Assembly (NCBI RefSeq): GCF_011762095.1
Contig: NZ_JAASQO010000009.1
Location: forward strand, 62,001 to 126,000
DNA length: 64,000 nucleotides
From: Parvibaculum indicum
GTDB taxonomy: Bacteria > Pseudomonadota > Alphaproteobacteria > Parvibaculales > Parvibaculaceae
Reading direction: 5' to 3'
The notes below the pieces were generated by a model. That model worked only from the letters and a program-made list of their open reading frames with translations, ran no database searches and had not been told where the DNA came from. The position numbers and the translations under genes were made by a program. Of the stretch, positions 1 to 64,000 are shown piece by piece. Positions within the stretch are counted from its first letter, which is position 1. Every line of letters begins with the position of its first letter.

Positions 1-369
1 GGGTTCGTCGCGGCAACGGAAATCCCGCTTGCGACGGGACGGCGCGTCGACATCATGGCGCTCGGCCCGAAAAACGAGATCCATGTCTTCGAGATCAAAT
101 CGAGCCTTGCCGATTTCCGTGCGGATTCGAAATGGGAAGATTATCTGGCGTTCTGCGACCGCTTCTATTTTGCCGTCCCGCCCGAGTTTCCCCAAGAGGT
201 TCTGCCGGAAGAAGTCGGGCTCGTGGTCGCCGACCGGTATGGTGCGGAAATATTGCGGGACTCCCCGCATGACCCGCTGTCCGCCGCGAGACGCAAGAAA
301 CTGACGCTGCATTTTGCGCGCATCACCGCGCGGCGCGTCCACCGGTTTCTCGACCCGGAAGACCTGTGA
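1..369 (+). CDS. MmcB-family DNA repair protein (3' part)
   Basis: The reading frame is open from the first base of the window, so the 5' end of the gene lies outside it. The visible part encodes about 122 residues ending at a TGA at 367-369. Its central part (IHVFEIKSSLADFRADSKW, then YLAFCDRFYFAVP) resembles the MmcB/DUF1052 family, a restriction-endonuclease-like fold linked to DNA damage repair in Caulobacter and its relatives. The E-x-K of FEIKSS is the likely nuclease-like signature. The gene ends 17 bp before the stop codon of regA, which is convergent. The family call is by recognition; activity is inferred. Confidence 0.75.
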   Translation, partial: GFVAATEIPLATGRRVDIMALGPKNEIHVFEIKSSLADFRADSKWEDYLAFCDRFYFAVPPEFPQEVLPEEVGLVVADRYGAEILRDSPHDPLSAARRKKLTLHFARITARRVHRFLDPEDL

Positions 370-386
370 AATCCAACCTGTGAAAC

Positions 387-959
387 CTATTTGGGCGCGC
401 GCTTGGCGAGGATGCGCTGCAGCGTGCGCCGATGCATGTTGAGACGGCGTGCCGTCTCCGACACGTTGCGGTCGCAAAGCTCATACACACGCTGGATATG
501 CTCCCAGCGCACACGGTCGGCCGACATCGGATTTTCGGGCGGATCGGCGTGATCGGCGCCCTTGGCGAGAAGGGCGGCCTCGATCATGTCCGCATCGGCC
601 GGCTTGGACAGGTAATCCGCCGCGCCGAGCTTTACCGCGGTAACGGCGGTGGCGATATTCCCGTAGCCCGTCAGCACCACGATACGAGCTTCGGGACGTG
701 CCTCCTCCAACGCTTCCACGACATCGAGACCGTTTCCGTCTTCCAGGCGCATATCCACCACGGCATATCCGGGTTTCATCGTCCGGGCGAGGCCCTTGCC
801 TTCTTTCACCGTATTCGCCGTACTGACCTGAAAACCGCGGGTTTCCATGGCACGGGCCAGGCGATTCAGAAACGGCACGTCGTCGTCGACGAGCAGAAGC
901 GTCTTGTCTTCGGGCAGAAACGGCATCTCGCCGGGGGCGTTGTCTTCAGTCTCGGGCAC
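387..959 (-). CDS. regA: RegA/PrrA/ActR-type redox response regulator
   Basis: This is a 190-residue two-component response regulator that controls respiration, carbon and nitrogen fixation genes in response to redox state in alphaproteobacteria. The receiver domain (residues 20-130) has the acidic pocket D25-D26, phospho-acceptor D69 in VVDMRLEDG, T97 and K119. The C-terminal helix-turn-helix (about 164-186, NVSETARRLNMHRRTLQRIL) is the very conserved RegA DNA-binding helix. The length is normal for RegA (about 184 aa). The gene lies 72 bp downstream of regB on the same strand, so the two are very probably one operon, as in rhizobial actSR. Confidence 0.95.
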   Translation of the reverse strand: MPETEDNAPGEMPFLPEDKTLLLVDDDVPFLNRLARAMETRGFQVSTANTVKEGKGLARTMKPGYAVVDMRLEDGNGLDVVEALEEARPEARIVVLTGYGNIATAVTAVKLGAADYLSKPADADMIEAALLAKGADHADPPENPMSADRVRWEHIQRVYELCDRNVSETARRLNMHRRTLQRILAKRAPK

Positions 960-1031
960 GTCTTGCGATCTCCAAATCAGATGGTCAGACTTTAGGCTTT
1001 CAGCACCGCCAAGCCAAGACAGGGCTTTCCC

Positions 1032-2423
1032 TTACTCGCCCCCCTCCGCGCGCTCGGGAAAGGCAGGGTCCGCCTCGATGAGATGGCGGGGCCAGGCCAC
1101 ATATACCCGCGCGCCCCGGGGGCCATCCTCTCGATTGCCGATATGGACGGTGGCGCCTGTGCGCTCCAGCAGAGTCTTGCCGATGAAGAAACCAAGCCCC
1201 ATCCCCTGATGGGAATGTTCCGGATCGGCGGGCGCGCCCTTGCGCCGGGGCCGCGTCGTGACATAGGGCTCGCCCAGCCGCTCCAGCACGTCCGGCCCGA
1301 AACCGGGGCCATCATCCACGATTTCCACCGCGATTTCTTCCGGCGAGTAGCGCGCGGTCACGGTCACTTCGTTCTCGGCGAAATCGGCAGCGTTCTCGAC
1401 GAAATTGCCCAATCCGTAGAGCACTTCGGGCCGGCGCCAGAGATCCGGCTCCTCGCCATCGGCTTCGTCGCTTTCCACATCGAGGCGGAAGCCCACATCC
1501 ATGTCGCTATGCGGCCGCACGACCTCTTCCAGCAGGGCATGAAGCGGCAGGCGTGAATAGATCATGTCGTCCGCGCTGGGGCGGCGGGACAGGCGCGAAA
1601 GAATTTCCCGACAGCGTTCGGCCTGGCTTGCGATCAGGCGAAGGTCTTCCTTCATTTCCTCGTCGCTCTGTCCACCACGCTCCAGTTCGCGCGAGACGAG
1701 AGAGATGGTGCCGAGCGGCGTGCCGAGTTCATGCGCCGCCGCCGCGGCAAGCCCGTCCAGCGCGGAGAGACGCTGCGCCCGCGACAACACCGCCTGCGTT
1801 GCCGCCAGCGCGGCGGACATATGCCGCGATTCCTGCGCGACCCGCCAGGCATAGGCCGCCATAAAGGCGAGCCCGATGGTGAGCGATGTCCAGATACCGA
1901 TGATGTAGAGGCGGGGAAGCACGAGCGTTTCGCCGTTCACCCAGGGCAGCGGCATATGCACCGTGGCAAGCGCCGTCACATAGACCAGCGCCAGCAGGAG
2001 GAGGGCAATCGTGGAGCGCAGCGAAAGCGTGGTCGCGGAAATGGTGACCGGCGCCATGAAAAGAAGCACGAAGGGGTTCTGCAAACCTCCGGTCAGGAAG
2101 AGCAGCACGGCAAGCTGCATCAGGTCGATGGCGAAATAGACCGCTGCCTGCCAGTCCGGCAAACGCATCACACTGCGATAGCGCAAGGTAAGAAAGACGT
2201 TCAGCCATGCCGAGGCGGCGATCACCGCCAGACAAAGGCCCAGCGGCAGCGGGAAACCCAGAACCAGATTGACGATCAGCACGGCGGCGAGCTGTCCCGC
2301 AACCGCCATCCAGCGCAGGACGACCAGCGTCTGCAGGCGAATTCGCGCACTGTCCCCCGCTTCGGGCAGGCCGCCGGACAGAAAGGTCCGGCGAAGCCAG
2401 TTCATGCTGCTGCGGTCCGCCAT
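1032..2423 (-). CDS. regB: RegB/PrrB/ActS-type redox sensor histidine kinase
   Basis: This is a membrane sensor kinase of 463 residues that phosphorylates RegA. Six hydrophobic segments fill roughly residues 33-195. The quinone-sensing heptapeptide GGLQNPF sits at 112-118. The H-box AAAAHELGTPLGT places the phosphorylated His at 231, and the redox-active Cys is C271, forty residues later, the same spacing as His225 to Cys265 of Rhodobacter RegB. ATP-binding N and G boxes (NFVENAADF, DDGPGFG, GMGLGFF) follow. I chose ATG 2423 because GGAGG lies 5 nt upstream; two earlier in-frame starts (TTG 2450, ATG 2435) lack a good ribosome site. Confidence 0.95.
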   Translation of the reverse strand: MADRSSMNWLRRTFLSGGLPEAGDSARIRLQTLVVLRWMAVAGQLAAVLIVNLVLGFPLPLGLCLAVIAASAWLNVFLTLRYRSVMRLPDWQAAVYFAIDLMQLAVLLFLTGGLQNPFVLLFMAPVTISATTLSLRSTIALLLLALVYVTALATVHMPLPWVNGETLVLPRLYIIGIWTSLTIGLAFMAAYAWRVAQESRHMSAALAATQAVLSRAQRLSALDGLAAAAAHELGTPLGTISLVSRELERGGQSDEEMKEDLRLIASQAERCREILSRLSRRPSADDMIYSRLPLHALLEEVVRPHSDMDVGFRLDVESDEADGEEPDLWRRPEVLYGLGNFVENAADFAENEVTVTARYSPEEIAVEIVDDGPGFGPDVLERLGEPYVTTRPRRKGAPADPEHSHQGMGLGFFIGKTLLERTGATVHIGNREDGPRGARVYVAWPRHLIEADPAFPERAEGGE

Positions 2424-2546
2424 CACGTCCTCCATGCGGCGCCCGGACAAGCTGTCGTCCGGGCTCCTTCAAACCGTTCCGTTGACGATCTTTCTGCCGC
2501 AGCGAGGGCGGAAGGTCCAGAGGACCGATTGTCAGGGGCGGGAAAC

Positions 2547-3665
2547 TCAGCGGTTGGAGGGCCAGTCGCCGGCGAGGGGACGGGTTTCCCCGATACGCAT
2601 GATCCAGAGATCGTCGCGCTCATAGCCGCCATTGGTGCCGGCCAGCATGAAGCGCGCCGGCGGCTCGAAGGGCGGCTCGATGGTCAGGAGGACCGTGCCC
2701 CAATGCATGCCGACCAGGCGGGCGGCCTTCAGCTCCCGGCCCATCCGCACGGCTTCTTCCGGCGTGGCATGGGAGGCATGCATCATCTCCCGCGGGGCAT
2801 AGGCGCCGATCCCGAGCAGGGCCGTGTCGAAGGGGCCGTATTTTTCGCCAAGCTCCTCGAAGATCGGCCCATAGGCACTGTCGCCGCCGAAAAAGAGGTG
2901 ATGATCCCCGGTCTTGAAGGCGAATCCCGCCCAGAGCGTGCGATTGGTGTCCCAGCCGCTGCGGCGCGACCAATGCACCACCGGCAGCGCGGTGACGGCC
3001 AGCCCATCGAGTTCGTGGCCCTCATGCCAGTCCAGCTCCACGACATTGGCAAAACCGCGTTCCCGGAAGAAATCGCCGAGACGCAGCGGCACCAGCACGG
3101 TCATGCGCTCCTTGCCCGGCAACTGGGCCAGCGCGCGTTCGTCCAGATGGTCGTAGTGGTTGTGGCTGATGACCAGAAGATCGATGGGCGGCAGGGCGGA
3201 GACGGGAACGCCGGCCTTCACGAAACGCCGGGGCCCGACGCCTTTCGGCCCCGCATAGGTGGTGAGATAAGGGTCGGTCAGAATGGTGTAGCCGCCCATA
3301 CGGATGAGGAAGCAGGCGTGGCCGACCCAGGTCAGGAAATCGCGATCCCCCTCCGCATAGTCGGCCAGCATACGCACCGCCTCGCCCCGCGGCACGACAT
3401 GCCCGTCGGGAATGTCGACCTTCTTCGTGCCGAGCTTCATCATTTCGAGGAAATAGGGTCCGACATGCCTGAGCCGTTGCTTTCCGCCACGGTTTTCGCA
3501 TCCCGGGGAATTGCGGAACGTGCCATCCGGCAAATGGTGCCATGGCCGCTCGGACGAATGCTCCGAGGAGGCTCCGGCCGGCCCACCGCGCGCGGCCTCT
3601 CCCGTGCGCGCGGCACGGCGACGGGCAAAGCCGGTAGGGCGGAAGGTTTTCCTGGTGGAACTCAT
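2547..3665 (-). CDS. MBL-fold metallo-hydrolase, NAPE-PLD/UlaG-like
   Basis: This is a 372-residue metallo-beta-lactamase-fold hydrolase. The metal site is complete: SHNHYDHLD (H168, H170, D172, H173), H231 in VVHWS, D262 in FGGDSAYG and H321 in GMHWGT. The N-terminal PDGTFRNSPG and the overall order match the family of N-acyl-phosphatidylethanolamine phospholipase D-like proteins, so a phosphodiesterase acting on a lipid is plausible, but the substrate is unknown. The first 45 residues are Arg-, Ala- and Pro-rich and may be partly untranslated if a later start is used. The gene is in the same direction as regB, 123 bp upstream of it. Confidence 0.85.
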   Translation of the reverse strand: MSSTRKTFRPTGFARRRAARTGEAARGGPAGASSEHSSERPWHHLPDGTFRNSPGCENRGGKQRLRHVGPYFLEMMKLGTKKVDIPDGHVVPRGEAVRMLADYAEGDRDFLTWVGHACFLIRMGGYTILTDPYLTTYAGPKGVGPRRFVKAGVPVSALPPIDLLVISHNHYDHLDERALAQLPGKERMTVLVPLRLGDFFRERGFANVVELDWHEGHELDGLAVTALPVVHWSRRSGWDTNRTLWAGFAFKTGDHHLFFGGDSAYGPIFEELGEKYGPFDTALLGIGAYAPREMMHASHATPEEAVRMGRELKAARLVGMHWGTVLLTIEPPFEPPARFMLAGTNGGYERDDLWIMRIGETRPLAGDWPSNR

Positions 3666-3744
3666 AACAGTTCTAAAAATAGGGAGCGCAAGGCTCTATT
3701 TCACCCCCGGCACCGCTCCTTCCCTTCGGCGCAGAAGCCGACAA

Positions 3745-4383
3745 TCAGGATCCTGCTTTTTCCAGCAGCGCGACGATGTCGGAAAAATGGTTCTCACGGG
3801 CAAGATCCAGCGCCGTGCGTCCGGTGACGTCGGATTCCTCTATATAGGCGCCATGCTGGATCAGCGCCGCCACGACATCGGTGTGATGGGCCCGCGTCGC
3901 GATCAGCAAAGGCGCATCGCGGTCGGGGCCGTATCGATCGGGATCGGCGCCGTCGCGCAGCAGCATCTGTACGATATCGGCCCGCCCGCTCCTGGCCGCC
4001 GTCGACAGCGCCGTATCTCCGTCGGGCGAGCGGCGGTCGGGATCGGCGCCCGCGTCCAGCAGCATCCGGATCGCCCTGCCCTGCCCGTATTGCGCGGCGA
4101 CCACAATGGCGGGAATACGGTCGCGGCCGCTCTCATTGGGCGAAACGCCGATGTTCAACTGGCGTCGAAGCTCCTCCAGATCGCCGACCCGGGCGGCTTC
4201 GATCATGTCATTGTCCTTGATGATCGCGCTGGGTGCACCGGGCGGGGCGGCGTGGGCGCCAGGCGTTGCCTGCGGCAAAACGCTCGCCGCGAGCCCCGTG
4301 CAAAGCGCCACGGACAGTGAGGCGGGGAGCGCACGCAAAAGGCGTATTGCAGCGGAAAGGGAATTGCGCTTGATGTTCGTCAT
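3745..4383 (-). CDS. exported ankyrin-repeat protein
   Basis: This encodes a 212-residue protein with a basic N-terminus, a hydrophobic stretch (about 17-40) and an AHA-AP signal-peptidase-like site near residue 45, so it is probably periplasmic. Four ankyrin repeats follow (about 58-208), with repeated ADPDRRSPDGDTALSTAA-type units and helix pairs such as GRADIVQMLLRDGADPD. Ankyrin repeats mediate protein-protein contacts; no catalytic motif is visible. It is divergent from the SCO1-like gene (180 bp between the starts). Its partner and role cannot be told from the sequence. Confidence 0.85.
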   Translation of the reverse strand: MTNIKRNSLSAAIRLLRALPASLSVALCTGLAASVLPQATPGAHAAPPGAPSAIIKDNDMIEAARVGDLEELRRQLNIGVSPNESGRDRIPAIVVAAQYGQGRAIRMLLDAGADPDRRSPDGDTALSTAARSGRADIVQMLLRDGADPDRYGPDRDAPLLIATRAHHTDVVAALIQHGAYIEESDVTGRTALDLARENHFSDIVALLEKAGS

Positions 4384-4563
4384 GGCTGTCAGATGCTGTA
4401 TCGGTGTGCGAACCGGCCCCCGGCACGGATTTATTCCCGCTGCCGGGCTGGTATGCGAAACTGTTGTCGCATTATACCCAATTCACGCCGCTTGTCCGCA
4501 ACCACCGGAACACCGGTATCCGGCAGGGCCGGACTTCAATCCAGGACATCAAGGGAGGATCGA

Positions 4564-5190
4564 ATGAGCCGTACGGGATGGATTTTGACGTTGGGCGCCC
4601 TCATCGTCGCCGCCGGTATCGGCTACTGGCTCTCAGGCCATCTCCCCGGCGGGGAGGTCTCGAGGGGTGCCAACGGCCAGCCCGTGGTCTCCACCGGCAC
4701 CCCGCAGATCGGCGGCCCCTTCGCCCTCGTGAACCAGGACGGGCAACCCGTCACCCAGGACAGTTTCGACGGAAAGTACCTGCTGATCTATTTCGGCTTT
4801 ACCTATTGTCCCGACGTCTGCCCGACGGACCTTGCCAAGATGGCCGCTGCGATGGATGCGCTGGGCGAGGACGCGGAGAAGGTGCAGCCCATCTTCATCA
4901 CCATCGACCCGGAACGCGACACGCCCGAGCAGATGAAGCTCTACATCGAGCAATTCGACCCCCGGCTCGTCGGGCTGACGGGAACGCCTGACCAGATTGC
5001 GACCGCGGCGCAGGCCTATCGCGCGCAGTATGACAAGGTGAAGGACCCCGGCGCGGCGGGCGGCTACACGATGGAGCACACGCCCTATATCTATTTCATG
5101 AGCCCGGACAATGAATTCCTCACCTTCTTCGTCGGCACCAGCGTCACGCCGGAAGACATGGCCAAGGCGATAAAGGCGAAGATGGAGTGA
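4564..5190 (+). CDS. SCO1/SenC/PrrC copper chaperone for cytochrome oxidase
   Basis: This is a 208-residue thioredoxin-like protein anchored by one N-terminal membrane helix (residues 5-25). The copper and thiol site is intact: CPDVC (C82, C86) and the distal H172 in TMEHTPYIY. Such proteins deliver copper to the CuA or CuB centre of cytochrome c oxidase. The ATG at 4564 has the ribosome site GGGAGG seven bases upstream; an in-frame extension to 4393 has no support. SenC/PrrC genes are classically found inside regB/regA clusters; here the homologue is about 2.1 kb from regB, on the opposite strand, with two genes in between. Confidence 0.92.
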   Translation: MSRTGWILTLGALIVAAGIGYWLSGHLPGGEVSRGANGQPVVSTGTPQIGGPFALVNQDGQPVTQDSFDGKYLLIYFGFTYCPDVCPTDLAKMAAAMDALGEDAEKVQPIFITIDPERDTPEQMKLYIEQFDPRLVGLTGTPDQIATAAQAYRAQYDKVKDPGAAGGYTMEHTPYIYFMSPDNEFLTFFVGTSVTPEDMAKAIKAKME

Positions 5191-5267
5191 GGCCGGCACC
5201 CAGAACAGGTCAGCCCTGCTACCCTATCTGCGGGATCGTCCGCCGACGCATGATTTGAATCACCGTC

Positions 5268-5296
5268 TTGACCCGACGCCGCGCGCTGCCTATCTT
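5268..5296 (+). promoter_or_regulatory. sigma-70-type promoter of the leuA leader
   Basis: TTGACC at 5268-5273 and TATCTT at 5291-5296 are separated by exactly 17 bases. The expected transcription start falls about 7 nt after the -10, at or next to base 5303, which is the A of the leader-peptide ATG. The transcript would therefore begin with the start codon. The boxes and spacing are read directly; the start site is inferred. Confidence 0.6.
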
Positions 5297-5302
5297 CGCC
5301 AC

Positions 5303-5392
5303 ATGAACGCAACGCGCCACATCGCTGTTCTCGGCCTGGACCTTCCGCTTCTGCGGACGGGCCTTCTTGCGCGCGCGCTGCTCTGCGCTTGA
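5303..5392 (+). CDS. Leu-rich leader peptide upstream of leuA
   Basis: A short ORF of 29 codons begins with ATG at 5303 and ends with TGA at 5390-5392. Nine of the 29 residues are leucine, with three Leu-Leu pairs (residues 16-17, 21-22, 26-27), the composition expected of a ribosome-stalling control peptide. It starts where the promoter predicts transcription to begin, so it may be translated from a leaderless mRNA, as reported for the trp leader of Sinorhizobium. The stop codon overlaps a small hairpin (TCTGCGC / GCGCAGA, 5382-5395). leuA starts 136 bp downstream. This supports control of leuA by leucine supply, but I could not find a convincing U-tract terminator. Confidence 0.6.
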
Positions 5393-5528
5393 GCGCAGAA
5401 AACATCCCCTTCCGACATATCCAGTCCATCCGTTCGTTTATCGCCGCCGGCGCGGCGCAACCCTCTTGCAATATCTTCATTGCATGATGGGTGCGCGGCG
5501 AATTGGCCGCCGAATATCGAGAAGAACC
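5393..5528 (+). promoter_or_regulatory. leuA leader region with candidate attenuator hairpins
   Basis: The stretch between the Leu-rich leader ORF and leuA holds two clear hairpins: CGCCGC / GCGGCG at 5442-5457 (loop of 4) and TGCAAT / ATTGCA at 5467-5484 (loop of 6). The first is GC-rich and followed by CAACCCTCTT, a poor U-tract. A further GCGGC / GCCGC pair lies just before leuA. These could form alternative structures depending on ribosome position. Which is terminator and which antiterminator is not resolved by eye. Confidence 0.4.
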
Positions 5529-7181
5529 ATGCTGCAAGACCCAAGCCGAAAATACAGGGCATTCAAGCCGATCGAATTGTCCGATCGCCAATGGCCCAGC
5601 AAGACGATCACCACGCCCCCGATCTGGATGAGTACGGACCTCCGGGACGGCAATCAGGCGCTTTTCGAGCCGATGAATGCCGAGCGCAAACGCGCCATGT
5701 TCGAGCTGCTGGTGAAAATCGGCTTCAAGGAGATCGAGGCGGGCTTTCCGTCTGCCAGCGACACGGATTTCAACTTCATCCGTGAGCTGATTGAACAGGG
5801 CAAAGTGCCCGACGACGTTCGCGTGGAAGTGCTGACGCAAGCGCGGCCCGAACTCATCTCCCGCACCATGGAGTCCCTGCGGGGCGCAAAGAACGCCATC
5901 GTGCATGTCTATAATGCGACGGCGCCGAATTTCCGCGATGTCGTGTTCAACCAGGGCAAGCAGGGCGTCAAAGCCATTGCGACCGAGGCCGCGCACCAGA
6001 TCAGGGAGCTTGCCGCCGGACAACCCGAGACGAACTGGACCTTCCAGTACAGTCCGGAAGTCTTTTCCGGCACCGAACTCGACTTCGCCAAGGAGGTCGT
6101 CGATGCGGTGACGGAGATATGGAACGCCTCGCCCGACAACAAGGTCATCGTGAACCTGCCGGCGACGGTGGAGATGGCCTCGCCCAATGTCTATGCCGAT
6201 CAGATCGAATGGATGCACCGGAATCTGGAACGGCGCGACGGGATCATCCTCTCGGTCCACCCGCATAATGACCGCGGTACGGCGGTGGCCGCCGCAGAAC
6301 TCGCCGTGATGGCGGGCGCGGACCGCGTGGAAGGCTGTCTCTTCGGCAATGGCGAACGCACGGGCAATGTCGACCTCGTCACGCTGGCGCTCAATCTCTA
6401 CAGCCAGGGTGTGCATCCGGGTCTCGACTTTTCGCAGATCAACGAGATTGCGCGCACGACGGAATATTGCACCCAATTGCCGATCCACCCACGTCACCCT
6501 TATGTGGGCGATCTGGTGTTCACCGCCTTTTCCGGTTCGCATCAGGATGCGATCAAGAAAGGGCTCGGCGCGCGCAAGAAAGAGGAGCAGGTTTGGGACG
6601 TGCCCTACCTGCCGATCGACCCGCGCGATGTGGGCCGCACCTACGACTCGATCATTCGCGTGAACAGCCAATCCGGCAAGGGCGGCATCGCCTATCTGCT
6701 GGAAACCGAATACGGACTTTCCATGCCACGGCGGCTTCAGGTGGAATTCAGCTCCGCCGTGCAGAAATACACCGACCTCACCGGCCAGGAAGTCCGAGCC
6801 GCCGACATCTGGCGCATCTTCGAAGAAGAGTATCTGAATGCGACAGAGCCCTTCGAATATGTGGGCCACACGCTCTTCGACGAAGGCGGTAAGCAGGGCG
6901 TGAAGATGCGCGTGAAACGGCATGGCAAGGAGGAAGAACTGACCGGGCTCGGAAACGGTCCCATCGATGCCGCCATGAACGCCCTCTCGGTCAACCTGCA
7001 GGTGCGCCAGTATGACGAGCACTCGCTCGGATCCGGATCGGACGCGCAGGCCGCCGCCTTTATTGAGGTCGGCGATCCGGATCATCCGGGTGACCTTTTC
7101 GGCGTGGGGCTCGACCCCAACATCATCACCGCCTCGCTGAAGGCGCTGGTGAGCGCGGCGAACCGGGCCGCCGCCCGTTAA
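5529..7181 (+). CDS. leuA: 2-isopropylmalate synthase
   Basis: LeuA condenses acetyl-CoA with 2-oxoisovalerate in the first committed step of leucine synthesis. The 550-residue protein is of the long LeuA type. The metal and substrate motif RDGNQ is at 39-43, HPHNDRGT at 244-251 and GNGERTGN at 273-280. A C-terminal regulatory domain (about 430-550), where leucine feedback normally binds, is present. The ATG at 5529 is chosen because the [15 protein letters not shown] start is typical of the family; codons back to 5367 are non-homologous leader sequence. Downstream is a perfect 10-bp hairpin. Confidence 0.95.
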
Positions 7182-7204
7182 CCATTGCACAGACCCCGAT
7201 GTGC

Positions 7205-7227
7205 CGGGCGGGACACAGTCCCGCCCG
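7205..7227 (+). terminator. hairpin after leuA
   Basis: CGGGCGGGAC at 7205-7214 and GTCCCGCCCG at 7218-7227 form a perfect 10-bp stem with the loop ACA, 24 bp beyond the leuA stop. There is no T-run after it, so it may stabilise the 3' end or act with Rho rather than be a classical intrinsic terminator. Confidence 0.5.
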
Positions 7228-7313
7228 CGCCCCGGTTTCCGGAACATTCCGGCGTTTTCCCCCGCAAGATCTGCAAAATTGCTCTGCCGGGACATCCTGC
7301 GAAAAAATTGCGC

Positions 7314-7365
7314 TTGGACATAGCGCCGCAGACGCTTATTTTAGGGGTCATATTGCACTGCAGCA
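7314..7365 (+). promoter_or_regulatory. phaZ promoter with PhaR-like site
   Basis: TTGGAC (7314-7319) and TATTTT (7337-7342) are 17 bases apart and predict a start near 7349. Immediately downstream is TTGCACTGCAGCA (7353-7365), a TGCA-rich sequence like those bound by the PHA-responsive repressor PhaR in Rhodobacter and Paracoccus. Its position over the start region would suit repression. The boxes are seen; the regulator is inferred. Confidence 0.5.
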
Positions 7366-7421
7366 TAGTGAACGGGTCCCGCCCGGGGCCGAAATGGCGG
7401 AAACGTCGGAGAGGTGAAGGC

Positions 7422-8660
7422 TTGCTGTACCACATCTACGAATTGAACCACGCCACCATGGCGCCCTATCGAGCCGCCGCCGAAATGGGGCTCTGGGCGC
7501 TGAGGCATCCGCTGAACCCTTTCGCCGAAACGCAGATGAACAAGACGATGGCCGCCGCCATCGACGTCTTCGAAAGCACGACGCGGCGCTATGGCAAGCC
7601 GCCCTTCGGCCTGCACGAGACCGTGATCGACGGCAAGAGCGTGCCGGTGCGGGAACGGGTGGTTTGGGAAAAGCCGTTCTGCAAGCTCGTGCATTTCGAA
7701 CGCGAGCGAAAGGCGATGAAGAACACGATCCAGCCCAAAATGCTGATCGTCGCACCGCTGTCGGGGCACTATGCAACGCTCCTGCGGGGGACCGTCGAGA
7801 CCATGCTGCCCCATTACGAGGTCTATGTGACCGACTGGGTGGATGCGCGCATGGTTCCCTTGTCCAAGGGCCGGTTCGACCTCGACGACTATATCGACTA
7901 CCTCATCGACATCTTTCATGTGCTGGGGCCCGACGTACATGCGCTGGCCGTTTGTCAGCCGGCCGTGCCGGTCTTTGCGGCGGTAGCGGTGATGCATGAC
8001 GACGACGATCCGCATGTGCCGCTTTCCATGACCTTGATGGGCGGTCCCATCGACACCCGCGAAAGCCCGACGGAAGTGAACCGCCTCGCGACGGAGCGCG
8101 GTACCGAGTGGTATGAACGCAATGTCGTGATGTCGGTTCCGTTTCCGCATCCCGGCGCCATGCGGTCGGTCTATCCCGGCTTCGTGCAGCTTTCCGGTTT
8201 CATGGCCATGAATCTCGACCGCCATGTAAGCGCCCATTGGGATTTCTTCGAGCATATGGTCGATGGCGACGGTGAAAGCGCGGAAAAGCATCGCGAGTTC
8301 TACGATGAATATCTCTCCGTCATGGACATGACCGCGGAGTTCTACCTTCAGACCGTCGATGCCGTCTTCGTTCAGCATGCACTGCCCAAGGGCGAGTTCA
8401 TGCATCGCGGGCGCAAGGTCCGCCCGGAAGCGATCACCAAGACGGCCCTGATGACGGTGGAAGGCGAGAAGGACGACATTTCCGGCGTCGGCCAGACCAA
8501 GGCTGCGCACAAGCTGACCAAGAACCTGCCCGACGCCATGAAGGCGCATTGGGAACAGCCCGGTGTCGGCCATTACGGCGTCTTCAACGGTTCGCGCTGG
8601 CGCAACGAGATCGCCCCCAGGGTGCGCGCCTTCACCAGTCTCCACGCCGAACGGAAATAG
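7422..8660 (+). CDS. phaZ: intracellular polyhydroxyalkanoate depolymerase
   Basis: This 412-residue alpha/beta-hydrolase mobilises stored polyhydroxybutyrate granules in the cytoplasm. The N-terminal MLYHIYELNHATMAPYR and the length match intracellular PhaZ enzymes, and the nucleophile motif HALAVCQPAVP puts a catalytic Cys at 178, as in Ralstonia PhaZ1. The start is a TTG at 7422 preceded by GGAGAGG; the upstream in-frame codons (from 7185) do not look like protein. The gene has its own promoter about 80 bp upstream and is not in an obvious operon. Confidence 0.9.
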   Translation: MLYHIYELNHATMAPYRAAAEMGLWALRHPLNPFAETQMNKTMAAAIDVFESTTRRYGKPPFGLHETVIDGKSVPVRERVVWEKPFCKLVHFERERKAMKNTIQPKMLIVAPLSGHYATLLRGTVETMLPHYEVYVTDWVDARMVPLSKGRFDLDDYIDYLIDIFHVLGPDVHALAVCQPAVPVFAAVAVMHDDDDPHVPLSMTLMGGPIDTRESPTEVNRLATERGTEWYERNVVMSVPFPHPGAMRSVYPGFVQLSGFMAMNLDRHVSAHWDFFEHMVDGDGESAEKHREFYDEYLSVMDMTAEFYLQTVDAVFVQHALPKGEFMHRGRKVRPEAITKTALMTVEGEKDDISGVGQTKAAHKLTKNLPDAMKAHWEQPGVGHYGVFNGSRWRNEIAPRVRAFTSLHAERK

Positions 8661-8684
8661 GCGGCGCGCCCGCACGCCTCGCCA

Positions 8685-9122
8685 TCACGCCGTGGCGAAA
8701 ATCTGCGCCTCGTTGCGGAATGCCTTGAATTCCAGCGCATTCCCGGCGGGATCGTGGAAGAACATGGTGGCCTGCTCGCCGTGCTTTCCTTTAAATCGGA
8801 TATGCGGCTCGACGACAAAGCCGATGCCGGCCTGTTTCAACCGCTCCGCCAGAGCATGCCACTCTTCCCATTCCAGGATGAGACCGAAATGCGGCACGGG
8901 CACCTCGTCGCCATCCACGGCATTGCGGTGCAGGGCGTCGCGCCGTTCGACCGCGCTGCGCGGCGCGAGATGCGCCACTATCTGATGACCATGCAAATCG
9001 AAGTCGACCCAATGCGTGTCGGAGCGTCCTTCCGGGCAGCGGAGAACGCCACCGTAAAAGGCGCGCGCCGCGGCAAGATCATCGACTGGGAAAGCAAGAT
9101 GAAAACGTGGCATTCTATTCAT
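8685..9122 (-). CDS. VOC-family (glyoxalase/dioxygenase fold) protein
   Basis: This is a 145-residue vicinal-oxygen-chelate protein with two beta-alpha-beta-beta-beta modules: [22 protein letters not shown] at the N-terminus and [22 protein letters not shown] in the middle, ending in [15 protein letters not shown]. His and Glu residues at the usual metal positions (H8, H83, E132) are present. The family includes glyoxalases, dioxygenases and resistance proteins; this variant, with [14 protein letters not shown], resembles the uncharacterised dioxygenase-like group. It lies convergent with phaZ, 24 bp away. Confidence 0.8.
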
Positions 9123-9225
9123 GATTCGCTCTGCTTGATTCGTGGCGCGGGACGCGTATAACGCCGCTTCCGCATCCTCATCAAATCGCAGAATAAACCA
9201 GCGACATGCCGGGACGTAGTATCAG

Positions 9226-10038
9226 GTGAAATCGGCTCCGCTTCATATCGACTACATGCAGATCGACGGACGTAATGTGCCCGTTGCGATCCGGCATAAT
9301 CCGCGCGCGCGGCGTATCATCGTGCGGGTGGATCTCGCCGCCGGTTCGGTCCAGGTGACCGCGCCGTCGAAAAGAAGTCTCGCACAGGCGCTTTCTTTCG
9401 CACGCGAACAGCGGGACTGGATTGCCGAACGCCTTGGTCAGGTTCCGCCGCCCGTGCCGTTTGTCGACGGGGCGATCATCCCTTTCAAGGGCGAAGACCA
9501 TCTGATCCGTCATGTGTCCGATCCGGTCATGCGGCGGCGTTACGGGCCGGTCTGGCGCGTCGATGCGGAGGAGACCGGCGGGCTGCCGGAGATCCGGGCG
9601 ACGGGCGCTGCCTCCTTCCTGCAGCGGCGCGTGGGCGACTGGCTGAAAGTGCAGGCGCGCGCGGAACTGAACGAACGCGCGCTTTACCATGCCGATCAGT
9701 TCGATGTGCGACCGTCGCGCATTACGGTGCGGGACACGACCACGCGATGGGGCTCATGCGCACCCAGCCGCGCGCTTTCCTTTTCCTGGCGGCTCATCAT
9801 GGCACCGCCGCATGTCCTCGATTATGTCGCCGCGCATGAGGTGGCGCATATACGGCACATGAACCACGGTGCGCGTTTCTGGGCGCTGGTCCGTCAGGCG
9901 ATCCCCAATTACGAAACCGCCAAGCGCTGGCTGGAGAACAGCGGACCGGGGCTTCACCGCTACGGCGCCGAACCGCTTGGCGTGTTCGCGGGTGATTTCG
10001 GCGACGGATCGCAAGCCGAAGCCGACGGCGGCGATTGA
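9226..10038 (+). CDS. YgjP/SprT-like M48-type metallopeptidase
   Basis: This encodes a 270-residue protein with a zinc-protease signature HEVAH at 204-208 and the third ligand H214 in HMNHG, preceded by the conserved TTRWGSCAPSRALSFSWRL block. This is the YgjP (DUF45, WLM-like) family, predicted cytosolic metalloproteases of unknown substrate. The start is a GTG at 9226. Its stop is only 4 bp before the ATG of the downstream transporter, so the two are translationally coupled. Confidence 0.88.
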   Translation: MKSAPLHIDYMQIDGRNVPVAIRHNPRARRIIVRVDLAAGSVQVTAPSKRSLAQALSFAREQRDWIAERLGQVPPPVPFVDGAIIPFKGEDHLIRHVSDPVMRRRYGPVWRVDAEETGGLPEIRATGAASFLQRRVGDWLKVQARAELNERALYHADQFDVRPSRITVRDTTTRWGSCAPSRALSFSWRLIMAPPHVLDYVAAHEVAHIRHMNHGARFWALVRQAIPNYETAKRWLENSGPGLHRYGAEPLGVFAGDFGDGSQAEADGGD

Positions 10039-10042
10039 GACG

Positions 10043-11227
10043 ATGCGTCTGCAACCGGGCGCGCGCAGCTTCACCGCCTATCTCGCCTCGCTGATCGCCG
10101 TCGGGCCGCTTTCGACCGATATGTATCTTCCCTCGCTTCCCTCCATCGAACGGGACTTCAGGGCGACGACGGGCGAAACGCAGCTTACGCTGTCCGCCTT
10201 TCTGATCGGCATGGCCTGTTCGCAACTCGTCTATGGGCCGCTTGCCGATCGTTTCGGGCGGAAGCCCGTTCTGCTTGGCGGTTTCGCTCTCTACATCGCA
10301 GCCAGCCTCGGCGCCGCGTTCGCAGCCGATATCGATCAACTCATCCTGCTCCGGCTCGCCCAGGCCATGGGCGGCGGCGCGTCGGTGGTATTGGCACGCG
10401 CGGTGGTTCGCGATCTTTACTCGAATGAAGACGCCGCGCAGATGCTGGCGCGAATGAGCGCGGCGATGGGCGCCGCGCTCGCCCTGGCGCCCATGCTGGG
10501 AGGCGTCTTGCAGGCCGCGCTTGGCTGGCATTCCATATTCGTCTTTCTGGGCATCGCAGGCATGGCGCTCGCGCTCATCACACTTGCCGGCCTTGACGAA
10601 ACGCTACCGCCCGCTTTCCGGCAGAGCGTTGCGCCCCGTGCGATCCTTGCTCATTACCGCAGATTGCTCTGCCACCCGGTCTATCTGCGCTATCTCATCA
10701 TTGCCTGTCTGGGCATGGCCGGCATGTTCTCCTACATCTCCGGCGCGTCTTTCGTGCTGCAGAACGTCTATGGTTTTTCGCCCATCGGGTTCGGCGCGTC
10801 CTTTGCGCTGATCGTTGGCGGATATGTCGGAGGAACGCTGCTGGCTGGAAAGCTGTCGAAAGAAGTCGGGCTGGAGCGCACGCTGAAACTCGGCGCGGCA
10901 GCCGCCGGAACGGGGGGCGCGCTGGCCGTTGCCGCGCTGACGATCGACGGGACGGGGTATCTGCTGGTCGGCGCCATGACGGTTTACGGCGTCTCCGTCG
11001 GGCTGACGATGCCTCAGGCGATAGCAGGTGCGCTGACGCCCTTTCCGGAAATCGCGGGCACGGCGTCGGCTCTCTTCGGCTTCCTGCAATCGACGGCGAG
11101 CGCGATCGCCGGTGTCGTCGTCGGCCACACGCTTGGCGAAACGGGATGGCCCATGGCGGCCATGATCGCGTTGATGGGGGTGGGCGCCGCACTGGCTGCC
11201 TGGATGCCGCGCCCCGACCGGGCCTGA
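10043..11227 (+). CDS. Bcr/CflA-family MFS drug exporter
   Basis: This is a 394-residue major-facilitator transporter with about twelve hydrophobic segments. The loop 2-3 signature GPLADRFGRKPVLLGG and the N-terminal GPLSTDMYLPSLPSI are typical of the Bcr/CflA multidrug (bicyclomycin, chloramphenicol, florfenicol) group, a proton antiporter in the inner membrane. ATG 10043 is chosen because it begins the family-like MRLQPGARSFTAYL segment; codons upstream belong to the overlapping peptidase gene. It is the second gene of a two-gene unit. The actual substrate is unknown. Confidence 0.88.
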   Translation: MRLQPGARSFTAYLASLIAVGPLSTDMYLPSLPSIERDFRATTGETQLTLSAFLIGMACSQLVYGPLADRFGRKPVLLGGFALYIAASLGAAFAADIDQLILLRLAQAMGGGASVVLARAVVRDLYSNEDAAQMLARMSAAMGAALALAPMLGGVLQAALGWHSIFVFLGIAGMALALITLAGLDETLPPAFRQSVAPRAILAHYRRLLCHPVYLRYLIIACLGMAGMFSYISGASFVLQNVYGFSPIGFGASFALIVGGYVGGTLLAGKLSKEVGLERTLKLGAAAAGTGGALAVAALTIDGTGYLLVGAMTVYGVSVGLTMPQAIAGALTPFPEIAGTASALFGFLQSTASAIAGVVVGHTLGETGWPMAAMIALMGVGAALAAWMPRPDRA

Positions 11228-11231
11228 CCTC

Positions 11232-13697
11232 CTAGCGCCGGTTGCCGGGATGTCCCGGCTGCAACCGGCTTTGCCGCTGCGTACCGCCATTGGCCGATTG
11301 CGAGAACCAGGGCTCTTCTTTTCTGTCGGTGCTGCCGAACAACCGCTCAAAGAAGCCGGGCTCCTCCCATTCGCGCTGCTTTTCTTCCGGTTCCGCCGGC
11401 GCGGGCTGCGCGGCGGGCGGGGACCATGTACCGGGAAGCGGCCCCGCACTGGCGATGCTTTGTGTACGGACCATAAAATCGCGCCAGATTTTTGCCGGGA
11501 TGGTGCCGCCCGTGACGCGCTTCATGGGCGAACCATCGTCATTGCCCACCCAGACGCCGACAACCAGATTGCTCGTATAACCGATGAACCAGGCGTCCCG
11601 GCTGTCCTGACTGGTGCCGGTTTTACCGCCCGCGGGAACGCCATCGATGGCCGCGTTTCTATGGCCCGTGCCATAGATCATGACGGCCTGCATCATGTTG
11701 TTCATCGAGCCGAGCGTTCCGTCGTTCATGACGCGGCCCATACCGGAGCCCTGACGGCGGTAAAGCCGGTCGCCATTGTCGGTATCGACTTCCTCGATGC
11801 CATGCGGAATGACGCCGAAACCGCCATTGGCGAAGCTGGCATAGGCGGAAGTGAGTTCCAGCAGGTTGACGCTGCCCGAGCCCAGTGCCAGCGAGAGATT
11901 GGACGGCAGGTCGCTCTGGATGCCGAGGCGGCGGGCAGTCGCAACCACATTGCGGATGCCGCATTGCTGCGCGACCTGCACCGCGATCGTATTGACCGAT
12001 TTTGCAAGCGCCGTGCGCAGCGTCATCCGGCCGTCGAAACGGTTTTCATAATTCGAAGGCGACCAGCCGCCATAGCTCACCGGCTGGTCGGTAAACTCGC
12101 TGTCGGGCACGAAGCCCTGCTGCATGGCGGTCAGGTAAACGAAGGGCTTGAAGGCGGAGCCGGGCTGGCGCTCGGCCTGCACGGCGCGGTTGAACTGGCT
12201 CAGCGCATAGTTGCGCCCGCCCACCATGGCCCGCACGGCGCCCCGGGGCGTCATGGCGACGAGCGCGACCTGGGACACGCGCGCACCCGGTGCATCCGTA
12301 GCGAACACCTTCGCAATGGCGGCATCCGCTGCGCGCTGCATGGCGGGGTCGATGGTGGTGTGCACTTTCGCATCGGCCTCGGGGCGACCGGCATAGTCGG
12401 ACAGGCTCTGCGCGACCCAATCGACGAAATAGTTGATGGAACTCGCCGTGGTGTAGCCCTGCAATCTGGCGGGGTTCGTTTCGGCGAGCCGTGCTTCCTG
12501 CTGCGAGATATAGCCCGCCCCTACCATATTGCGCAGTACGATCGCGGCGCGTTCGCGCGCCAGACCGATATCGTTCGTGGGCGAGTAGCGCGAGGGCGCT
12601 TTCAGGAGCCCCGCCAGCATGGCCGCCTCTGGCAGGGTCAACGCACGTACCGGCTTCTGAAAATAGCGTTCCGACGCCGCGCCGACGCCATAGGCTCCGC
12701 CGCCCAGATAAACGCGGTTGAGATACATCGTCAGTATCTCTTCCTTGGTGAAGCGCATTTCGAGCCAGACGGAGAGGATCATTTCCTGCAGCTTGCGGCT
12801 GATGGTCCGGTCGGGGGTCAGGAAGATGTTCTTGGCAAGCTGCTGGGTAATGGTCGAACCGCCCTGCACCACATGGCCCGCCCGCAGATTGATCACGAGG
12901 GCCCTGGCAAGCCCGATGGGATCGACACCGAAATGCCAGTAGAAGCGCTGATCCTCCGTCGCGATCACCGCTTCGGGCAGATAGGGCGGCATGTCTTTCA
13001 GCGCGATATAGGATCCGCCCAATCCGCCGCGATGGCTCAGCACGTCCCCGTTTTCGGCGACGATCTGCAATGAAGGCGGCCGATCGACGCCGTAAAGACC
13101 CGACGTATCGGGCAGTGTCATGGCGAAGTAGAGAAGCGCGCCGCCGAAAAGAATGCCGCCCCAGATGCAGACGATCGCCATGTAGTAAGTGAGCGCGCCG
13201 ACGAGACTCCGACCGTTTCCGCCGCCCCGCCCGCTACCGGAACGCCGCCCCGCCGCGGAACCGCGTCCGGACGATGACGCGCGCCCGCGGCCGGTGCGGC
13301 CTTGCGTGGCTGCGCGCGCGGTAGAGGCTTTGGAGCGGGTGCGCGCGGGTTTCTTTTTCGCTGGAGAAGAAGACGCACGGGAGGCGGGCTTTCGGGCGGG
13401 TTTCTTGCCGGTCGGGCTTTTTCCGCGCGATTTCGCCGGGAGCTTTTTCGCGGTGCCTCGTTTTTTCGCGACGCCCGGTTTCCGTTTGCGCGGCTTGGCC
13501 GACCGGCCTTCCTCCCGCCAGAAGGCATCCCACGCGGCATCGTCTTCGTCGTCATCGCGCGCGGTGTCGTTGTCGTTCACGCCGATGCCGATGCGGACAG
13601 GCTTCAGGCCGGGCAGCGCGAAACGCGGGCCGTCATCGTCCCACTGCCCGCGCGGCGGACGCCGTTTGCCTTGCCGGCTCTTCCTGCGTGAAAACAT
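11232..13697 (-). CDS. class A penicillin-binding protein (PBP1A type)
   Basis: This 821-residue bifunctional peptidoglycan synthase has one membrane helix at about 168-193. The glycosyltransferase (GT51) domain follows, with the catalytic Glu in ATEDQRFYWH (E248) and GGSTITQQLAKN (280-290). The transpeptidase has SAFK (514-517), SVN (567-569) and KTGTS (692-696). The cytoplasmic N-terminus is unusual: after an acidic patch (about 43-63), residues 67-165 are almost only Lys, Arg, Ser, Ala, Gly, Pro and Thr, like a histone H1 tail. A Pro/Glu-rich C-terminal tail follows the transpeptidase. The gene is convergent with the exporter, 4 bp apart. Confidence 0.93.
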   Translation of the reverse strand: MFSRRKSRQGKRRPPRGQWDDDGPRFALPGLKPVRIGIGVNDNDTARDDDEDDAAWDAFWREEGRSAKPRKRKPGVAKKRGTAKKLPAKSRGKSPTGKKPARKPASRASSSPAKKKPARTRSKASTARAATQGRTGRGRASSSGRGSAAGRRSGSGRGGGNGRSLVGALTYYMAIVCIWGGILFGGALLYFAMTLPDTSGLYGVDRPPSLQIVAENGDVLSHRGGLGGSYIALKDMPPYLPEAVIATEDQRFYWHFGVDPIGLARALVINLRAGHVVQGGSTITQQLAKNIFLTPDRTISRKLQEMILSVWLEMRFTKEEILTMYLNRVYLGGGAYGVGAASERYFQKPVRALTLPEAAMLAGLLKAPSRYSPTNDIGLARERAAIVLRNMVGAGYISQQEARLAETNPARLQGYTTASSINYFVDWVAQSLSDYAGRPEADAKVHTTIDPAMQRAADAAIAKVFATDAPGARVSQVALVAMTPRGAVRAMVGGRNYALSQFNRAVQAERQPGSAFKPFVYLTAMQQGFVPDSEFTDQPVSYGGWSPSNYENRFDGRMTLRTALAKSVNTIAVQVAQQCGIRNVVATARRLGIQSDLPSNLSLALGSGSVNLLELTSAYASFANGGFGVIPHGIEEVDTDNGDRLYRRQGSGMGRVMNDGTLGSMNNMMQAVMIYGTGHRNAAIDGVPAGGKTGTSQDSRDAWFIGYTSNLVVGVWVGNDDGSPMKRVTGGTIPAKIWRDFMVRTQSIASAGPLPGTWSPPAAQPAPAEPEEKQREWEEPGFFERLFGSTDRKEEPWFSQSANGGTQRQSRLQPGHPGNRR

Positions 13698-13808
13698 CCG
13701 CCCCTGCCGCCCGAACGCTTGTGAATCAAGAGGATAACGCTCGTTCTTAAACTAGGGAAGGATGGTTAACGACTTGTTAACGATTGAAGGCCGGCACCGG
13801 GTTCTTGC

Positions 13809-13884
13809 TATTACCAACTTATCAGATCTGGTAATAACGCCCGGCTCTTGCGTTATTACCATTTTTACAAATATGGTAATAACG
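13809..13884 (+). promoter_or_regulatory. tandem palindromic operators before the nucleotidyltransferase gene
   Basis: Two inverted repeats with the same core lie 45 bp apart. Site A is TATTACCA (13809-13816) and TGGTAATA (13829-13836), spacer 12. Site B is CGTTATTACCAT (13851-13862) and ATGGTAATAACG (13873-13884), a perfect 12-bp repeat with spacer 10, ending exactly at the ATG of the gene. The right half of A and the left half of B also form a perfect 10-bp repeat (GGTAATAACG / CGTTATTACC). This layout is that of a repressor with several dimer sites. No such motif is seen elsewhere in the window. Confidence 0.7.
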
Positions 13885-14982
13885 ATGCAGACCCTCGATC
13901 ACACATATCAGGTACTCTATTCGGAGTTGAGGCAACGCTGCCTGGACGCATCTTTCTCGGCGGAGTTCTCCCTCGACGGACGATTTATCACGCAGGAAGT
14001 GCGAGGGCGGCGCTATTGGTATTTCGACACGGCAAGCAGTGACGGAAAAAAGAAACGCCGCTATGTCGGTCCGGCCGAAGATGAGGAAATCACACAGCGC
14101 GTCGAGTCCTTCAAAGACCTGAAGGCTGACTATCGGGCCCGCCGCAAGATCGTCTCGACTCTCGTCCGCGACGCCCTTCTTCCCCGCCCGGAGGCCCGGA
14201 CCGGACAAATCGTGGAGGCGCTCGCGAATGCAGGCTTCTTCCGACTGCGCGGCGTGCTGGTAGGGACAGTGGCCTTTCAATGTTATTCGGCCATTCTCGG
14301 TATGCGACTGCCGAATACCGCGATGCAGACGGGCGACACGGACTTCGCGCAGTTTCATTCGATCTCTGCTGCGGTGGAAGACACGATGCCTCCCATGATC
14401 GAAACGCTCAGGGAAGTGGACCCGACCTTTCGCGACATCCCGGACCAGAACGATGGACGCCATACCACGCAATTCATTTCCCGAGGCGGCTACAAGGTCG
14501 AGTTCCTGACACCGAACACCGGCTCGGACGCGCATGACGGCCACCCGGCCTCCATGCCCGCCCTCGGCAACGCATCCGCGCAGCCGCTGCGATTTCTGGA
14601 TTTCCTGATCTATCAACCGGTTCGGGCCATCATGCTCTACGGCGCAGGCATTCCGGTGTTCGTGCCGGCGCCGGAGCGATTCGCCGTTCACAAACTCATC
14701 GTCGCCTCACGCCGCATTCACGACAATGAAACCGCCGACAAAAGCCGTAAAGACCGGCTGCAAGCCACAGCGATCATGGAAGCGATGATCCAGCAGCGCC
14801 AGAACGCCGAACTCGCCGATGCGTTCATGGAAGCATGGGACCGAGGTCCGGCTTGGCGGCGCGCCATCGGCGACAGCCTCGCGCTGCTCGAAGAAAAGAC
14901 GGAAGAGGCAATCCGCTCCGGACTCGCCGAAGGCATCAGGAAAACCGGCGCCGATCCCACCGCCTATGATCTCGTTATATGA
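13885..14982 (+). CDS. GSU2403-family nucleotidyltransferase-fold protein
   Basis: This encodes a 365-residue protein resembling the NTP_transf_8 (PF12281) family. The polymerase-beta-like core has GVLVGTVAF (123-131) as the P-loop-like GS-type turn, followed by TGDTDFA (149-155) with two candidate metal Asp residues. The N-terminus TYQVLYSELRQRCLDASF is typical of the family. Function is not established; other nucleotidyltransferase-fold proteins act as toxins or in abortive infection. Start ATG 13885 is chosen by family similarity; ATG 13873 is an alternative, and no Shine-Dalgarno precedes either. It stands alone between pbp1A and gyrB, behind strong operators, and looks acquired. Confidence 0.75.
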   Translation: MQTLDHTYQVLYSELRQRCLDASFSAEFSLDGRFITQEVRGRRYWYFDTASSDGKKKRRYVGPAEDEEITQRVESFKDLKADYRARRKIVSTLVRDALLPRPEARTGQIVEALANAGFFRLRGVLVGTVAFQCYSAILGMRLPNTAMQTGDTDFAQFHSISAAVEDTMPPMIETLREVDPTFRDIPDQNDGRHTTQFISRGGYKVEFLTPNTGSDAHDGHPASMPALGNASAQPLRFLDFLIYQPVRAIMLYGAGIPVFVPAPERFAVHKLIVASRRIHDNETADKSRKDRLQATAIMEAMIQQRQNAELADAFMEAWDRGPAWRRAIGDSLALLEEKTEEAIRSGLAEGIRKTGADPTAYDLVI

Positions 14983-14997
14983 GGCTGGCGCCCCGAT

Positions 14998-18668
<3,671 letters not shown>

Positions 18669-18750
18669 GGCAAGCATCCTGCCTGATCGGTGCAATCACT
18701 ACTCCTGCAAACTGCTCCTGGAAGCGCCCGGGCCCTGCCCGCAAACCGCC

Positions 18751-19866
18751 TTACACGCGCATGGGCATCAGCACATAGATCGCCATCGCATCCTCGGTAT
18801 CCTTCACCAGGGTAGGCGACCCGGAATCGGCGAAAGCGAAAACAGCCTGTTCGCCGTCGAGCTGGCCGGTAATGTCCAGCAGGTAACGCGCATTGAAACC
18901 GATCTCGATCGGGGAGGCGCTGTAGGAGACCGAAATCTCTTCCGTCGCGCTACCGCTGTCGGGATTGGTGACGGAGAGGGTGAGACGCCCCTCTTCCAGA
19001 TTGAGTTTCACCGCGCGGGACTTTTCCGTGGAGATGGTGGAGACGCGATCCACCGCTTCGGCGAAACTCTTGCCGTCCACTTCCATCATCTTGTCGTTGT
19101 CGACCGGGATCACGCGACCATAATCGGGGAAGGTGCCGTCGATGAGCTTGGAGGTCAGCACCACGCCGCCGAACTCGAAACGGATCTTGGTTTCGGAGAC
19201 GCCGATCGAAACATTGCCGGTGTCGCCCTCCAGCAGCTTCTGGAGCTCGAGTACGGTCTTGCGCGGAACAATGACACCCGGCATGCCGGAGGCGCCGTCC
19301 GGCAGGTCGTGATCGACCTGGGCGAGACGATGACCGTCCGTCGCAACGGCGCGCAGCGCAGGCGTCTTGCCGTCTTCCACTGCGTGAAGATAGATACCGT
19401 TCAGGTAGTAGCGCGTCTCTTCGGTCGAGATCGCAAAGCGCGTCTTGTCGATCAGGCGGCGCATATGCTCGGCAGGCAGCTCGAAGCGATGCGGCAGGGA
19501 GCCCGCCGTCATGGTCGGGAAGTCTTCCTGCGGCAGCGCCTGAAGCGCGAAACGCGAGCGGCCCGCGGTGAGCTGCAACCGGCCTTCTTCCTGGGTCGCG
19601 AGTTCGACCTGCGCGCCTTCAGGCAGCTTGCGCACGATGTCGTAAAGCGTGTGCGCGGGCGCGGTCGTCGCGCCGCCCTGTGCGACATCGGTATCGGTCG
19701 CCTCCACCACTTCGATATCGAGATCGGTCGCGGTCAGGGAAAGCTGGCCGTCTTCCGCCTTGATGAGGACGTTGGAGAGGATCGGAATGGTGTTGCGCCT
19801 CTCCACCACCGACTGCACGTGATTGAGAGATTTGAGGAGTGCGCCGCGTTCAATTGTGATCTTCAT
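18751..19866 (-). CDS. dnaN: DNA polymerase III beta sliding clamp
   Basis: This 371-residue protein forms the ring-shaped processivity clamp. The three-domain fold is recognisable: the first domain begins MKITIERGALLKSLNHVQSVVERRNTIPILSNVLI and the C-terminus ends ...VYVLMPMRV-like (here IYVLMPMRV), the conserved clamp end. Length and start (ATG 19866) are standard. A consensus extended -10 lies about 310 bp upstream, so dnaN can be transcribed apart from dnaA. Confidence 0.98.
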   Translation of the reverse strand: MKITIERGALLKSLNHVQSVVERRNTIPILSNVLIKAEDGQLSLTATDLDIEVVEATDTDVAQGGATTAPAHTLYDIVRKLPEGAQVELATQEEGRLQLTAGRSRFALQALPQEDFPTMTAGSLPHRFELPAEHMRRLIDKTRFAISTEETRYYLNGIYLHAVEDGKTPALRAVATDGHRLAQVDHDLPDGASGMPGVIVPRKTVLELQKLLEGDTGNVSIGVSETKIRFEFGGVVLTSKLIDGTFPDYGRVIPVDNDKMMEVDGKSFAEAVDRVSTISTEKSRAVKLNLEEGRLTLSVTNPDSGSATEEISVSYSASPIEIGFNARYLLDITGQLDGEQAVFAFADSGSPTLVKDTEDAMAIYVLMPMRV

Positions 19867-20173
19867 TCTGTCTCTTCGGACCCCTCTGTCGGCCCCTTGC
19901 CCGGGCCATGGCCTGGCGCGCTGGATGCGGTTGCGCCGGACGCTCCGTTTTCATTCGGCCCATTGCGGGGCGGGCTCGCCGCCCCGGCCCGGGCCGTTCA
20001 TCGACTCCAAGGGCCGCTGGCACAGCTGCGCCGCGGCCCCTGCCGAAACTCATGCGAACGGGAAAACGGAGGATGCTGCCGGATAGGGCCGGAAGGCGTG
20101 GAAATGTGCCGCGCCGCGCCCCGAAACCGGCATTTCCGGCCGGTGCCGGAACTCCGCGGAAATTCGCGACGCA

Positions 20174-20182
20174 ATTATATCA
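20174..20182 (-). promoter_or_regulatory. extended -10 promoter for dnaN
   Basis: On the minus strand the sequence reads TGATATAAT, a perfect extended -10 (TGnTATAAT). No good -35 is present at 16-18 bp, which is normal for extended -10 promoters. It predicts a start near 20167 and a dnaN leader of about 300 nt. Confidence 0.5.
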
Positions 20183-20208
20183 GATGATTGGCGAGATGCA
20201 CGTATTTC

Positions 20209-20273
20209 AGCGCCTTCGGAACCTCCGAAGGCGCTTTATAACCACCTGAAAGCACTGGCCTTTTCGAGGCCAG
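20209..20273 (-). terminator. two tandem hairpins after dnaA
   Basis: Directly after the dnaA stop, CTGGCCT / AGGCCAG (20255-20273) forms a 7-bp stem, followed in transcription order by TGCTTTC. Next is a perfect 12-bp stem AGCGCCTTCGGA / TCCGAAGGCGCT (20209-20235) with a 3-nt loop and no T-run on this strand. Together they probably end or attenuate dnaA transcription. Confidence 0.5.
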
Positions 20274-20276
20274 CAA

Positions 20277-21848
20277 TCAGTTCGGGCTGTGACCGCCCTC
20301 CAGCATGCGCCGGAGGAGGTCCACATCTTCCTCAAGACCGGAATCGACCTGCCGCAGCTCCTCCACCTTGCGCACCGCATGAATGACGGTGGTGTGGTCG
20401 CGGCCCCCGAATTTGCGCCCGATTTCGGGCAGAGAGCGGGTGGTGAGCTGCTTGGAAAGATACATGGCGATCTGGCGCGGACGGGCTACGGCACGGGCCC
20501 GGCGGGCGGAGAGAAGGTCCGACAGGCGGACATTGAAATACTCCGCCACGCGGCGCTGGATCTCCTCGATGGTCACCTTGCGGTCGTTGGAGCGCAGCAG
20601 GTCGCGCAGCACATCCTGCGCCATATCCAGCGTGATGGGACGGCCCACAAGCGAGGCATAGGCGACGACGCGCTTCAAGGCGCCTTCCAGTTCGCGCACA
20701 TTGGACACGATCCGGTTGGCAAGAAATTCCAGCACGTTTTGCGGAATCTCGATCGGGCCGTTGCGCTGGATCATCTCCTCGGCCTTGGCCTGCAGGATAC
20801 CGAGACGCAGCTCGTAATCGGTCGGGTGGATGTCGGCCGCCAGGCCCCAGCCAAGGCGCGAACGGATACGCTCCTCGATCCCCTCCAGATCGGAGGGCGA
20901 GCGGTCGGCGGAAATAATCACCTGACGGTTATGGTCGATCAGCGCATTGAAGGTATGGAAGAACTCTTCCTGCGTGGAATCCTTGCCGGAGATGAACTGC
21001 ACGTCGTCGATCATCAGCACGTCCACCGACCGGAACTGCTGCTTGAAGGCCATGGTGTCCTTGAAGCGCAGCGCCCGCACGAACTGGTACATGAACTTTT
21101 CGGCGGAAAGATAAAGCACCTTGCGTTCAGGCTGCTTGTTGCGGATTTCCCAGGCGATCGCGTGCATCAGATGCGTCTTGCCGAGCCCCACGCCGCCATA
21201 AAGAAAGAGCGGATTGAAGCTCACATCGCTCGCTTCCGCCACACGGCGCGCGGCGGCATGCGCCAGTTCGTTCGACTTGCCGACAACAAAGGCGTCGAAG
21301 GTGAAACGCGGGTCGAGCGGCGCGCCGACGCCTGCGTCTTCAAAGCCCGCCGGCACATCGAATTGCAGCTTGCCCGGCGAGACCGCAGAATCTGCGGAAG
21401 ATGCGGGCGCGGCGGATGCCTGTGCGGCAGGCGTTTCTTCCTCGCGCGAGGCCGGCGCAGGCTTGTCCGCTTCGGTGTCGCGCGCAGCAGGCGCGACCTC
21501 CGGGACGGCACTGCCCGCCGTCAGAATCTCGACGCGGCCAAGCGCGACATTTTCCTGCGTCCAGAGTTTCGCCAGACGGTCGGCATGATTGGAAACGATC
21601 CAGTCGCGCTGAAAACGGCTCGGCACCGACAGCAGCACACGGCCATTATTCACGCCGACGAGTTCGAGCTGCTTGAACCAGCTATCGAATGTCGCCGATC
21701 CGACCTCGGCTTTCAGGCGCGCGCGAATGCGATGCCATTGCTGGGCAAGCGCGGCGCTGTCCATATTCGCCGCGGCCGCGGAGCCGCTTGCCTCGGTCAC
21801 GTTGCGGGCAACCGGACCGGACTCCGCCGTTCCCAAATTCACATCCAT
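20277..21848 (-). CDS. dnaA: chromosomal replication initiator DnaA
   Basis: This is the 523-residue AAA+ initiator that opens the replication origin. Domain I is at about 33-110 ([21 protein letters not shown]). A low-complexity Ala/Pro/Glu linker runs from 112 to 160. The AAA+ domain has Walker A GGVGLGKT (218-225) and Walker [10 protein letters not shown], and the C-terminal helix-turn-helix has the [11 protein letters not shown] DnaA-box recognition signature. ATG 21848 is chosen because AAAGGGG lies 9 nt upstream; ATG 21857 sits directly on it, and codons to 21947 are doubtful. Upstream 230 bp separate it from the rhodanese gene. Confidence 0.96.
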
Positions 21849-22076
21849 CTGCCGCATCCCCTTTTTGTCGCCTTCCGCCTTGTTCCGGTCCCCACAAAGT
21901 CCGTCAGTTGTATCGAACCGCCGGCCTTTTTCCGCTTCATCCGCCACGACGTTTGCCTCACCCGCCAGAGCCCCGATTCAGGCGCTCCATCCTGTCAAAC
22001 CGGCCCCGCAGGGCCCGGTTCCCAATCGCTCCGCAGATCCGATCCCAAGCGGCACCGGGTCCCCTTCCGCGGCGCG

Positions 22077-22559
22077 CTAGCTCTGCACCCAAGGAAGGCC
22101 TGCGACCTTCCAGCCGTTTCGCCGTCCCCGGTGGCGACCGTCATCGAGATCGCCCTCAAATCCGCTTTCGACGTTGTAGCAAGGACCGAAGCCCCGCTCC
22201 GTCATTGCAATAGCCGCCGCCTTGCTGCGCGCGCCGGAGCGGCACAGAAAGAAAACCGGCGCTTCGCCGCCGGCCTCCGAAATGGCCTCGGCCGCATGGC
22301 TCTCGAATTCCGGGTTGCGCGCCATATCGGGCTGGGAGACCCATTCGATAAGCACTGGCTGCTTGCCGAGATGCGCAAGATCGGTCAGACCGACAAAAGT
22401 CCATTCCGCCCTTGTGCGCACATCGATCAGCAAAGCCCGCGGATTTTCCGTCAAGACCCGCCAGGCTTCGACCGGCGTTACATCGCCGGCATAGCCCGCA
22501 TCGGTATCAGGCAAAATCTCAGGCCGGGTTGCCCCTTTCTTGTCGCCCGCTTCCGACAT
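22077..22559 (-). CDS. rhodanese-like domain protein
   Basis: This is a 160-residue single rhodanese domain protein. The active-site loop CRSGARS (in FLCRSGARSKAAA) and the DVRTRAEWTFVGLTDLAHL motif are intact, so it could carry a persulfide, and it may act in sulfur transfer. ATG 22559 has GAAGGGGG five bases upstream. An in-frame extension to 22697 is not supported. It lies in the same direction as dnaA. Confidence 0.85.
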   Translation of the reverse strand: MSEAGDKKGATRPEILPDTDAGYAGDVTPVEAWRVLTENPRALLIDVRTRAEWTFVGLTDLAHLGKQPVLIEWVSQPDMARNPEFESHAAEAISEAGGEAPVFFLCRSGARSKAAAIAMTERGFGPCYNVESGFEGDLDDGRHRGRRNGWKVAGLPWVQS

Positions 22560-23106
22560 CCAACCCCCTTCAGGCCGCCGCGCCGTCACCCGCTCCAGAA
22601 CCGACAGGAACCCGTAAACCGGGAAAGCCCGCGCCTCACCCGTCTGCGCTTTCATCCCGCCAGTCCCCGCTGGTGGAAAAGAAAGCGTTCGGGACACAAG
22701 CTTCCCGATGGCGCTGTCCTGAAAACCGCGCCTTAAGAGGGATCCGCTATCTGCCTGGATACTATAATTTGCCTCGGGACTGGGTCCGCGAATACTGAAA
22801 ACCAGGATTTTTTATTATAAAAACCGCTCGAATTTCAGTATTCATGTGGCCCCTCCGAGGTCATTAAACATACCGAGAGGCCTCGGGAGAGGCAAGCCAA
22901 AGAATCCGATTCGTCAAAAAACTTTCGTCTGGCGTGACTGCTTCTTGACACCAACATGCAGTGGCCAGCGACGCCCGCAAACACATATCGTTGCGACAAA
23001 CCCCTGTGGCACAAGCATTTCTTGAATCGGGACCATTTCGGTCCTTTTCACATTGCCGCATCGTCGACACGAAGAGTGTGACGGTGCGCCCACGAATTCA
23101 TGACAC
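22560..23106. other. intergenic region between rpsT and the rhodanese gene
   Basis: No gene is supported in these 547 bp. It is AT-richer than its surroundings and contains a TATAAT at 22763-22768 (plus strand, no matching -35), an 11-bp inverted repeat around an A/T palindrome (22790-22843), and three GANTC sites (22902, 22908, 23024) of the kind methylated by CcrM. I found no cluster of DnaA boxes, so an origin is not supported. Confidence 0.5.
22790..22843. repeat. 11-bp inverted repeat flanking an A/T palindrome
   Basis: GAATACTGAAA (22790-22800) and TTTCAGTATTC (22833-22843) are perfect inverted copies. Between them TTTTTA-TTA-TAAAAA (22809-22823) is itself palindromic. In RNA this would be a long AT-rich stem; in DNA it could be an operator pair or a melting element. 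It is in the region upstream of the rhodanese gene and dnaA. Confidence 0.55.
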
Positions 23107-23139
23107 AAAACGGCCTGCAAAACGATGTTTCGCAGGCCG
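23107..23139 (-). terminator. rho-independent terminator of rpsT
   Basis: On the minus strand CGGCCTGC and GCAGGCCG (23111-23118 and 23132-23139) pair. One mismatch, four more pairs and a 3-nt loop follow inside, and TTTTGTG comes directly after the stem. It is about 85 bp beyond the rpsT stop. Confidence 0.75.
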
Positions 23140-23224
23140 CGGTCCGGCGTACCGGAATAGCTTGTTCAATATTTGATCGCATGCCCCGCCAGACGGTCCA
23201 CCCGCGGGCGAGGCGCAGTCGGCT

Positions 23225-23488
23225 TCAGCCGAGCGCCTTCACGCGATTTGCGAAACGCGACACCTTGCGGGACGCCGTGTTCTTGTGGATCACACCCTTC
23301 TGCGCCGCGCGCATGATCTCGGGCTGAGCAGCCCGCAGCGCGGTCTGCGCCGCCTGCTGGTCGCCACTCGCAATCGCCTCTTCAACCTTGCGGATGAAGC
23401 CGCGCATACGGCTGCGACGAGCCTTGTTGACGGCCGTACGCGCCTCGATCACGCGGATCGCCTTTTTGGCGGAAGCGGTATTCGCCAT
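23225..23488 (-). CDS. rpsT: 30S ribosomal protein S20
   Basis: This 87-residue basic protein binds 16S rRNA early in small-subunit assembly. [29 protein letters not shown] is a typical S20 N-terminus and the length is normal. ATG 23488 is chosen on this homology; the open frame extends to 23548 without family resemblance. It has its own promoter and terminator. rpsT next to dnaA is a common alphaproteobacterial arrangement. Confidence 0.97.
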
Positions 23489-23604
23489 GTTTCCAGAACC
23501 TTCGGACATGCCGGGGATCAGCCGTTTCCGGCGCGCAACCCGGCGCATTTATACGATCAAGCGAGTGCCGCCCGAAAAAGCGGCGCCCGTCTCAGGAAGC
23601 CGGG

Positions 23605-23633
23605 GTTATACGCGCCCGCCCGGCCTCCGTCAA
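23605..23633 (-). promoter_or_regulatory. rpsT promoter
   Basis: On the minus strand TTGACG (23633-23628) and TATAAC (23610-23605) are 17 bases apart. The predicted start near 23598 gives a leader of about 110 nt before the S20 ATG. Confidence 0.65.
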
Positions 23634-23637
23634 CCAG

Positions 23638-23666
23638 GGAAAATGGGGCAAAACAGCCCATTTTCC
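23638..23666 (-). terminator. hairpin between the enoyl-CoA hydratase gene and rpsT
   Basis: GGAAAATGGG (23638-23647) and CCCATTTTCC (23657-23666) form a perfect 10-bp stem with a 9-nt loop, 21 bp after the hydratase stop. No T-run follows, but its position just ahead of the rpsT promoter suits a 3'-end or termination role. Confidence 0.45.
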
Positions 23667-23687
23667 GCGGAAAAGTCGCGCCGCCCG

Positions 23688-24464
23688 TCAGCTGTTGCGG
23701 AAATGCGGCTCGCGTTTTTCCACAAAGGCCGCCATGCCTTCCGTCTGGTCGTCGGTGGCGAACATGGAGTGGAAGAGACGGCGCTCGAAACGCACCCCTT
23801 CCGACAACGTCGTCTCATAGGAGCGATTGACGGATTCCTTGGTCATCATCGCAATGGGTAGCGACATGGACGCCACCGTATCGGCCACTTTCATGGCCTC
23901 GTCCAGCAGCTTGTCGAGCGGCACGACGCGGCTCACCAACCCCGAGCGTTCCGCTTCCTCGGCATCCATCAGGCGGCCGGTGAGACACATTTCCATTGCC
24001 TTGGACTTGCCGACGAAGCGTGTCAGGCGCTGCGTGCCGCCCGCGCCGGGCATCACGCCGAGCTTGATCTCGGGCTGGCCGAATTTCGCATTGTCGGCGC
24101 AGATGATGAAGTCGCACATCATGGCGAGTTCGCAGCCGCCGCCCAGCGCATAGCCCGCCACCGCGGCGATGACCGGTTTGCGGCAGCGCGTGGGGCGTTC
24201 CCAGTTAGCGGTGATGAAGTCTTCCTTGAAGACGTCCATATAGGATTTGGGCTGCATCTCCTTGATATCGGCGCCTGCGGCGAAAGCCTTTTCCGACCCC
24301 GTGATCAAGATGCAATGAATGTGCTCGTCGGCCTCATAGGCATCGAGCGCCGCCGTCATCTCGTCCATCAGCTGCTTGTTGAGCGCATTGAGCGCCTCGG
24401 GACGGTTCAGCGTGACGACGCCGACAGCGCCTTTCTTCTCGACCAGAATGGTCTGATAGGCCAT
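23688..24464 (-). CDS. enoyl-CoA hydratase (crotonase type)
   Basis: This is a 258-residue short-chain enoyl-CoA hydratase that adds water to trans-2-enoyl-CoA in beta-oxidation. The two catalytic glutamates are present: E112 in [13 protein letters not shown] and E132 in FGQPEIKLG. The oxyanion-hole segment [10 protein letters not shown] and the PGAGGTQRL motif are also intact. Length is standard for the mitochondrial-type (ECHS1-like) enzymes. The ATG at 24464 begins [22 protein letters not shown]. It is the last of the mutM-DUF-echA run on the minus strand. Confidence 0.93.
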
Positions 24465-24500
24465 TTGAGTTTCTCCTCAGCATATGGGGCAGTGCAAAGA

Positions 24501-24926
24501 TCAATCGGGTTCGATGGAAAACCGAACTTCGGTATGCGCCGTGCCCTCGGGCACGATCTGGATTTCCAGCCGTTCCCCTTCGCGGCGAAAGACCATCAGG
24601 TCTCCGATCAGTTCGAGTTTCTTTTCGCGCTCCCAGCCGAGCTGCGGCAGCGTTCCGTTGTAAAAGGCGCGCACACCCTTCTCCGATACGTCGCCCGTCG
24701 CCACGGCCCGCACGATGCGACCGGTGGGCTTGTCGAAGGCAATGCCGCCATCGCCCGTCTCCGCCAGGCCCGGCATGAGCGGCATATCGTCCACCGCGCT
24801 CAGAAAGCCGTCATCGGCCCGCGCAATGCCGGGCGCGGCGGCGAGAGCCGCCGAGAGGAGCAGCGCGGCAAAGACATATGTAAGACGGCGGGTCATCCGG
24901 CGAAGGGTCATTGTTCTGCGTGTCAT
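24501..24926 (-). CDS. exported protein of unknown function, coupled to mutM
   Basis: This encodes a 141-residue protein with a twin-Arg-containing basic start and a hydrophobic signal segment ending ...GIARADD (cleavage near residue 38), so it is probably periplasmic. The mature part has a [17 protein letters not shown] block and an [15 protein letters not shown] block; such small proteins often follow mutM in alphaproteobacteria. ATG 24926 overlaps the mutM stop in an ATGA, so the two are translationally coupled. I do not recognise a function. Confidence 0.7.
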
Positions 24927-25828
24927 TTCTGGCAGCGCGGACAGAAAAAGGTGGATCGCCCGGACTGGACGATGCGCCTCACCGTAGCCCCGCAACCCGG
25001 ATTTGAACAGACTTCACCTTCCCTGTCATAGGCGGAAAAGCTGTGCTGGAAATAGCCGAGTTCGCCGTCGGTATGAGCGTAGTCGCGAAGCGTGGATCCC
25101 CCTGCGGCAATCGCTTCGGTGAGGACATCGCGAATGGCGCGGACCAGCTTCTCGCTGCGTCGGGGGCCTGCCACATTCATGGCAAGACGGCGCGGCGAGA
25201 TGCCGGCGCGGAAGAGCGCCTCGCAGACATAAATATTGCCCAGCCCCGCCACGACGCGCTGATCGAGAAGCGCGGATTTGATGGGTGTGCGCTTGCCTTG
25301 CAGCTTCTCCGACAGGATTTTCGCGGAAAACCCGTTGCCCAGCGGCTCCGGCCCCAATGCGGCAAGATGCGGACTGTCTTCCAGCGCATCCTCTGCGATC
25401 AAATCCATGTAGCCGAAACGGCGATGGTCGGAATAGACAATGCGGGTGCCGTCTTCCATATCGAAGACGATGTGGTCATGCGGGCCGAAGCCTGCCCCTT
25501 CCGTTCGTTCGGCGGGCGCGGGGTGATGGAAATTACCCGGCGAGGCCGCGTCCGAACCGGGCGGGAGAATGGTAAAGCGGCCCGACATGCCCAGATGCAT
25601 GAGCAGAACTTCGGCCGGATCGCGTTCACGCGGGGCGAGATGGACGAGAATATATTTCGCCCGGCGCGTCAGATGCGAGACTTGGCGTCCCGTCAGCCGC
25701 GCGGCAAACCGTTCGGGCAAGGGAAAGCGCAGATCGGGCCGCCTCTGGGTCAAGCGGGCGATGACGCGGCCTTCCATGGCAGGTTCGAGCCCCCGGCGGA
25801 CGGTTTCGACTTCGGGCAGTTCGGGCAT
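24923..25828 (-). CDS. mutM: formamidopyrimidine-DNA glycosylase
   Basis: MutM removes 8-oxoguanine and other oxidised purines from DNA. The 301-residue protein starts [16 protein letters not shown], in which P2 and E3 are catalytic; K58 in [10 protein letters not shown] is the conserved lysine. The helix-two-turn-helix [16 protein letters not shown] and the C-terminal zinc finger (CSNPGCG...FFCPRCQK) are intact. The start is fixed because the N-terminal Pro must follow the initiator Met. It is divergent from ubiE (121 bp), the usual alphaproteobacterial neighbour. Confidence 0.97.
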
Positions 25829-25949
25829 ATGCGTTCCGTTAACGTGAAGCGCAGGAAAGTAGCGGTTTCCGCCCGGCTCCGCTATGGTCCGCGGCCATAG
25901 CCATGGTGCGCGCAACCTATCGCCCGGGCGGGCAAGTGCAGATGCGAGT

Positions 25950-26708
25950 ATGACCGACAGCAAGACCACACATTTCGGATTCAAGACCGTCGCCGAGGAC
26001 GACAAGGCCGGGCTCGTTCACAATGTGTTCGAGCAGGTGGCGAGCCGCTACGACCTGATGAACGACCTCATGTCGGGCGGGCTTCACCGCGCCTGGAAGC
26101 AGGTCATGATCGACATGCTGAACCCGCCGCGCACCAGCCGGCCCTTTCACCTGATCGACGTGGCCGGCGGCACGGGCGACATCGCCTTCCGCTTTCTGGA
26201 ACGCGGCGGCGAGGGATGCGCGGTCACCGTCTGCGACATCAACGAACACATGCTGATGGTGGGGCAGGACCGCGCCGAGGCGAAAGCATTTGCCGACAAA
26301 TGCGAGTTCGCCTGCGGAGATGCGGAGAAGCTGCCCTTTCCCGACAATTCGTTCGACGCCTATACGATCGCTTTCGGCATCCGGAACGTCACCCGCATCG
26401 ACAAGGCGCTGGCCGATGCGCGCCGCGTGCTGAAACCGGGCGGGCGCTTTCTCTGCCTGGAGTTTTCGCAGGTGCCGGTGCCGTTCCTCGACAAGATCTA
26501 TGACCGCTATTCCTTCGCCGCGATTCCGAAAATCGGCAAATGGGTGACGGGCGACGGCGACCCTTATCAGTATCTCGTCGAGAGCATCCGCCGCTTTCCC
26601 GATCAGGAGACCTTCAAACGCATGATCGAAGAGGCCGGTTTCGCGCGTACCAGCTACCGGAACCTGACCGGCGGGATCGCTGCGATCCATTCCGGCTGGC
26701 GGCTTTAG
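25950..26708 (+). CDS. ubiE: bifunctional demethylmenaquinone/2-methoxy-polyprenyl-benzoquinol methylase
   Basis: UbiE is the C-methyltransferase of ubiquinone synthesis. The 252-residue protein has [39 protein letters not shown] near its start, the SAM-binding [13 protein letters not shown], and the family signature [18 protein letters not shown] 25950 is chosen from the family-like N-terminus [14 protein letters not shown]. ubiB follows after 17 bp, so they form an operon. Confidence 0.95.
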
Positions 26709-26725
26709 AGAAAGGCGCGCGCCCC

Positions 26726-28402
26726 ATGTTTCGCGCCATAGGCAACAGCATCAGGCTCGCCAGGGCTGCGCGCGAACTCGGGCGTCATGACGCGCTGTTT
26801 CCGCTCGAGCTTCGTCAGGAGATGCCGAAGCTTTTGCTGATGCTGCTACCTCTGGCGAAGATTCGCCTGTCCTGGGAAGAAGAACCCGAGCATATCGAAG
26901 GCAGTGCGGGCGAGAGACTCGCCGCCGCGCTGGCCAATCTCGGGCCTTCCTATATCAAGCTCGGACAATTCCTCGCGACGCGCCCCGACGTCATCGGCGC
27001 CGATCTTGCCGCCGACCTCACCAGCCTGCAGGACAAGCTGCCGCCTTTCCCAACCGAAGAGGCGCGCCGGATCATCGCGGAAGATCTCGGCAAGCCGGTT
27101 GACGAGCTTTACGACCGTTTCTCCGAGGCGATCGCCGCGGCCTCCATCGCGCAGGTACATCACGCGCATACCATGCCCGAACCGGAAGAGCCGGAAAGCG
27201 GCGCAGAAGAAACGCCCGATGTGATCGCGGAGCCGTCGGAGGTCGTCGAACCTCTGGACGCGGCCGCAGAAGAAACGGAACCGCATCAGGGTCTCGATGT
27301 GGCGGTGAAGGTTCTGCGCCCCAATGTGGAAACGCGCTTTGCCGACGATCTCGACAGTTTCTTCTGGGCTGCCGAGACGATCGAACGGTTCTACAAACCC
27401 GCAAGGCGTCTGCGCCCGGTCGAAGTCGTGCAGACGCTGGCCGACAGCGTGCGGCTGGAAATGGATTTCCGTCTCGAAGCGGCGGCGATCTCGGAAATGG
27501 CGCAGAACACGGCCAACGATGTCGGCTTTCGCGTGCCCGCCGTCGACTGGGAGCGGACGGCCCGGCGCGTCCTCACCATCGAATGGGTGGACGGCATTCC
27601 GGCCTCCGACCGCGAGGCGCTCGTCGAGGCGGGCCACGACATGAAGGCGCTGGGACGGCAGGTCATCCAGTCTTTCCTGACGCACGCGCTACGCGACGGG
27701 TTCTTCCATGCCGACATGCATCAGGGAAATCTGTTCGTCGATGAAGACGGCGTGTTGGTGGCCGTCGATTTCGGCATCATGGGTCGGATCGGGCCGCATG
27801 AAAGGCGCTATCTCGCCGACATTCTGATGGGCTTCCTGCTGCGCGACTATACGCGCATCGCGGATGTGCATTTCGAGGCCGGCTACGTGCCGCGTACGAA
27901 GAGCCGCCACGCCTTCGCACAGGCCTTGCGGTCTATCGGCGAACCGATCTGGGGCAAGTCGCTCAGCGAACTCTCGATGAGCCGCCTGCTTTCCCAGCTT
28001 TTCCAGGTCACCGAGCAATTCGACATGCGGACGCGGCCGGAACTCATCCTGCTGCAAAAGACCATGGTGGTGGTGGAAGGCGTCGCCCGGCATTTCGACC
28101 CGGATCACAATATCTGGGAGAGCGCCGAGCCGGTGGTCAAGGAATGGATTACCGGTCAGGCGACCCCCGAACATCGGCTGGAAGAGGCCGCCGCCGGCGC
28201 ACTGCAGATGGGCCGCGTCCTCGCCAATCTACCGGACGTGCTGGAGCGCGCGGAGCGGGCCACAAGGCTGCTGGCCGACAATGTGGACGATCAGGGCGTG
28301 AAGGTTCACCCGGGCTCTCTCAAGAACGAGCCGCGGGCCCACCCCGTCTTCTGGCTGATCGCGGGAGCGCTGATCGCCCTTCTGGCGGTCGCGATTTTCT
28401 AG
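26726..28402 (+). CDS. ubiB: ubiquinone biosynthesis ADCK/ABC1-type kinase UbiB
   Basis: UbiB is an atypical membrane-bound kinase-like ATPase needed for ubiquinone synthesis. The 558-residue protein has the KxGQ motif (K78-Q81 in YIKLGQFLATRPD), the Ala-rich loop (AAASIAQVHHAH, 137-148), VAVK (K195), HADMHQGN (328-335) and DFG (348-350). One C-terminal membrane segment ends the protein. Between the Ala-rich loop and VAVK there is an acidic, Pro/Glu-rich insertion of about 40 residues (149-188) absent from E. coli UbiB, where a short hairpin sits. It is the second gene after ubiE. Confidence 0.93.
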   Translation: MFRAIGNSIRLARAARELGRHDALFPLELRQEMPKLLLMLLPLAKIRLSWEEEPEHIEGSAGERLAAALANLGPSYIKLGQFLATRPDVIGADLAADLTSLQDKLPPFPTEEARRIIAEDLGKPVDELYDRFSEAIAAASIAQVHHAHTMPEPEEPESGAEETPDVIAEPSEVVEPLDAAAEETEPHQGLDVAVKVLRPNVETRFADDLDSFFWAAETIERFYKPARRLRPVEVVQTLADSVRLEMDFRLEAAAISEMAQNTANDVGFRVPAVDWERTARRVLTIEWVDGIPASDREALVEAGHDMKALGRQVIQSFLTHALRDGFFHADMHQGNLFVDEDGVLVAVDFGIMGRIGPHERRYLADILMGFLLRDYTRIADVHFEAGYVPRTKSRHAFAQALRSIGEPIWGKSLSELSMSRLLSQLFQVTEQFDMRTRPELILLQKTMVVVEGVARHFDPDHNIWESAEPVVKEWITGQATPEHRLEEAAAGALQMGRVLANLPDVLERAERATRLLADNVDDQGVKVHPGSLKNEPRAHPVFWLIAGALIALLAVAIF

Positions 28403-28540
28403 CTTCTGAAAACCCGACGGTTTCATTCGACATTTTCGATCTACAAACCCCGACAGTGAAACCCTATATTGCCATCAATGGAAGTGTGATATGTCCTTTC
28501 CTCGGGACGAAAGCACCCTCAGGCCATACGGGGTTTCACC

Positions 28541-29788
28541 GTGGACAAGAGTTCTCTCGAGGCCCGACGCATCCTGCTGATCATCGGCGGAGGCATCGCG
28601 GCCTATAAATGCCTGGACCTGATCCGACGTCTGCGCGAACGCGGGGCGAGCGTACGCGCCATCATGACTGGCGCGGCGCATGAATTCGTCACACCGCTTT
28701 CCGTCTCCAGCCTGACGGGTGAAAAGGTCTTTACCGATCTCTTCGACCTCACCGACGAGGCGGAGATGGGACATATCGAGCTTTCCCGCGATGCCGACCT
28801 GCTGCTCGTCGCCCCTGCTACCGCCGACCTGATGGCGCGCATGGCCGGGGGGCTGGCGAACGACCTCGCCACCACGGCACTTCTGGCCACCGACAAGCCG
28901 GTGCTGATCGCGCCCGCCATGAATGTGCGCATGTGGGAACATGCTGCCACCCAGCGCAACATTGCCACGCTGGCGCAGGACGGCATTTCCTTCGTCGGCC
29001 CGAATGAAGGCGATATGGCCTGCGGCGAGTTCGGTCCCGGCCGCATGGCGGAGCCAATGGAAATTGTCGGCGCCGTGGAAGCCCATTTCGGCGAAGCCGC
29101 CTTTGCCGCGGACCAACCGCTCAAGGGCCTCAAGGCGCTTGTGACATCCGGTCCGACGCATGAACCCATCGACCCGGTGCGCTACATCGCCAATCGTTCC
29201 TCCGGCAAGCAGGGCCATGCCATTGCCGCCGCGCTCGCGACGCTCGGCGCCGAGACGGTGCTTGTTGCCGGCCCGACGGCGACGCCCGATCCGGCAGGCG
29301 TGAGCGTGCGTCATGTGGAAACGGCGGATGAAATGCTCGCGGCCTGCGAAGCGGCACTGCCCGCCGATATCGCCATCTGCGCCGCCGCCGTCGCCGACTG
29401 GCGCGTCGAAGCGAGCGCCGAGCAGAAGATGAAGAAGAAAAACGGCGAAGACGGGCTGCACCTGAAGCTGAAACAGAACCCGGACATCCTGGCGACGCTG
29501 TCCGCGCTCAAGGGCAGGAAGCGGCCGCGCCTTGTCGTCGGGTTTGCGGCGGAGACCGAAAAGGTCATCGAACACGCAACCGACAAGCGGATGCGCAAGG
29601 GCTGCGACTGGATCGTCGCAAACGACGTGTCGCCCGCCACCGGAATCATGGGCGGCGACGACAATCTGGTTCACATCATCACCGCGGAGGGCGCCGAGGA
29701 CTGGCCGCGCGCCAGCAAGCGCGATGTCGCCCGGCGCCTGGCGCACCGCGTCGCCGATCATTTCAGGAAAGGGAAGTCCGCCACATGA
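28541..29788 (+). CDS. coaBC: bifunctional phosphopantothenoylcysteine decarboxylase / phosphopantothenate-cysteine ligase
   Basis: CoaBC makes 4'-phosphopantetheine for coenzyme A. The 415-residue protein starts with a flavodoxin-like decarboxylase: [16 protein letters not shown], then [16 protein letters not shown] (the PxMNxxMW motif). The ligase part begins [27 protein letters not shown] and has GFAAETEKV. The start is a GTG at 28541. A 9-bp inverted repeat (GTGAAACCC 28456-28464, GGGTTTCAC 28531-28539) lies just before it and could fold over the ribosome site. The stop overlaps the dut ATG. Confidence 0.95.
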
Positions 29789-30246
29789 ATCCCGAGATCG
29801 ACGTGAAGGTGTGTCAGCTCGATCATGCCGAAGGCCTGCCGCTGCCGCGCTACGAAACGACCGGCGCAGCGGGCATGGATCTTCTCGCCGCCCTGCCCGA
29901 GACCGGCCACGCGGTGCTTGAGCCCGGCAAACGCATGATGGTGCCGACGGGACTTGCCATTGCGCTGCCGGAAGGGTTCGAGGCGCAGATACGCCCGCGC
30001 TCGGGCCTTGCCGCCAAGCAGGGCGTCACCGTTCTCAATACGCCGGGAACGGTCGATTGCGACTATCGCGGCGAAGTGAAGGTCATTCTCGTCAATCTCG
30101 GGGAAGACCCCGTGACGATCGAACGCGGCATGCGCATCGCCCAGATGGTGATCGCGCCAGTGACGCGGGCACGGCTTCGCCGGGTCGAGTCGCTGGACGA
30201 AACGGACCGCGGCGCCGGCGGCTTCGGCTCCACAGGTACGAAGTGA
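29785..30246 (+). CDS. dut: deoxyuridine 5'-triphosphate nucleotidohydrolase
   Basis: This 153-residue trimeric dUTPase hydrolyses dUTP to dUMP, keeping uracil out of DNA. All five motifs are present: [37 protein letters not shown], and the C-terminal [10 protein letters not shown] that closes the active site. ATG 29785 overlaps the coaBC stop by 4 bp (ATGA), so translation is coupled. Confidence 0.97.
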
Positions 30247-30277
30247 GGGGACATGTAATGAGGGAGGGCAAGTGCAT

Positions 30278-30727
30278 ATGCTGAGACTGTCGAAGAAGAC
30301 ATGGCTGGCGCTGGAAGCGGTAGTGGATGTCGCTATCAATGCGCGGCCCGACCCGGTTCAGTCGAAGGAAATCACCCAGAGGCAGGGCATTCCGCAGCGC
30401 TATCTGGAGCAGGTCATGCAACAGCTCGTGCATGCCAGTATCCTGAAAGGCGTGCGCGGCCCGCGCGGGGGTTATACGCTGGCGCGTGAGCGGCGGCGGA
30501 TCACGGCGGGCGAAGTCGTTCGTGTGGTCGGCGCGATGGAAGCGTCCGACGAACCGGCGACCGAAAGCCCCTCCGTCCTCAGCCAGCGCGTGATCGCACC
30601 GCTTTGGGAGGAAGTGCAGGCGGAAGTCATGGAAAAGCTCGACGCCGTTACCATCGAGGATCTGTGCCGCAAGGCGGAGGCCACCGGCGTGGGCGCAGAG
30701 ACGCCCAGCGCCGATTTCACCATCTAA
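30278..30727 (+). CDS. Rrf2-family transcriptional regulator (CymR-like)
   Basis: This encodes a 149-residue Rrf2 regulator with a winged helix-turn-helix ([40 protein letters not shown]). It has only one cysteine (in EDLCRKAE), so it cannot hold the three-Cys iron-sulfur site of IscR or NsrR and is more like CymR, which senses cysteine through the O-acetylserine-thiol-lyase. This fits its position 23 bp upstream of cysK. ATG 30278 has GGGAGGG with 9-nt spacing; a GTG six bases earlier is too close. Confidence 0.88.
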
Positions 30728-30750
30728 TTGAAAAGCCCCGGGAGGCTCCA

Positions 30751-31710
30751 ATGAGCGCAGAAAACAAGCCAGGACGCGGACGCATCTATAACGACATCAC
30801 CGAAACGATAGGCAACACGCCGCTGGTACGCCTCAACAAGCTGGCCAAAGAGGCCGGCGCGCAGGCCGACATCCTGCTGAAGCTGGAGTTTTTCAATCCG
30901 CTTGCCAGCGTGAAGGACCGTATCGGCGTCGCCATGATCGAGGCGCTGGAGAAGGCGGGCAAGATCAACGAGAACACCGTCATCATCGAGCCGACCTCCG
31001 GCAATACGGGCATCGCGCTTGCCTTTGTCTGCGCGGCCAAGGGCTACAAGCTCGTTCTCTGCATGCCGGAAAGCATGTCGATCGAGCGGCGCAAGATGCT
31101 GGCGCTGCTGGGCGCTCAGCTTGAGCTCACGCCGCCCGAAAAGGGCATGAAAGGCGCCATTGCGCGCGCCGAGGAGCTGATGGCGCAGAACCCCAATTCG
31201 GTGATGCCGCAGCAGTTCGACAATCCGGCCAATCCGGAAATCCATCGCAAGACGACGGCGGAGGAAATCTGGAACGACACCGACGGCAAGGTGGACGCGG
31301 TGATTTCCGGCGTCGGCACGGGCGGCACGTTCACCGGCGTCGGCTCGGTGCTGAAAGCACGCAAGCCCGAGCTGAAAATGATTGCCGTGGAGCCGGAAGA
31401 CAGCCCCGTGCTTTCCGGCGGCCAGCCCGGGCCGCACAAGATCCAGGGTATCGGCGCAGGCTTCGCGCCGGGCAATCTGGACAGCGCCCTGATCGACGAG
31501 GTCATCACCATCGGCAATGAAAACGCCTTCGATCATGCCCGGCGCGTGGCGAAGGAAGAGGGCGTACCTTGCGGCATTTCCTCAGGCGCGGCGATTGCCG
31601 CGGCGCTGGAAGTTGCCACGCGCCCGGAGATGAAGGGCAAGACCATCGTGGTCATCATCCCGTCTTTCGCGGAACGCTACCTCTCCACGCCGCTGTTCGA
31701 CGGCCTTTGA
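30751..31710 (+). CDS. cysK: cysteine synthase (O-acetylserine sulfhydrylase)
   Basis: This 319-residue PLP enzyme makes cysteine from O-acetylserine and sulfide. The PLP lysine lies in [11 protein letters not shown], the substrate loop is [11 protein letters not shown], and the phosphate-binding loop is [15 protein letters not shown] 30751 has a strong GGGAGG ribosome site. It forms an operon with the Rrf2 gene and ends at an intrinsic terminator. Confidence 0.96.
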
Positions 31711-31732
31711 GCCAACTGTCTTCGGAACTCGA

Positions 31733-31762
31733 AAGCCCCCGGTTACCCGCCGGGGGCTTTTT
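31733..31762 (+). terminator. rho-independent terminator of cysK
   Basis: AGCCCCCGG (31734-31742) and CCGGGGGCT (31750-31758) form a 9-bp stem with a 7-nt loop, followed by TTTTT. Its position 23 bp after the cysK stop is ideal. Confidence 0.88.
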
Positions 31763-31766
31763 CGTG

Positions 31767-32258
31767 TCAGGGGGTTTTTCCTGCCCGCTCGGGCAACGCC
31801 AGATCGCCCGGCGCGCCGGGGCCCGGCTCGACGCTCATCTCGCGCGGGTCCAGCGGTTCGCCGCATTCGGCACAGACCATGATGCCCTGGGTGACGTGAC
31901 CGCATGTCCGGTGACGGCGCTGCATGGGCGCGCCTTCCGGGCCGGACATGTAGCGATCGCCCCAATCCAGCAGCGCGATCAGCGCCGGATGAAGAGCCAG
32001 CCCCTTCTCGGTCAGGCGGTACTCCTCGCGGCGGGGCCGTTCCTGATAAGGCACTTTTGCCAACACGCCCGCTTCCGTGAGTTTCTTCAGCCGGTCGGCC
32101 AGCACGTGGCGCGCAATACCGAGCCGCGCCTCGAATTGCTCGAAACGGCGGACGCCCAGAAAACAGTCGCGGATCACGAGCAATGTCCAGCGGTCGCCGA
32201 TCACCGACAGGGTGCGGGCGAGCGAGCAAGGCTGGCGGTCGAGTTCTTCCCATCTCAT
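31767..32258 (-). CDS. HxlR-family transcriptional regulator
   Basis: This 163-residue winged-helix regulator begins MRWEELDRQPCSLARTLSVIGDRWTLLVIRDCFLG, the typical HxlR N-terminus with a Cys that senses electrophiles in some members. The recognition region (RFEQFEARLGIARHVLADRLKKL) is clear. The C-terminus has four cysteines in C-GH...VCAEC-GE spacing, suggesting a small zinc ribbon. ATG 32258 follows family homology. It is divergent from the SDR gene and shares the operator region with it. Confidence 0.88.
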   Translation of the reverse strand: MRWEELDRQPCSLARTLSVIGDRWTLLVIRDCFLGVRRFEQFEARLGIARHVLADRLKKLTEAGVLAKVPYQERPRREEYRLTEKGLALHPALIALLDWGDRYMSGPEGAPMQRRHRTCGHVTQGIMVCAECGEPLDPREMSVEPGPGAPGDLALPERAGKTP

Positions 32259-32268
32259 GGATTGCAGC

Positions 32269-32320
32269 TTGACAGGTTCCTTTTCGGAACTCAATCTGGC
32301 TATCAGTTCGAAAAAAGAAC
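32269..32320 (+). promoter_or_regulatory. shared hxlR/SDR promoter with twin GTTC-N7-GAAC operators
   Basis: TTGACA at 32269-32274 is a consensus -35 for the plus-strand operon; the matching -10 (CAATCT, 17 bp) is weak. Two inverted repeats follow: GTTC-N7-GAAC at 32276-32290 and the same at 32306-32320, exactly 30 bp apart. The first abuts the -35. Two identical dimer sites in the divergent gap are expected for autoregulation by the HxlR protein. Confidence 0.65.
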
Positions 32321-32344
32321 TTAATTCCTGGAAGGGAGGTGGCA

Positions 32345-33073
32345 ATGAGCGACCGAAAAGCCGCGCTGATCGTCGGCGCGGGCGATGCCACGGGCGGCGC
32401 CATCGCCAAACGGTTCGCGCGCGAAGGCTATGCGACCTGCATCACGCGCCGGTCCATCGACAAGCTGCAGCCGCTGGTACAGGAGATCGAGCAGGCGGGT
32501 GGCGAGGCGCACCCTTGCGCCTGCGATGCGCGGTCGGAGGACGAAACCATCGACCTTTTTGCGCATGTCGAGCGCGAGGTCGCCCCCATCGAGGTCATGG
32601 TCTTCAATATCGGCGCCAATGTGTTTTTCCCCATCACCGAAACGACGGCGCGGGTCTATCGCAAGGTCTGGGAGATGGCGGGTTTCGCCGGGTTCCTTGC
32701 AGGCCGCGAGGCGGCAAAGGCGATGATCCCGCGCGGGCACGGTACGATCATCTTTACCGGTGCGACGGCGAGCCTTCGCGGCGGTGCGGGGTTCTCCGCC
32801 TTCGCAGGCGCCAAATTCGCCCTGCGCGCCCTTGCCCAGAGCATGGCGCGCGAACTCGGCCCCAAAGGCATTCACGTAGCGCACTCGATCATCGACGGCG
32901 CCATCGACACGCAATGGATTGCCGAGAATTTTCCCGAGCGCTACGCGCTGAAGGAGGAAGGCGGCATCCTCGATCCCGAGCATATCGCCGATGCCTACTG
33001 GTATCTTCACTGCCAGCCGCGCGATGCCTGGACGCATGAACTCGACCTGCGCCCCTGGATGGAAAAATTCTGA
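32345..33073 (+). CDS. SDR-family protein lacking the catalytic Tyr
   Basis: This 242-residue protein has the short-chain dehydrogenase fold. The nucleotide loop is GAGDATGGAIAKRF (usual TGxxxGxG replaced), NNAG is replaced by NIGA (88-91), and where YxxxK is expected the sequence reads FAGAK (F153, K157), with a Ser-containing TGATASLRGG before it. The catalytic tyrosine is therefore missing. It may bind NAD(P) without standard dehydrogenase chemistry. ATG 32345 has GGGAGG five bases upstream. It leads a three-gene operon with the isomerase and thioesterase genes. Confidence 0.85.
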   Translation: MSDRKAALIVGAGDATGGAIAKRFAREGYATCITRRSIDKLQPLVQEIEQAGGEAHPCACDARSEDETIDLFAHVEREVAPIEVMVFNIGANVFFPITETTARVYRKVWEMAGFAGFLAGREAAKAMIPRGHGTIIFTGATASLRGGAGFSAFAGAKFALRALAQSMARELGPKGIHVAHSIIDGAIDTQWIAENFPERYALKEEGGILDPEHIADAYWYLHCQPRDAWTHELDLRPWMEKF

Positions 33074-33092
33074 TCTCCGAAGGACACGCATC

Positions 33093-33698
33093 ATGATGAA
33101 ACATGTCGAATTCCATTTCGACTTCGGCAGCCCCAATGCCTATCTCGCGCACAAGATCGTGCCGGAGATCGAAGCGCGAACCGGCGTCCCCTTCACCTAT
33201 GTACCGGTGCTGCTCGGCGGCATCTTCAAGGCCACCAACAATGTTTCGCCCATGGTCGCCAATCAAGGCATCCTCAACAAGGGTGCGTACCAGGCGCTGG
33301 AAATGCGGCGCTTCATCGAAAAGCATGGGCTGACAGCCTTCCGCTTCAACGAGCATTTTCCGGTCAACACGCTGCAGATCATGCGCGGCGCCATTGCCGC
33401 GGAGATGGAAGGCGGGCTGTCGCCCTATGTCGAGGCGGTGATGGCGGCGATGTGGGAACAATCGAAGAAGATGGACGATCCGGAAACCATCCGCGCGGTG
33501 CTGGACGAGGCGGGGCTCGACGGGAGGCATATGGCGGAGCGCATTCAGGACCCGGCGGTAAAAGCAAAGCTCGTTGCGAATACGGAGGATAGCGTGGCGC
33601 GTGGCGCTTTCGGTATTCCTACCTTCTTCGTCGACGGCGAGATTTATTTCGGCAAGGACAGTTTGCGCGACGTCGAAGACGCCATCGCCGCCGGTTAG
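33093..33698 (+). CDS. 2-hydroxychromene-2-carboxylate isomerase / kappa-GST-like protein
   Basis: This 201-residue DsbA-fold protein begins MMKHVEFHFDFGSPNAYLAHKIVPEI, in which the Ser of FDFGSPNAYLA is the catalytic residue for glutathione in this family. The C-terminus has ARGAFGIPTFFVDGEIYFGKD, the cis-Pro glutathione-site motif. Members isomerise 2-hydroxychromene-2-carboxylate in naphthalene breakdown or act as glutathione transferases. It lies 19 bp after the SDR gene in one operon. Confidence 0.88.
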   Translation: MMKHVEFHFDFGSPNAYLAHKIVPEIEARTGVPFTYVPVLLGGIFKATNNVSPMVANQGILNKGAYQALEMRRFIEKHGLTAFRFNEHFPVNTLQIMRGAIAAEMEGGLSPYVEAVMAAMWEQSKKMDDPETIRAVLDEAGLDGRHMAERIQDPAVKAKLVANTEDSVARGAFGIPTFFVDGEIYFGKDSLRDVEDAIAAG

Positions 33699-33715
33699 GA
33701 TAGAGGATCAGTTCC

Positions 33716-34516
33716 ATGAGTGTATCGACCACGGATCTCGCGCCGGTCTTTTCGCATGACGGCCAAGGCTGGCATCCGCGCCGCGAGGCTCAGGGCCCGT
33801 TCGGCGGCATGCATGGCGGCGCGGCAAGCGCGCTTGCCGTCGGCGAAATGGAAATCACGGCAGCGACACGCGGGCTCGGCGCACTCGTCTCGGCGCATGT
33901 CTATCTGTTGCGTCCCCTACCCCTCACCGAAATCGAAAGCCGGATGACGCCCGTGCGCGAAGGCGGTCGCATAGCGGTTCTGGAAAACGAACTCCATGCC
34001 GACGGCAAGCTGCAAACCAAAGCGGTTGCCTGTTTCCAGCGGCCGGCGACGATTGACGGCTTGCCGGGGGCTCCGAAAGACCCCGTCTTCGATCCGGAGA
34101 GCTTTTCCGCCTGGGAGATGCCGGAATTCTTCGCCCAGAACACGCAACAGGGCTTTCTCGATCTCGTGGATATTCGCGACACGCATCATGAAGACGGCAC
34201 GCGCGCGAAATGGTTTCGCCTCCACCGGCCTTTCCATTCAGCGCCCACGCCCTTTTCCGATGCCATGGCCGTGGCGGATGTCTCGACCCTCTTCACCGTG
34301 ACCGATAGCGGCACGCGGCCCAATGCGGCGGGCTGGCCCAATGCCGATCTCTCATTCCACCTTTCCCGCATGCCGCAGGGCGAATGGATCGGCGTCGCCC
34401 AGCGCGGCGACTGGTGGGGCGACGGGCGCGGCTTCACCGAGTCCGAGATTTTCGACATTTACGGACGTATCGGACGGTCCTGCCAAAGCGCCGTGCTGTT
34501 GCCCTTGCCCGAATAA
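33716..34516 (+). CDS. acyl-CoA thioesterase-like (double hot-dog) protein
   Basis: This encodes a 266-residue protein with the TesB-like thioesterase layout: N-terminal hot-dog with GPFGGMHGGAASALAV and LVSAHVYLLRPLP, and a second half with NAAGWPNADLSFHLSRMPQGEWIGV and YGRIGRSCQSAVL. Such proteins hydrolyse acyl-CoAs. It is the third gene of the operon, 17 bp after the isomerase gene, so the three probably act on one acyl-CoA or aromatic substrate, which I cannot name. Confidence 0.82.
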   Translation: MSVSTTDLAPVFSHDGQGWHPRREAQGPFGGMHGGAASALAVGEMEITAATRGLGALVSAHVYLLRPLPLTEIESRMTPVREGGRIAVLENELHADGKLQTKAVACFQRPATIDGLPGAPKDPVFDPESFSAWEMPEFFAQNTQQGFLDLVDIRDTHHEDGTRAKWFRLHRPFHSAPTPFSDAMAVADVSTLFTVTDSGTRPNAAGWPNADLSFHLSRMPQGEWIGVAQRGDWWGDGRGFTESEIFDIYGRIGRSCQSAVLLPLPE

Positions 34517-34578
34517 GCGTCCGCCTCCATTTGACAGAAACCCCGGAGCATGGCCCTTAAGGGCGTGGAGGCGCAGGA

Positions 34579-35364
34579 ATGGCACTGACGGACGAACAGC
34601 TCGAACGCTATGCTCGGCACATTGTGCTCAAGGAAATCGGCGGACCGGGCCAGCAGAGACTTCTGAACGCGAAAGTGCTGGTCATCGGCGCGGGCGGGCT
34701 CGGCTCGCCCTGCCTGATGTATCTCGCGGCGGCGGGCGTCGGCACGCTGGGCGTGATCGACAATGACGAGGTGTCACTGTCCAATCTTCAGCGTCAGATC
34801 ATCCATGGCACGAAAGATGTGAACCGCCCCAAGACCGAAAGCGCGGCGGATGCCATTGCGCGCATCAACCCGGATGTCACTTTCCATCAGCATACGGAGC
34901 GGCTGACGGCGAACAATGCGCGGGACATCGTTTCGCAATACGACATCGTGGCCGATGGCTGCGATAATTTCGAAACGCGCTTCGTCGTGAACGACGCCTG
35001 CTACTTCGCGAAAGTGCCGCTCGTCTCCGCCGCGGTCGGCCAGTTCGAAGGACAGGTTGCGACCTTCAAGGCGTTTGAGAGAGACGCGGACGGCAGGCCG
35101 ATGCCGAACTATCGCGACTTCATCGGCGAGACGCCCGAGCCGGGGTCGGTGCCGACCTGCGAGGAAGCGGGCATACTCGGCGCGCTTACCGGCGTGATCG
35201 GTTCGCTGCAGGCGCTTGAAGTCATCAAGGAGATTACCGGCGCGGGGACAAGTCTTGCCGGCAGGCTTCTTATCTACGATGCACTGGATACGCGCTTCCG
35301 CACGGTGAAGCTCAAATGGGATCCCAGGAACCCGCTGACGGGCGAAAATCCGACGATCACATGA
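34579..35364 (+). CDS. moeB: MoeB/ThiF-family adenylyltransferase
   Basis: This 261-residue E1-like enzyme adenylates the C-terminus of a sulfur-carrier protein (MoaD or ThiS). The nucleotide site GAGGLGSPCLMYLAAAGVG, the D-N-E acidic/Arg region (DNDEVSLSNLQRQIIHGTKDVNRPKTES) and the crossover PTCEEAGILGALTGVIGSLQALE with its Cys are intact. The zinc-binding CxxC pairs usually seen in MoeB are absent: NYRDFIGE replaces the CYRCLFP-type motif and the C-terminus has no Cys. MoeB rather than ThiF is a preference only. It ends 8 bp inside the convergent dehydrogenase gene. Confidence 0.85.
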   Translation: MALTDEQLERYARHIVLKEIGGPGQQRLLNAKVLVIGAGGLGSPCLMYLAAAGVGTLGVIDNDEVSLSNLQRQIIHGTKDVNRPKTESAADAIARINPDVTFHQHTERLTANNARDIVSQYDIVADGCDNFETRFVVNDACYFAKVPLVSAAVGQFEGQVATFKAFERDADGRPMPNYRDFIGETPEPGSVPTCEEAGILGALTGVIGSLQALEVIKEITGAGTSLAGRLLIYDALDTRFRTVKLKWDPRNPLTGENPTIT

Positions 35365-36349
35365 TGGCCGGGATAACCCGATCCGGTGGACGGTGCCCGT
35401 CCATGAAGGTCTTGATATTGACGATGACCTTGCCGCCCATCTCCATCCGGCCCTCGATGGTGGAGGAGCTCATATGCGGCAGCAGCACCACATTGCCAAG
35501 GCCGAGAAGGCGCGGGTTCACGGCGGGCTCATGTTCGAAGACATCCAGCCCCGCGCCCGCGATCTCGCCGCCTTCCAGCGCGCGGACCAGCGCGTTCTCG
35601 TCGATGATCTCGCCGCGCGCCGTATTCACGATATAGGCCTCGGGCTTCATCAGCTTCAGGCGGCGCGTATCGAGCATGTGGAAGGTCTGCGGCGTATGCG
35701 GGCAATGCAGCGTCACGATGTCGACCTTGGCGAGCATCGCATCGAGGTCTTCCCAATAGGTGGCGCCCAGTTCCTGCTCGATGACCTGATTGGCAGGTTT
35801 GCGGTTGTGATAGTGGATCTCGAGGCCGAAGGCCCGCGCCCGTCGCGCAACCGCCTGACCGATCCGGCCCATGCCGATAATGCCCAGGCGCTTGCCGGTA
35901 ATGCGGCGGCCCAGCATCCATGACGGCGACCAGCCCGGCCATTTGCCGTCATGGTCCCGCAGGTAGCGCGCACCCTCCGACAGGCGGCGCGGCACGGCGA
36001 GAATGAGCGCCATGGCCATGTCGGCCGTGTCGTCGGTCAGCACGCCGGGTGTATTGGTTACCGTAATCCCGCGGCGACGGGCACTTTCCACATCGATATT
36101 GTCGACGCCCGTCCCGAACTGCGCGATGAGGCGGAGCTTTTCGCCTGCATGTCCGAGCAGACGCCCGTCGATCCGGTCCGTCACGGTCGGCACCAGAACC
36201 TCGGCCTGGGCGATCGCGTCGGCCAGTTCCTGCTGGGACATGGGGTGATCGTCTCCATTCAACCGGACATCGAACAATTCCGACATGCGCTGCTCGATCT
36301 GCTCGGGCAATTTGCGGGTAACGATGACAAGCGGTTTATTGACGGTCAT
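35357..36349 (-). CDS. D-2-hydroxyacid dehydrogenase (glyoxylate/hydroxypyruvate reductase type)
   Basis: This 330-residue NAD(P)-dependent enzyme has the dinucleotide motif GMGRIGQAVARR, the catalytic Arg in VNTARGEIID, the Glu in the HEPAV region and the His in LPHMSSST. It resembles GyaR-like reductases of glyoxylate or hydroxypyruvate. Its stop lies within the end of moeB on the other strand (8-bp overlap of convergent genes). The exact substrate is not determined. Confidence 0.9.
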   Translation of the reverse strand: MTVNKPLVIVTRKLPEQIEQRMSELFDVRLNGDDHPMSQQELADAIAQAEVLVPTVTDRIDGRLLGHAGEKLRLIAQFGTGVDNIDVESARRRGITVTNTPGVLTDDTADMAMALILAVPRRLSEGARYLRDHDGKWPGWSPSWMLGRRITGKRLGIIGMGRIGQAVARRARAFGLEIHYHNRKPANQVIEQELGATYWEDLDAMLAKVDIVTLHCPHTPQTFHMLDTRRLKLMKPEAYIVNTARGEIIDENALVRALEGGEIAGAGLDVFEHEPAVNPRLLGLGNVVLLPHMSSSTIEGRMEMGGKVIVNIKTFMDGHRPPDRVIPAIM

Positions 36350-36542
36350 TCGGACGATGCTCCGGCGGAAGGCACCCTGACGCGGCGCCTGCGATCACAA
36401 GGGAAGCGGGAATTTCTGTTTACCAGAGGGGCCCGTCCCGCACCAAGCGCGTTCTCCGCTTAACTCACCGTCATCCGGGCCGACGCCGCTTGACCTGAGG
36501 CAGGCCAGATTGCCAAATACCGACTCGGGCCTCCGAAACAAG

Positions 36543-37154
36543 ATGCGGAACAGTAAAATTACCGGACCCCTTTCTCGCCTGACCGCCTTGCGCCTTGCCG
36601 CTGCGGGTGCCGTCAGCCTTGCGATAGTGCTCAGCGCCATGACGGTCGCCCTGGCAGAAGAGGGGGTAAAGGAAACCTTTATCCCGGCGCAGGAGCCGGT
36701 GCCGGTCACGCATGAACCGGGCTCGGCCACGGGATTGCCCGTGCCGCGTTTCGTCAGTCTGAAATCGGGTCACGCCAATCTGCGCCGCGGGCCGGGAACC
36801 GACTATCCGGTGGACTGGGTGTTCGTGCGCCGACGCATGCCGCTTGAAATCATTGCCGAAACAAGCCGCTGGCGCAAAGTCCGCGACGCGGACGGCGATG
36901 TGGGCTGGATCTGGCATTCCATGCTGGACGGGCGGCGAACCGCCCTCATTCTGGAAGACAGGAGCGGCTTGCCGGTGCCCATTCTGGACGAACCGACCTC
37001 CAACGCCGCCATCGTGGCCTATGCCGACACGAACGTGCTTGCGCGCCTCAAGAGCTGTCAGGGCGCCTGGTGCCGCATCGAGGCCCAGGGTTATGAGGGC
37101 TATGTGGCAAGGACACGCCTGTGGGGCGTCTATCCCAACGAGGATTTCGACTGA
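36543..37154 (+). CDS. exported SH3-domain protein
   Basis: This 203-residue protein has a signal segment (about 14-40, ending VALAEEG) and two bacterial SH3 domains: LKSGHANLRRGPGTDYPVDWVF onwards, and a second at about 150-200 (LARLKSCQGAWCRIEAQGYEGYV). Such DUF1058-type proteins sit in the periplasm and may bind the cell wall. ATG 36543 is preferred over a TTG at 36510. It is divergent from the dehydrogenase gene. Confidence 0.85.
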   Translation: MRNSKITGPLSRLTALRLAAAGAVSLAIVLSAMTVALAEEGVKETFIPAQEPVPVTHEPGSATGLPVPRFVSLKSGHANLRRGPGTDYPVDWVFVRRRMPLEIIAETSRWRKVRDADGDVGWIWHSMLDGRRTALILEDRSGLPVPILDEPTSNAAIVAYADTNVLARLKSCQGAWCRIEAQGYEGYVARTRLWGVYPNEDFD

Positions 37155-37175
37155 CCCTTCTTGCGGGAGAAGCCG

Positions 37176-37769
37176 TCAGGCGAGATCGCCCGCCAACGCC
37201 TCGCGAACGTCCTTCGGTATCATCGCGATGTGACCGTAATTCTCATGCGAGATCACGAGCGAGACCTCGACCGAGGGATCCTTGAACTTCGCGGCCTGTT
37301 CGTCGGTGAGCGGGAAGTGCAGAAAATGAACCGAGGAGGTCTTGCCGTCCGCCGTGGTGCGTTCGACGTCCTGCTCCGGCACGGCCTTGGCGCGCTCGCC
37401 GCCAATATCGACGAACATGAAATCCTCGACATGAGCCAGACGCCGCAGCTCCTTGTCGCGCTGCACGGGATCGTTGATCTCGAACATGACCGTCGCAACG
37501 AGTTCCCGCCCATTGGGGATCAGCGGATTATAGGCCGCCAGTTCGTCGGCGATCTGTTCCTCGCCGCCCTTTTCGATGTAAAGCATCTCGTGGATCTGCT
37601 GAAACATCGTGTCGTAGTTTTCGAAATAGAAGGTGCAGAAAGCTCCGACGCCCAGACGGCGCGTCCGCTTCATCTCGGCGCTTTTGGTGCGACGCTCCTT
37701 GCGCTGGGCAGCATAGGTTTCCAGCGGCAGAATGTCGTCGCGCGTAATTTCCCTTTTCTGTGCGGTCAT
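37176..37769 (-). CDS. DUF3501 family protein
   Basis: This 197-residue protein matches DUF3501 (MTAQKREITRDDILPLETYAAQRKERR at the start, VVHFLHFPLT-like SVHFLHFPLTDEQ and VSLVISHENYGHIAMIP near the end). The function is unknown. The family is regularly linked to rubrerythrin and to a two-cluster Fe-S protein, as here, where it is the third gene. The 41-bp gap to the Fe-S gene indicates one transcript. Confidence 0.85.
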   Translation of the reverse strand: MTAQKREITRDDILPLETYAAQRKERRTKSAEMKRTRRLGVGAFCTFYFENYDTMFQQIHEMLYIEKGGEEQIADELAAYNPLIPNGRELVATVMFEINDPVQRDKELRRLAHVEDFMFVDIGGERAKAVPEQDVERTTADGKTSSVHFLHFPLTDEQAAKFKDPSVEVSLVISHENYGHIAMIPKDVREALAGDLA

Positions 37770-37810
37770 TTTCCTGTCCTGCTCATTTATCTCGCGGGGT
37801 TTCCCGGCCT

Positions 37811-39154
37811 TCAGAGAAGTCCCCAGGCCCGCGCCATGATCTCGATCGGATGCTGCGCGGAAGGCGGCGTGGCGTCGTCCATCCCGTCGATTTCCTGAAC
37901 GAGATGCTTGCCCGCCAGCGGGCAGTCCGAGGTCACATATTTATTGCCGGTCTTGTTGACGTTGCGCGCCGCCGTCTTGCCGACCTTCATCGCGGTTTCG
38001 AAGGTTTCCTTCATCACGCCGAAGGTCCCGCCATGGCCGGAACAACGCTCCACCACATCCACCTTGATCTCGGGAATGAGTTTCAGCATCTCGACCGATT
38101 TTGCGCCCATATTCTGAGCCCGTGCGTGGCAGGCGAGATGCGCGCTGACCCCGCCATCGACAGGGGTCAGGCCGGGTGCGAGGCCTTCGTTTTTCGCGAT
38201 GTCGACCACATATTCGTCGATGTCGCGGGTGGCGGCGGCGAGTTTCTTCACATCCGGGTCGTCAGGCAGGATGAGCGGCCATTCCAGTTTGAACATCAGC
38301 CCGCATGAGGCGGTCAATGTGATGATGTCATAGCCCTTGTCGATCCACTTGCCCATATCCCTGGCGACCTTGCGGGCCTGGTCGGCGACCCTGGCAATAT
38401 CGCCCTGTTCGAGGAAGGGCATGCCGCAGCAGCCGGGATAGGCAACCTCGGTTTCCACACCGTTATGCGCGAGCACCTTGCGGGCCGCTTCGCCGACATG
38501 CGGGTTGTTGTAGTTCACGAAACAGGTCGCAAAGATCGCGGCCTTGCGGCCCTTGGCCGGCGCGTCCTTCGGCACGGCCTCGCCCGATGCGTCCTGCGCC
38601 CTGGCGCGCATGGTGAAGGTCTTGCCGTAGAATTTGGGCAGTTCGGCGCGGCGGTCGATCCCGGCCACCGCTTCGAGCGCCGGGCGCGCCAGCTTGTTCG
38701 ACGTCGAGGAGCCCCAATTGGCCAGCCCGGAGACCGGCGCGGCCAGCTTGCCGTTGCGGTCGGTCTGGGCGAGCTGTCTTTGCGTGAAGGGGAAGCCTTC
38801 GCGTTTTGCTTCCGCTGCGCGGTAACGCAGCATCAGATGGGGAAAATCGAGATTGAATTCATGCGGGGGCACATAGGGGCATTTCGTCATGAAGCACATG
38901 TCGCAAAGCGTGCAGGCTTCGACGACAGGGCCGAAATCCTCCGACTTCACTTCATCGAGTTCGCCGGTGGGCGATTCATCGATCAGATCGAAAAGACGGG
39001 GAAAACTGTCGCAAAGATTGAAGCAGCGGCGGCAACCGTGACAGATATCGAAAACCCGGCGCAGCTCTTCGTCGAGCTTGTCTAGATCGTAGAAATCGGG
39101 ATTGTGCCAATCCAGCGGATGGCGGGTCGGCGCTGCGGTGCTGCCTTCGGTCAT
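37811..39154 (-). CDS. heterodisulfide reductase-like Fe-S protein
   Basis: This 447-residue protein has two [4Fe-4S] binding sets near the N-terminus: C38-x2-C41-x2-C44-x3-C48 and C81-x2-C84-x2-C87-x4-C92. They are followed by two CCG-type domains ([14 protein letters not shown], and [15 protein letters not shown] with [10 protein letters not shown]). It is related to GlpC and to HdrD-type subunits that move electrons to or from quinones or thiols. It lies between rubrerythrin and DUF3501, and may be an electron donor to the rubrerythrin peroxidase; that is an inference. Confidence 0.88.
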
Positions 39155-39263
39155 GTCCTGCCCCTGTTTTGCGACACGCGATCGCCGCCGCTCCTCATCT
39201 TTTTCGCGGCGGACAGAAAAAAGGGGAGGCAGCGTCGTCCGCCGCCTCTCCCCTCACATCCTG

Positions 39264-39686
39264 TCAGTCGTCCAGACCGTCCAGCGCCTTCTGGAAACGG
39301 CCGGCATGGCTCTTTTCGGCCTTGGCCAGCGTTTCGAACCAGTCGGCGATCTCGTCGAAGCCTTCCTCGCGGGCCGTGCGGGCCATACCCGGATACATGT
39401 CGGTGTATTCGTGGGTTTCGCCGGCGATGGCGGCCTTGAGGTTGGCGTCGGTGTTGCCGATCGGCTCGCCCGTTGCCGGGTCGCCGACTTCCTCGAGGAA
39501 TTCGAGATGGCCATGCGCGTGGCCCGTTTCGCCTTCCGCCGTGGAGCGGAACACGGCAGCCACATCGTTGTAGCCTTCGACGTCGGCCTTCTGGGCGAAA
39601 TAGAGATAGCGGCGGTTGGCCTGGCTTTCACCCGAGAAAGCCTCCTTCAGATTGTCCATTGTCTTGGAACCAGCAAGCGATGCCAT
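39264..39686 (-). CDS. rubrerythrin without rubredoxin domain
   Basis: This 140-residue diiron four-helix protein has the two ExxH iron-ligand motifs ([10 protein letters not shown] and AEKSHAGRF) and further Glu ligands in [14 protein letters not shown] and [13 protein letters not shown]. Rubrerythrins reduce hydrogen peroxide. The usual C-terminal rubredoxin (CxxC) domain is missing, so an outside electron donor is needed, possibly the Fe-S protein encoded next. ATG 39686 has GAGGAAAG upstream. An ICE-like box and a promoter lie about 150-195 bp upstream. Confidence 0.92.
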
Positions 39687-39832
39687 GATCTTTCCTCACC
39701 TGTTTGGCGGCCGGAGAAGCTGGGATGCAGGCTCCGGCGCCCTGAACCAGTTATGCCGAATAACGGCCCTTCCCCCTGCTGCCGGTTGTCCGGCGGCGGC
39801 CGGGCATAGGGCGTTCGGGGGATGCACAGGCG

Positions 39833-39861
39833 AATCTAGAACGCTCCCAAGACCCCGTCAA
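39833..39861 (-). promoter_or_regulatory. rubrerythrin operon promoter
   Basis: On the minus strand TTGACG (39861-39856) and TAGATT (39838-39833) are 17 bases apart. The start near 39826 leaves a leader of about 140 nt before the rubrerythrin ATG. Confidence 0.6.
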
Positions 39862-39864
39862 TTA

Positions 39865-39881
39865 ATTAGACAGTATCTAAA
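39865..39881 (-). promoter_or_regulatory. ICE-like Irr box upstream of the rubrerythrin promoter
   Basis: The inverted repeat TTAGA-N5-TCTAA (39866-39880), flanked to give ATTAGA...TCTAAA, resembles the iron control element (TTTAGA...TCTAAA) bound by Irr. It ends three bases from the -35 box, and irr is the adjacent gene. Position just upstream of -35 is more typical of activation than of steric repression. Confidence 0.65.
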
Positions 39882-39930
39882 GAACGCTATAAGCGATTGT
39901 TTTTGCGATTAGTTCTTAATTGAGCGAGGC

Positions 39931-40389
39931 CTAGCGGTCGCCATCCGTGCTCTGCGAAGCGCCCTGAAGGCGGACGATCACGTCGACCCGGGCGATATCC
40001 GTACCTTCCGGCGCGGAAGGCAGGCGCTCGATCCCGATCTCCTCGCCGGAGATGTCCATCAGACGCCCATCATCCTCGAAGAAGAAATGATGGTGGTCGT
40101 CGACATTCGTGTCGAAATAGGTCCGCGAGGAGTCGACCACGACCTCCCGAAGCAGACCGGCTTCGGTGAACTGGTGCAGCGTGTTGTAGACCGTGGCCAG
40201 AGACACGCTCACACCGGCCTTCTGGGCCTCCTCATGGAGTGCCTCGGCGGTGACGTGGCGGTCGCCGCCATCGAAGAGCAGGCGGCCGAGAGCCAGCCGC
40301 TGGCGCGTGGGGCGCAATCCGGACGACCGCAGCCTCGACAGGGTCTGCGCGTAGGGCCTCTCCTGCGTATCAGGGGTCAAATGCGCCAT
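39931..40389 (-). CDS. irr: iron response regulator Irr (Fur family)
   Basis: Irr is the heme-responsive Fur-family regulator of iron genes in alphaproteobacteria. The 152-residue protein has the DNA-binding LATVYNTLHQFTEAGLLREV and the Irr signature TYFDTNVDDHHHFFFEDDG with the His triplet (99-101) that binds heme. There is no cysteine at all, so the N-terminal Cys-Pro heme motif of Bradyrhizobium Irr is absent, as in many other Irr proteins. ATG 40389 has GAGAGA close upstream; a GTG at 40407 is the alternative. It precedes the rubrerythrin operon in the same direction and is divergent from fabA. Confidence 0.95.
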   Translation of the reverse strand: MAHLTPDTQERPYAQTLSRLRSSGLRPTRQRLALGRLLFDGGDRHVTAEALHEEAQKAGVSVSLATVYNTLHQFTEAGLLREVVVDSSRTYFDTNVDDHHHFFFEDDGRLMDISGEEIGIERLPSAPEGTDIARVDVIVRLQGASQSTDGDR

Positions 40390-40414
40390 ATTCTCTCTCG
40401 CACTCACATGCAGT

Positions 40415-40459
40415 TTGTAATCGTTACAAGAAAATGTGGTCGCGTCATGCTTTTGTCAA
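40415..40459 (-). promoter_or_regulatory. irr promoter with palindrome over the start site
   Basis: On the minus strand TTGACA (40459-40454) and a weak -10 CATTTT (40436-40431) are 17 bases apart, giving a start near 40424. The palindrome TTGTAA-TCG-TTACAA (40415-40429) covers that start. Its 6-3-6 form resembles Fur-family boxes. The position would suit repression, perhaps autoregulation or control by another Fur-type protein. Confidence 0.5.
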
Positions 40460-40654
40460 GGGCGGCGCCGAATCGTGCGGCCATGAGCACAAGCATGTCT
40501 TTGCGCCGGTGGCGGGGTATGTTACGAAGCAAAAAAGACAGGGAGCGGGGCCGTTTAGCAGGCGGTGCCCAGTCAGCAATCCGGTCCGGCCTGACAGTGC
40601 CCCGGCCCATGCGGCAGGCAAGTCACGATCAGGCAAGCGGCCAGTTTCGAGCAG

Positions 40655-41182
40655 ATGGGAATGGCGGAGCAGAAGTCGGCTTACAGTTACGAAGACCTCC
40701 TGGAATGCAGTCACGGCCGTATGTTCGGCCCGGGCAACCCGCAATTGCCGCTGCCGCCCATGCTGATGGTCGACCGCATCTCTCATATCAGCGATGAGGG
40801 CGGCGAACACGGCAAGGGCCAGATCCTTGCCGAATTCGACATCAAGCCGGATCTCTGGTTCTTCGATTGCCACTTCGAGGGCGACCCGGTGATGCCGGGC
40901 TGCCTCGGGCTCGACGGCATGTGGCAGCTCCTCGGTTTCTTTCTCGGCTGGGTCGGCGGCAAGGGCAAGGGCCGCGCGCTCGGCGTGGGCGAGGTGAAAT
41001 TCTCCGCCATGGTGACGCCCGCCATCAAAAAGATCGAATACAAGATCAACCTGAAGCGCGTCATCAACCGCAAGCTCGTGCTCGGCGTGGCCGACGGCAT
41101 CATCAAGGCCGACGGCGAGGTCGCCTTCACGATCAGCGACATGAAAGTGGGATTGTTCGGCGCGGATGAGCAGCCTGCCTGA
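40655..41182 (+). CDS. fabA: 3-hydroxydecanoyl-ACP dehydratase/isomerase
   Basis: FabA introduces the cis double bond for unsaturated fatty acids. The 175-residue protein has the catalytic H73 and D87 in [29 protein letters not shown] and the standard length. ATG 40655 and ATG 40661 are both possible starts. fabB follows after 49 bp. Confidence 0.96.
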
Positions 41183-41231
41183 CGGCGGCGGTCGCGGAAC
41201 AGAATGTGATCCTCAAGAAAGAGAGGCTGCC

Positions 41232-42455
41232 ATGAGACGGGTCGTCGTCACAGGCATGGGTATCATCAGCAGTATCGGGAACAACTCGCAGGAGGTCCTG
41301 TCGAGCCTCAGGGATGCGCGCTCGGGCATCGTGAAAGCGGAGGACTATGAACGCCTCGGCTTCAAGAGCCAGGTGCATGGCAGCCTGAAGGTAAACCCCG
41401 ACGAGATCGTGGACCGGCGCGCGCGCCGCTTCATGGGCGACGGCGCGGCCTATGCCTGCGCGGCCATGGAGCAGGCCATCCAGGACGCCGGTCTCGAAGA
41501 GAGCGATGTGAGCAATCCGCGCACCGGCCTCATCGTCGGGTCGGGCGGCCCGTCCACCAAGGCCATCGTACAGGCTGCCGACACGACCCGCGCGGAAGGC
41601 AAGGGCCCCAAGCGCGTCGGTCCGTTCGCCGTTCCCAAGGCGATGTCCTCCACATGCTCGGCCAATCTTTCGACCTGGTACAAGACCAAGGGCGTGAACT
41701 ATTCGATCAGCTCGGCCTGTTCCACCAGCGCCAATTGCATCGGCAATGCCGCGGAGATGATCCAGTGGGGCAAGCAGGACATGATGTTCGCCGGCGGCGG
41801 CGAAGAGCTCGACTGGACGCTGTCGGTGCTGTTCGACGCGATGGGCGCCATGTCGTCGAAATTCAACGCAACGCCTGACAAGGCAAGCCGCGCCTATGAC
41901 AAGGACCGCGACGGTTTCGTCATTACCGGCGGCGGCGGCATCCTGGTGCTCGAAGAGCTGGAACACGCCAAGGCGCGCGGCGCGAAGATCTACGCCGAAA
42001 TCGTCGGCTATGGCGCCACGGCGGACGGCGCGGATATGGTCGCGCCCTCTGGCGAAGGCGCAGTGCGCTGCATGGAGCTTGCGCTGCAGGATGTGAAGGG
42101 CAAGGTCGACTACATCAATCCGCATGCGACCTCGACGCCTGTCGGCGACGTGCCGGAAGTGAGGGCAATCCAGGAAGTCTTCGGCAAGGACATGCCGCCC
42201 ATCAGCGCCACCAAGTCGCTGACCGGCCATGCGCAGGGCGCGGCGGGTGTTCATGAGGCGATCTACACGCTGCTGATGATGAAGAACGGCTTCATCGCGG
42301 AAAGCGCGAATATCGAGGAAATCGATCCCGAACTGGCGGATGCGAATATCGTCCGCTCCCGGATCGACAATGCCGACATCAATATCGCCATGTCGAACAG
42401 CTTCGGCTTCGGCGGCACCAACGCTTCGCTCGTCTTCCAGCGCTATGACGCTTGA
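41232..42455 (+). CDS. fabB: 3-oxoacyl-ACP synthase I
   Basis: FabB elongates unsaturated acyl chains from the FabA product. The 407-residue thiolase-fold protein has the active-site Cys C163 in [12 protein letters not shown] and the two His in [11 protein letters not shown] and [15 protein letters not shown] 41232 has GAGAGG five bases upstream. It is the second gene of fabA-fabB-fabI. Confidence 0.96.
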
Positions 42456-42534
42456 GACGCGGCGACATGAAGTTTGAGTAGGGGGATGGACCGCGCCTTG
42501 CGGCGGGGCCAGTAATTATCGGGTCGGGGATGCT

Positions 42535-43440
42535 ATGCCAGACAAGGGACACAAGACGGACGAGACGCTACAGCTCTCCGGCGAACTCATGAAGGGCCGT
42601 CGCGGCCTCATCATGGGCGTCGCAAACGATCATTCGATCGCCTGGGGCATCGCCCGTACGCTCGCCATGCACGGGGCGGAACTGGCCTTCACCTATCAGG
42701 GCGACAGCTTCGGCCGCCGCGTGAAGCCGCTGGCGGAGTCCGTAGGCTCAAACATCGTGCTGTCCTGCGACGTGACGGACGATGCGTCGATGGACGAAGT
42801 ATTCGCCACGCTGAAGAAGGAGTGGGGCTCGCTCGATTTCGTGGTTCATGCCATCGCGCATTCCGACAAAAGCGAACTCAAGGGCCGATATGTGAACACG
42901 ACCCGGGAGAACTTCCTGCGGACGATGGACATTTCCTGCTACTCCTTCACCGCGATCGCGCATCGGGCGAGCGAACTGATGACGAATGGCGGGTCCATGG
43001 TGACGCTCACCTATGACGGCGCCCAGCGCGTCATGCCCAATTACAATGTGATGGGCGTCGCCAAGGCGGCGCTGGAAGCGAGCGTGCGCTATCTCGCCGC
43101 CGATCTCGGCCGCGACGGCATCCGCGTCAATGCGATCTCCGCGGGTCCCATGCGCACGCTGGCAGGCTCCGCGGTCGGCGATGCGCGGTTCGTGTTCAAG
43201 TGGAACAAGCAGCATGCCGCGCTGAAGGAGTCGATCGAGCTCGACCATGTGGGCGGTGCCGGTCTCTACCTGCTGAGCGATCTGGCCGCTCGGGTCACGG
43301 GCGAAATCCACTATGTGGATGCCGGCTACAACGTGATCGGCATGCCGCGCACCGACGATCTGCGCGAAGCGGCGGAACAGGAAAACGGCGGCGCGCCGAC
43401 CAAGGGCGAGAAGGACGCGGCCAAGCTCACCAGCAAGTGA
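42535..43440 (+). CDS. fabI: enoyl-ACP reductase (NADH), FabI type
   Basis: FabI carries out the last reduction in each fatty acid elongation round. The 301-residue SDR protein has GVANDHSIAWGIARTL (nucleotide site) and the Tyr-x6-Lys catalytic pair in MPNYNVMGVAKAALEAS. It is longer than E. coli FabI (262 aa) by an N-terminal piece of about 18 residues and a polar C-terminal tail of about 25 residues. It lies 79 bp after fabB. Confidence 0.96.
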   Translation: MPDKGHKTDETLQLSGELMKGRRGLIMGVANDHSIAWGIARTLAMHGAELAFTYQGDSFGRRVKPLAESVGSNIVLSCDVTDDASMDEVFATLKKEWGSLDFVVHAIAHSDKSELKGRYVNTTRENFLRTMDISCYSFTAIAHRASELMTNGGSMVTLTYDGAQRVMPNYNVMGVAKAALEASVRYLAADLGRDGIRVNAISAGPMRTLAGSAVGDARFVFKWNKQHAALKESIELDHVGGAGLYLLSDLAARVTGEIHYVDAGYNVIGMPRTDDLREAAEQENGGAPTKGEKDAAKLTSK

Positions 43441-43480
43441 GCCCCGGCCGCTCGCCCCGCTTGTCCATCGATCCGGCGCA

Positions 43481-44167
43481 TCAATCCATCTCGACGATGT
43501 CGAAGGTGGATTCCAGAATCGGGTAGGGGAAGACGATCCGGTAACGACCGTCCTGCAACCATTCGACAACGCCCACCCGATCCTGCATCTGCGGATCGGT
43601 AATTCCGCCTTCGGGACCGGAATAATCCCGCGCGGGGCCCGAATGATCCTTGTTCGGGGCAGCAAGCAGCACCCATTTTGTGTCGGTCATCGGATAGAGA
43701 TAGCCGGTCATACGCTGTGACCCGCTGGTCTTTTCAAAGAAGAGACGGCCGTCGGGCATCCTCTTCACGCCGCATTCGAACCAGCCGTAAATGACCGCCG
43801 AACCGATGGGGCCGCCGACCTTGACGGTGCGGCAGCGATAGTCCCGAACGAGCATGTTGGCGGGAAGCGTCCGCGTGTCCTCACCAAGGAGTGCTTTCAC
43901 ATGGGTCAGATCCTGCGGAGCGGCACGGACTTTCGCCTCGTCGAGGCCCTGGCCGATGGCTTCGGCCATGCGCGACAGCCTGTCCTTATCGAACGCGGTG
44001 ATGTGCGTTTTCCAGGCGTCGTAATCCGGCTTGCTTTCCTTTGCCTTGCCGAGTGCTTCCACCGCAAAAGGCGGCGGGGGGCCATCCTTGGTCTTGGCGA
44101 GTTTTTCCGCCGCCGCCGGGAAGGCGATCGCAAGGAAGAGAAGGCAAAAGCCGAGCAGACGCAGCAT
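43481..44167 (-). CDS. exported DUF4893-like protein
   Basis: This 228-residue protein has a signal peptide (MLRLLGFCLLFLAIAFPAAAE) and a mature domain with YRCRTVKVGGPIGSAVIYGWFECGVKRMPDG and ...YPILESTFDIVEMD, resembling the uncharacterised DUF4893 family. Two Cys (in YRCRT and WFECG) may form a disulfide in the periplasm. ATG 44167 is chosen to give a normal signal peptide. A strong terminator separates it from pnp upstream. Function unknown. Confidence 0.78.
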   Translation of the reverse strand: MLRLLGFCLLFLAIAFPAAAEKLAKTKDGPPPPFAVEALGKAKESKPDYDAWKTHITAFDKDRLSRMAEAIGQGLDEAKVRAAPQDLTHVKALLGEDTRTLPANMLVRDYRCRTVKVGGPIGSAVIYGWFECGVKRMPDGRLFFEKTSGSQRMTGYLYPMTDTKWVLLAAPNKDHSGPARDYSGPEGGITDPQMQDRVGVVEWLQDGRYRIVFPYPILESTFDIVEMD

Positions 44168-44182
44168 GGAAAGCTCCGGAAT

Positions 44183-44219
44183 GGAAAAGGGGCTCCGCGT
44201 CGAAAACGCGGAGCCCCTT
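44183..44219 (-). terminator. rho-independent terminator of pnp
   Basis: AAGGGGCTCCGCG (44187-44199) and CGCGGAGCCCCTT (44207-44219) form a perfect 13-bp stem with a 7-nt loop. On the minus strand TTTTCC follows. It lies 44 bp beyond the pnp stop and ends the long rimP-pnp operon. Confidence 0.88.
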
Positions 44220-44262
44220 ATCATGCTGCAAGGTGACGCCGGCGTGAACCGGCGAACGAGAC

Positions 44263-46431
44263 TTAGTCGTCCCGGTTGCGGCGCTTGCGCGGGCCCTTGT
44301 CGCGGGGCTGCTCGTCCTCGAAGCCTTCGACCGGCTCGCCGGTCTCCTGATCCACGGCCTTCATGGAAAGGCGGACCTTGCCGCGATCGTCGAAGCCCAG
44401 GAGTTTCACCTTCACCTTGTCGCCTTCCTTGACGATGTCGCCAACGGATTCGACGCGGTTCGGCGCAAGCTGCGAGATGTGCACGAGACCGTCGCGGGGG
44501 CCGAAGAAGTTCACGAAGGCGCCGAAATCGACGACTTTCACAACGGTGCCCTCATAGATCTCACCGACTTCCGGCTCGGCCACAATGCCCTTGATCCAGT
44601 CCAGCGCCGCCTTGATGGAAGAGGCATCGGAGGAGGCGACCTTGATGGTGCCGTCGTCGGAGATGTCGACCTTGGCGCCGGTCTTTTCCACGATTTCGCG
44701 CACGACCTTGCCGCCCGTGCCGATCACGTCGCGGATCTTGTCGGTCGGCACCGTGATCACCTCGATGCGCGGCGCATACTCGCCCATTTCCGGGCGCGCC
44801 GTGTCGAGGGCCTTCCCCATCTCGCCGAGAATGTGCAGGCGTCCGCCCCTGGCCTGGCCAAGCGCGATCTGCATGATTTCCTCGGTGATGCCGGTGATCT
44901 TGATGTCCATCTGGAGCGAGGTCACACCCTCTTCCGTCCCGGCCACCTTGAAGTCCATATCGCCGAGATGGTCCTCATCGCCGAGAATGTCGGAGAGCAC
45001 CGCAAAGCGGTCGCCTTCCTTGATGAGACCCATGGCGATACCCGCGACGGCGCGCGTAAGCGGCACGCCCGCATCCATCATCGCCAGCGACGACCCGCAG
45101 ACGGTCGCCATGGAAGACGAACCGTTCGACTCGGTGATCTCCGAGACGAGGCGCAGCGTGTAGGGGAACTGATCCTTGGGCGGTAGCACGGCACGCAGCG
45201 CGCGCCAGGCAAGCTTGCCGTGACCGACTTCACGGCGACCCGTGAAGCCGACGCGGCCCGTCTCGCCCACGGAGAAGGGCGGGAAGTTGTAGTGAAGCAG
45301 GAAGTTTTCCTTGTAGGTTCCTTCCAGCGCGTCGACGAACTGCTCGTCTTCGCCGGTCCCCAGCGTAGCAACCACAAGCGCCTGCGTTTCACCGCGGGTG
45401 AAAAGCGCGGAGCCATGCGTGCGCGGCAGGATGCCCGCTTCCGACACGATGGGACGAACCGTTTCCAGGTCGCGGCCGTCGATACGGCTCTTGGTGTCGA
45501 GGATCGAGTTGCGGACGATGTCCTTCTCGATGTCCTTGAAGACACCGCTCAGCACGGTCTCGGCAATCGCATTCTCGTCTTCGGGATTGCAGAACTCGGT
45601 CTTGGCCTTGTCCTTGGCCTGAGCCACGGCTTCCTGACGGGCAGCCTTTTCCTTGATCTGATAGGCGGCGCGCAGATCGGCCTCCACCAGACCGCGGACC
45701 TTGGCCTCGATGTCGGAAGTGTCGGCCTTGTTCACCGGGCGCGGCTCTTTCGCGCATTTCTCGGCCATGCGGATGACCGCGTCGATCACCGGCTGGAACT
45801 CGCGATGGCCGAACATGACGGCACCGAGCATGACGTCTTCGGAAAGCTCCTTGGCTTCCGATTCCACCATCAGCACGGCATCGCCCGTGCCGGCGACGAC
45901 GAGATCGAGTGCCGATTCCGGCATCTCGTCGATCATCGGGTTGAGCTTGTATTCGCCGTTGATATAGCCAACGCGCGCGCCGCCGATGGGGCCGAGGAAC
46001 GGCAGACCCGAAATGGTCAGCGCCGCCGACACGGCAACCATTGCCACGATGTCGGGATCGTTTTCCATGTCATGGGAAAGGACGGTCGCGATGACCTGCG
46101 TCTCGTTCTTGAAGCCGGGCGCGAAGAGCGGACGGATCGGACGGTCGATGAGACGCGAAACCAGCGTTTCCTTTTCGGAGGGGCGGCCTTCGCGCTTGAA
46201 AAAACCGCCGGGGATCTTGCCAGCGGCATAGGTCTTTTCCTGGTAGTTCACGGTCAGCGGGAAGAAATCCAGTCCCGGCTTCGGAGAGCGCTCACCGACA
46301 ACGGTGGCCAGCACCGAGGTCTCGCCATAGGTCGCAAGCACGGCGCCGTCGGCCTGACGGGCGATCTTGCCGGTTTCCAGGGTGAGCGTGCGCCCGCCCC
46401 ATTCGATTTCTTCTCGGGTAATATCAAACAT
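44263..46431 (-). CDS. pnp: polyribonucleotide nucleotidyltransferase
   Basis: PNPase degrades RNA from the 3' end by phosphorolysis. The 722-residue protein has two RNase PH-like domains, a KH domain ([20 protein letters not shown]) and an S1 domain ([20 protein letters not shown]), with a basic C-terminal tail ([11 protein letters not shown]). ATG 46431 is fixed by the family-like [16 protein letters not shown] start; the frame open to 46551 is non-homologous. Confidence 0.97.
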
Positions 46432-46762
46432 ATCGGTTTCCTGTTCCGCGCCGCCGGTCCCGTCTTTCGTACCTACCACCAGACATCCCAATGACCGGGC
46501 GAACGCATATTTGCCGCTCTCGGGCGGCCGGACAAAATTGGATGGGGCCATCTGCGGAACACGCGGCCTTTTTCCGCGCCTTCACTTTATCGAGGAACCT
46601 CAGACCCAGAGACGGGGGCGATTGAGGTCCTTCCGCAGACATGCCATCCGTAAACGGACGAATGTCTCTTCAGTCAATGGCCTTGCCGACACGCCACCGC
46701 CCGGCGCTTCGCGGGGAAGCGGCGGGCGGCAATGCATCTTTCGCGGGCCTTGCGGGACCGCC
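46432..46762 (-). promoter_or_regulatory. rpsO-pnp intergenic leader with long hairpin
   Basis: This 331-bp gap holds no gene. Its main feature is CCGCCCGGCGCTTC / GAAGCGGCGGGCGG (46697-46710 and 46716-46729), a 14-bp stem with a single mismatch and a 5-nt loop, 34 bp beyond the rpsO stop. No T-run follows. In E. coli the rpsO-pnp spacer contains an RNase III-cut hairpin that mediates PNPase autoregulation; this element may do the same. Confidence 0.5.
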
Positions 46763-47032
46763 TTAACGGCGGATACCCAAACGGGCGATCAGATCTTCGT
46801 AGCGCTTCTGGTCGTGCTTCTTGACGTAATCGAGAAGCGAGCGGCGCTGACTCACCATCTTCAGCAGACCGCGGCGCGAATGGTTGTCCTTCGCATGGGT
46901 CTTGAAGTGGTCGGTGAGATTGACGATCCGTTCGGTGAGAATGGCCACCTGGACTTCGGGCGAACCGGTGTCGCCGTCCTTGGAGCCGAATTCCTTGATC
47001 AGCTGAGCCTTGCGCTCTTGCGTAATCGACAT
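46763..47032 (-). CDS. rpsO: 30S ribosomal protein S15
   Basis: This 89-residue protein binds 16S rRNA helix 22 and organises the central domain. [33 protein letters not shown] and [22 protein letters not shown] are classical S15 sequences. The length is exact. It lies 9 bp after truB and upstream of pnp in the same operon. Confidence 0.98.
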
Positions 47033-47041
47033 CGGGGTACC

Positions 47042-47965
47042 TCATTCAAAATTGAAAACGCGCACGGGGCGAAGACTTCCCCTGTCGAATTCGGTCAGCG
47101 CCACCGGGTTGCCCCGATGGGTTGCCAGAACCGGACCCGATAGGATGGGTGCGTCGCGTCCGCGCAACAAAACTTCCTGCCCGTGTCTGAGGCGGCTTGC
47201 ATCGTCATTGCTCAGGGCCACCGCCGGGATGTCGTCCAGCGCGGTCTCAAGCGGGAGCAGATGCGTCCGCAAGGCTTCGGAAGCGGCGGGATAATGGCTC
47301 AAAGCCAGCAATTTATCCAGAGGAATTCCGTCTTCCTCCGAAAAGGGCCCATGGCGGGTCCGCCGAAGCGCCGCCACATGCCCCACCGTGCCCAGATGGC
47401 GAGCCAGGTCGCGGGCCAGCGAGCGGGCATAAGTCCCTTTGCTGCAAAGGATTTCGACCACCGCATGGTCGGGGTCGGGGCGCGAGACAAGGCGGATTTC
47501 ATGGATCGTCACAAGACGCGATTTGAGTTCGACCTCTTCGCCCGCCCGGGCCAGGTCATAGGCGCGCTCGCCATTCACCTTGATGGCCGAAAAAATCGGC
47601 GGAACCTGCTCGATCTCGCCCCGGAAGGCTTCGAGCCCGCCCCGGATTTCCTCGTCGGACGGTCGCACATCGCTTTGCGCGACGCTTTCGCCCTCGGCAT
47701 CGGCGCTATTTGTTTCGACCCCGAAACGTATTGTGATGCGGTAGCCCTTGTCGGCATCCATGATGAAGGGGATCGTCTTGGTCGCCTCGCCCATCGCCAC
47801 GGGCAGCAACCCGGTTGCCAGTGGGTCGAGCGTACCGGCGTGGCCGGCCTTGCGCGCATTGAAGAGGCGGCGGACCTTGTTCACGACATCGGTCGAGGTG
47901 GGGCCCGACGGCTTGTCCACGACGACCCAGCCCGTGACGGGGTCCCCCTTCTTGCGCCGGGCCAT
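47042..47965 (-). CDS. truB: tRNA pseudouridine-55 synthase
   Basis: TruB makes pseudouridine at position 55 of the T-loop of tRNAs. The 307-residue protein has the catalytic D47 in GHAGTLDPLATGLLP, an N-terminal VVDKPSGPTSTDVV motif and the KGTYARSLARDLA signature. It lies 5 bp after rbfA, the usual arrangement. Confidence 0.97.
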   Translation of the reverse strand: MARRKKGDPVTGWVVVDKPSGPTSTDVVNKVRRLFNARKAGHAGTLDPLATGLLPVAMGEATKTIPFIMDADKGYRITIRFGVETNSADAEGESVAQSDVRPSDEEIRGGLEAFRGEIEQVPPIFSAIKVNGERAYDLARAGEEVELKSRLVTIHEIRLVSRPDPDHAVVEILCSKGTYARSLARDLARHLGTVGHVAALRRTRHGPFSEEDGIPLDKLLALSHYPAASEALRTHLLPLETALDDIPAVALSNDDASRLRHGQEVLLRGRDAPILSGPVLATHRGNPVALTEFDRGSLRPVRVFNFE

Positions 47966-47970
47966 GCTGC

Positions 47971-48393
47971 CTACTCCTCGCCCTCATCGTCATCATGCGC
48001 GAGATCGCGCGCCACTTCGGGCGAATGCAGCAGCCTGTCCACCGCATCGGCCTGATCGAACGAGGTGTCGGGCTCGAAGGTGAGGTCGGGCATGAATTTG
48101 AAGGTCACTTCCCTGGAGAGCTGGCCACGAAGATAGCCACGCACACGGGTGAGCGCGCTCACCAGCGGCGCCGGATCGCGGGCGCCCAGCGGCGCAACGA
48201 AACAGGTCGCATGGCGCAGATCCGGGCTCACCCGTACCTCGGTAATCGTAAAGCTCACCCCCGCGAGTTCCGGATCCTGGATATTGCCGCGCGAGACGAC
48301 ATCGCTGAGCGCGCGACGCACGAGTTCGCCCGCCCGCAACTGGCGCTGGCTCGGGCCTTTCGCTCCGCCCTTGTTCGTTTGATGTCTGCGCAT
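47971..48393 (-). CDS. rbfA: ribosome-binding factor A
   Basis: RbfA is a KH-like factor for maturation of the 16S rRNA 5' end and for cold growth. The 140-residue protein has RQLRAGELVRRALSDVVSRG, VRVSPDLRHATCFVAPLG and LSREVTFKFMPDLTFEPDTSFDQ, the conserved RbfA blocks, and an acidic tail. It follows infB by 102 bp in the same operon. Confidence 0.96.
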   Translation of the reverse strand: MRRHQTNKGGAKGPSQRQLRAGELVRRALSDVVSRGNIQDPELAGVSFTITEVRVSPDLRHATCFVAPLGARDPAPLVSALTRVRGYLRGQLSREVTFKFMPDLTFEPDTSFDQADAVDRLLHSPEVARDLAHDDDEGEE

Positions 48394-48495
48394 GTTTCAA
48401 ACCCTGCCGAAGCGGGAAAATCGAACCCCCGCCGCATGACACGGCGAGGGCCCTGAACTGTCGAAAGGAGGCGGTTCCGCGCCCGCCCGTCGGGA

Positions 48496-51150
48496 TCAAT
48501 CAAGCGTGCGCTTGATCTCCTCGACATCGAAGCACTCGATGACGTCGCCCGACCGCATGTCCTGATAGTTCTCGAAGGCCATGCCGCATTCCTGACCGCT
48601 CTGCACTTCCTTCACTTCGTCCTTGAAGCGCTTGAGGGTGGAAAGCTTGCCTTCGTGAACCACCACATCGTCGCGGATGAGGCGGACATGGGAGCCGCGG
48701 CGCACCACGCCTTCCGTGACACGGCAGCCGGCGACCTTACCGACCTTGGAGATGTGGAACACTTCCAGGATCTCGGCATTGCCAAGGAAGGTCTCGCGCA
48801 GTTCCGGCGTCAGCATGCCGGTCATGGCGGCCTTGATGTCGTCCACAAGGTCGTAGATGACCGAGTAGTAGCGGATTTCCACATCGGCCTGTCGGGCGGC
48901 TTCCCGGGCCTGTGCATTGGCGCGGACGTTGAAGCCGATGATCGGCGCGCGCGAGGCGGTCGCCAGCGTCACGTCGGATTCGGTCACGCCGCCTACGCCC
49001 ACGTGAATCACGCGGCATCGCACTTCGTCATTGCCGAGCTTCTCCACCGCCTGAACGATAGCTTCGGCGGAGCCCTGCACGTCGGCCTTCACAAGGATCG
49101 GCACCTCCTTGAGGTCCTGCTCCTTGAGCTGGGACAGCATCTGGTCGAGCGAGGTGCGCGCGCCGGCAACCCGCTTGTCCTTCTCGACGCGCTGACGATA
49201 GTCGGTGATCTCGCGCGCACGGCTTTCGTTTTCGACGACGGAAAGCACGTCGCCCGCTTCCGGCGCACCGCCAAGCCCCAGCACCTCGACGGGCACGGAC
49301 GGACCGGCTTCATCGACATTCTCGCCGCGATCGTTGATGAGCGCCCGCACGCGGCCCCATTCGCGGCCCGCGACGATGACATCGCCCACATGCAGCGTAC
49401 CGCGCTGGATAAGCACGGTGCCCACCGGGCCGCGGCCCTTGTCGAGCTTGGCTTCCACAATCACGCCTTCTGCGACGCGGTCGGGATTGGCCTTGAGGTC
49501 CAGAAGTTCGGCCTGGAGGAGAATGGTCTCTTCCAGCGTGTCGAGACCGAGACCGCTCTTGGCGGAAATTTCGACCGCCAGCACTTCACCGCCGAAATCT
49601 TCGGTGATGACTTCATGCTGCAGCAGCTCGTTCTTCACGCGGCTCGGATCGGCTTCCGGCTTGTCCATCTTGTTGATGGCAATGATCATCGGCACATCGG
49701 CCGCCTTGGCATGGTCGATCGCCTCGACGGTCTGCGGCATGACACCGTCATCGGCGGCCACCACCAACACCACGATATCCGTCGCCTTGGCGCCGCGGGC
49801 GCGCATGGAGGTAAAGGCGGCATGGCCGGGCGTATCGAGGAAGGTGATCTTCTTTCCCGATTCCATCTCGACCTGATAGGCGCCGATATGCTGCGTGATG
49901 CCGCCGGCTTCGCCGGCCGCCACGGATTCCTTGCGCAGCGCGTCCAGAAGCGAGGTCTTGCCGTGATCGACATGGCCCATGACGGTCACGACCGGGGCGC
50001 GCGGCCTTTTCAGTTCTTCCGGATCGTCGTCGGTGACAAGACCTTCCTCGACGTCGGATTCCGCCACGCGGCGAACGGTATGACCCATTTCTTCCACGAT
50101 GAGCTGGGCGGTATCGGCGTCCACCACATCGTTGATCTTCACCATCATGCCCTGCTTCATCAGGATCTTGATGACGTCCACGGCCCGTTCGGCCATGCGG
50201 TTCGCCAGTTCCTGAATGGTGATCGTTTCGGGCACGGTGACTTCGCGCAGAACCTTTTGCGGCGCTTCGCGCGGACCGCCCATGGCCTTCTTGCGCTCGC
50301 GCTCGGCACGGCGGCGCATGGACGCCATCGACCGCTGACGCTCGCCATCGTCGTTGAGGGCCTTGTTGATGGACAGCTTGCCCGTGCGGCGGCGCGGTTC
50401 CGTGCGCGTAGCGGCCGGGCGTTTGGCAGGCGCGGGCGCCCCGGGACGCTTGGAGACGGTCTCTTCGTCCTGCTCGGGCTTTTCCTTCGCCTTGACCTTG
50501 GTGGCAGGACGGGCCGCTTCGGCCTCGGCCTTGGCCACGTCGGGCTCGGCGGGCGCCTTCTCTTCGGTGGTGCGCCTTGAATCGTCGGTCGCGCGCTTGC
50601 GCGTCGCCTGTTCCTTTTCCGCGCGCAGGGCTTCTTCCGCCGCGCGGGCCTCGGCTTCCTTGCGTTCGGCTTCGCGGGCAGCTTCCTCTTCGGCGCGCCG
50701 CTTGGCATCGATCTCGGCCTGCTTGCGCTCTTCGACCTCGCGGATGCGCGCCTGACCCAGCGCACGTTCGCGAGCCTGCTGTTCTTCCGCGGTCAGCGTG
50801 CGCAGCACGACGCCGGAGCGCGACTTGCCGCCGCCCTTCTGCGTCTCGCGGGGTTCGCGCGTTTCCCGGGGCGCTTCCTTCTTGGCGGGCGCCGCCGGTT
50901 TTTCAGCGGCGGGCGCGGCCTTGGGCGCGCTCTCGGCTGCCGGTTTCTCAGCGGACTCCGCGGTTTTCGTTGTCGCAGCCGGCTTCTCGCCGGGCTTCAC
51001 GACGCGGCGCTTCTTGCGCTCGACGACCACCGACTTGGAGCGTCCATGCGAAAAATTCTGGCGCACCTGCCCGGAATCCCCCGAGCGCTTCAAGCTGAGC
51101 TTGCCGCCGGAGGTCTTCTTGCGTTCGCCTGTATCCGCCTGATCCGTCAT
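48496..51150 (-). CDS. infB: translation initiation factor IF-2
   Basis: IF-2 is the GTPase that places initiator tRNA on the ribosome. The 884-residue protein has G1 GHVDHGKT (392-399), G3 DTPGHAAF and G4 NKMD. The first 300 residues are very long and charged: a Lys/Arg and Ala/Pro/Glu region, then a coiled-coil-like stretch rich in Glu, Arg and Ala (about 125-190), typical of alphaproteobacterial IF-2. ATG 51150 lies 9 bp after the YlxR gene. Confidence 0.98.
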
Positions 51151-51159
51151 TCCTGTCCT

Positions 51160-51828
51160 TCAATACCCGCGTGCGCCGTCCGAACCCGTATCCGGAACGG
51201 CCTCGTCCGGGCGATTTTTCCGCCCGAACATTTCCAGCCGGGCGAGATCCTGCCGCACCCGGTCTACCATAGGCCCCTGGAACAGGGCTGCATGTATCAC
51301 ATTTGCCCGTCCCAATGCCAAACTCATTTCATGCGCCCAAAGCGGCGCAAATACCGGCACATCGTCATAAATGCCCGCTTCCACGGCCATTCTGGCGCGT
51401 TGTTCCAGCTTGCGGCGGCCATCTTCGGCCCCGTCGCGCGCCTCGATCAGGCAAGCGGCGTCGCCGTCGGTGATGGTCGCCATGACCTTTTCAAAGCCGG
51501 CAACCAATGCACCGGCCTTTTTCGCCAGACCCAGCGCCTCGCCTGCGCGCCGCGCCAGCAAATCCTCGACCCGGTCCGCCAGATCAGGCGTGACCTCGAG
51601 CCGCATCCGCGCCGCCTTGGCAAAAAGGCCCCTTTTTACCGCCTTTTCCAGCGCTTCGCGGCTGACCGACACCCAGAGACCCCGGCCCGGCAACCTTCCG
51701 GCCAGATCCGGCACCACCTCGCCATCGGGACCGGCCACGAAACGGATCAGCTCCGATTTCGACCGCGTTTCACCGGTGACGATACACCGCCGCTCGGGCG
51801 CTTCCTCGCGTTTCAGAGCCTTGATCAC
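51160..51828 (-). CDS. YlxR (DUF448) and L7Ae-like RNA-binding protein
   Basis: This 222-residue protein fuses a YlxR domain (residues 1-80: RRCIVTGETRSKSELIRFV, GRGLWVSVSREALEKAVKRGLF) to a YlxQ/L7Ae-like domain (about 85-200: RRAGEALGLAKKAGALVAGFEKV). Both are RNA-binding folds placed between nusA and infB in many bacteria, and the fused form is usual in alphaproteobacteria. A role in rRNA or ribosome biology is likely but not proved. Confidence 0.92.
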   Translation of the reverse strand: MIKALKREEAPERRCIVTGETRSKSELIRFVAGPDGEVVPDLAGRLPGRGLWVSVSREALEKAVKRGLFAKAARMRLEVTPDLADRVEDLLARRAGEALGLAKKAGALVAGFEKVMATITDGDAACLIEARDGAEDGRRKLEQRARMAVEAGIYDDVPVFAPLWAHEMSLALGRANVIHAALFQGPMVDRVRQDLARLEMFGRKNRPDEAVPDTGSDGARGY

Positions 51829-51868
51829 TCAATTTTCTCCACGCGCGGACGGCCGGCGGCGGCGCCAA

Positions 51869-53524
51869 TCAGGCCTGCGAGTCCTGCTCCACTTCGTTTT
51901 CGTCGACCGGATTGTCGACGCTGTCATCCTCTTCTTCGCCTTCTTCCGCCTCATGCGGCTTCACAAGGTCTTCCTCGGTGAGCCAGCCGGCCGCGACGCG
52001 GGCGCGCATCACGATTTCTTCGGCTTCCTCGGCGGAAACGTCGAACCCTTCGAGAATACCGTCCTCGTGGCGGCGCTCGCCGTTCACCGTTTCGTTCCAG
52101 CCCATGAGATCGTCGGTGGCGCAGCCCGCCAGATCCTCGACGCTCTTCACATCGTTTTCGCCGAAGGCCACCAGCATGCGCGGCGTCACGCCCGGCACAT
52201 CGCCAAGCTCGTCGGCCACGCCCAGCTCGCGACGCTTCTCGTCATATTCGGCGTTCTGCTTTTCGATGGCCTCGACGGCGCGGGTCTGGATTTCCTGTGC
52301 CGTTTCCTCGTCGAAGCCTTCGATTTCGGCAATTTCGTCGAGATCGACATAGGCCACTTCCTCGATGGAGGAGAAGCCTTCCGACGCCAGAAGCTGGGCG
52401 ATCATTTCGTCGACATCGAGCGCATCGGCAAACATGGCGCTGCGGCTCTGGAATTCGGCCTGGCGGCGTTCGCTTTCTTCCGCCTCGGTCAGGATGTCGA
52501 TGTCCCAATGCGTCAGCTGCGAGGCCAGACGCACGTTCTGGCCGCGACGACCGATCGCGAGAGAAAGTTGGTCATCGGGAACCACAACTTCAATACGCTG
52601 CGCGTCTTCGTCCATCACGACCTTGACCACTTCGGCGGGGGCCAGCGCGTTGACGATGAAGCTCGCATTGTCGGGCGACCACTGGATGATATCGATCTTT
52701 TCACCCTGCAATTCGTTCACCACGGCCTGAACACGGCTGCCGCGCATACCGACGCAGGCGCCCACGGGATCGATGGAGCTGTCGTTCGACAGCACGGCGA
52801 TCTTGGCGCGGCTGCCCGGGTCGCGGGCGACTTCGCGAATCTCGATGATACCGTCGTAGATTTCCGGCACTTCCTGCGCGAAGAGCTTCGCCATGAACTG
52901 AGGATGGCTGCGCGACAGGAAGATCTGCGGTCCGCGCTGTTCGCGGCGGACATCGTAAATATAGGCGCGGATGCGGTCGCCATTGCGGAAGGTTTCGCGC
53001 GGCAACAGCTCGTCGCGGCGCACGATCGCTTCGCCCCGGCCGAGATCGACAATCACATTGCCGTATTCGACACGCTTGACGATGCCGTTCACAACTTCGC
53101 CGATGCGGTCCTTATATTCCTCATACTGACGTTCGCGCTCGGCGTCGCGCACCTTCTGCACGATGACCTGCTTGGCCGTCTGCGCGGCGATACGTCCGAA
53201 ATCGACCGGCGGCAGTTCGTCTTCGATCAGATCGCCGAGTTCGGCGGCGGGGTTACGGCGCTGCGCGGATTTCAGGTCGATCTGCACGGCGTCGTTTTCG
53301 ACAGCCTCGACGATCTCCAGAAGACGCACGAGACGGATGTCGCCGGTCTTGGGATCGATGCGGGCGCGAATTTCGTTTTCCTGGCCGTAGCGCGAGCGGG
53401 CCGCCTTCTGAATGGCTTCCGCCATCGCTTCCAGCACCACTTCGCGGTCGATCGACTTTTCCCGGGCCACCGCATCCGCGATCTGCAGAAGTTCAAGCCG
53501 GTTGGCGCTCACTGCCGTTGCCAT
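51869..53524 (-). CDS. nusA: transcription termination/antitermination protein NusA
   Basis: NusA binds RNA polymerase and controls pausing, termination and antitermination. The 551-residue protein has the N-terminal polymerase-binding domain, an S1 domain ([28 protein letters not shown]), two KH domains ([52 protein letters not shown]) and two C-terminal repeats. The acidic tail ([21 protein letters not shown]) is long. It follows rimP after 27 bp. Confidence 0.97.
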
Positions 53525-53551
53525 GTCTTTTTCTCCGTCGGGGGTCCGCGA

Positions 53552-54154
53552 TCAGCCGCGGCCCTGCCTTTTCAGACTTTCCTTGATGAGATCGTCGTTC
53601 ATGACGAGCTTTGCATCTGCGACCTGCCCGAAGGCAAAGCCCAGAGTTTGCGGCTCGCTGAAACCTTCCACTTCGCAGGCGACGAGAACTTCATCGTTCT
53701 CGAAGCCCTGCAATTCTCCCCGGAACCGTTTTCGGCCGTCCACCGGCTCGCCCAGTTCCAGCTTCACCTCGAAGCCTTCCCAGCGCTCGAAATCCTTCGG
53801 CCGCGTCAGCGGACGGTCGATGCCGGGCGACGAAAGCTCCAGATTGTATTCCGTCGAAATCGGGTCTTCCACGTCGAGCAATGCGGACACGGCGCGGGAA
53901 AGGTCCTCGCAATCCTGCACCACCATCGTACCGTCGGGACGCTCGGCCATGATCTGCAGCGTGTGCCCGTCCTGCAGGCCGTAACGCACGCGCACGATCT
54001 CATAGCCCATATCGGCCGCGGTGGGCCGGATCAGGTCGAAGATCCGCCGCGGAATGCCCGGCGCGGCAATGAGATGGGTGTCGAGACGCGGATCGCCCGT
54101 CCCGTTTTCGCCCTCTGCGTCGCCTGCTGCCTGATCGGCGGCTGTCGCGTTCAT
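53552..54154 (-). CDS. rimP: ribosome maturation factor RimP
   Basis: RimP assists 30S subunit maturation. The 200-residue protein has the conserved YNLELSSPGIDRPLTRPKDFERWEGFEV block and an Sm-like C-terminal domain. ATG 54154 follows the alternatives at 54172 and gives a 28-residue polar N-terminal extension. It is the first gene of the rimP-nusA-ylxR-infB-rbfA-truB-rpsO-pnp operon and is separated from trmB by a terminator. Confidence 0.93.
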   Translation of the reverse strand: MNATAADQAAGDAEGENGTGDPRLDTHLIAAPGIPRRIFDLIRPTAADMGYEIVRVRYGLQDGHTLQIMAERPDGTMVVQDCEDLSRAVSALLDVEDPISTEYNLELSSPGIDRPLTRPKDFERWEGFEVKLELGEPVDGRKRFRGELQGFENDEVLVACEVEGFSEPQTLGFAFGQVADAKLVMNDDLIKESLKRQGRG

Positions 54155-54189
54155 CCCGGCTCCGATTGCCAAAACAGGGCTCTAAAAAC

Positions 54190-54225
54190 AAAAAAAGCGG
54201 GCCCCCGTTTCCGGAGACGACCCAC
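54190..54225 (-). terminator. rho-independent terminator between trmB and rimP
   Basis: On the minus strand GTGGGTC and GGCCCGC (54225-54219 and 54203-54197) pair with two G-T wobbles, followed by seven T residues (54196-54190). It closes the metK-trmB transcription unit. The rimP promoter must lie within the short space after it or upstream. Confidence 0.75.
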
Positions 54226-54305
54226 TCTGAAAGAGCGCCATCAATTGAGGGTTCTTATACGCCCTAAACCCTCGTCCTGGCAAGGGGTTCGCTTGTTCAG
54301 GAGGG

Positions 54306-55052
54306 TTACAGGCGGCGGAAATCGAGATAGGCGGGGGTTCGGCCCTCGCGGATCGCCTTTTCCTCATAGCGCGTGCCGGGCCAGTCTTGCGGCGCGTCGC
54401 GCCAGTCCGACGGACATTCCGCCAGCCATTCGAGCGCGCCTTCGCCATGCGCCCTTTCGCGATTGTGGCGAAGGATGCGGGCGAGCGTCCAGCCGACATA
54501 ATCGGGAATATCGCTCGCAAAACGCAGCTGCCCGCCCGGCTTGAGCGCACGGGCGATGAGCGCCAGCGTTTCGGCATTGATGAAACGGCGTTTGTTGTGG
54601 CGCTTTTTCGGCCAGGGGTCGGGATAGAGAATGAAGATGCGCGACAGGCTTTCCGGTTCCAGCCTTTCCAGAAGGAAACGGGCGTCGTCGCTCAGGACGC
54701 GCACATTGGACAGCTCGTGCGTCTCGATCTCGGCCAGCAGCTTGGCCACGCCGTTGATGAAGGGCTCGCAGCCGATAATCCCGGTATCGCTGTTCCGGCC
54801 GGCCTGAAAAATCAGATGCTCACCGCCTCCGAAACCGATTTCGAGCCAGACTTCTTTCGTGCCCGGCTCGAAAAGTGCTGCCGGGTCGAGCGGCGTCTTG
54901 CCCTCGAGCGGCACCGAAATGCGCGGCAGCAGCGTCTCCATCAGATCGCTCTGATGCTCGCGCAAACGTTTGCCCCGCCGCCGCCCGTAGACGTGGCGTC
55001 TCTCGGGCGAAGGACGGGGCAAATCTTCTCTTTCGCGGTCGGCGCTGTTCAT
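54306..55052 (-). CDS. trmB: tRNA (guanine-N7-)-methyltransferase
   Basis: TrmB methylates G46 of tRNA. The 248-residue protein has the SAM motif LEIGFGGGEHLIFQA, the active-site FILYPDPWPKKRHNKRRF and the end TRYEEKAIREGRTPAYLDF, all standard. ATG 55052 is chosen; a TTG at 55070 is possible. It is 39 bp downstream of metK. Confidence 0.95.
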   Translation of the reverse strand: MNSADREREDLPRPSPERRHVYGRRRGKRLREHQSDLMETLLPRISVPLEGKTPLDPAALFEPGTKEVWLEIGFGGGEHLIFQAGRNSDTGIIGCEPFINGVAKLLAEIETHELSNVRVLSDDARFLLERLEPESLSRIFILYPDPWPKKRHNKRRFINAETLALIARALKPGGQLRFASDIPDYVGWTLARILRHNRERAHGEGALEWLAECPSDWRDAPQDWPGTRYEEKAIREGRTPAYLDFRRL

Positions 55053-55091
55053 GGCGCCGTAATGGCTCAATCGCCAGTCGCGATCAACCGC

Positions 55092-56258
<1,167 letters not shown>

Positions 56259-56469
56259 ATTTATCTCCCTCGTTTCGAGATGAGTGTCATGCGGCGCAGG
56301 GGAATGGCTCCGCCCGGCGCGCTCAGACCCGCTTCCGCGCCCATCCGCCAGGATGGCCGCCGGGGGTACGGGCGTTATTGGTTCTTTCGATGCGGCCGGC
56401 GCAGCCCTATGCAGCGCCAGACGCGCCATAGGTTCTTGCAAGGATCGCTGGCCGGGTCAACATCTGTGT
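56259..56469 (-). promoter_or_regulatory. metK leader region
   Basis: The 211 bp between the XRE-gene terminator and the metK TTG hold no gene. A TTGACC lies on the minus strand near 56458-56453 with no good -10 at the right spacing. I looked for SAM riboswitch consensus features and could not recognise one by eye. Confidence 0.4.
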
Positions 56470-56496
56470 AAAAAGATATGCACATAAGTGCATATC
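56470..56496 (-). terminator. terminator of the XRE regulator gene
   Basis: GATATGCAC (56475-56483) and GTGCATATC (56488-56496) are a perfect 9-bp inverted repeat with loop ATAA, followed on the minus strand by TTTTT. It is about 10 bp beyond the stop of the XRE gene. The AT-rich stem could also serve as a DNA palindrome. Confidence 0.7.
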
Positions 56497-56505
56497 GATT
56501 TTGTG

Positions 56506-56940
56506 TCAGTCGCTCGCCGCAGCCCCGGCCCCCTCAAGGGGAAAGTCGATTTCTTCCCTATTTGCCAATAGCTTAATCAGGTCCAGCAACCGCTTTCGCA
56601 GGCCGGGATCGCTGATCGAGAAGAAAGCGGCATTGAGCTGAATGCCCTCCGTCGTGGACAGCAATTCAAAGTCGAACCCGGTATCCGACGCCTCTTCGGC
56701 GGCCGATGCGGCCTCCAGCCCTTCATAAAAATAGGATACCGGAACGCCCAGAACCTGCGCGATCTGATAGAGACGACTGGCTCCCACGCGGTTGGAGCCT
56801 TTTTCGTATTTCTGGACTTGCTGAAAGGTAAGTTCGAGAGATTCGCCCAGCTTTTCCTGGCTCATGCCAATCAGCATACGACGCATTCGTATTCTCCCAC
56901 CGACATGAATATCGACGGGATTCGGCGGTTTCCTGCTCAC
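56506..56940 (-). CDS. XRE-family transcriptional regulator
   Basis: This 144-residue protein has an N-terminal helix-turn-helix of the Cro/C1 type (GGRIRMRRMLIGMSQEKLGESLELTFQQVQKYEKGSNRVGASRLYQIAQVLGVPVSYFYEGL) and a short C-terminal region with LLSTTEGIQLNAAFFSISDPGLRKRLLDLIKLLA. It sits between lnt and metK, a frequent alphaproteobacterial position, and may control metK, itself, or both. The start is a GTG at 56940. A 17-bp palindrome lies 69 bp upstream. Confidence 0.92.
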   Translation of the reverse strand: MSRKPPNPVDIHVGGRIRMRRMLIGMSQEKLGESLELTFQQVQKYEKGSNRVGASRLYQIAQVLGVPVSYFYEGLEAASAAEEASDTGFDFELLSTTEGIQLNAAFFSISDPGLRKRLLDLIKLLANREEIDFPLEGAGAAASD

Positions 56941-57008
56941 ACAGCCCCCAATACCTTGCCTACATCCTTGTGCCCCACCCGGTCACATTACAACCGATAG
57001 CACCGGTA

Positions 57009-57025
57009 AGTTGCGTTACGCAACT
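57009..57025 (-). promoter_or_regulatory. palindrome upstream of the XRE regulator gene
   Basis: AGTTGCG-TTA-CGCAACT is a palindrome with perfect 7-bp arms, 69-85 bp before the GTG of the XRE gene and 24 bp after the lnt stop. The likely -35 (TTGCGT) overlaps it. A role as autoregulatory operator is plausible. Confidence 0.5.
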
Positions 57026-57049
57026 AAGGGTGGGGACAGACAGGTTTCG

Positions 57050-58732
57050 TCACGCCTTCAGGGACGGACTCCGCCATGCGGAGAGCAGGAAAAGCAGAAC
57101 GCCCAGGAACAGGACAAATCCATCGCCGAGCCGCGCATAAAGCGTCGGCGGCAGGGCGGCGGGCAAGCGCGCATCGATGACGCCCTGCGTGTTCAGCGGC
57201 AAGGTGTCGAGCAACCGGCCATAAGGGTCGATCATGGCCGACACCCCGTTATTGGCCGACCGCGCCAATGGCAGGCCCTGTTCCACGGCCCGGAGACGGG
57301 CCTGCGCCAGGTGCTGGTAAGGACCGCTGGTGGTGCCGAACCAGGTGTCGATCGTGATGTTCACCAGCCATTCGGGCCGATCCCCCGGCGCAACCGCTTC
57401 ACGCGGGAAGATCACCTCGTAGCAAATCAGCGGGCCGACCGGCGGCATGCCCTTCACATGAAGCGTGGCCGGGCCCGTGCCGGTATCGAAACTGCCCCTG
57501 AAATGGGAGAGCTTCTCGAAGCCGATCTCTGCCATGAAATGGCGGAAGGGAACATATTCGCCGAAGGGGACCAGATGGTGTTTGTCATAGACCGCCTGAA
57601 CCTTACCTTCGGACCCCACGACATAAAGGCTGTTGTAGAACCGGCGAAGTCTGTCGGGTGGCCCGTCCGGCGCGGGTTCGCCGCGGTTGGAGCCGGCGAT
57701 GAGCAAGGCGCCAGGCGGCAGCATGCGGGCGATGGCCGCCAGGACATAGGGCTCGCGCGCCAGCAGCACTTCCACGGCATCTTCCGGCCAGACGATGATC
57801 GTGTCGCCGTCAGGCCCGAGCGGTCGTTTGCGCGTCGCCTCGGCGCTCATGCGCAAAAGCTTGCCGATGATCGAGACGATCCGTTCATTGCGGTCGTCAT
57901 TGGCGGTGGCAAAGGGCGTATTGGGCTGAACGATGCGGATCGAATAATTGCCGTTATGGGCCGTTTCGGCGGCTGCGAGCCTTACCGCGCCGCCGACCCA
58001 GACCAGCATCAGCGCCACGGCTGCAACAAGGAGAGGCGCAAAGTGCTCCGCCCCGTTATGCGGCTTTGCGCCCGCCCGCCTTGCCGGCATCCGCGTATCG
58101 AAGGCGGCAAGCGATCCCGCCGTCAGCATGACGATCAGGCTCAGCCCGGCCGCGCCGACAAGAGCTGCCGCCTGCATCATGGCATCCGAAGCGAGGAGGC
58201 TTTCGCCGATCCGGTTCCAGGGAAAGCCGGTGAACAGAATGCCGCGCAGCCACTCGAACGCGGTCCAGCTCACCGCCAGAACCGCGATGCGCCGATAGCC
58301 TGCAAACCAGAAAAGCCGGGCGACCATCGCGGCGAGCCCGGCATAGATCGCCATGCCCGCCGGCAGAAGCGTGACGGCGAAAGGCAGGAAGACGGCGAAT
58401 TTGTCGGCCTGAACCAGAAAGGCCTCGCCAACCCAGTACAGGCCGAAAAAGAAATAGCCGAAGCCGAAGAACCAGCCTGTGAAGAAGGCCTTGCCCAGCA
58501 CCTTGCGGCGGTGGCCGCGGACCGGTTCTCCCACCCCGTCGAGCAGCCAGACAAGCACGGGGATCGTCAGGAAGAGGATCGGCCAGAACCCGAATGGCTG
58601 AAGCGCGAGGACACTCAACGCCCCCGCCAGAAAGGCGGCGCCAAGACGGTGCCAGCGGCGCATTTCCGACAGCCTGTCGGCGATCCGTTCGACATGGCGC
58701 GCCGCCCAGTCCAGACGTTCCTCGATCTTCAT
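57050..58732 (-). CDS. lnt: apolipoprotein N-acyltransferase
   Basis: Lnt adds the third acyl chain to lipoproteins in the inner membrane. The 560-residue protein has several N-terminal membrane helices and a periplasmic nitrilase-like domain with the Glu-Lys-Cys triad (WPEDAVEVLL, YDKHHLVPFGEYVPF, GPLICYEVIFP). A last helix lies at the C-terminus. It follows the corC gene by 9 bp. Confidence 0.95.
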   Translation of the reverse strand: MKIEERLDWAARHVERIADRLSEMRRWHRLGAAFLAGALSVLALQPFGFWPILFLTIPVLVWLLDGVGEPVRGHRRKVLGKAFFTGWFFGFGYFFFGLYWVGEAFLVQADKFAVFLPFAVTLLPAGMAIYAGLAAMVARLFWFAGYRRIAVLAVSWTAFEWLRGILFTGFPWNRIGESLLASDAMMQAAALVGAAGLSLIVMLTAGSLAAFDTRMPARRAGAKPHNGAEHFAPLLVAAVALMLVWVGGAVRLAAAETAHNGNYSIRIVQPNTPFATANDDRNERIVSIIGKLLRMSAEATRKRPLGPDGDTIIVWPEDAVEVLLAREPYVLAAIARMLPPGALLIAGSNRGEPAPDGPPDRLRRFYNSLYVVGSEGKVQAVYDKHHLVPFGEYVPFRHFMAEIGFEKLSHFRGSFDTGTGPATLHVKGMPPVGPLICYEVIFPREAVAPGDRPEWLVNITIDTWFGTTSGPYQHLAQARLRAVEQGLPLARSANNGVSAMIDPYGRLLDTLPLNTQGVIDARLPAALPPTLYARLGDGFVLFLGVLLFLLSAWRSPSLKA

Positions 58733-58741
58733 GAACCCGGC

Positions 58742-59818
58742 TCAGCCTTCCTGACGCGGCGTGCCGTCGACGGCAGGCGGCGATGCGGTTTCCACCTTGC
58801 CGGCCTCGGCCCCCGGCGGGCCCTTTTCCGCCGAACGGCGCGAGGCGAGGTGGATACGCAGCTTCTTGATACGGCGCGGATCGGCATCCTTCACTTCGAA
58901 TTCGATCCCGGCGGGATGGCTGATCAGTTCGCCCCGCAGCGGCACGCGCCCGACCAGCGAGAAGACAAGGCCGCCCAGCGTATCGACGTCGTTTTCCTCT
59001 TCCTCGTCGGTCAGCTTGAGCCCCAGCATCTCCTCCAGTTCTTCGACCTCGCAGCGCGCATCGGCGTCAATGGTGCCGTCGGGACGCTTGGTCAGCGTCG
59101 GACCGGCTTCGATGTCGTGCTCATCCTCGATGTCGCCGACGATCTCCTCGACCAGATCCTCGATCGAGACGAGACCGTCCGTACCGCCATATTCGTCGAT
59201 GACCAGCGCCATATGGATGTGCGTCGCCTGCATTTTCAGCAGAAGGTCGAGCGCGGGCATGGATGGCGGCACGAAGATCACATTGCGCCTGATGTCGCGC
59301 AGCGAGAAGCTGTTGCGGGAAAGCGAAGCGGCCCGATCGTTTCCGGCCTCCGTTCCCGTGCCATTCCCGTCGCCGGTCGCGGAGGGCACGGCGAGATAGG
59401 CCATTACATCCTTGATGTGGACCATGCCGATGGGGTCGTCCAGCGTCTCGCGATAGATCGGCATGCGCGAATGACTGGACTGGCTATAGAGCTGGAAGAG
59501 CTCCTCCAGCGTCGCGCCTTCTTCCACTGCGACCACATCGGCGCGCGGCACCATCACATCTTCCACCCGGAGCTCGCCGAAGCTCAGGATGTTGATGAGC
59601 ATATGGCGCTCTTCCTCGGTCAGGCTGCGGCGCGTGTCGTCATGCTCCTCGATGACCTCTTCCAGGCTGTCGCGCAGCGTATGGTCACCATTGCCGCCCA
59701 CGCCGAAAAGCGCCATCAGCCAGGAGCGGAACTTTGCCCTGGACGGTTTGCGCTCGGGCGCATCGTGTCTGGCGGGAGCGAGCGGAGAGGGGTCGGGTCT
59801 GTCGGTCGTATCAGCCAT
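58742..59818 (-). CDS. CBS-domain/CorC-HlyC protein
   Basis: This 358-residue protein has two CBS domains (VEDVMVPRADVVAVEEGATLEELFQLYSQSSHSRMPIYRE, and a second near NSFSLRDIRRNVIFVPPSMPALDLLLKMQ), then VIDEYGGTDGLVSIEDLVEEIVGDIEDEHD, the CorC signature, and a C-terminal transporter-associated domain. CorC proteins are linked to magnesium and cobalt efflux. It lacks membrane helices. ATG 59818 is chosen; a TTG at 59854 overlaps the ybeY stop. Confidence 0.92.
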   Translation of the reverse strand: MADTTDRPDPSPLAPARHDAPERKPSRAKFRSWLMALFGVGGNGDHTLRDSLEEVIEEHDDTRRSLTEEERHMLINILSFGELRVEDVMVPRADVVAVEEGATLEELFQLYSQSSHSRMPIYRETLDDPIGMVHIKDVMAYLAVPSATGDGNGTGTEAGNDRAASLSRNSFSLRDIRRNVIFVPPSMPALDLLLKMQATHIHMALVIDEYGGTDGLVSIEDLVEEIVGDIEDEHDIEAGPTLTKRPDGTIDADARCEVEELEEMLGLKLTDEEEENDVDTLGGLVFSLVGRVPLRGELISHPAGIEFEVKDADPRRIKKLRIHLASRRSAEKGPPGAEAGKVETASPPAVDGTPRQEG

Positions 59819-59850
59819 TGGATTTGCGAAAAAGAGTGCCGTTCCGGGGT

Positions 59851-60459
59851 TCAATGCTGGGAGGCATAGGGATCGGCGATGCCCAGATCTTCGAGGATGT
59901 CGCGTTCCAGGGCCTCCATCTCCTCGGCCTCTTCGTCTTCCATGTGGTCATGACCAAGAAGATGCAGCACGCCATGCACGACGAGATGGGTGAGATGATC
60001 GGAGAGGCTCTTGTGCTGCTCCACGGCTTCGCGCGCGATGGTTTCGCGGGCGAGAACCACGTCGCCAAGCAATGCGCTCTCTTCCGGCAGAAGCGGCTCG
60101 CCGCCGGCCATGCCGGGCATTTCCATGGCGGGAAAGGAGAGTACGTTGGTGGGCGCATCCTTGCCGCGATAGGTCCGGTTCAGGGCCTGGACGAGCTTGT
60201 CGTCGCCCAGCACCACGCAAAGCTCCGCGCCCTCGGCGTCGCCTGCGACCACATAGGCATGTTCGGCCGCCCGCCTTACGATTTCGGCGGTCCCGCTGTC
60301 CCAATCACCTGCTTCGCGAACGATATCGATGGTCAGTCCGGAGACCGGACTTCGCGCCGGGGTGGAGCGTTTCGGACGGGCATGATCGCCCGATGGCGGG
60401 GCATCGCCGGCGCCGCCTCCCGAATGTCCATTTCCGCGTGGGGGGTCACCCGCGCTCAT
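59851..60459 (-). CDS. ybeY: endoribonuclease YbeY
   Basis: YbeY is a metal-dependent RNase for 16S rRNA 3'-end maturation. The 202-residue protein has the metal motif HGVLHLLGHDH and TNVLSFP. The first 40 residues are a Pro/Gly-rich extension. ATG 60459 overlaps the phoH stop (ATGA), so translation is coupled. Confidence 0.95.
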   Translation of the reverse strand: MSAGDPPRGNGHSGGGAGDAPPSGDHARPKRSTPARSPVSGLTIDIVREAGDWDSGTAEIVRRAAEHAYVVAGDAEGAELCVVLGDDKLVQALNRTYRGKDAPTNVLSFPAMEMPGMAGGEPLLPEESALLGDVVLARETIAREAVEQHKSLSDHLTHLVVHGVLHLLGHDHMEDEEAEEMEALERDILEDLGIADPYASQH

Positions 60460-61517
60460 TTGCCATCCTTTCGGTGTTCCTGCTCGCCCGGCTTCCGGCT
60501 TTCATTGCCGTGATTTGACGTGTCGAGCAGGCCGCGTTCATGAAAGTTATAGGCCTTGACGATCCGTGTCACGAGCGGATGACGCACCACGTCCACATCG
60601 GAAAACCGTACCGTGGCCGTGCCCTTTACGCCGTCGAGTACGTCCAGGGCGTCCTTGAGGCCGGACTTGGCGCCCAGAGGCAGATCCACCTGGCTCGGAT
60701 CGCCGGTAATGGCCATGCGGCTGTTTTCGCCCAGCCGGGTCAGGAACATCTTCATCTGCACCGGCGTACAGTTCTGCGCCTCGTCCAGAATGACGTAGGA
60801 ATTGGCGAGCGTCCGTCCGCGCATAAAGGCCAGCGGCGCCACCTCGATCTCGCCGGACTCGATCCCCTTCATCGCCTCCACGCCCGGCAGCGTGTCGTAA
60901 AGCGCGTCGTAGAGAGGCCTCAGATAGGGATCGATCTTCTCTTTCAGGTCGCCGGGCAGGAAACCCAGACGCTCGCCCGCCTCCACCGCGGGGCGCGACA
61001 GAATGATCCGATCGACACGTTTCTGGAGCAGCATGGAAACGGCGACGGCAACCGCGAGATAGGTCTTGCCGGTACCCGCCGGGCCCACGCCGAAGACGAG
61101 CTCATTGTTGAAGAGTGCGTCGATATAGGCGGCCTGCGTCTGGGAGCGCGGGGTGATCGTCCGCCGCTTGGTCACGATCTGCAGGCGACCGCCCGGTTCG
61201 CGCGCCTCGGCCGCAGCCTCCGTATTGCTGGATTGCGCCATGCGGATCGCGCCGTCCACTTCGCCCGCATTCACATCCTGACCGGATTTCAAACGGGCAT
61301 AGAGATCCTTGAACACGCGGCCTGCCTGGTCGCGCGCTTCCGCCGTGCCGGTGATGACCAGCTTGTTGCCCCGCGAGGTCGCGACAATGTCGAGCCCCTG
61401 TTCGATGCGGGCCAGATGCCGGTCATTGGCACCGAAAAGTTCGGTCAGGAGGGAATTGTCGTCGAACGCCAGGACGAGGCTTTCGCCGCCGCCCGAAGCG
61501 CTGGAAACGCTCGTCAT
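60456..61517 (-). CDS. phoH: PhoH-like ATPase
   Basis: This PhoH-family protein of 353 residues has Walker A GPAGTGKTYLA, Walker B SYVILDEAQN and the N-terminal KH-like part (ANDRHLARIEQGLDIVATSRGNKLVITG). It is an RNA-linked ATPase found with ybeY in most bacteria. ATG 61517 has GGAGGA directly beside it, an unusually short spacing; a TTG at 61556 is the alternative. Confidence 0.92.
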   Translation of the reverse strand: MTSVSSASGGGESLVLAFDDNSLLTELFGANDRHLARIEQGLDIVATSRGNKLVITGTAEARDQAGRVFKDLYARLKSGQDVNAGEVDGAIRMAQSSNTEAAAEAREPGGRLQIVTKRRTITPRSQTQAAYIDALFNNELVFGVGPAGTGKTYLAVAVAVSMLLQKRVDRIILSRPAVEAGERLGFLPGDLKEKIDPYLRPLYDALYDTLPGVEAMKGIESGEIEVAPLAFMRGRTLANSYVILDEAQNCTPVQMKMFLTRLGENSRMAITGDPSQVDLPLGAKSGLKDALDVLDGVKGTATVRFSDVDVVRHPLVTRIVKAYNFHERGLLDTSNHGNESRKPGEQEHRKDGK

Positions 61518-61596
61518 TCCTCCGGTCTCGTTCCGTCGTCCACCCGTTGCACTCAAATGCGCTCATCCCTGGTGGCCATATTGCGGGAGGTCCCGC

Positions 61597-63045
61597 TCAG
61601 GCGGTCTGCACTGCCTTCTCCACGATGCGGCCGCGCAAGCTGTTGGCGTGACCTTCATCGATAACGACTTCGGCCAGGCGGCCGAACAGTTCTTCCGGCG
61701 CCTCGTCGACATGCACCGATTGCAGATAGGGGCTGCGCCCCACAAGCTGCGCATCTCCGCGCCCGCGCCTGTCGAAGAGCACCGGCATGACGCGGCCCGC
61801 GCAAGCGCGGTTGAAGGCGAGCTGCTGTTCGTTCAACAGGGCCTGAAGACGCTGCAACCTTTCCGACTTCACCTCTTCGGCAAGCTGATCCTCCTCCGTC
61901 GCCGCGGGCGTACCGGGGCGCGGGGAATATTTGAAGGAATAGGCCTGCGCATATTTCACCTCGCTTACGAGGTCGAGCGTCGCCTGGAAATCCTCTTCCG
62001 TCTCGCCGGGAAAGCCGACGATGAAGTCTCCCGACATGGCGATGTCGGGGCGGGCGGCGCGGATGCGCTCGATGAGGCGCAGATAGCTTTCCGCCGTGTG
62101 CTTGCGGTTCATCGCCTTCAGGATGCGGTCGGAGCCCGCCTGAACCGGCAGATGCAGATAGGGCATCAGCTTGTCGACCTCCGCATGGGCGGCGATCAGT
62201 TCGTCGTCCATATCGCGGGGATGGCTCGTCGTGTAGCGAATGCGCTCCAGACCCGGAATCTCCGCAAGCCGCCGGATCAGACCGCCCAGCGTGGTGTCGC
62301 GGCCGGCATCGTCTTCGCCGTGATAGGCGTTCACATTCTGGCCAAGCAATGTGACCTCGCGTACGCCCGCCTGCGCGAGCGCTTCCGCCTCGCCGAGAAG
62401 CCGCGTTACGGGACGCGAATATTCGCCGCCACGCGTATAGGGCACGACGCAGAAGGCGCAGAACTTGTCGCAGCCTTCCTGCACGGTCAGGAACGCCGTC
62501 GCTCCCCGTGCGAGCGTCTTGCGCTTTTCCGCCATGGGGAGGCTCTCGAATTTCGCCTCCACGGGAAACTCCGTCTCCACGATGCCCGGCGAGCCATTAT
62601 CGAGGCGGGCCACATATTCCGGCAGGCGGTGATAGGTCTGGGGCCCAACCACGAGATCGACGGCGGGCGCGCGGCGGCGCATCTCCTCACCCTCCGCCTG
62701 TGCCACGCAACCGGCCACGCCGATCATCAGACGCTCGCCTTTCGCGGCCCTTTCCTCCTTGAGACGGCGCAGGCGGCCCAGTTCCGAATAGACCTTCTCG
62801 GCGGCCTTTTCGCGGATATGGCAGGTGTTGAGGAGGATAAAATCCGCCTCTTCGGGCGTCTCGACCTCGGCATAGCCGTTCGGCGCCATGACATCGGCCA
62901 TGCGGGCGCTGTCATAGACGTTCATCTGGCAGCCATAGGTCTTGATGAAAATCTTGCGGGCGGGCGCACCGGCGGGGCGGTCACTGCTTTCGAGGCCGGG
63001 GCCTTCCGGTTGCGTTGGCTGTTCGGACGCTGAAGTGTCAGACAA
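61597..63045 (-). CDS. miaB: tRNA-2-methylthio-N6-dimethylallyladenosine synthase
   Basis: MiaB is a radical-SAM methylthiotransferase acting on A37 of tRNAs. The 482-residue protein has the N-terminal cluster Cys ([23 protein letters not shown]), the radical-SAM CxxxCxxC in [17 protein letters not shown] and a TRAM domain. The start is a TTG at 63045; the nearest ATG would cut into conserved sequence. It lies upstream of phoH. Confidence 0.96.
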
Positions 63046-63225
63046 TGGGTGCTCGTTTCCTCAAACCGTTGAGCAACTCTCCGGGACCGCCCTTCTCTTC
63101 CATGCGCGGCCAGCCGGCCCGCATACGATCTGTCGACCCAAACGCTATCACGTTCGCGACAGCGGCGGGAGAGGGTGTTCGCCGGATGCGATCTTGTGAA
63201 GAGGCCGTCCTTCCGGGCGCCGCCA

Positions 63226-64000
63226 TTATCGGGCGACTGCCGCCTCGGGGGCGACCTGGGCCGCGGGCCGGTCGGCTGCGACCTCCTCGGGACCGGGAAC
63301 ATGACGGCCCGTCAGCGCGCGCGCAAGCCCGATCCGGCAACAGGCCTCGCAATAATTGGCCAGCGCCTTGCGGTTGCCGATTTCCCGGATGGTGACCGGG
63401 CGGTGATATTCCATCACCACGTCGATCGGGCCCTTCTTGAAAGCCTCCCAGAGATGGGGCACCAGCTCCATATCGCCATACCAGGCGAAGAAGGGGCGGT
63501 TGTGGCGTCCCATGGGCAAACCGTGAAGGCTGGTATAGGCGACGGAAATCGGCTGAACGACGAGGTCGTCTTCGCGATCGTCCTCGCCATTGACGACGGC
63601 AAGCTGGGCTACGCTCATCAGCGCGCTCTTGAAAGTCAGCACACGATTGCCGTCGCTGGAGGTGCCTTCGGGAAAGAGCACCAGCCTGTCGCCCTGCGCG
63701 ATCCGCGAATGAATGAGGTTGCGCGACTGGGCGGTCCGGGTCCGGCGCTCGCGTTCCACAAAGACCGTGTCCTGAAGGCGGGCCAACGTCCCGAAGAAAG
63801 GCCATCCCGCGACTTCGCTCTTGGCGACGAAGGAAATCGGCAGGACCGAACTCATGATCGGGATGTCGAGCCAGGAGGTATGGTTGGCGGTAAACAGGCA
63901 GGCGCCGTCCTGATGCGGCTCGCCGCGCACGATCACGCGGATGCCGATGAGCCGGCACAGGAAGCGGTGATAATGGAGCGGGATCGTCTTCGCCGCGGGA
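63226..64000 (-). CDS. plsC: 1-acyl-sn-glycerol-3-phosphate acyltransferase (5' part outside window)
   Basis: The frame is open to the window edge, so the N-terminus is missing. The visible 257 residues have the acyltransferase motifs NHTSWLD (HxxxxD), FPEGTSSDG (EGT) and VQPISVAYT, and match PlsC-type enzymes that make phosphatidic acid. Next to miaB it occupies the usual alphaproteobacterial position. The gap of 180 bp to miaB holds no gene I can support. Confidence 0.9.
   Translation of the reverse strand, partial: PAAKTIPLHYHRFLCRLIGIRVIVRGEPHQDGACLFTANHTSWLDIPIMSSVLPISFVAKSEVAGWPFFGTLARLQDTVFVERERRTRTAQSRNLIHSRIAQGDRLVLFPEGTSSDGNRVLTFKSALMSVAQLAVVNGEDDREDDLVVQPISVAYTSLHGLPMGRHNRPFFAWYGDMELVPHLWEAFKKGPIDVVMEYHRPVTIREIGNRKALANYCEACCRIGLARALTGRHVPGPEEVAADRPAAQVAPEAAVAR

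Follow-up and report, generated by a model that had tools for sequence, protein, structure and literature searches.

The window, by which we mean the whole stretch of 64,000 nucleotides analysed here, belongs to a Parvibaculum genome of 4.02 Mb in 37 contigs. It encodes a 2-isopropylmalate synthase of the yeast type (leuA), ahead of which lie a promoter, a short Leu-rich open reading frame (ORF), a hairpin around the stop codon of that ORF and a C-rich stretch. The features are as follows:

5268..5273, + strand: -35 element TTGACC (TTGAC in 25 of 25 Parvibaculum loci)
5291..5296, + strand: -10 element TATCTT, separated by 6 nt from the leader ATG (by 6-8 nt at all 25 Parvibaculum loci)
5303..5392, + strand: leader ORF of 29 codons plus the stop TGA (5390-5392); transcript start predicted at 5303 from promoter spacing
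5378..5383, + strand: final Leu-Leu pair, CTG CTC; its codons lie at -12 and -9 relative to the stop, as they do at all 25 Parvibaculum loci
5382..5399, + strand: stop-codon hairpin TCTGCGC-TTGA-GCGCAGA, a 7-bp stem with the stop TGA as the last three bases of the tetraloop
5403..5443, + strand: C-rich, G-poor stretch after the leader, a candidate loading site for a presumed action of Rho
5519..5524, + strand: probable Shine-Dalgarno sequence GAGAAG of leuA, read from the sequence
5529..7181, + strand: leuA, 2-isopropylmalate synthase of the yeast type (TIGR00970, 802.5 bits, cut-off 697.4)

The two promoter boxes, separated by a 17-nt spacer, form the only promoter-like match between 5190 and 5560 (mean of 0.1 in shuffles), and a promoter followed after 5 to 9 nt by an ATG occurs once in the 64 kb (mean of 0.01 in shuffles). 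An initial annotation had placed a leaderless, Leu-rich leader peptide here, and the boxes, their spacing, the ATG at 5303, the 29-codon ORF and its Leu pairs are all present at the positions it gave. Nine of the leader's residues are Leu, and three LL pairs account for six of these; the Leu codons are four CTT, two CTC and three CTG. The segment from 5303 to 5528 folds better than its shuffles (z of -2.84; 1 of 200 shuffles as good). A search with Rfam 15 returned no match at the gathering score in the window or in 10 related loci; for 5200-5650 nothing reached the threshold, and the one sub-threshold match had an E value of 1.9. We infer a leaderless transcript start at 5303 and control of leuA by leucine.

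The leader ORF within and beyond Parvibaculum

Conservation of the leader was read in 27 Parvibaculum genomes including that of the window, 25 of which have a readable region upstream of leuA. Left out were G005, where leuA is cut by a contig end, and G012, which has only a distant match, as were the leuA regions of two members of the family (G027, G031). A short ORF starts 6-8 nt after the -10 box at all 25 loci and is 23 to 30 codons long with 6-9 Leu; the final two of these are always at -12 and -9 from the stop, and the peptide ends in LLCA at 23 loci and in LLRA at the other 2 (these loci represent one genus with shared ancestry and are not independent, and the counts are given without significance). 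The annotation had proposed comparing Leu codons across close relatives as a check on its reading, and the ORF, the Leu codons and the distance from promoter to ATG are kept at every one of the 25 loci.

The leaders also vary and use codons in a distinctive way. Pairwise differences among the 25 are 0.24, 0.20 and 0.41 at codon positions one, two and three, the third being the most variable. Their 179 Leu codons are mostly CTT (46%) and CTC (41%; together 87%), with 9.5% CTG, whereas 39 window ORFs judged by composition to be genes use 16% CTT and 31% CTC (together 47%) and 46% CTG. The window's own leader has a weaker bias than the set of 25, with CTG as three of its nine Leu codons.

Beyond the genus, ORFs were chosen solely by their distance from a promoter (5 to 10 nt), with promoter hexamers and weights that we set ourselves, and were called Leu-rich at 20% Leu or more. 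The Alphaproteobacteria are represented by 93 loci, 88 from a class sample (289 genomes, 90 of which matched the LeuA family, 85 of them over the family cut-off) and 5 from a family search; the Beta- and Gammaproteobacteria are represented by 77 loci, the non-Parvibaculum members of the best 80 of 587 relatives. A promoter-abutting short ORF precedes yeast-type leuA at 66 of the 93 alphaproteobacterial loci, and 52 of these 66 ORFs are Leu-rich. The corresponding numbers for Beta- and Gammaproteobacteria are 35 of 77 and 31 of 35. Only 7 of 123 control ORFs, which may include duplicates and were picked by the same rule on the other strand or inside or downstream of leuA, are Leu-rich. The loci without such an ORF number 27 in Alphaproteobacteria and 42 in the beta/gamma set, including the four of Acinetobacter and several of Rhodocyclales. 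Leu-rich leaders of distant Alphaproteobacteria and of the beta/gamma set have other peptides and other stems than those of Parvibaculum.

Terminator-like hairpins directly after the leader were seen at other alphaproteobacterial loci, for example L027, L030 and L038. In Oxalobacteraceae (L103, L112, L121, L130) there appear to be tandem leaders upstream of leuA: a promoter-abutting Leu ORF and a later ORF that, by eye, ends in a Leu run followed by PIGCRA, PIGCQA or PIACLA, in some cases with a Shine-Dalgarno-like AGGAAAG or GGAAG upstream. Within the window's genome, no promoter-abutting short ORF was found upstream of ilvB (L202) or of two TrpE-like genes (L214 and L215, neither over its family cut-off), and the layout may not be general there for amino acid genes.

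The stop-codon hairpin and the region behind it

The initial annotation mentioned hairpins before leuA; that the stop codon lies in a hairpin loop was found in the follow-up analysis. At all 25 Parvibaculum loci, a perfect stem of 6 to 8 pairs encloses a loop that contains the middle base of the stop codon; the same holds for 27 of the 52 Leu-rich leaders of other Alphaproteobacteria, for none of 31 from the beta/gamma set and for 248 of 1980 control ORFs. The stem core CTGCGC/GCGCAG is common to 24 of the 25 Parvibaculum loci; L022 keeps the stop in the loop with a different stem, CTTCGT/ACGAAG. When the full leader is folded, the predicted probability of the hairpin is 0.69-1.00 for the 23 loci with the scored geometry (0.97 in the window); L018 and L022 lie outside that geometry, and their 3' arms pair upstream at 0.96 and 0.85, respectively. 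Folding only about 45-60 nt around the stop gives another stem as the best structure for the window, whereas the full leader favours the stop hairpin. By a folding criterion the hairpin was called at 20 of 25 Parvibaculum loci (the window is among the 5 misses), 40 of 66 alphaproteobacterial loci, 6 of 35 from the beta/gamma set and 34 of 123 controls. The hairpin persists when the ribosome footprint is placed over the first Leu codon; with the footprint over the last ones, it opens by construction of the mask.

Pairing was also scored in a rigid geometry. For Parvibaculum the value of 0.711, against 0.702 with the right arms re-dealt, is uninformative because the stem hardly varies. In 48 leaders of other Alphaproteobacteria it was 0.586 against 0.476, and higher (0.633) with the right arm slid by 2, as bulged stems would give; these 48 were chosen by hand with the help of the hairpin and so are no evidence for it. 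The beta/gamma set gave 0.271 against 0.302.

So perfect a palindrome, joined to a peptide end that is LLCA at 23 of 25 loci, could instead be a DNA operator or mark a small protein with a role of its own, leucine then not acting through translation. The palindrome, however, starts 79 nt into the predicted transcript; in a genome scan with the hairpin pattern, the window site is the only match with under two mismatches; and Leu-rich promoter-abutting ORFs recur, with their different peptides and stems, in distant Alphaproteobacteria and in the beta/gamma set. We consider such a role very improbable.

Behind the hairpin, we found no intrinsic terminator with a U-tract in the window, in agreement with the remark in the annotation that no clear U-tract follows the leader. 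A hairpin with a T-run between stop+8 and stop+110 scores 8 or more at 0 of 25 Parvibaculum loci (9% of mononucleotide shuffles), and the one weak terminator-like site, in L018, scores 6.3. The reading of the locus as a leucine attenuator survives in part: relatives bear out the conserved Leu leader, but not the intrinsic terminator of the classical form. In a classical attenuator, the stop hairpin would be the 1:2 hairpin, and a 3:4 intrinsic terminator would follow. The stop codon of the E. coli trp leader likewise lies in the loop of the first hairpin, and sites scoring 9 or more occur in 38% of the 48 other alphaproteobacterial leaders against 18% of shuffles, a comparison in which the hairpin had assisted the choice of leaders. 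Some other Alphaproteobacteria may use intrinsic attenuation where Parvibaculum does not. The Parvibaculum loci combine a strong 1:2-like stop hairpin with weak 2:3 pairing (0.01-0.28) and lack a 3:4 terminator, and we give the classical scheme little chance here.

In 15 of 17 aligned clade A loci the 5' arm is repeated downstream as TGCGCC, which hinted at a 2:3 antiterminator. Such an antiterminator is not favoured: once a ribosome is placed on the last Leu codons, the 3' arm is predicted to pair downstream at no more than those low values, and the window and L003 do not have the copy.

The leaderless layout and the near-invariant stem core, which is conserved beyond what pairing needs, could also fit a dual-function RNA like the trp leader of Sinorhizobium, released as a small RNA that acts in trans itself or through its peptide. 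There is, however, no terminator to release the RNA, which weakens the Sinorhizobium parallel, and the invariance of the stem may come from the coding constraint of LLCA. This possibility is, in our judgement, a slim one.

Base composition may offer a different route to early termination. In the 50 nt from stop+10, C exceeds G at 25 of 25 Parvibaculum loci by a mean of 11.0 (0.0 in window 50-mers, s.d. 5.0). Mean G is 7.7 there, against 15.7 in window 50-mers, and the fold energy is -2.5 kcal/mol, against -5.1 when shuffled. The skew is not extreme at individual loci: for the window's own stretch, 4.4% of window 60-mers equal or exceed it, and over the 25 loci this share ranges from 0.04 to 16%. 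C also exceeds G after the leader at 33 of 52 other alphaproteobacterial loci and 28 of 31 beta/gamma loci, where folding is about the same as in shuffles. As judged from composition and predicted folding, the C-rich, G-poor, unstructured stretch points to Rho-dependent termination.

A second element and the origin of leuA

Six Parvibaculum loci (clade B: L017, L019-L022, L196) carry a long hairpin nearer leuA, with a loop able to pair downstream. This second element includes Leu codons and, in L017, L019, L020 and L021, starts 92-95 nt before leuA. A pseudoknot scan detected it in 5 of 6 clade B loci at score 9 and in 4 of 6 at score 10, with none in shuffles, and in 0 of the other 19 Parvibaculum loci, including the window, in a strict scan without bulges. 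At score 10, pseudoknot-like elements occur at 17 of 93 alphaproteobacterial loci (4.1% of shuffles) and 8 of 77 beta/gamma loci (0.3%). The clade B element resembles in anatomy the LEU element of Actinobacteria, being set beside the description of the latter (PMC1262725) and not its sequences. Because beta/gamma loci also carry such an element, the window's clade has probably lost it.

The second element bears on translational control, in which a ribosome on the leader would alter access to the leuA Shine-Dalgarno sequence, as proposed for the actinobacterial LEU element. Its presence in clade B would suit this reading, as would the higher access predicted for L010, L013, L016 and L199 when a ribosome occupies the last Leu codons. 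Against it, access averaged over the 25 loci is 0.30 without a ribosome and 0.34 with one so placed, values that do not support a masking switch; access in the window is 0.48 in both states, and the 19 loci of the window's clade have no pseudoknot. Translational control seems unlikely, though less so than the three explanations weighed above.

LeuA of the window is 98% identical to that of L003 in the same genus. Outside the genus, the best matches to Parvibaculum LeuA are mostly from Betaproteobacteria, at 67-70% identity (best segment; best 80 of 587 relatives), whereas ten members of its own family have 55-61%. Of the control genomes, 14 in number, Corynebacterium glutamicum alone had a match to the yeast-type LeuA family. 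A quick tree of 85 proteins (36 alphaproteobacterial rows, 38 of 77 beta/gamma rows and 11 of 21 Parvibaculum rows) places Parvibaculum among the Beta- and Gammaproteobacteria, behind branches with support of 99 and 96 (midpoint rooting; some rows are long). Given this placement, Parvibaculum probably acquired the gene and its leader together. Two of 32 listed beta/gamma leaders (L065 and L078, both betaproteobacterial) have the Parvibaculum stem CTGCGC...GCGCAG just before the stop codon, and L018, a Parvibaculum leader ending in LLRA, looks intermediate between that layout and the one with the stop in the loop. These positions suggest that the hairpin stayed while the reading frame through it changed, and that gene and leader arrived jointly.

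Proposed leucine control of leuA and related systems

Both the anatomy of the locus and its conservation can be read directly in the 25 loci, and we build on them a reading that we favour while holding it at somewhat less than even confidence: leuA is under a leucine-responsive leader-peptide regulator that ends transcription early, most likely through Rho. Transcription would start at or next to the leader ATG, so that a ribosome could load on the 5' end as the RNA leaves RNA polymerase. With charged tRNA-Leu plentiful, the ribosome would read to the stop codon and depart; the stop hairpin would then close, leaving the C-rich stretch behind it bare, and transcription would end early, most likely via Rho. 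With charged tRNA-Leu short, the ribosome would wait at the final Leu-Leu pair, whose second codon shares bases with the 5' arm of the hairpin. The waiting ribosome would keep the hairpin open and crowd the start of the C-rich stretch, and transcription would continue into leuA. A ribosome waiting there would extend just to the beginning of that stretch, which counts against its blocking Rho. A further point against the reading comes from the beta/gamma leaders, 0 of 31 of which have the stop in such a stem, though C exceeds G in most of them.

A broader history is more tentative still. It is possible that yeast-type leuA genes of Alpha-, Beta- and some Gammaproteobacteria share a widespread layer of leucine control, a leaderless Leu leader at the 5' end that is followed in many lineages by an LEU-like pseudoknot leader. 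The cassette would have moved between classes with the gene, and most Parvibaculum would have reduced it to a Rho-stopped device with one hairpin, in which the ribosome governs the hairpin around its own stop codon.

A leaderless leader would skip the usual initiation step, and the sensor could start once the RNA emerges. The recurrence of such leaders in Alphaproteobacteria, Betaproteobacteria and a few Gammaproteobacteria hints that selection has kept the leaderless start for sensing leucine, and speaks against its being a peculiarity of Actinobacteria or of the trp leader in rhizobia. Parvibaculum also offers a natural experiment, the second element being missing at 19 of 25 loci and the first present at all. 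That the stop lies inside a hairpin which in some betaproteobacterial relatives precedes the stop would lead to a simple model of ribosome-controlled termination without an antiterminator.

Several known systems share parts of this design. In the tna operon of E. coli, a Rho site beside the leader peptide does the work of an intrinsic terminator, and the operon answers to tryptophan via arrest at the stop codon. The Parvibaculum leader is alike in lying next to a putative Rho site with no intrinsic terminator; unlike tna, its likely signal is codon starvation. The Sinorhizobium meliloti rnTrpL/peTrpL is an attenuator small RNA and is reported to function in its own right (PMC10117765; see also PMC7298713). 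It shares with Parvibaculum an alphaproteobacterial host and a leaderless (here predicted) leader ORF ahead of an amino acid gene (PMC10117765, in part), but tryptophan is the amino acid there, and the Parvibaculum leader lacks a terminator.

Closer in target are the leuA leaders of other bacteria. The LEU element of Actinobacteria is characterised by a pseudoknot and by a base stem in which Leu codons pair with the Shine-Dalgarno sequence (PMC1262725). It has in common with our locus a leader ORF with a Leu run upstream of leuA and no obvious terminator; its pseudoknot and its stem were not found in the window, where access is equal with and without covered Leu codons. In Campylobacter jejuni, the partial text of PMC3847290 describes LeuL as a leader of 28 aa that uses rare codons, has Leu codons close to its end and lies on an RNA that ends shortly after the stop, all of which recall what is seen or predicted in Parvibaculum; it differs in preceding a leuABCD operon and in having been found through a search for ORFs with a ribosome-binding site. 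Leader peptides of leuA are also reported for Corynebacterium glutamicum (PMC3890552, PMC4046766). LeuL1 of Streptomyces lividans, as given in the available sections of PMC8079986, is a Leu-rich 15-aa ORF upstream of leuA with a leaderless start from transcriptome data and no typical Rho-independent terminator. Parvibaculum likewise has a short, Leu-rich, leaderless (here predicted) ORF before leuA without a typical terminator. In contrast to LeuL1, which is actinobacterial and has a start taken from transcriptome data, its start is predicted, and its stop codon lies in a conserved hairpin followed by a C-rich stretch.

A literature search with few subscription journals among its sources showed, among the matches listed, no account of leuA leaders in Alpha- or Betaproteobacteria (the available part of PMC2965389 does not mention leuA; Vitreschak 2004 may list some). 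With leuA leaders known in Streptomyces and other bacteria, a leaderless Leu leader before leuA without a terminator is therefore of a known kind, and the variant found in Parvibaculum appears to be new.
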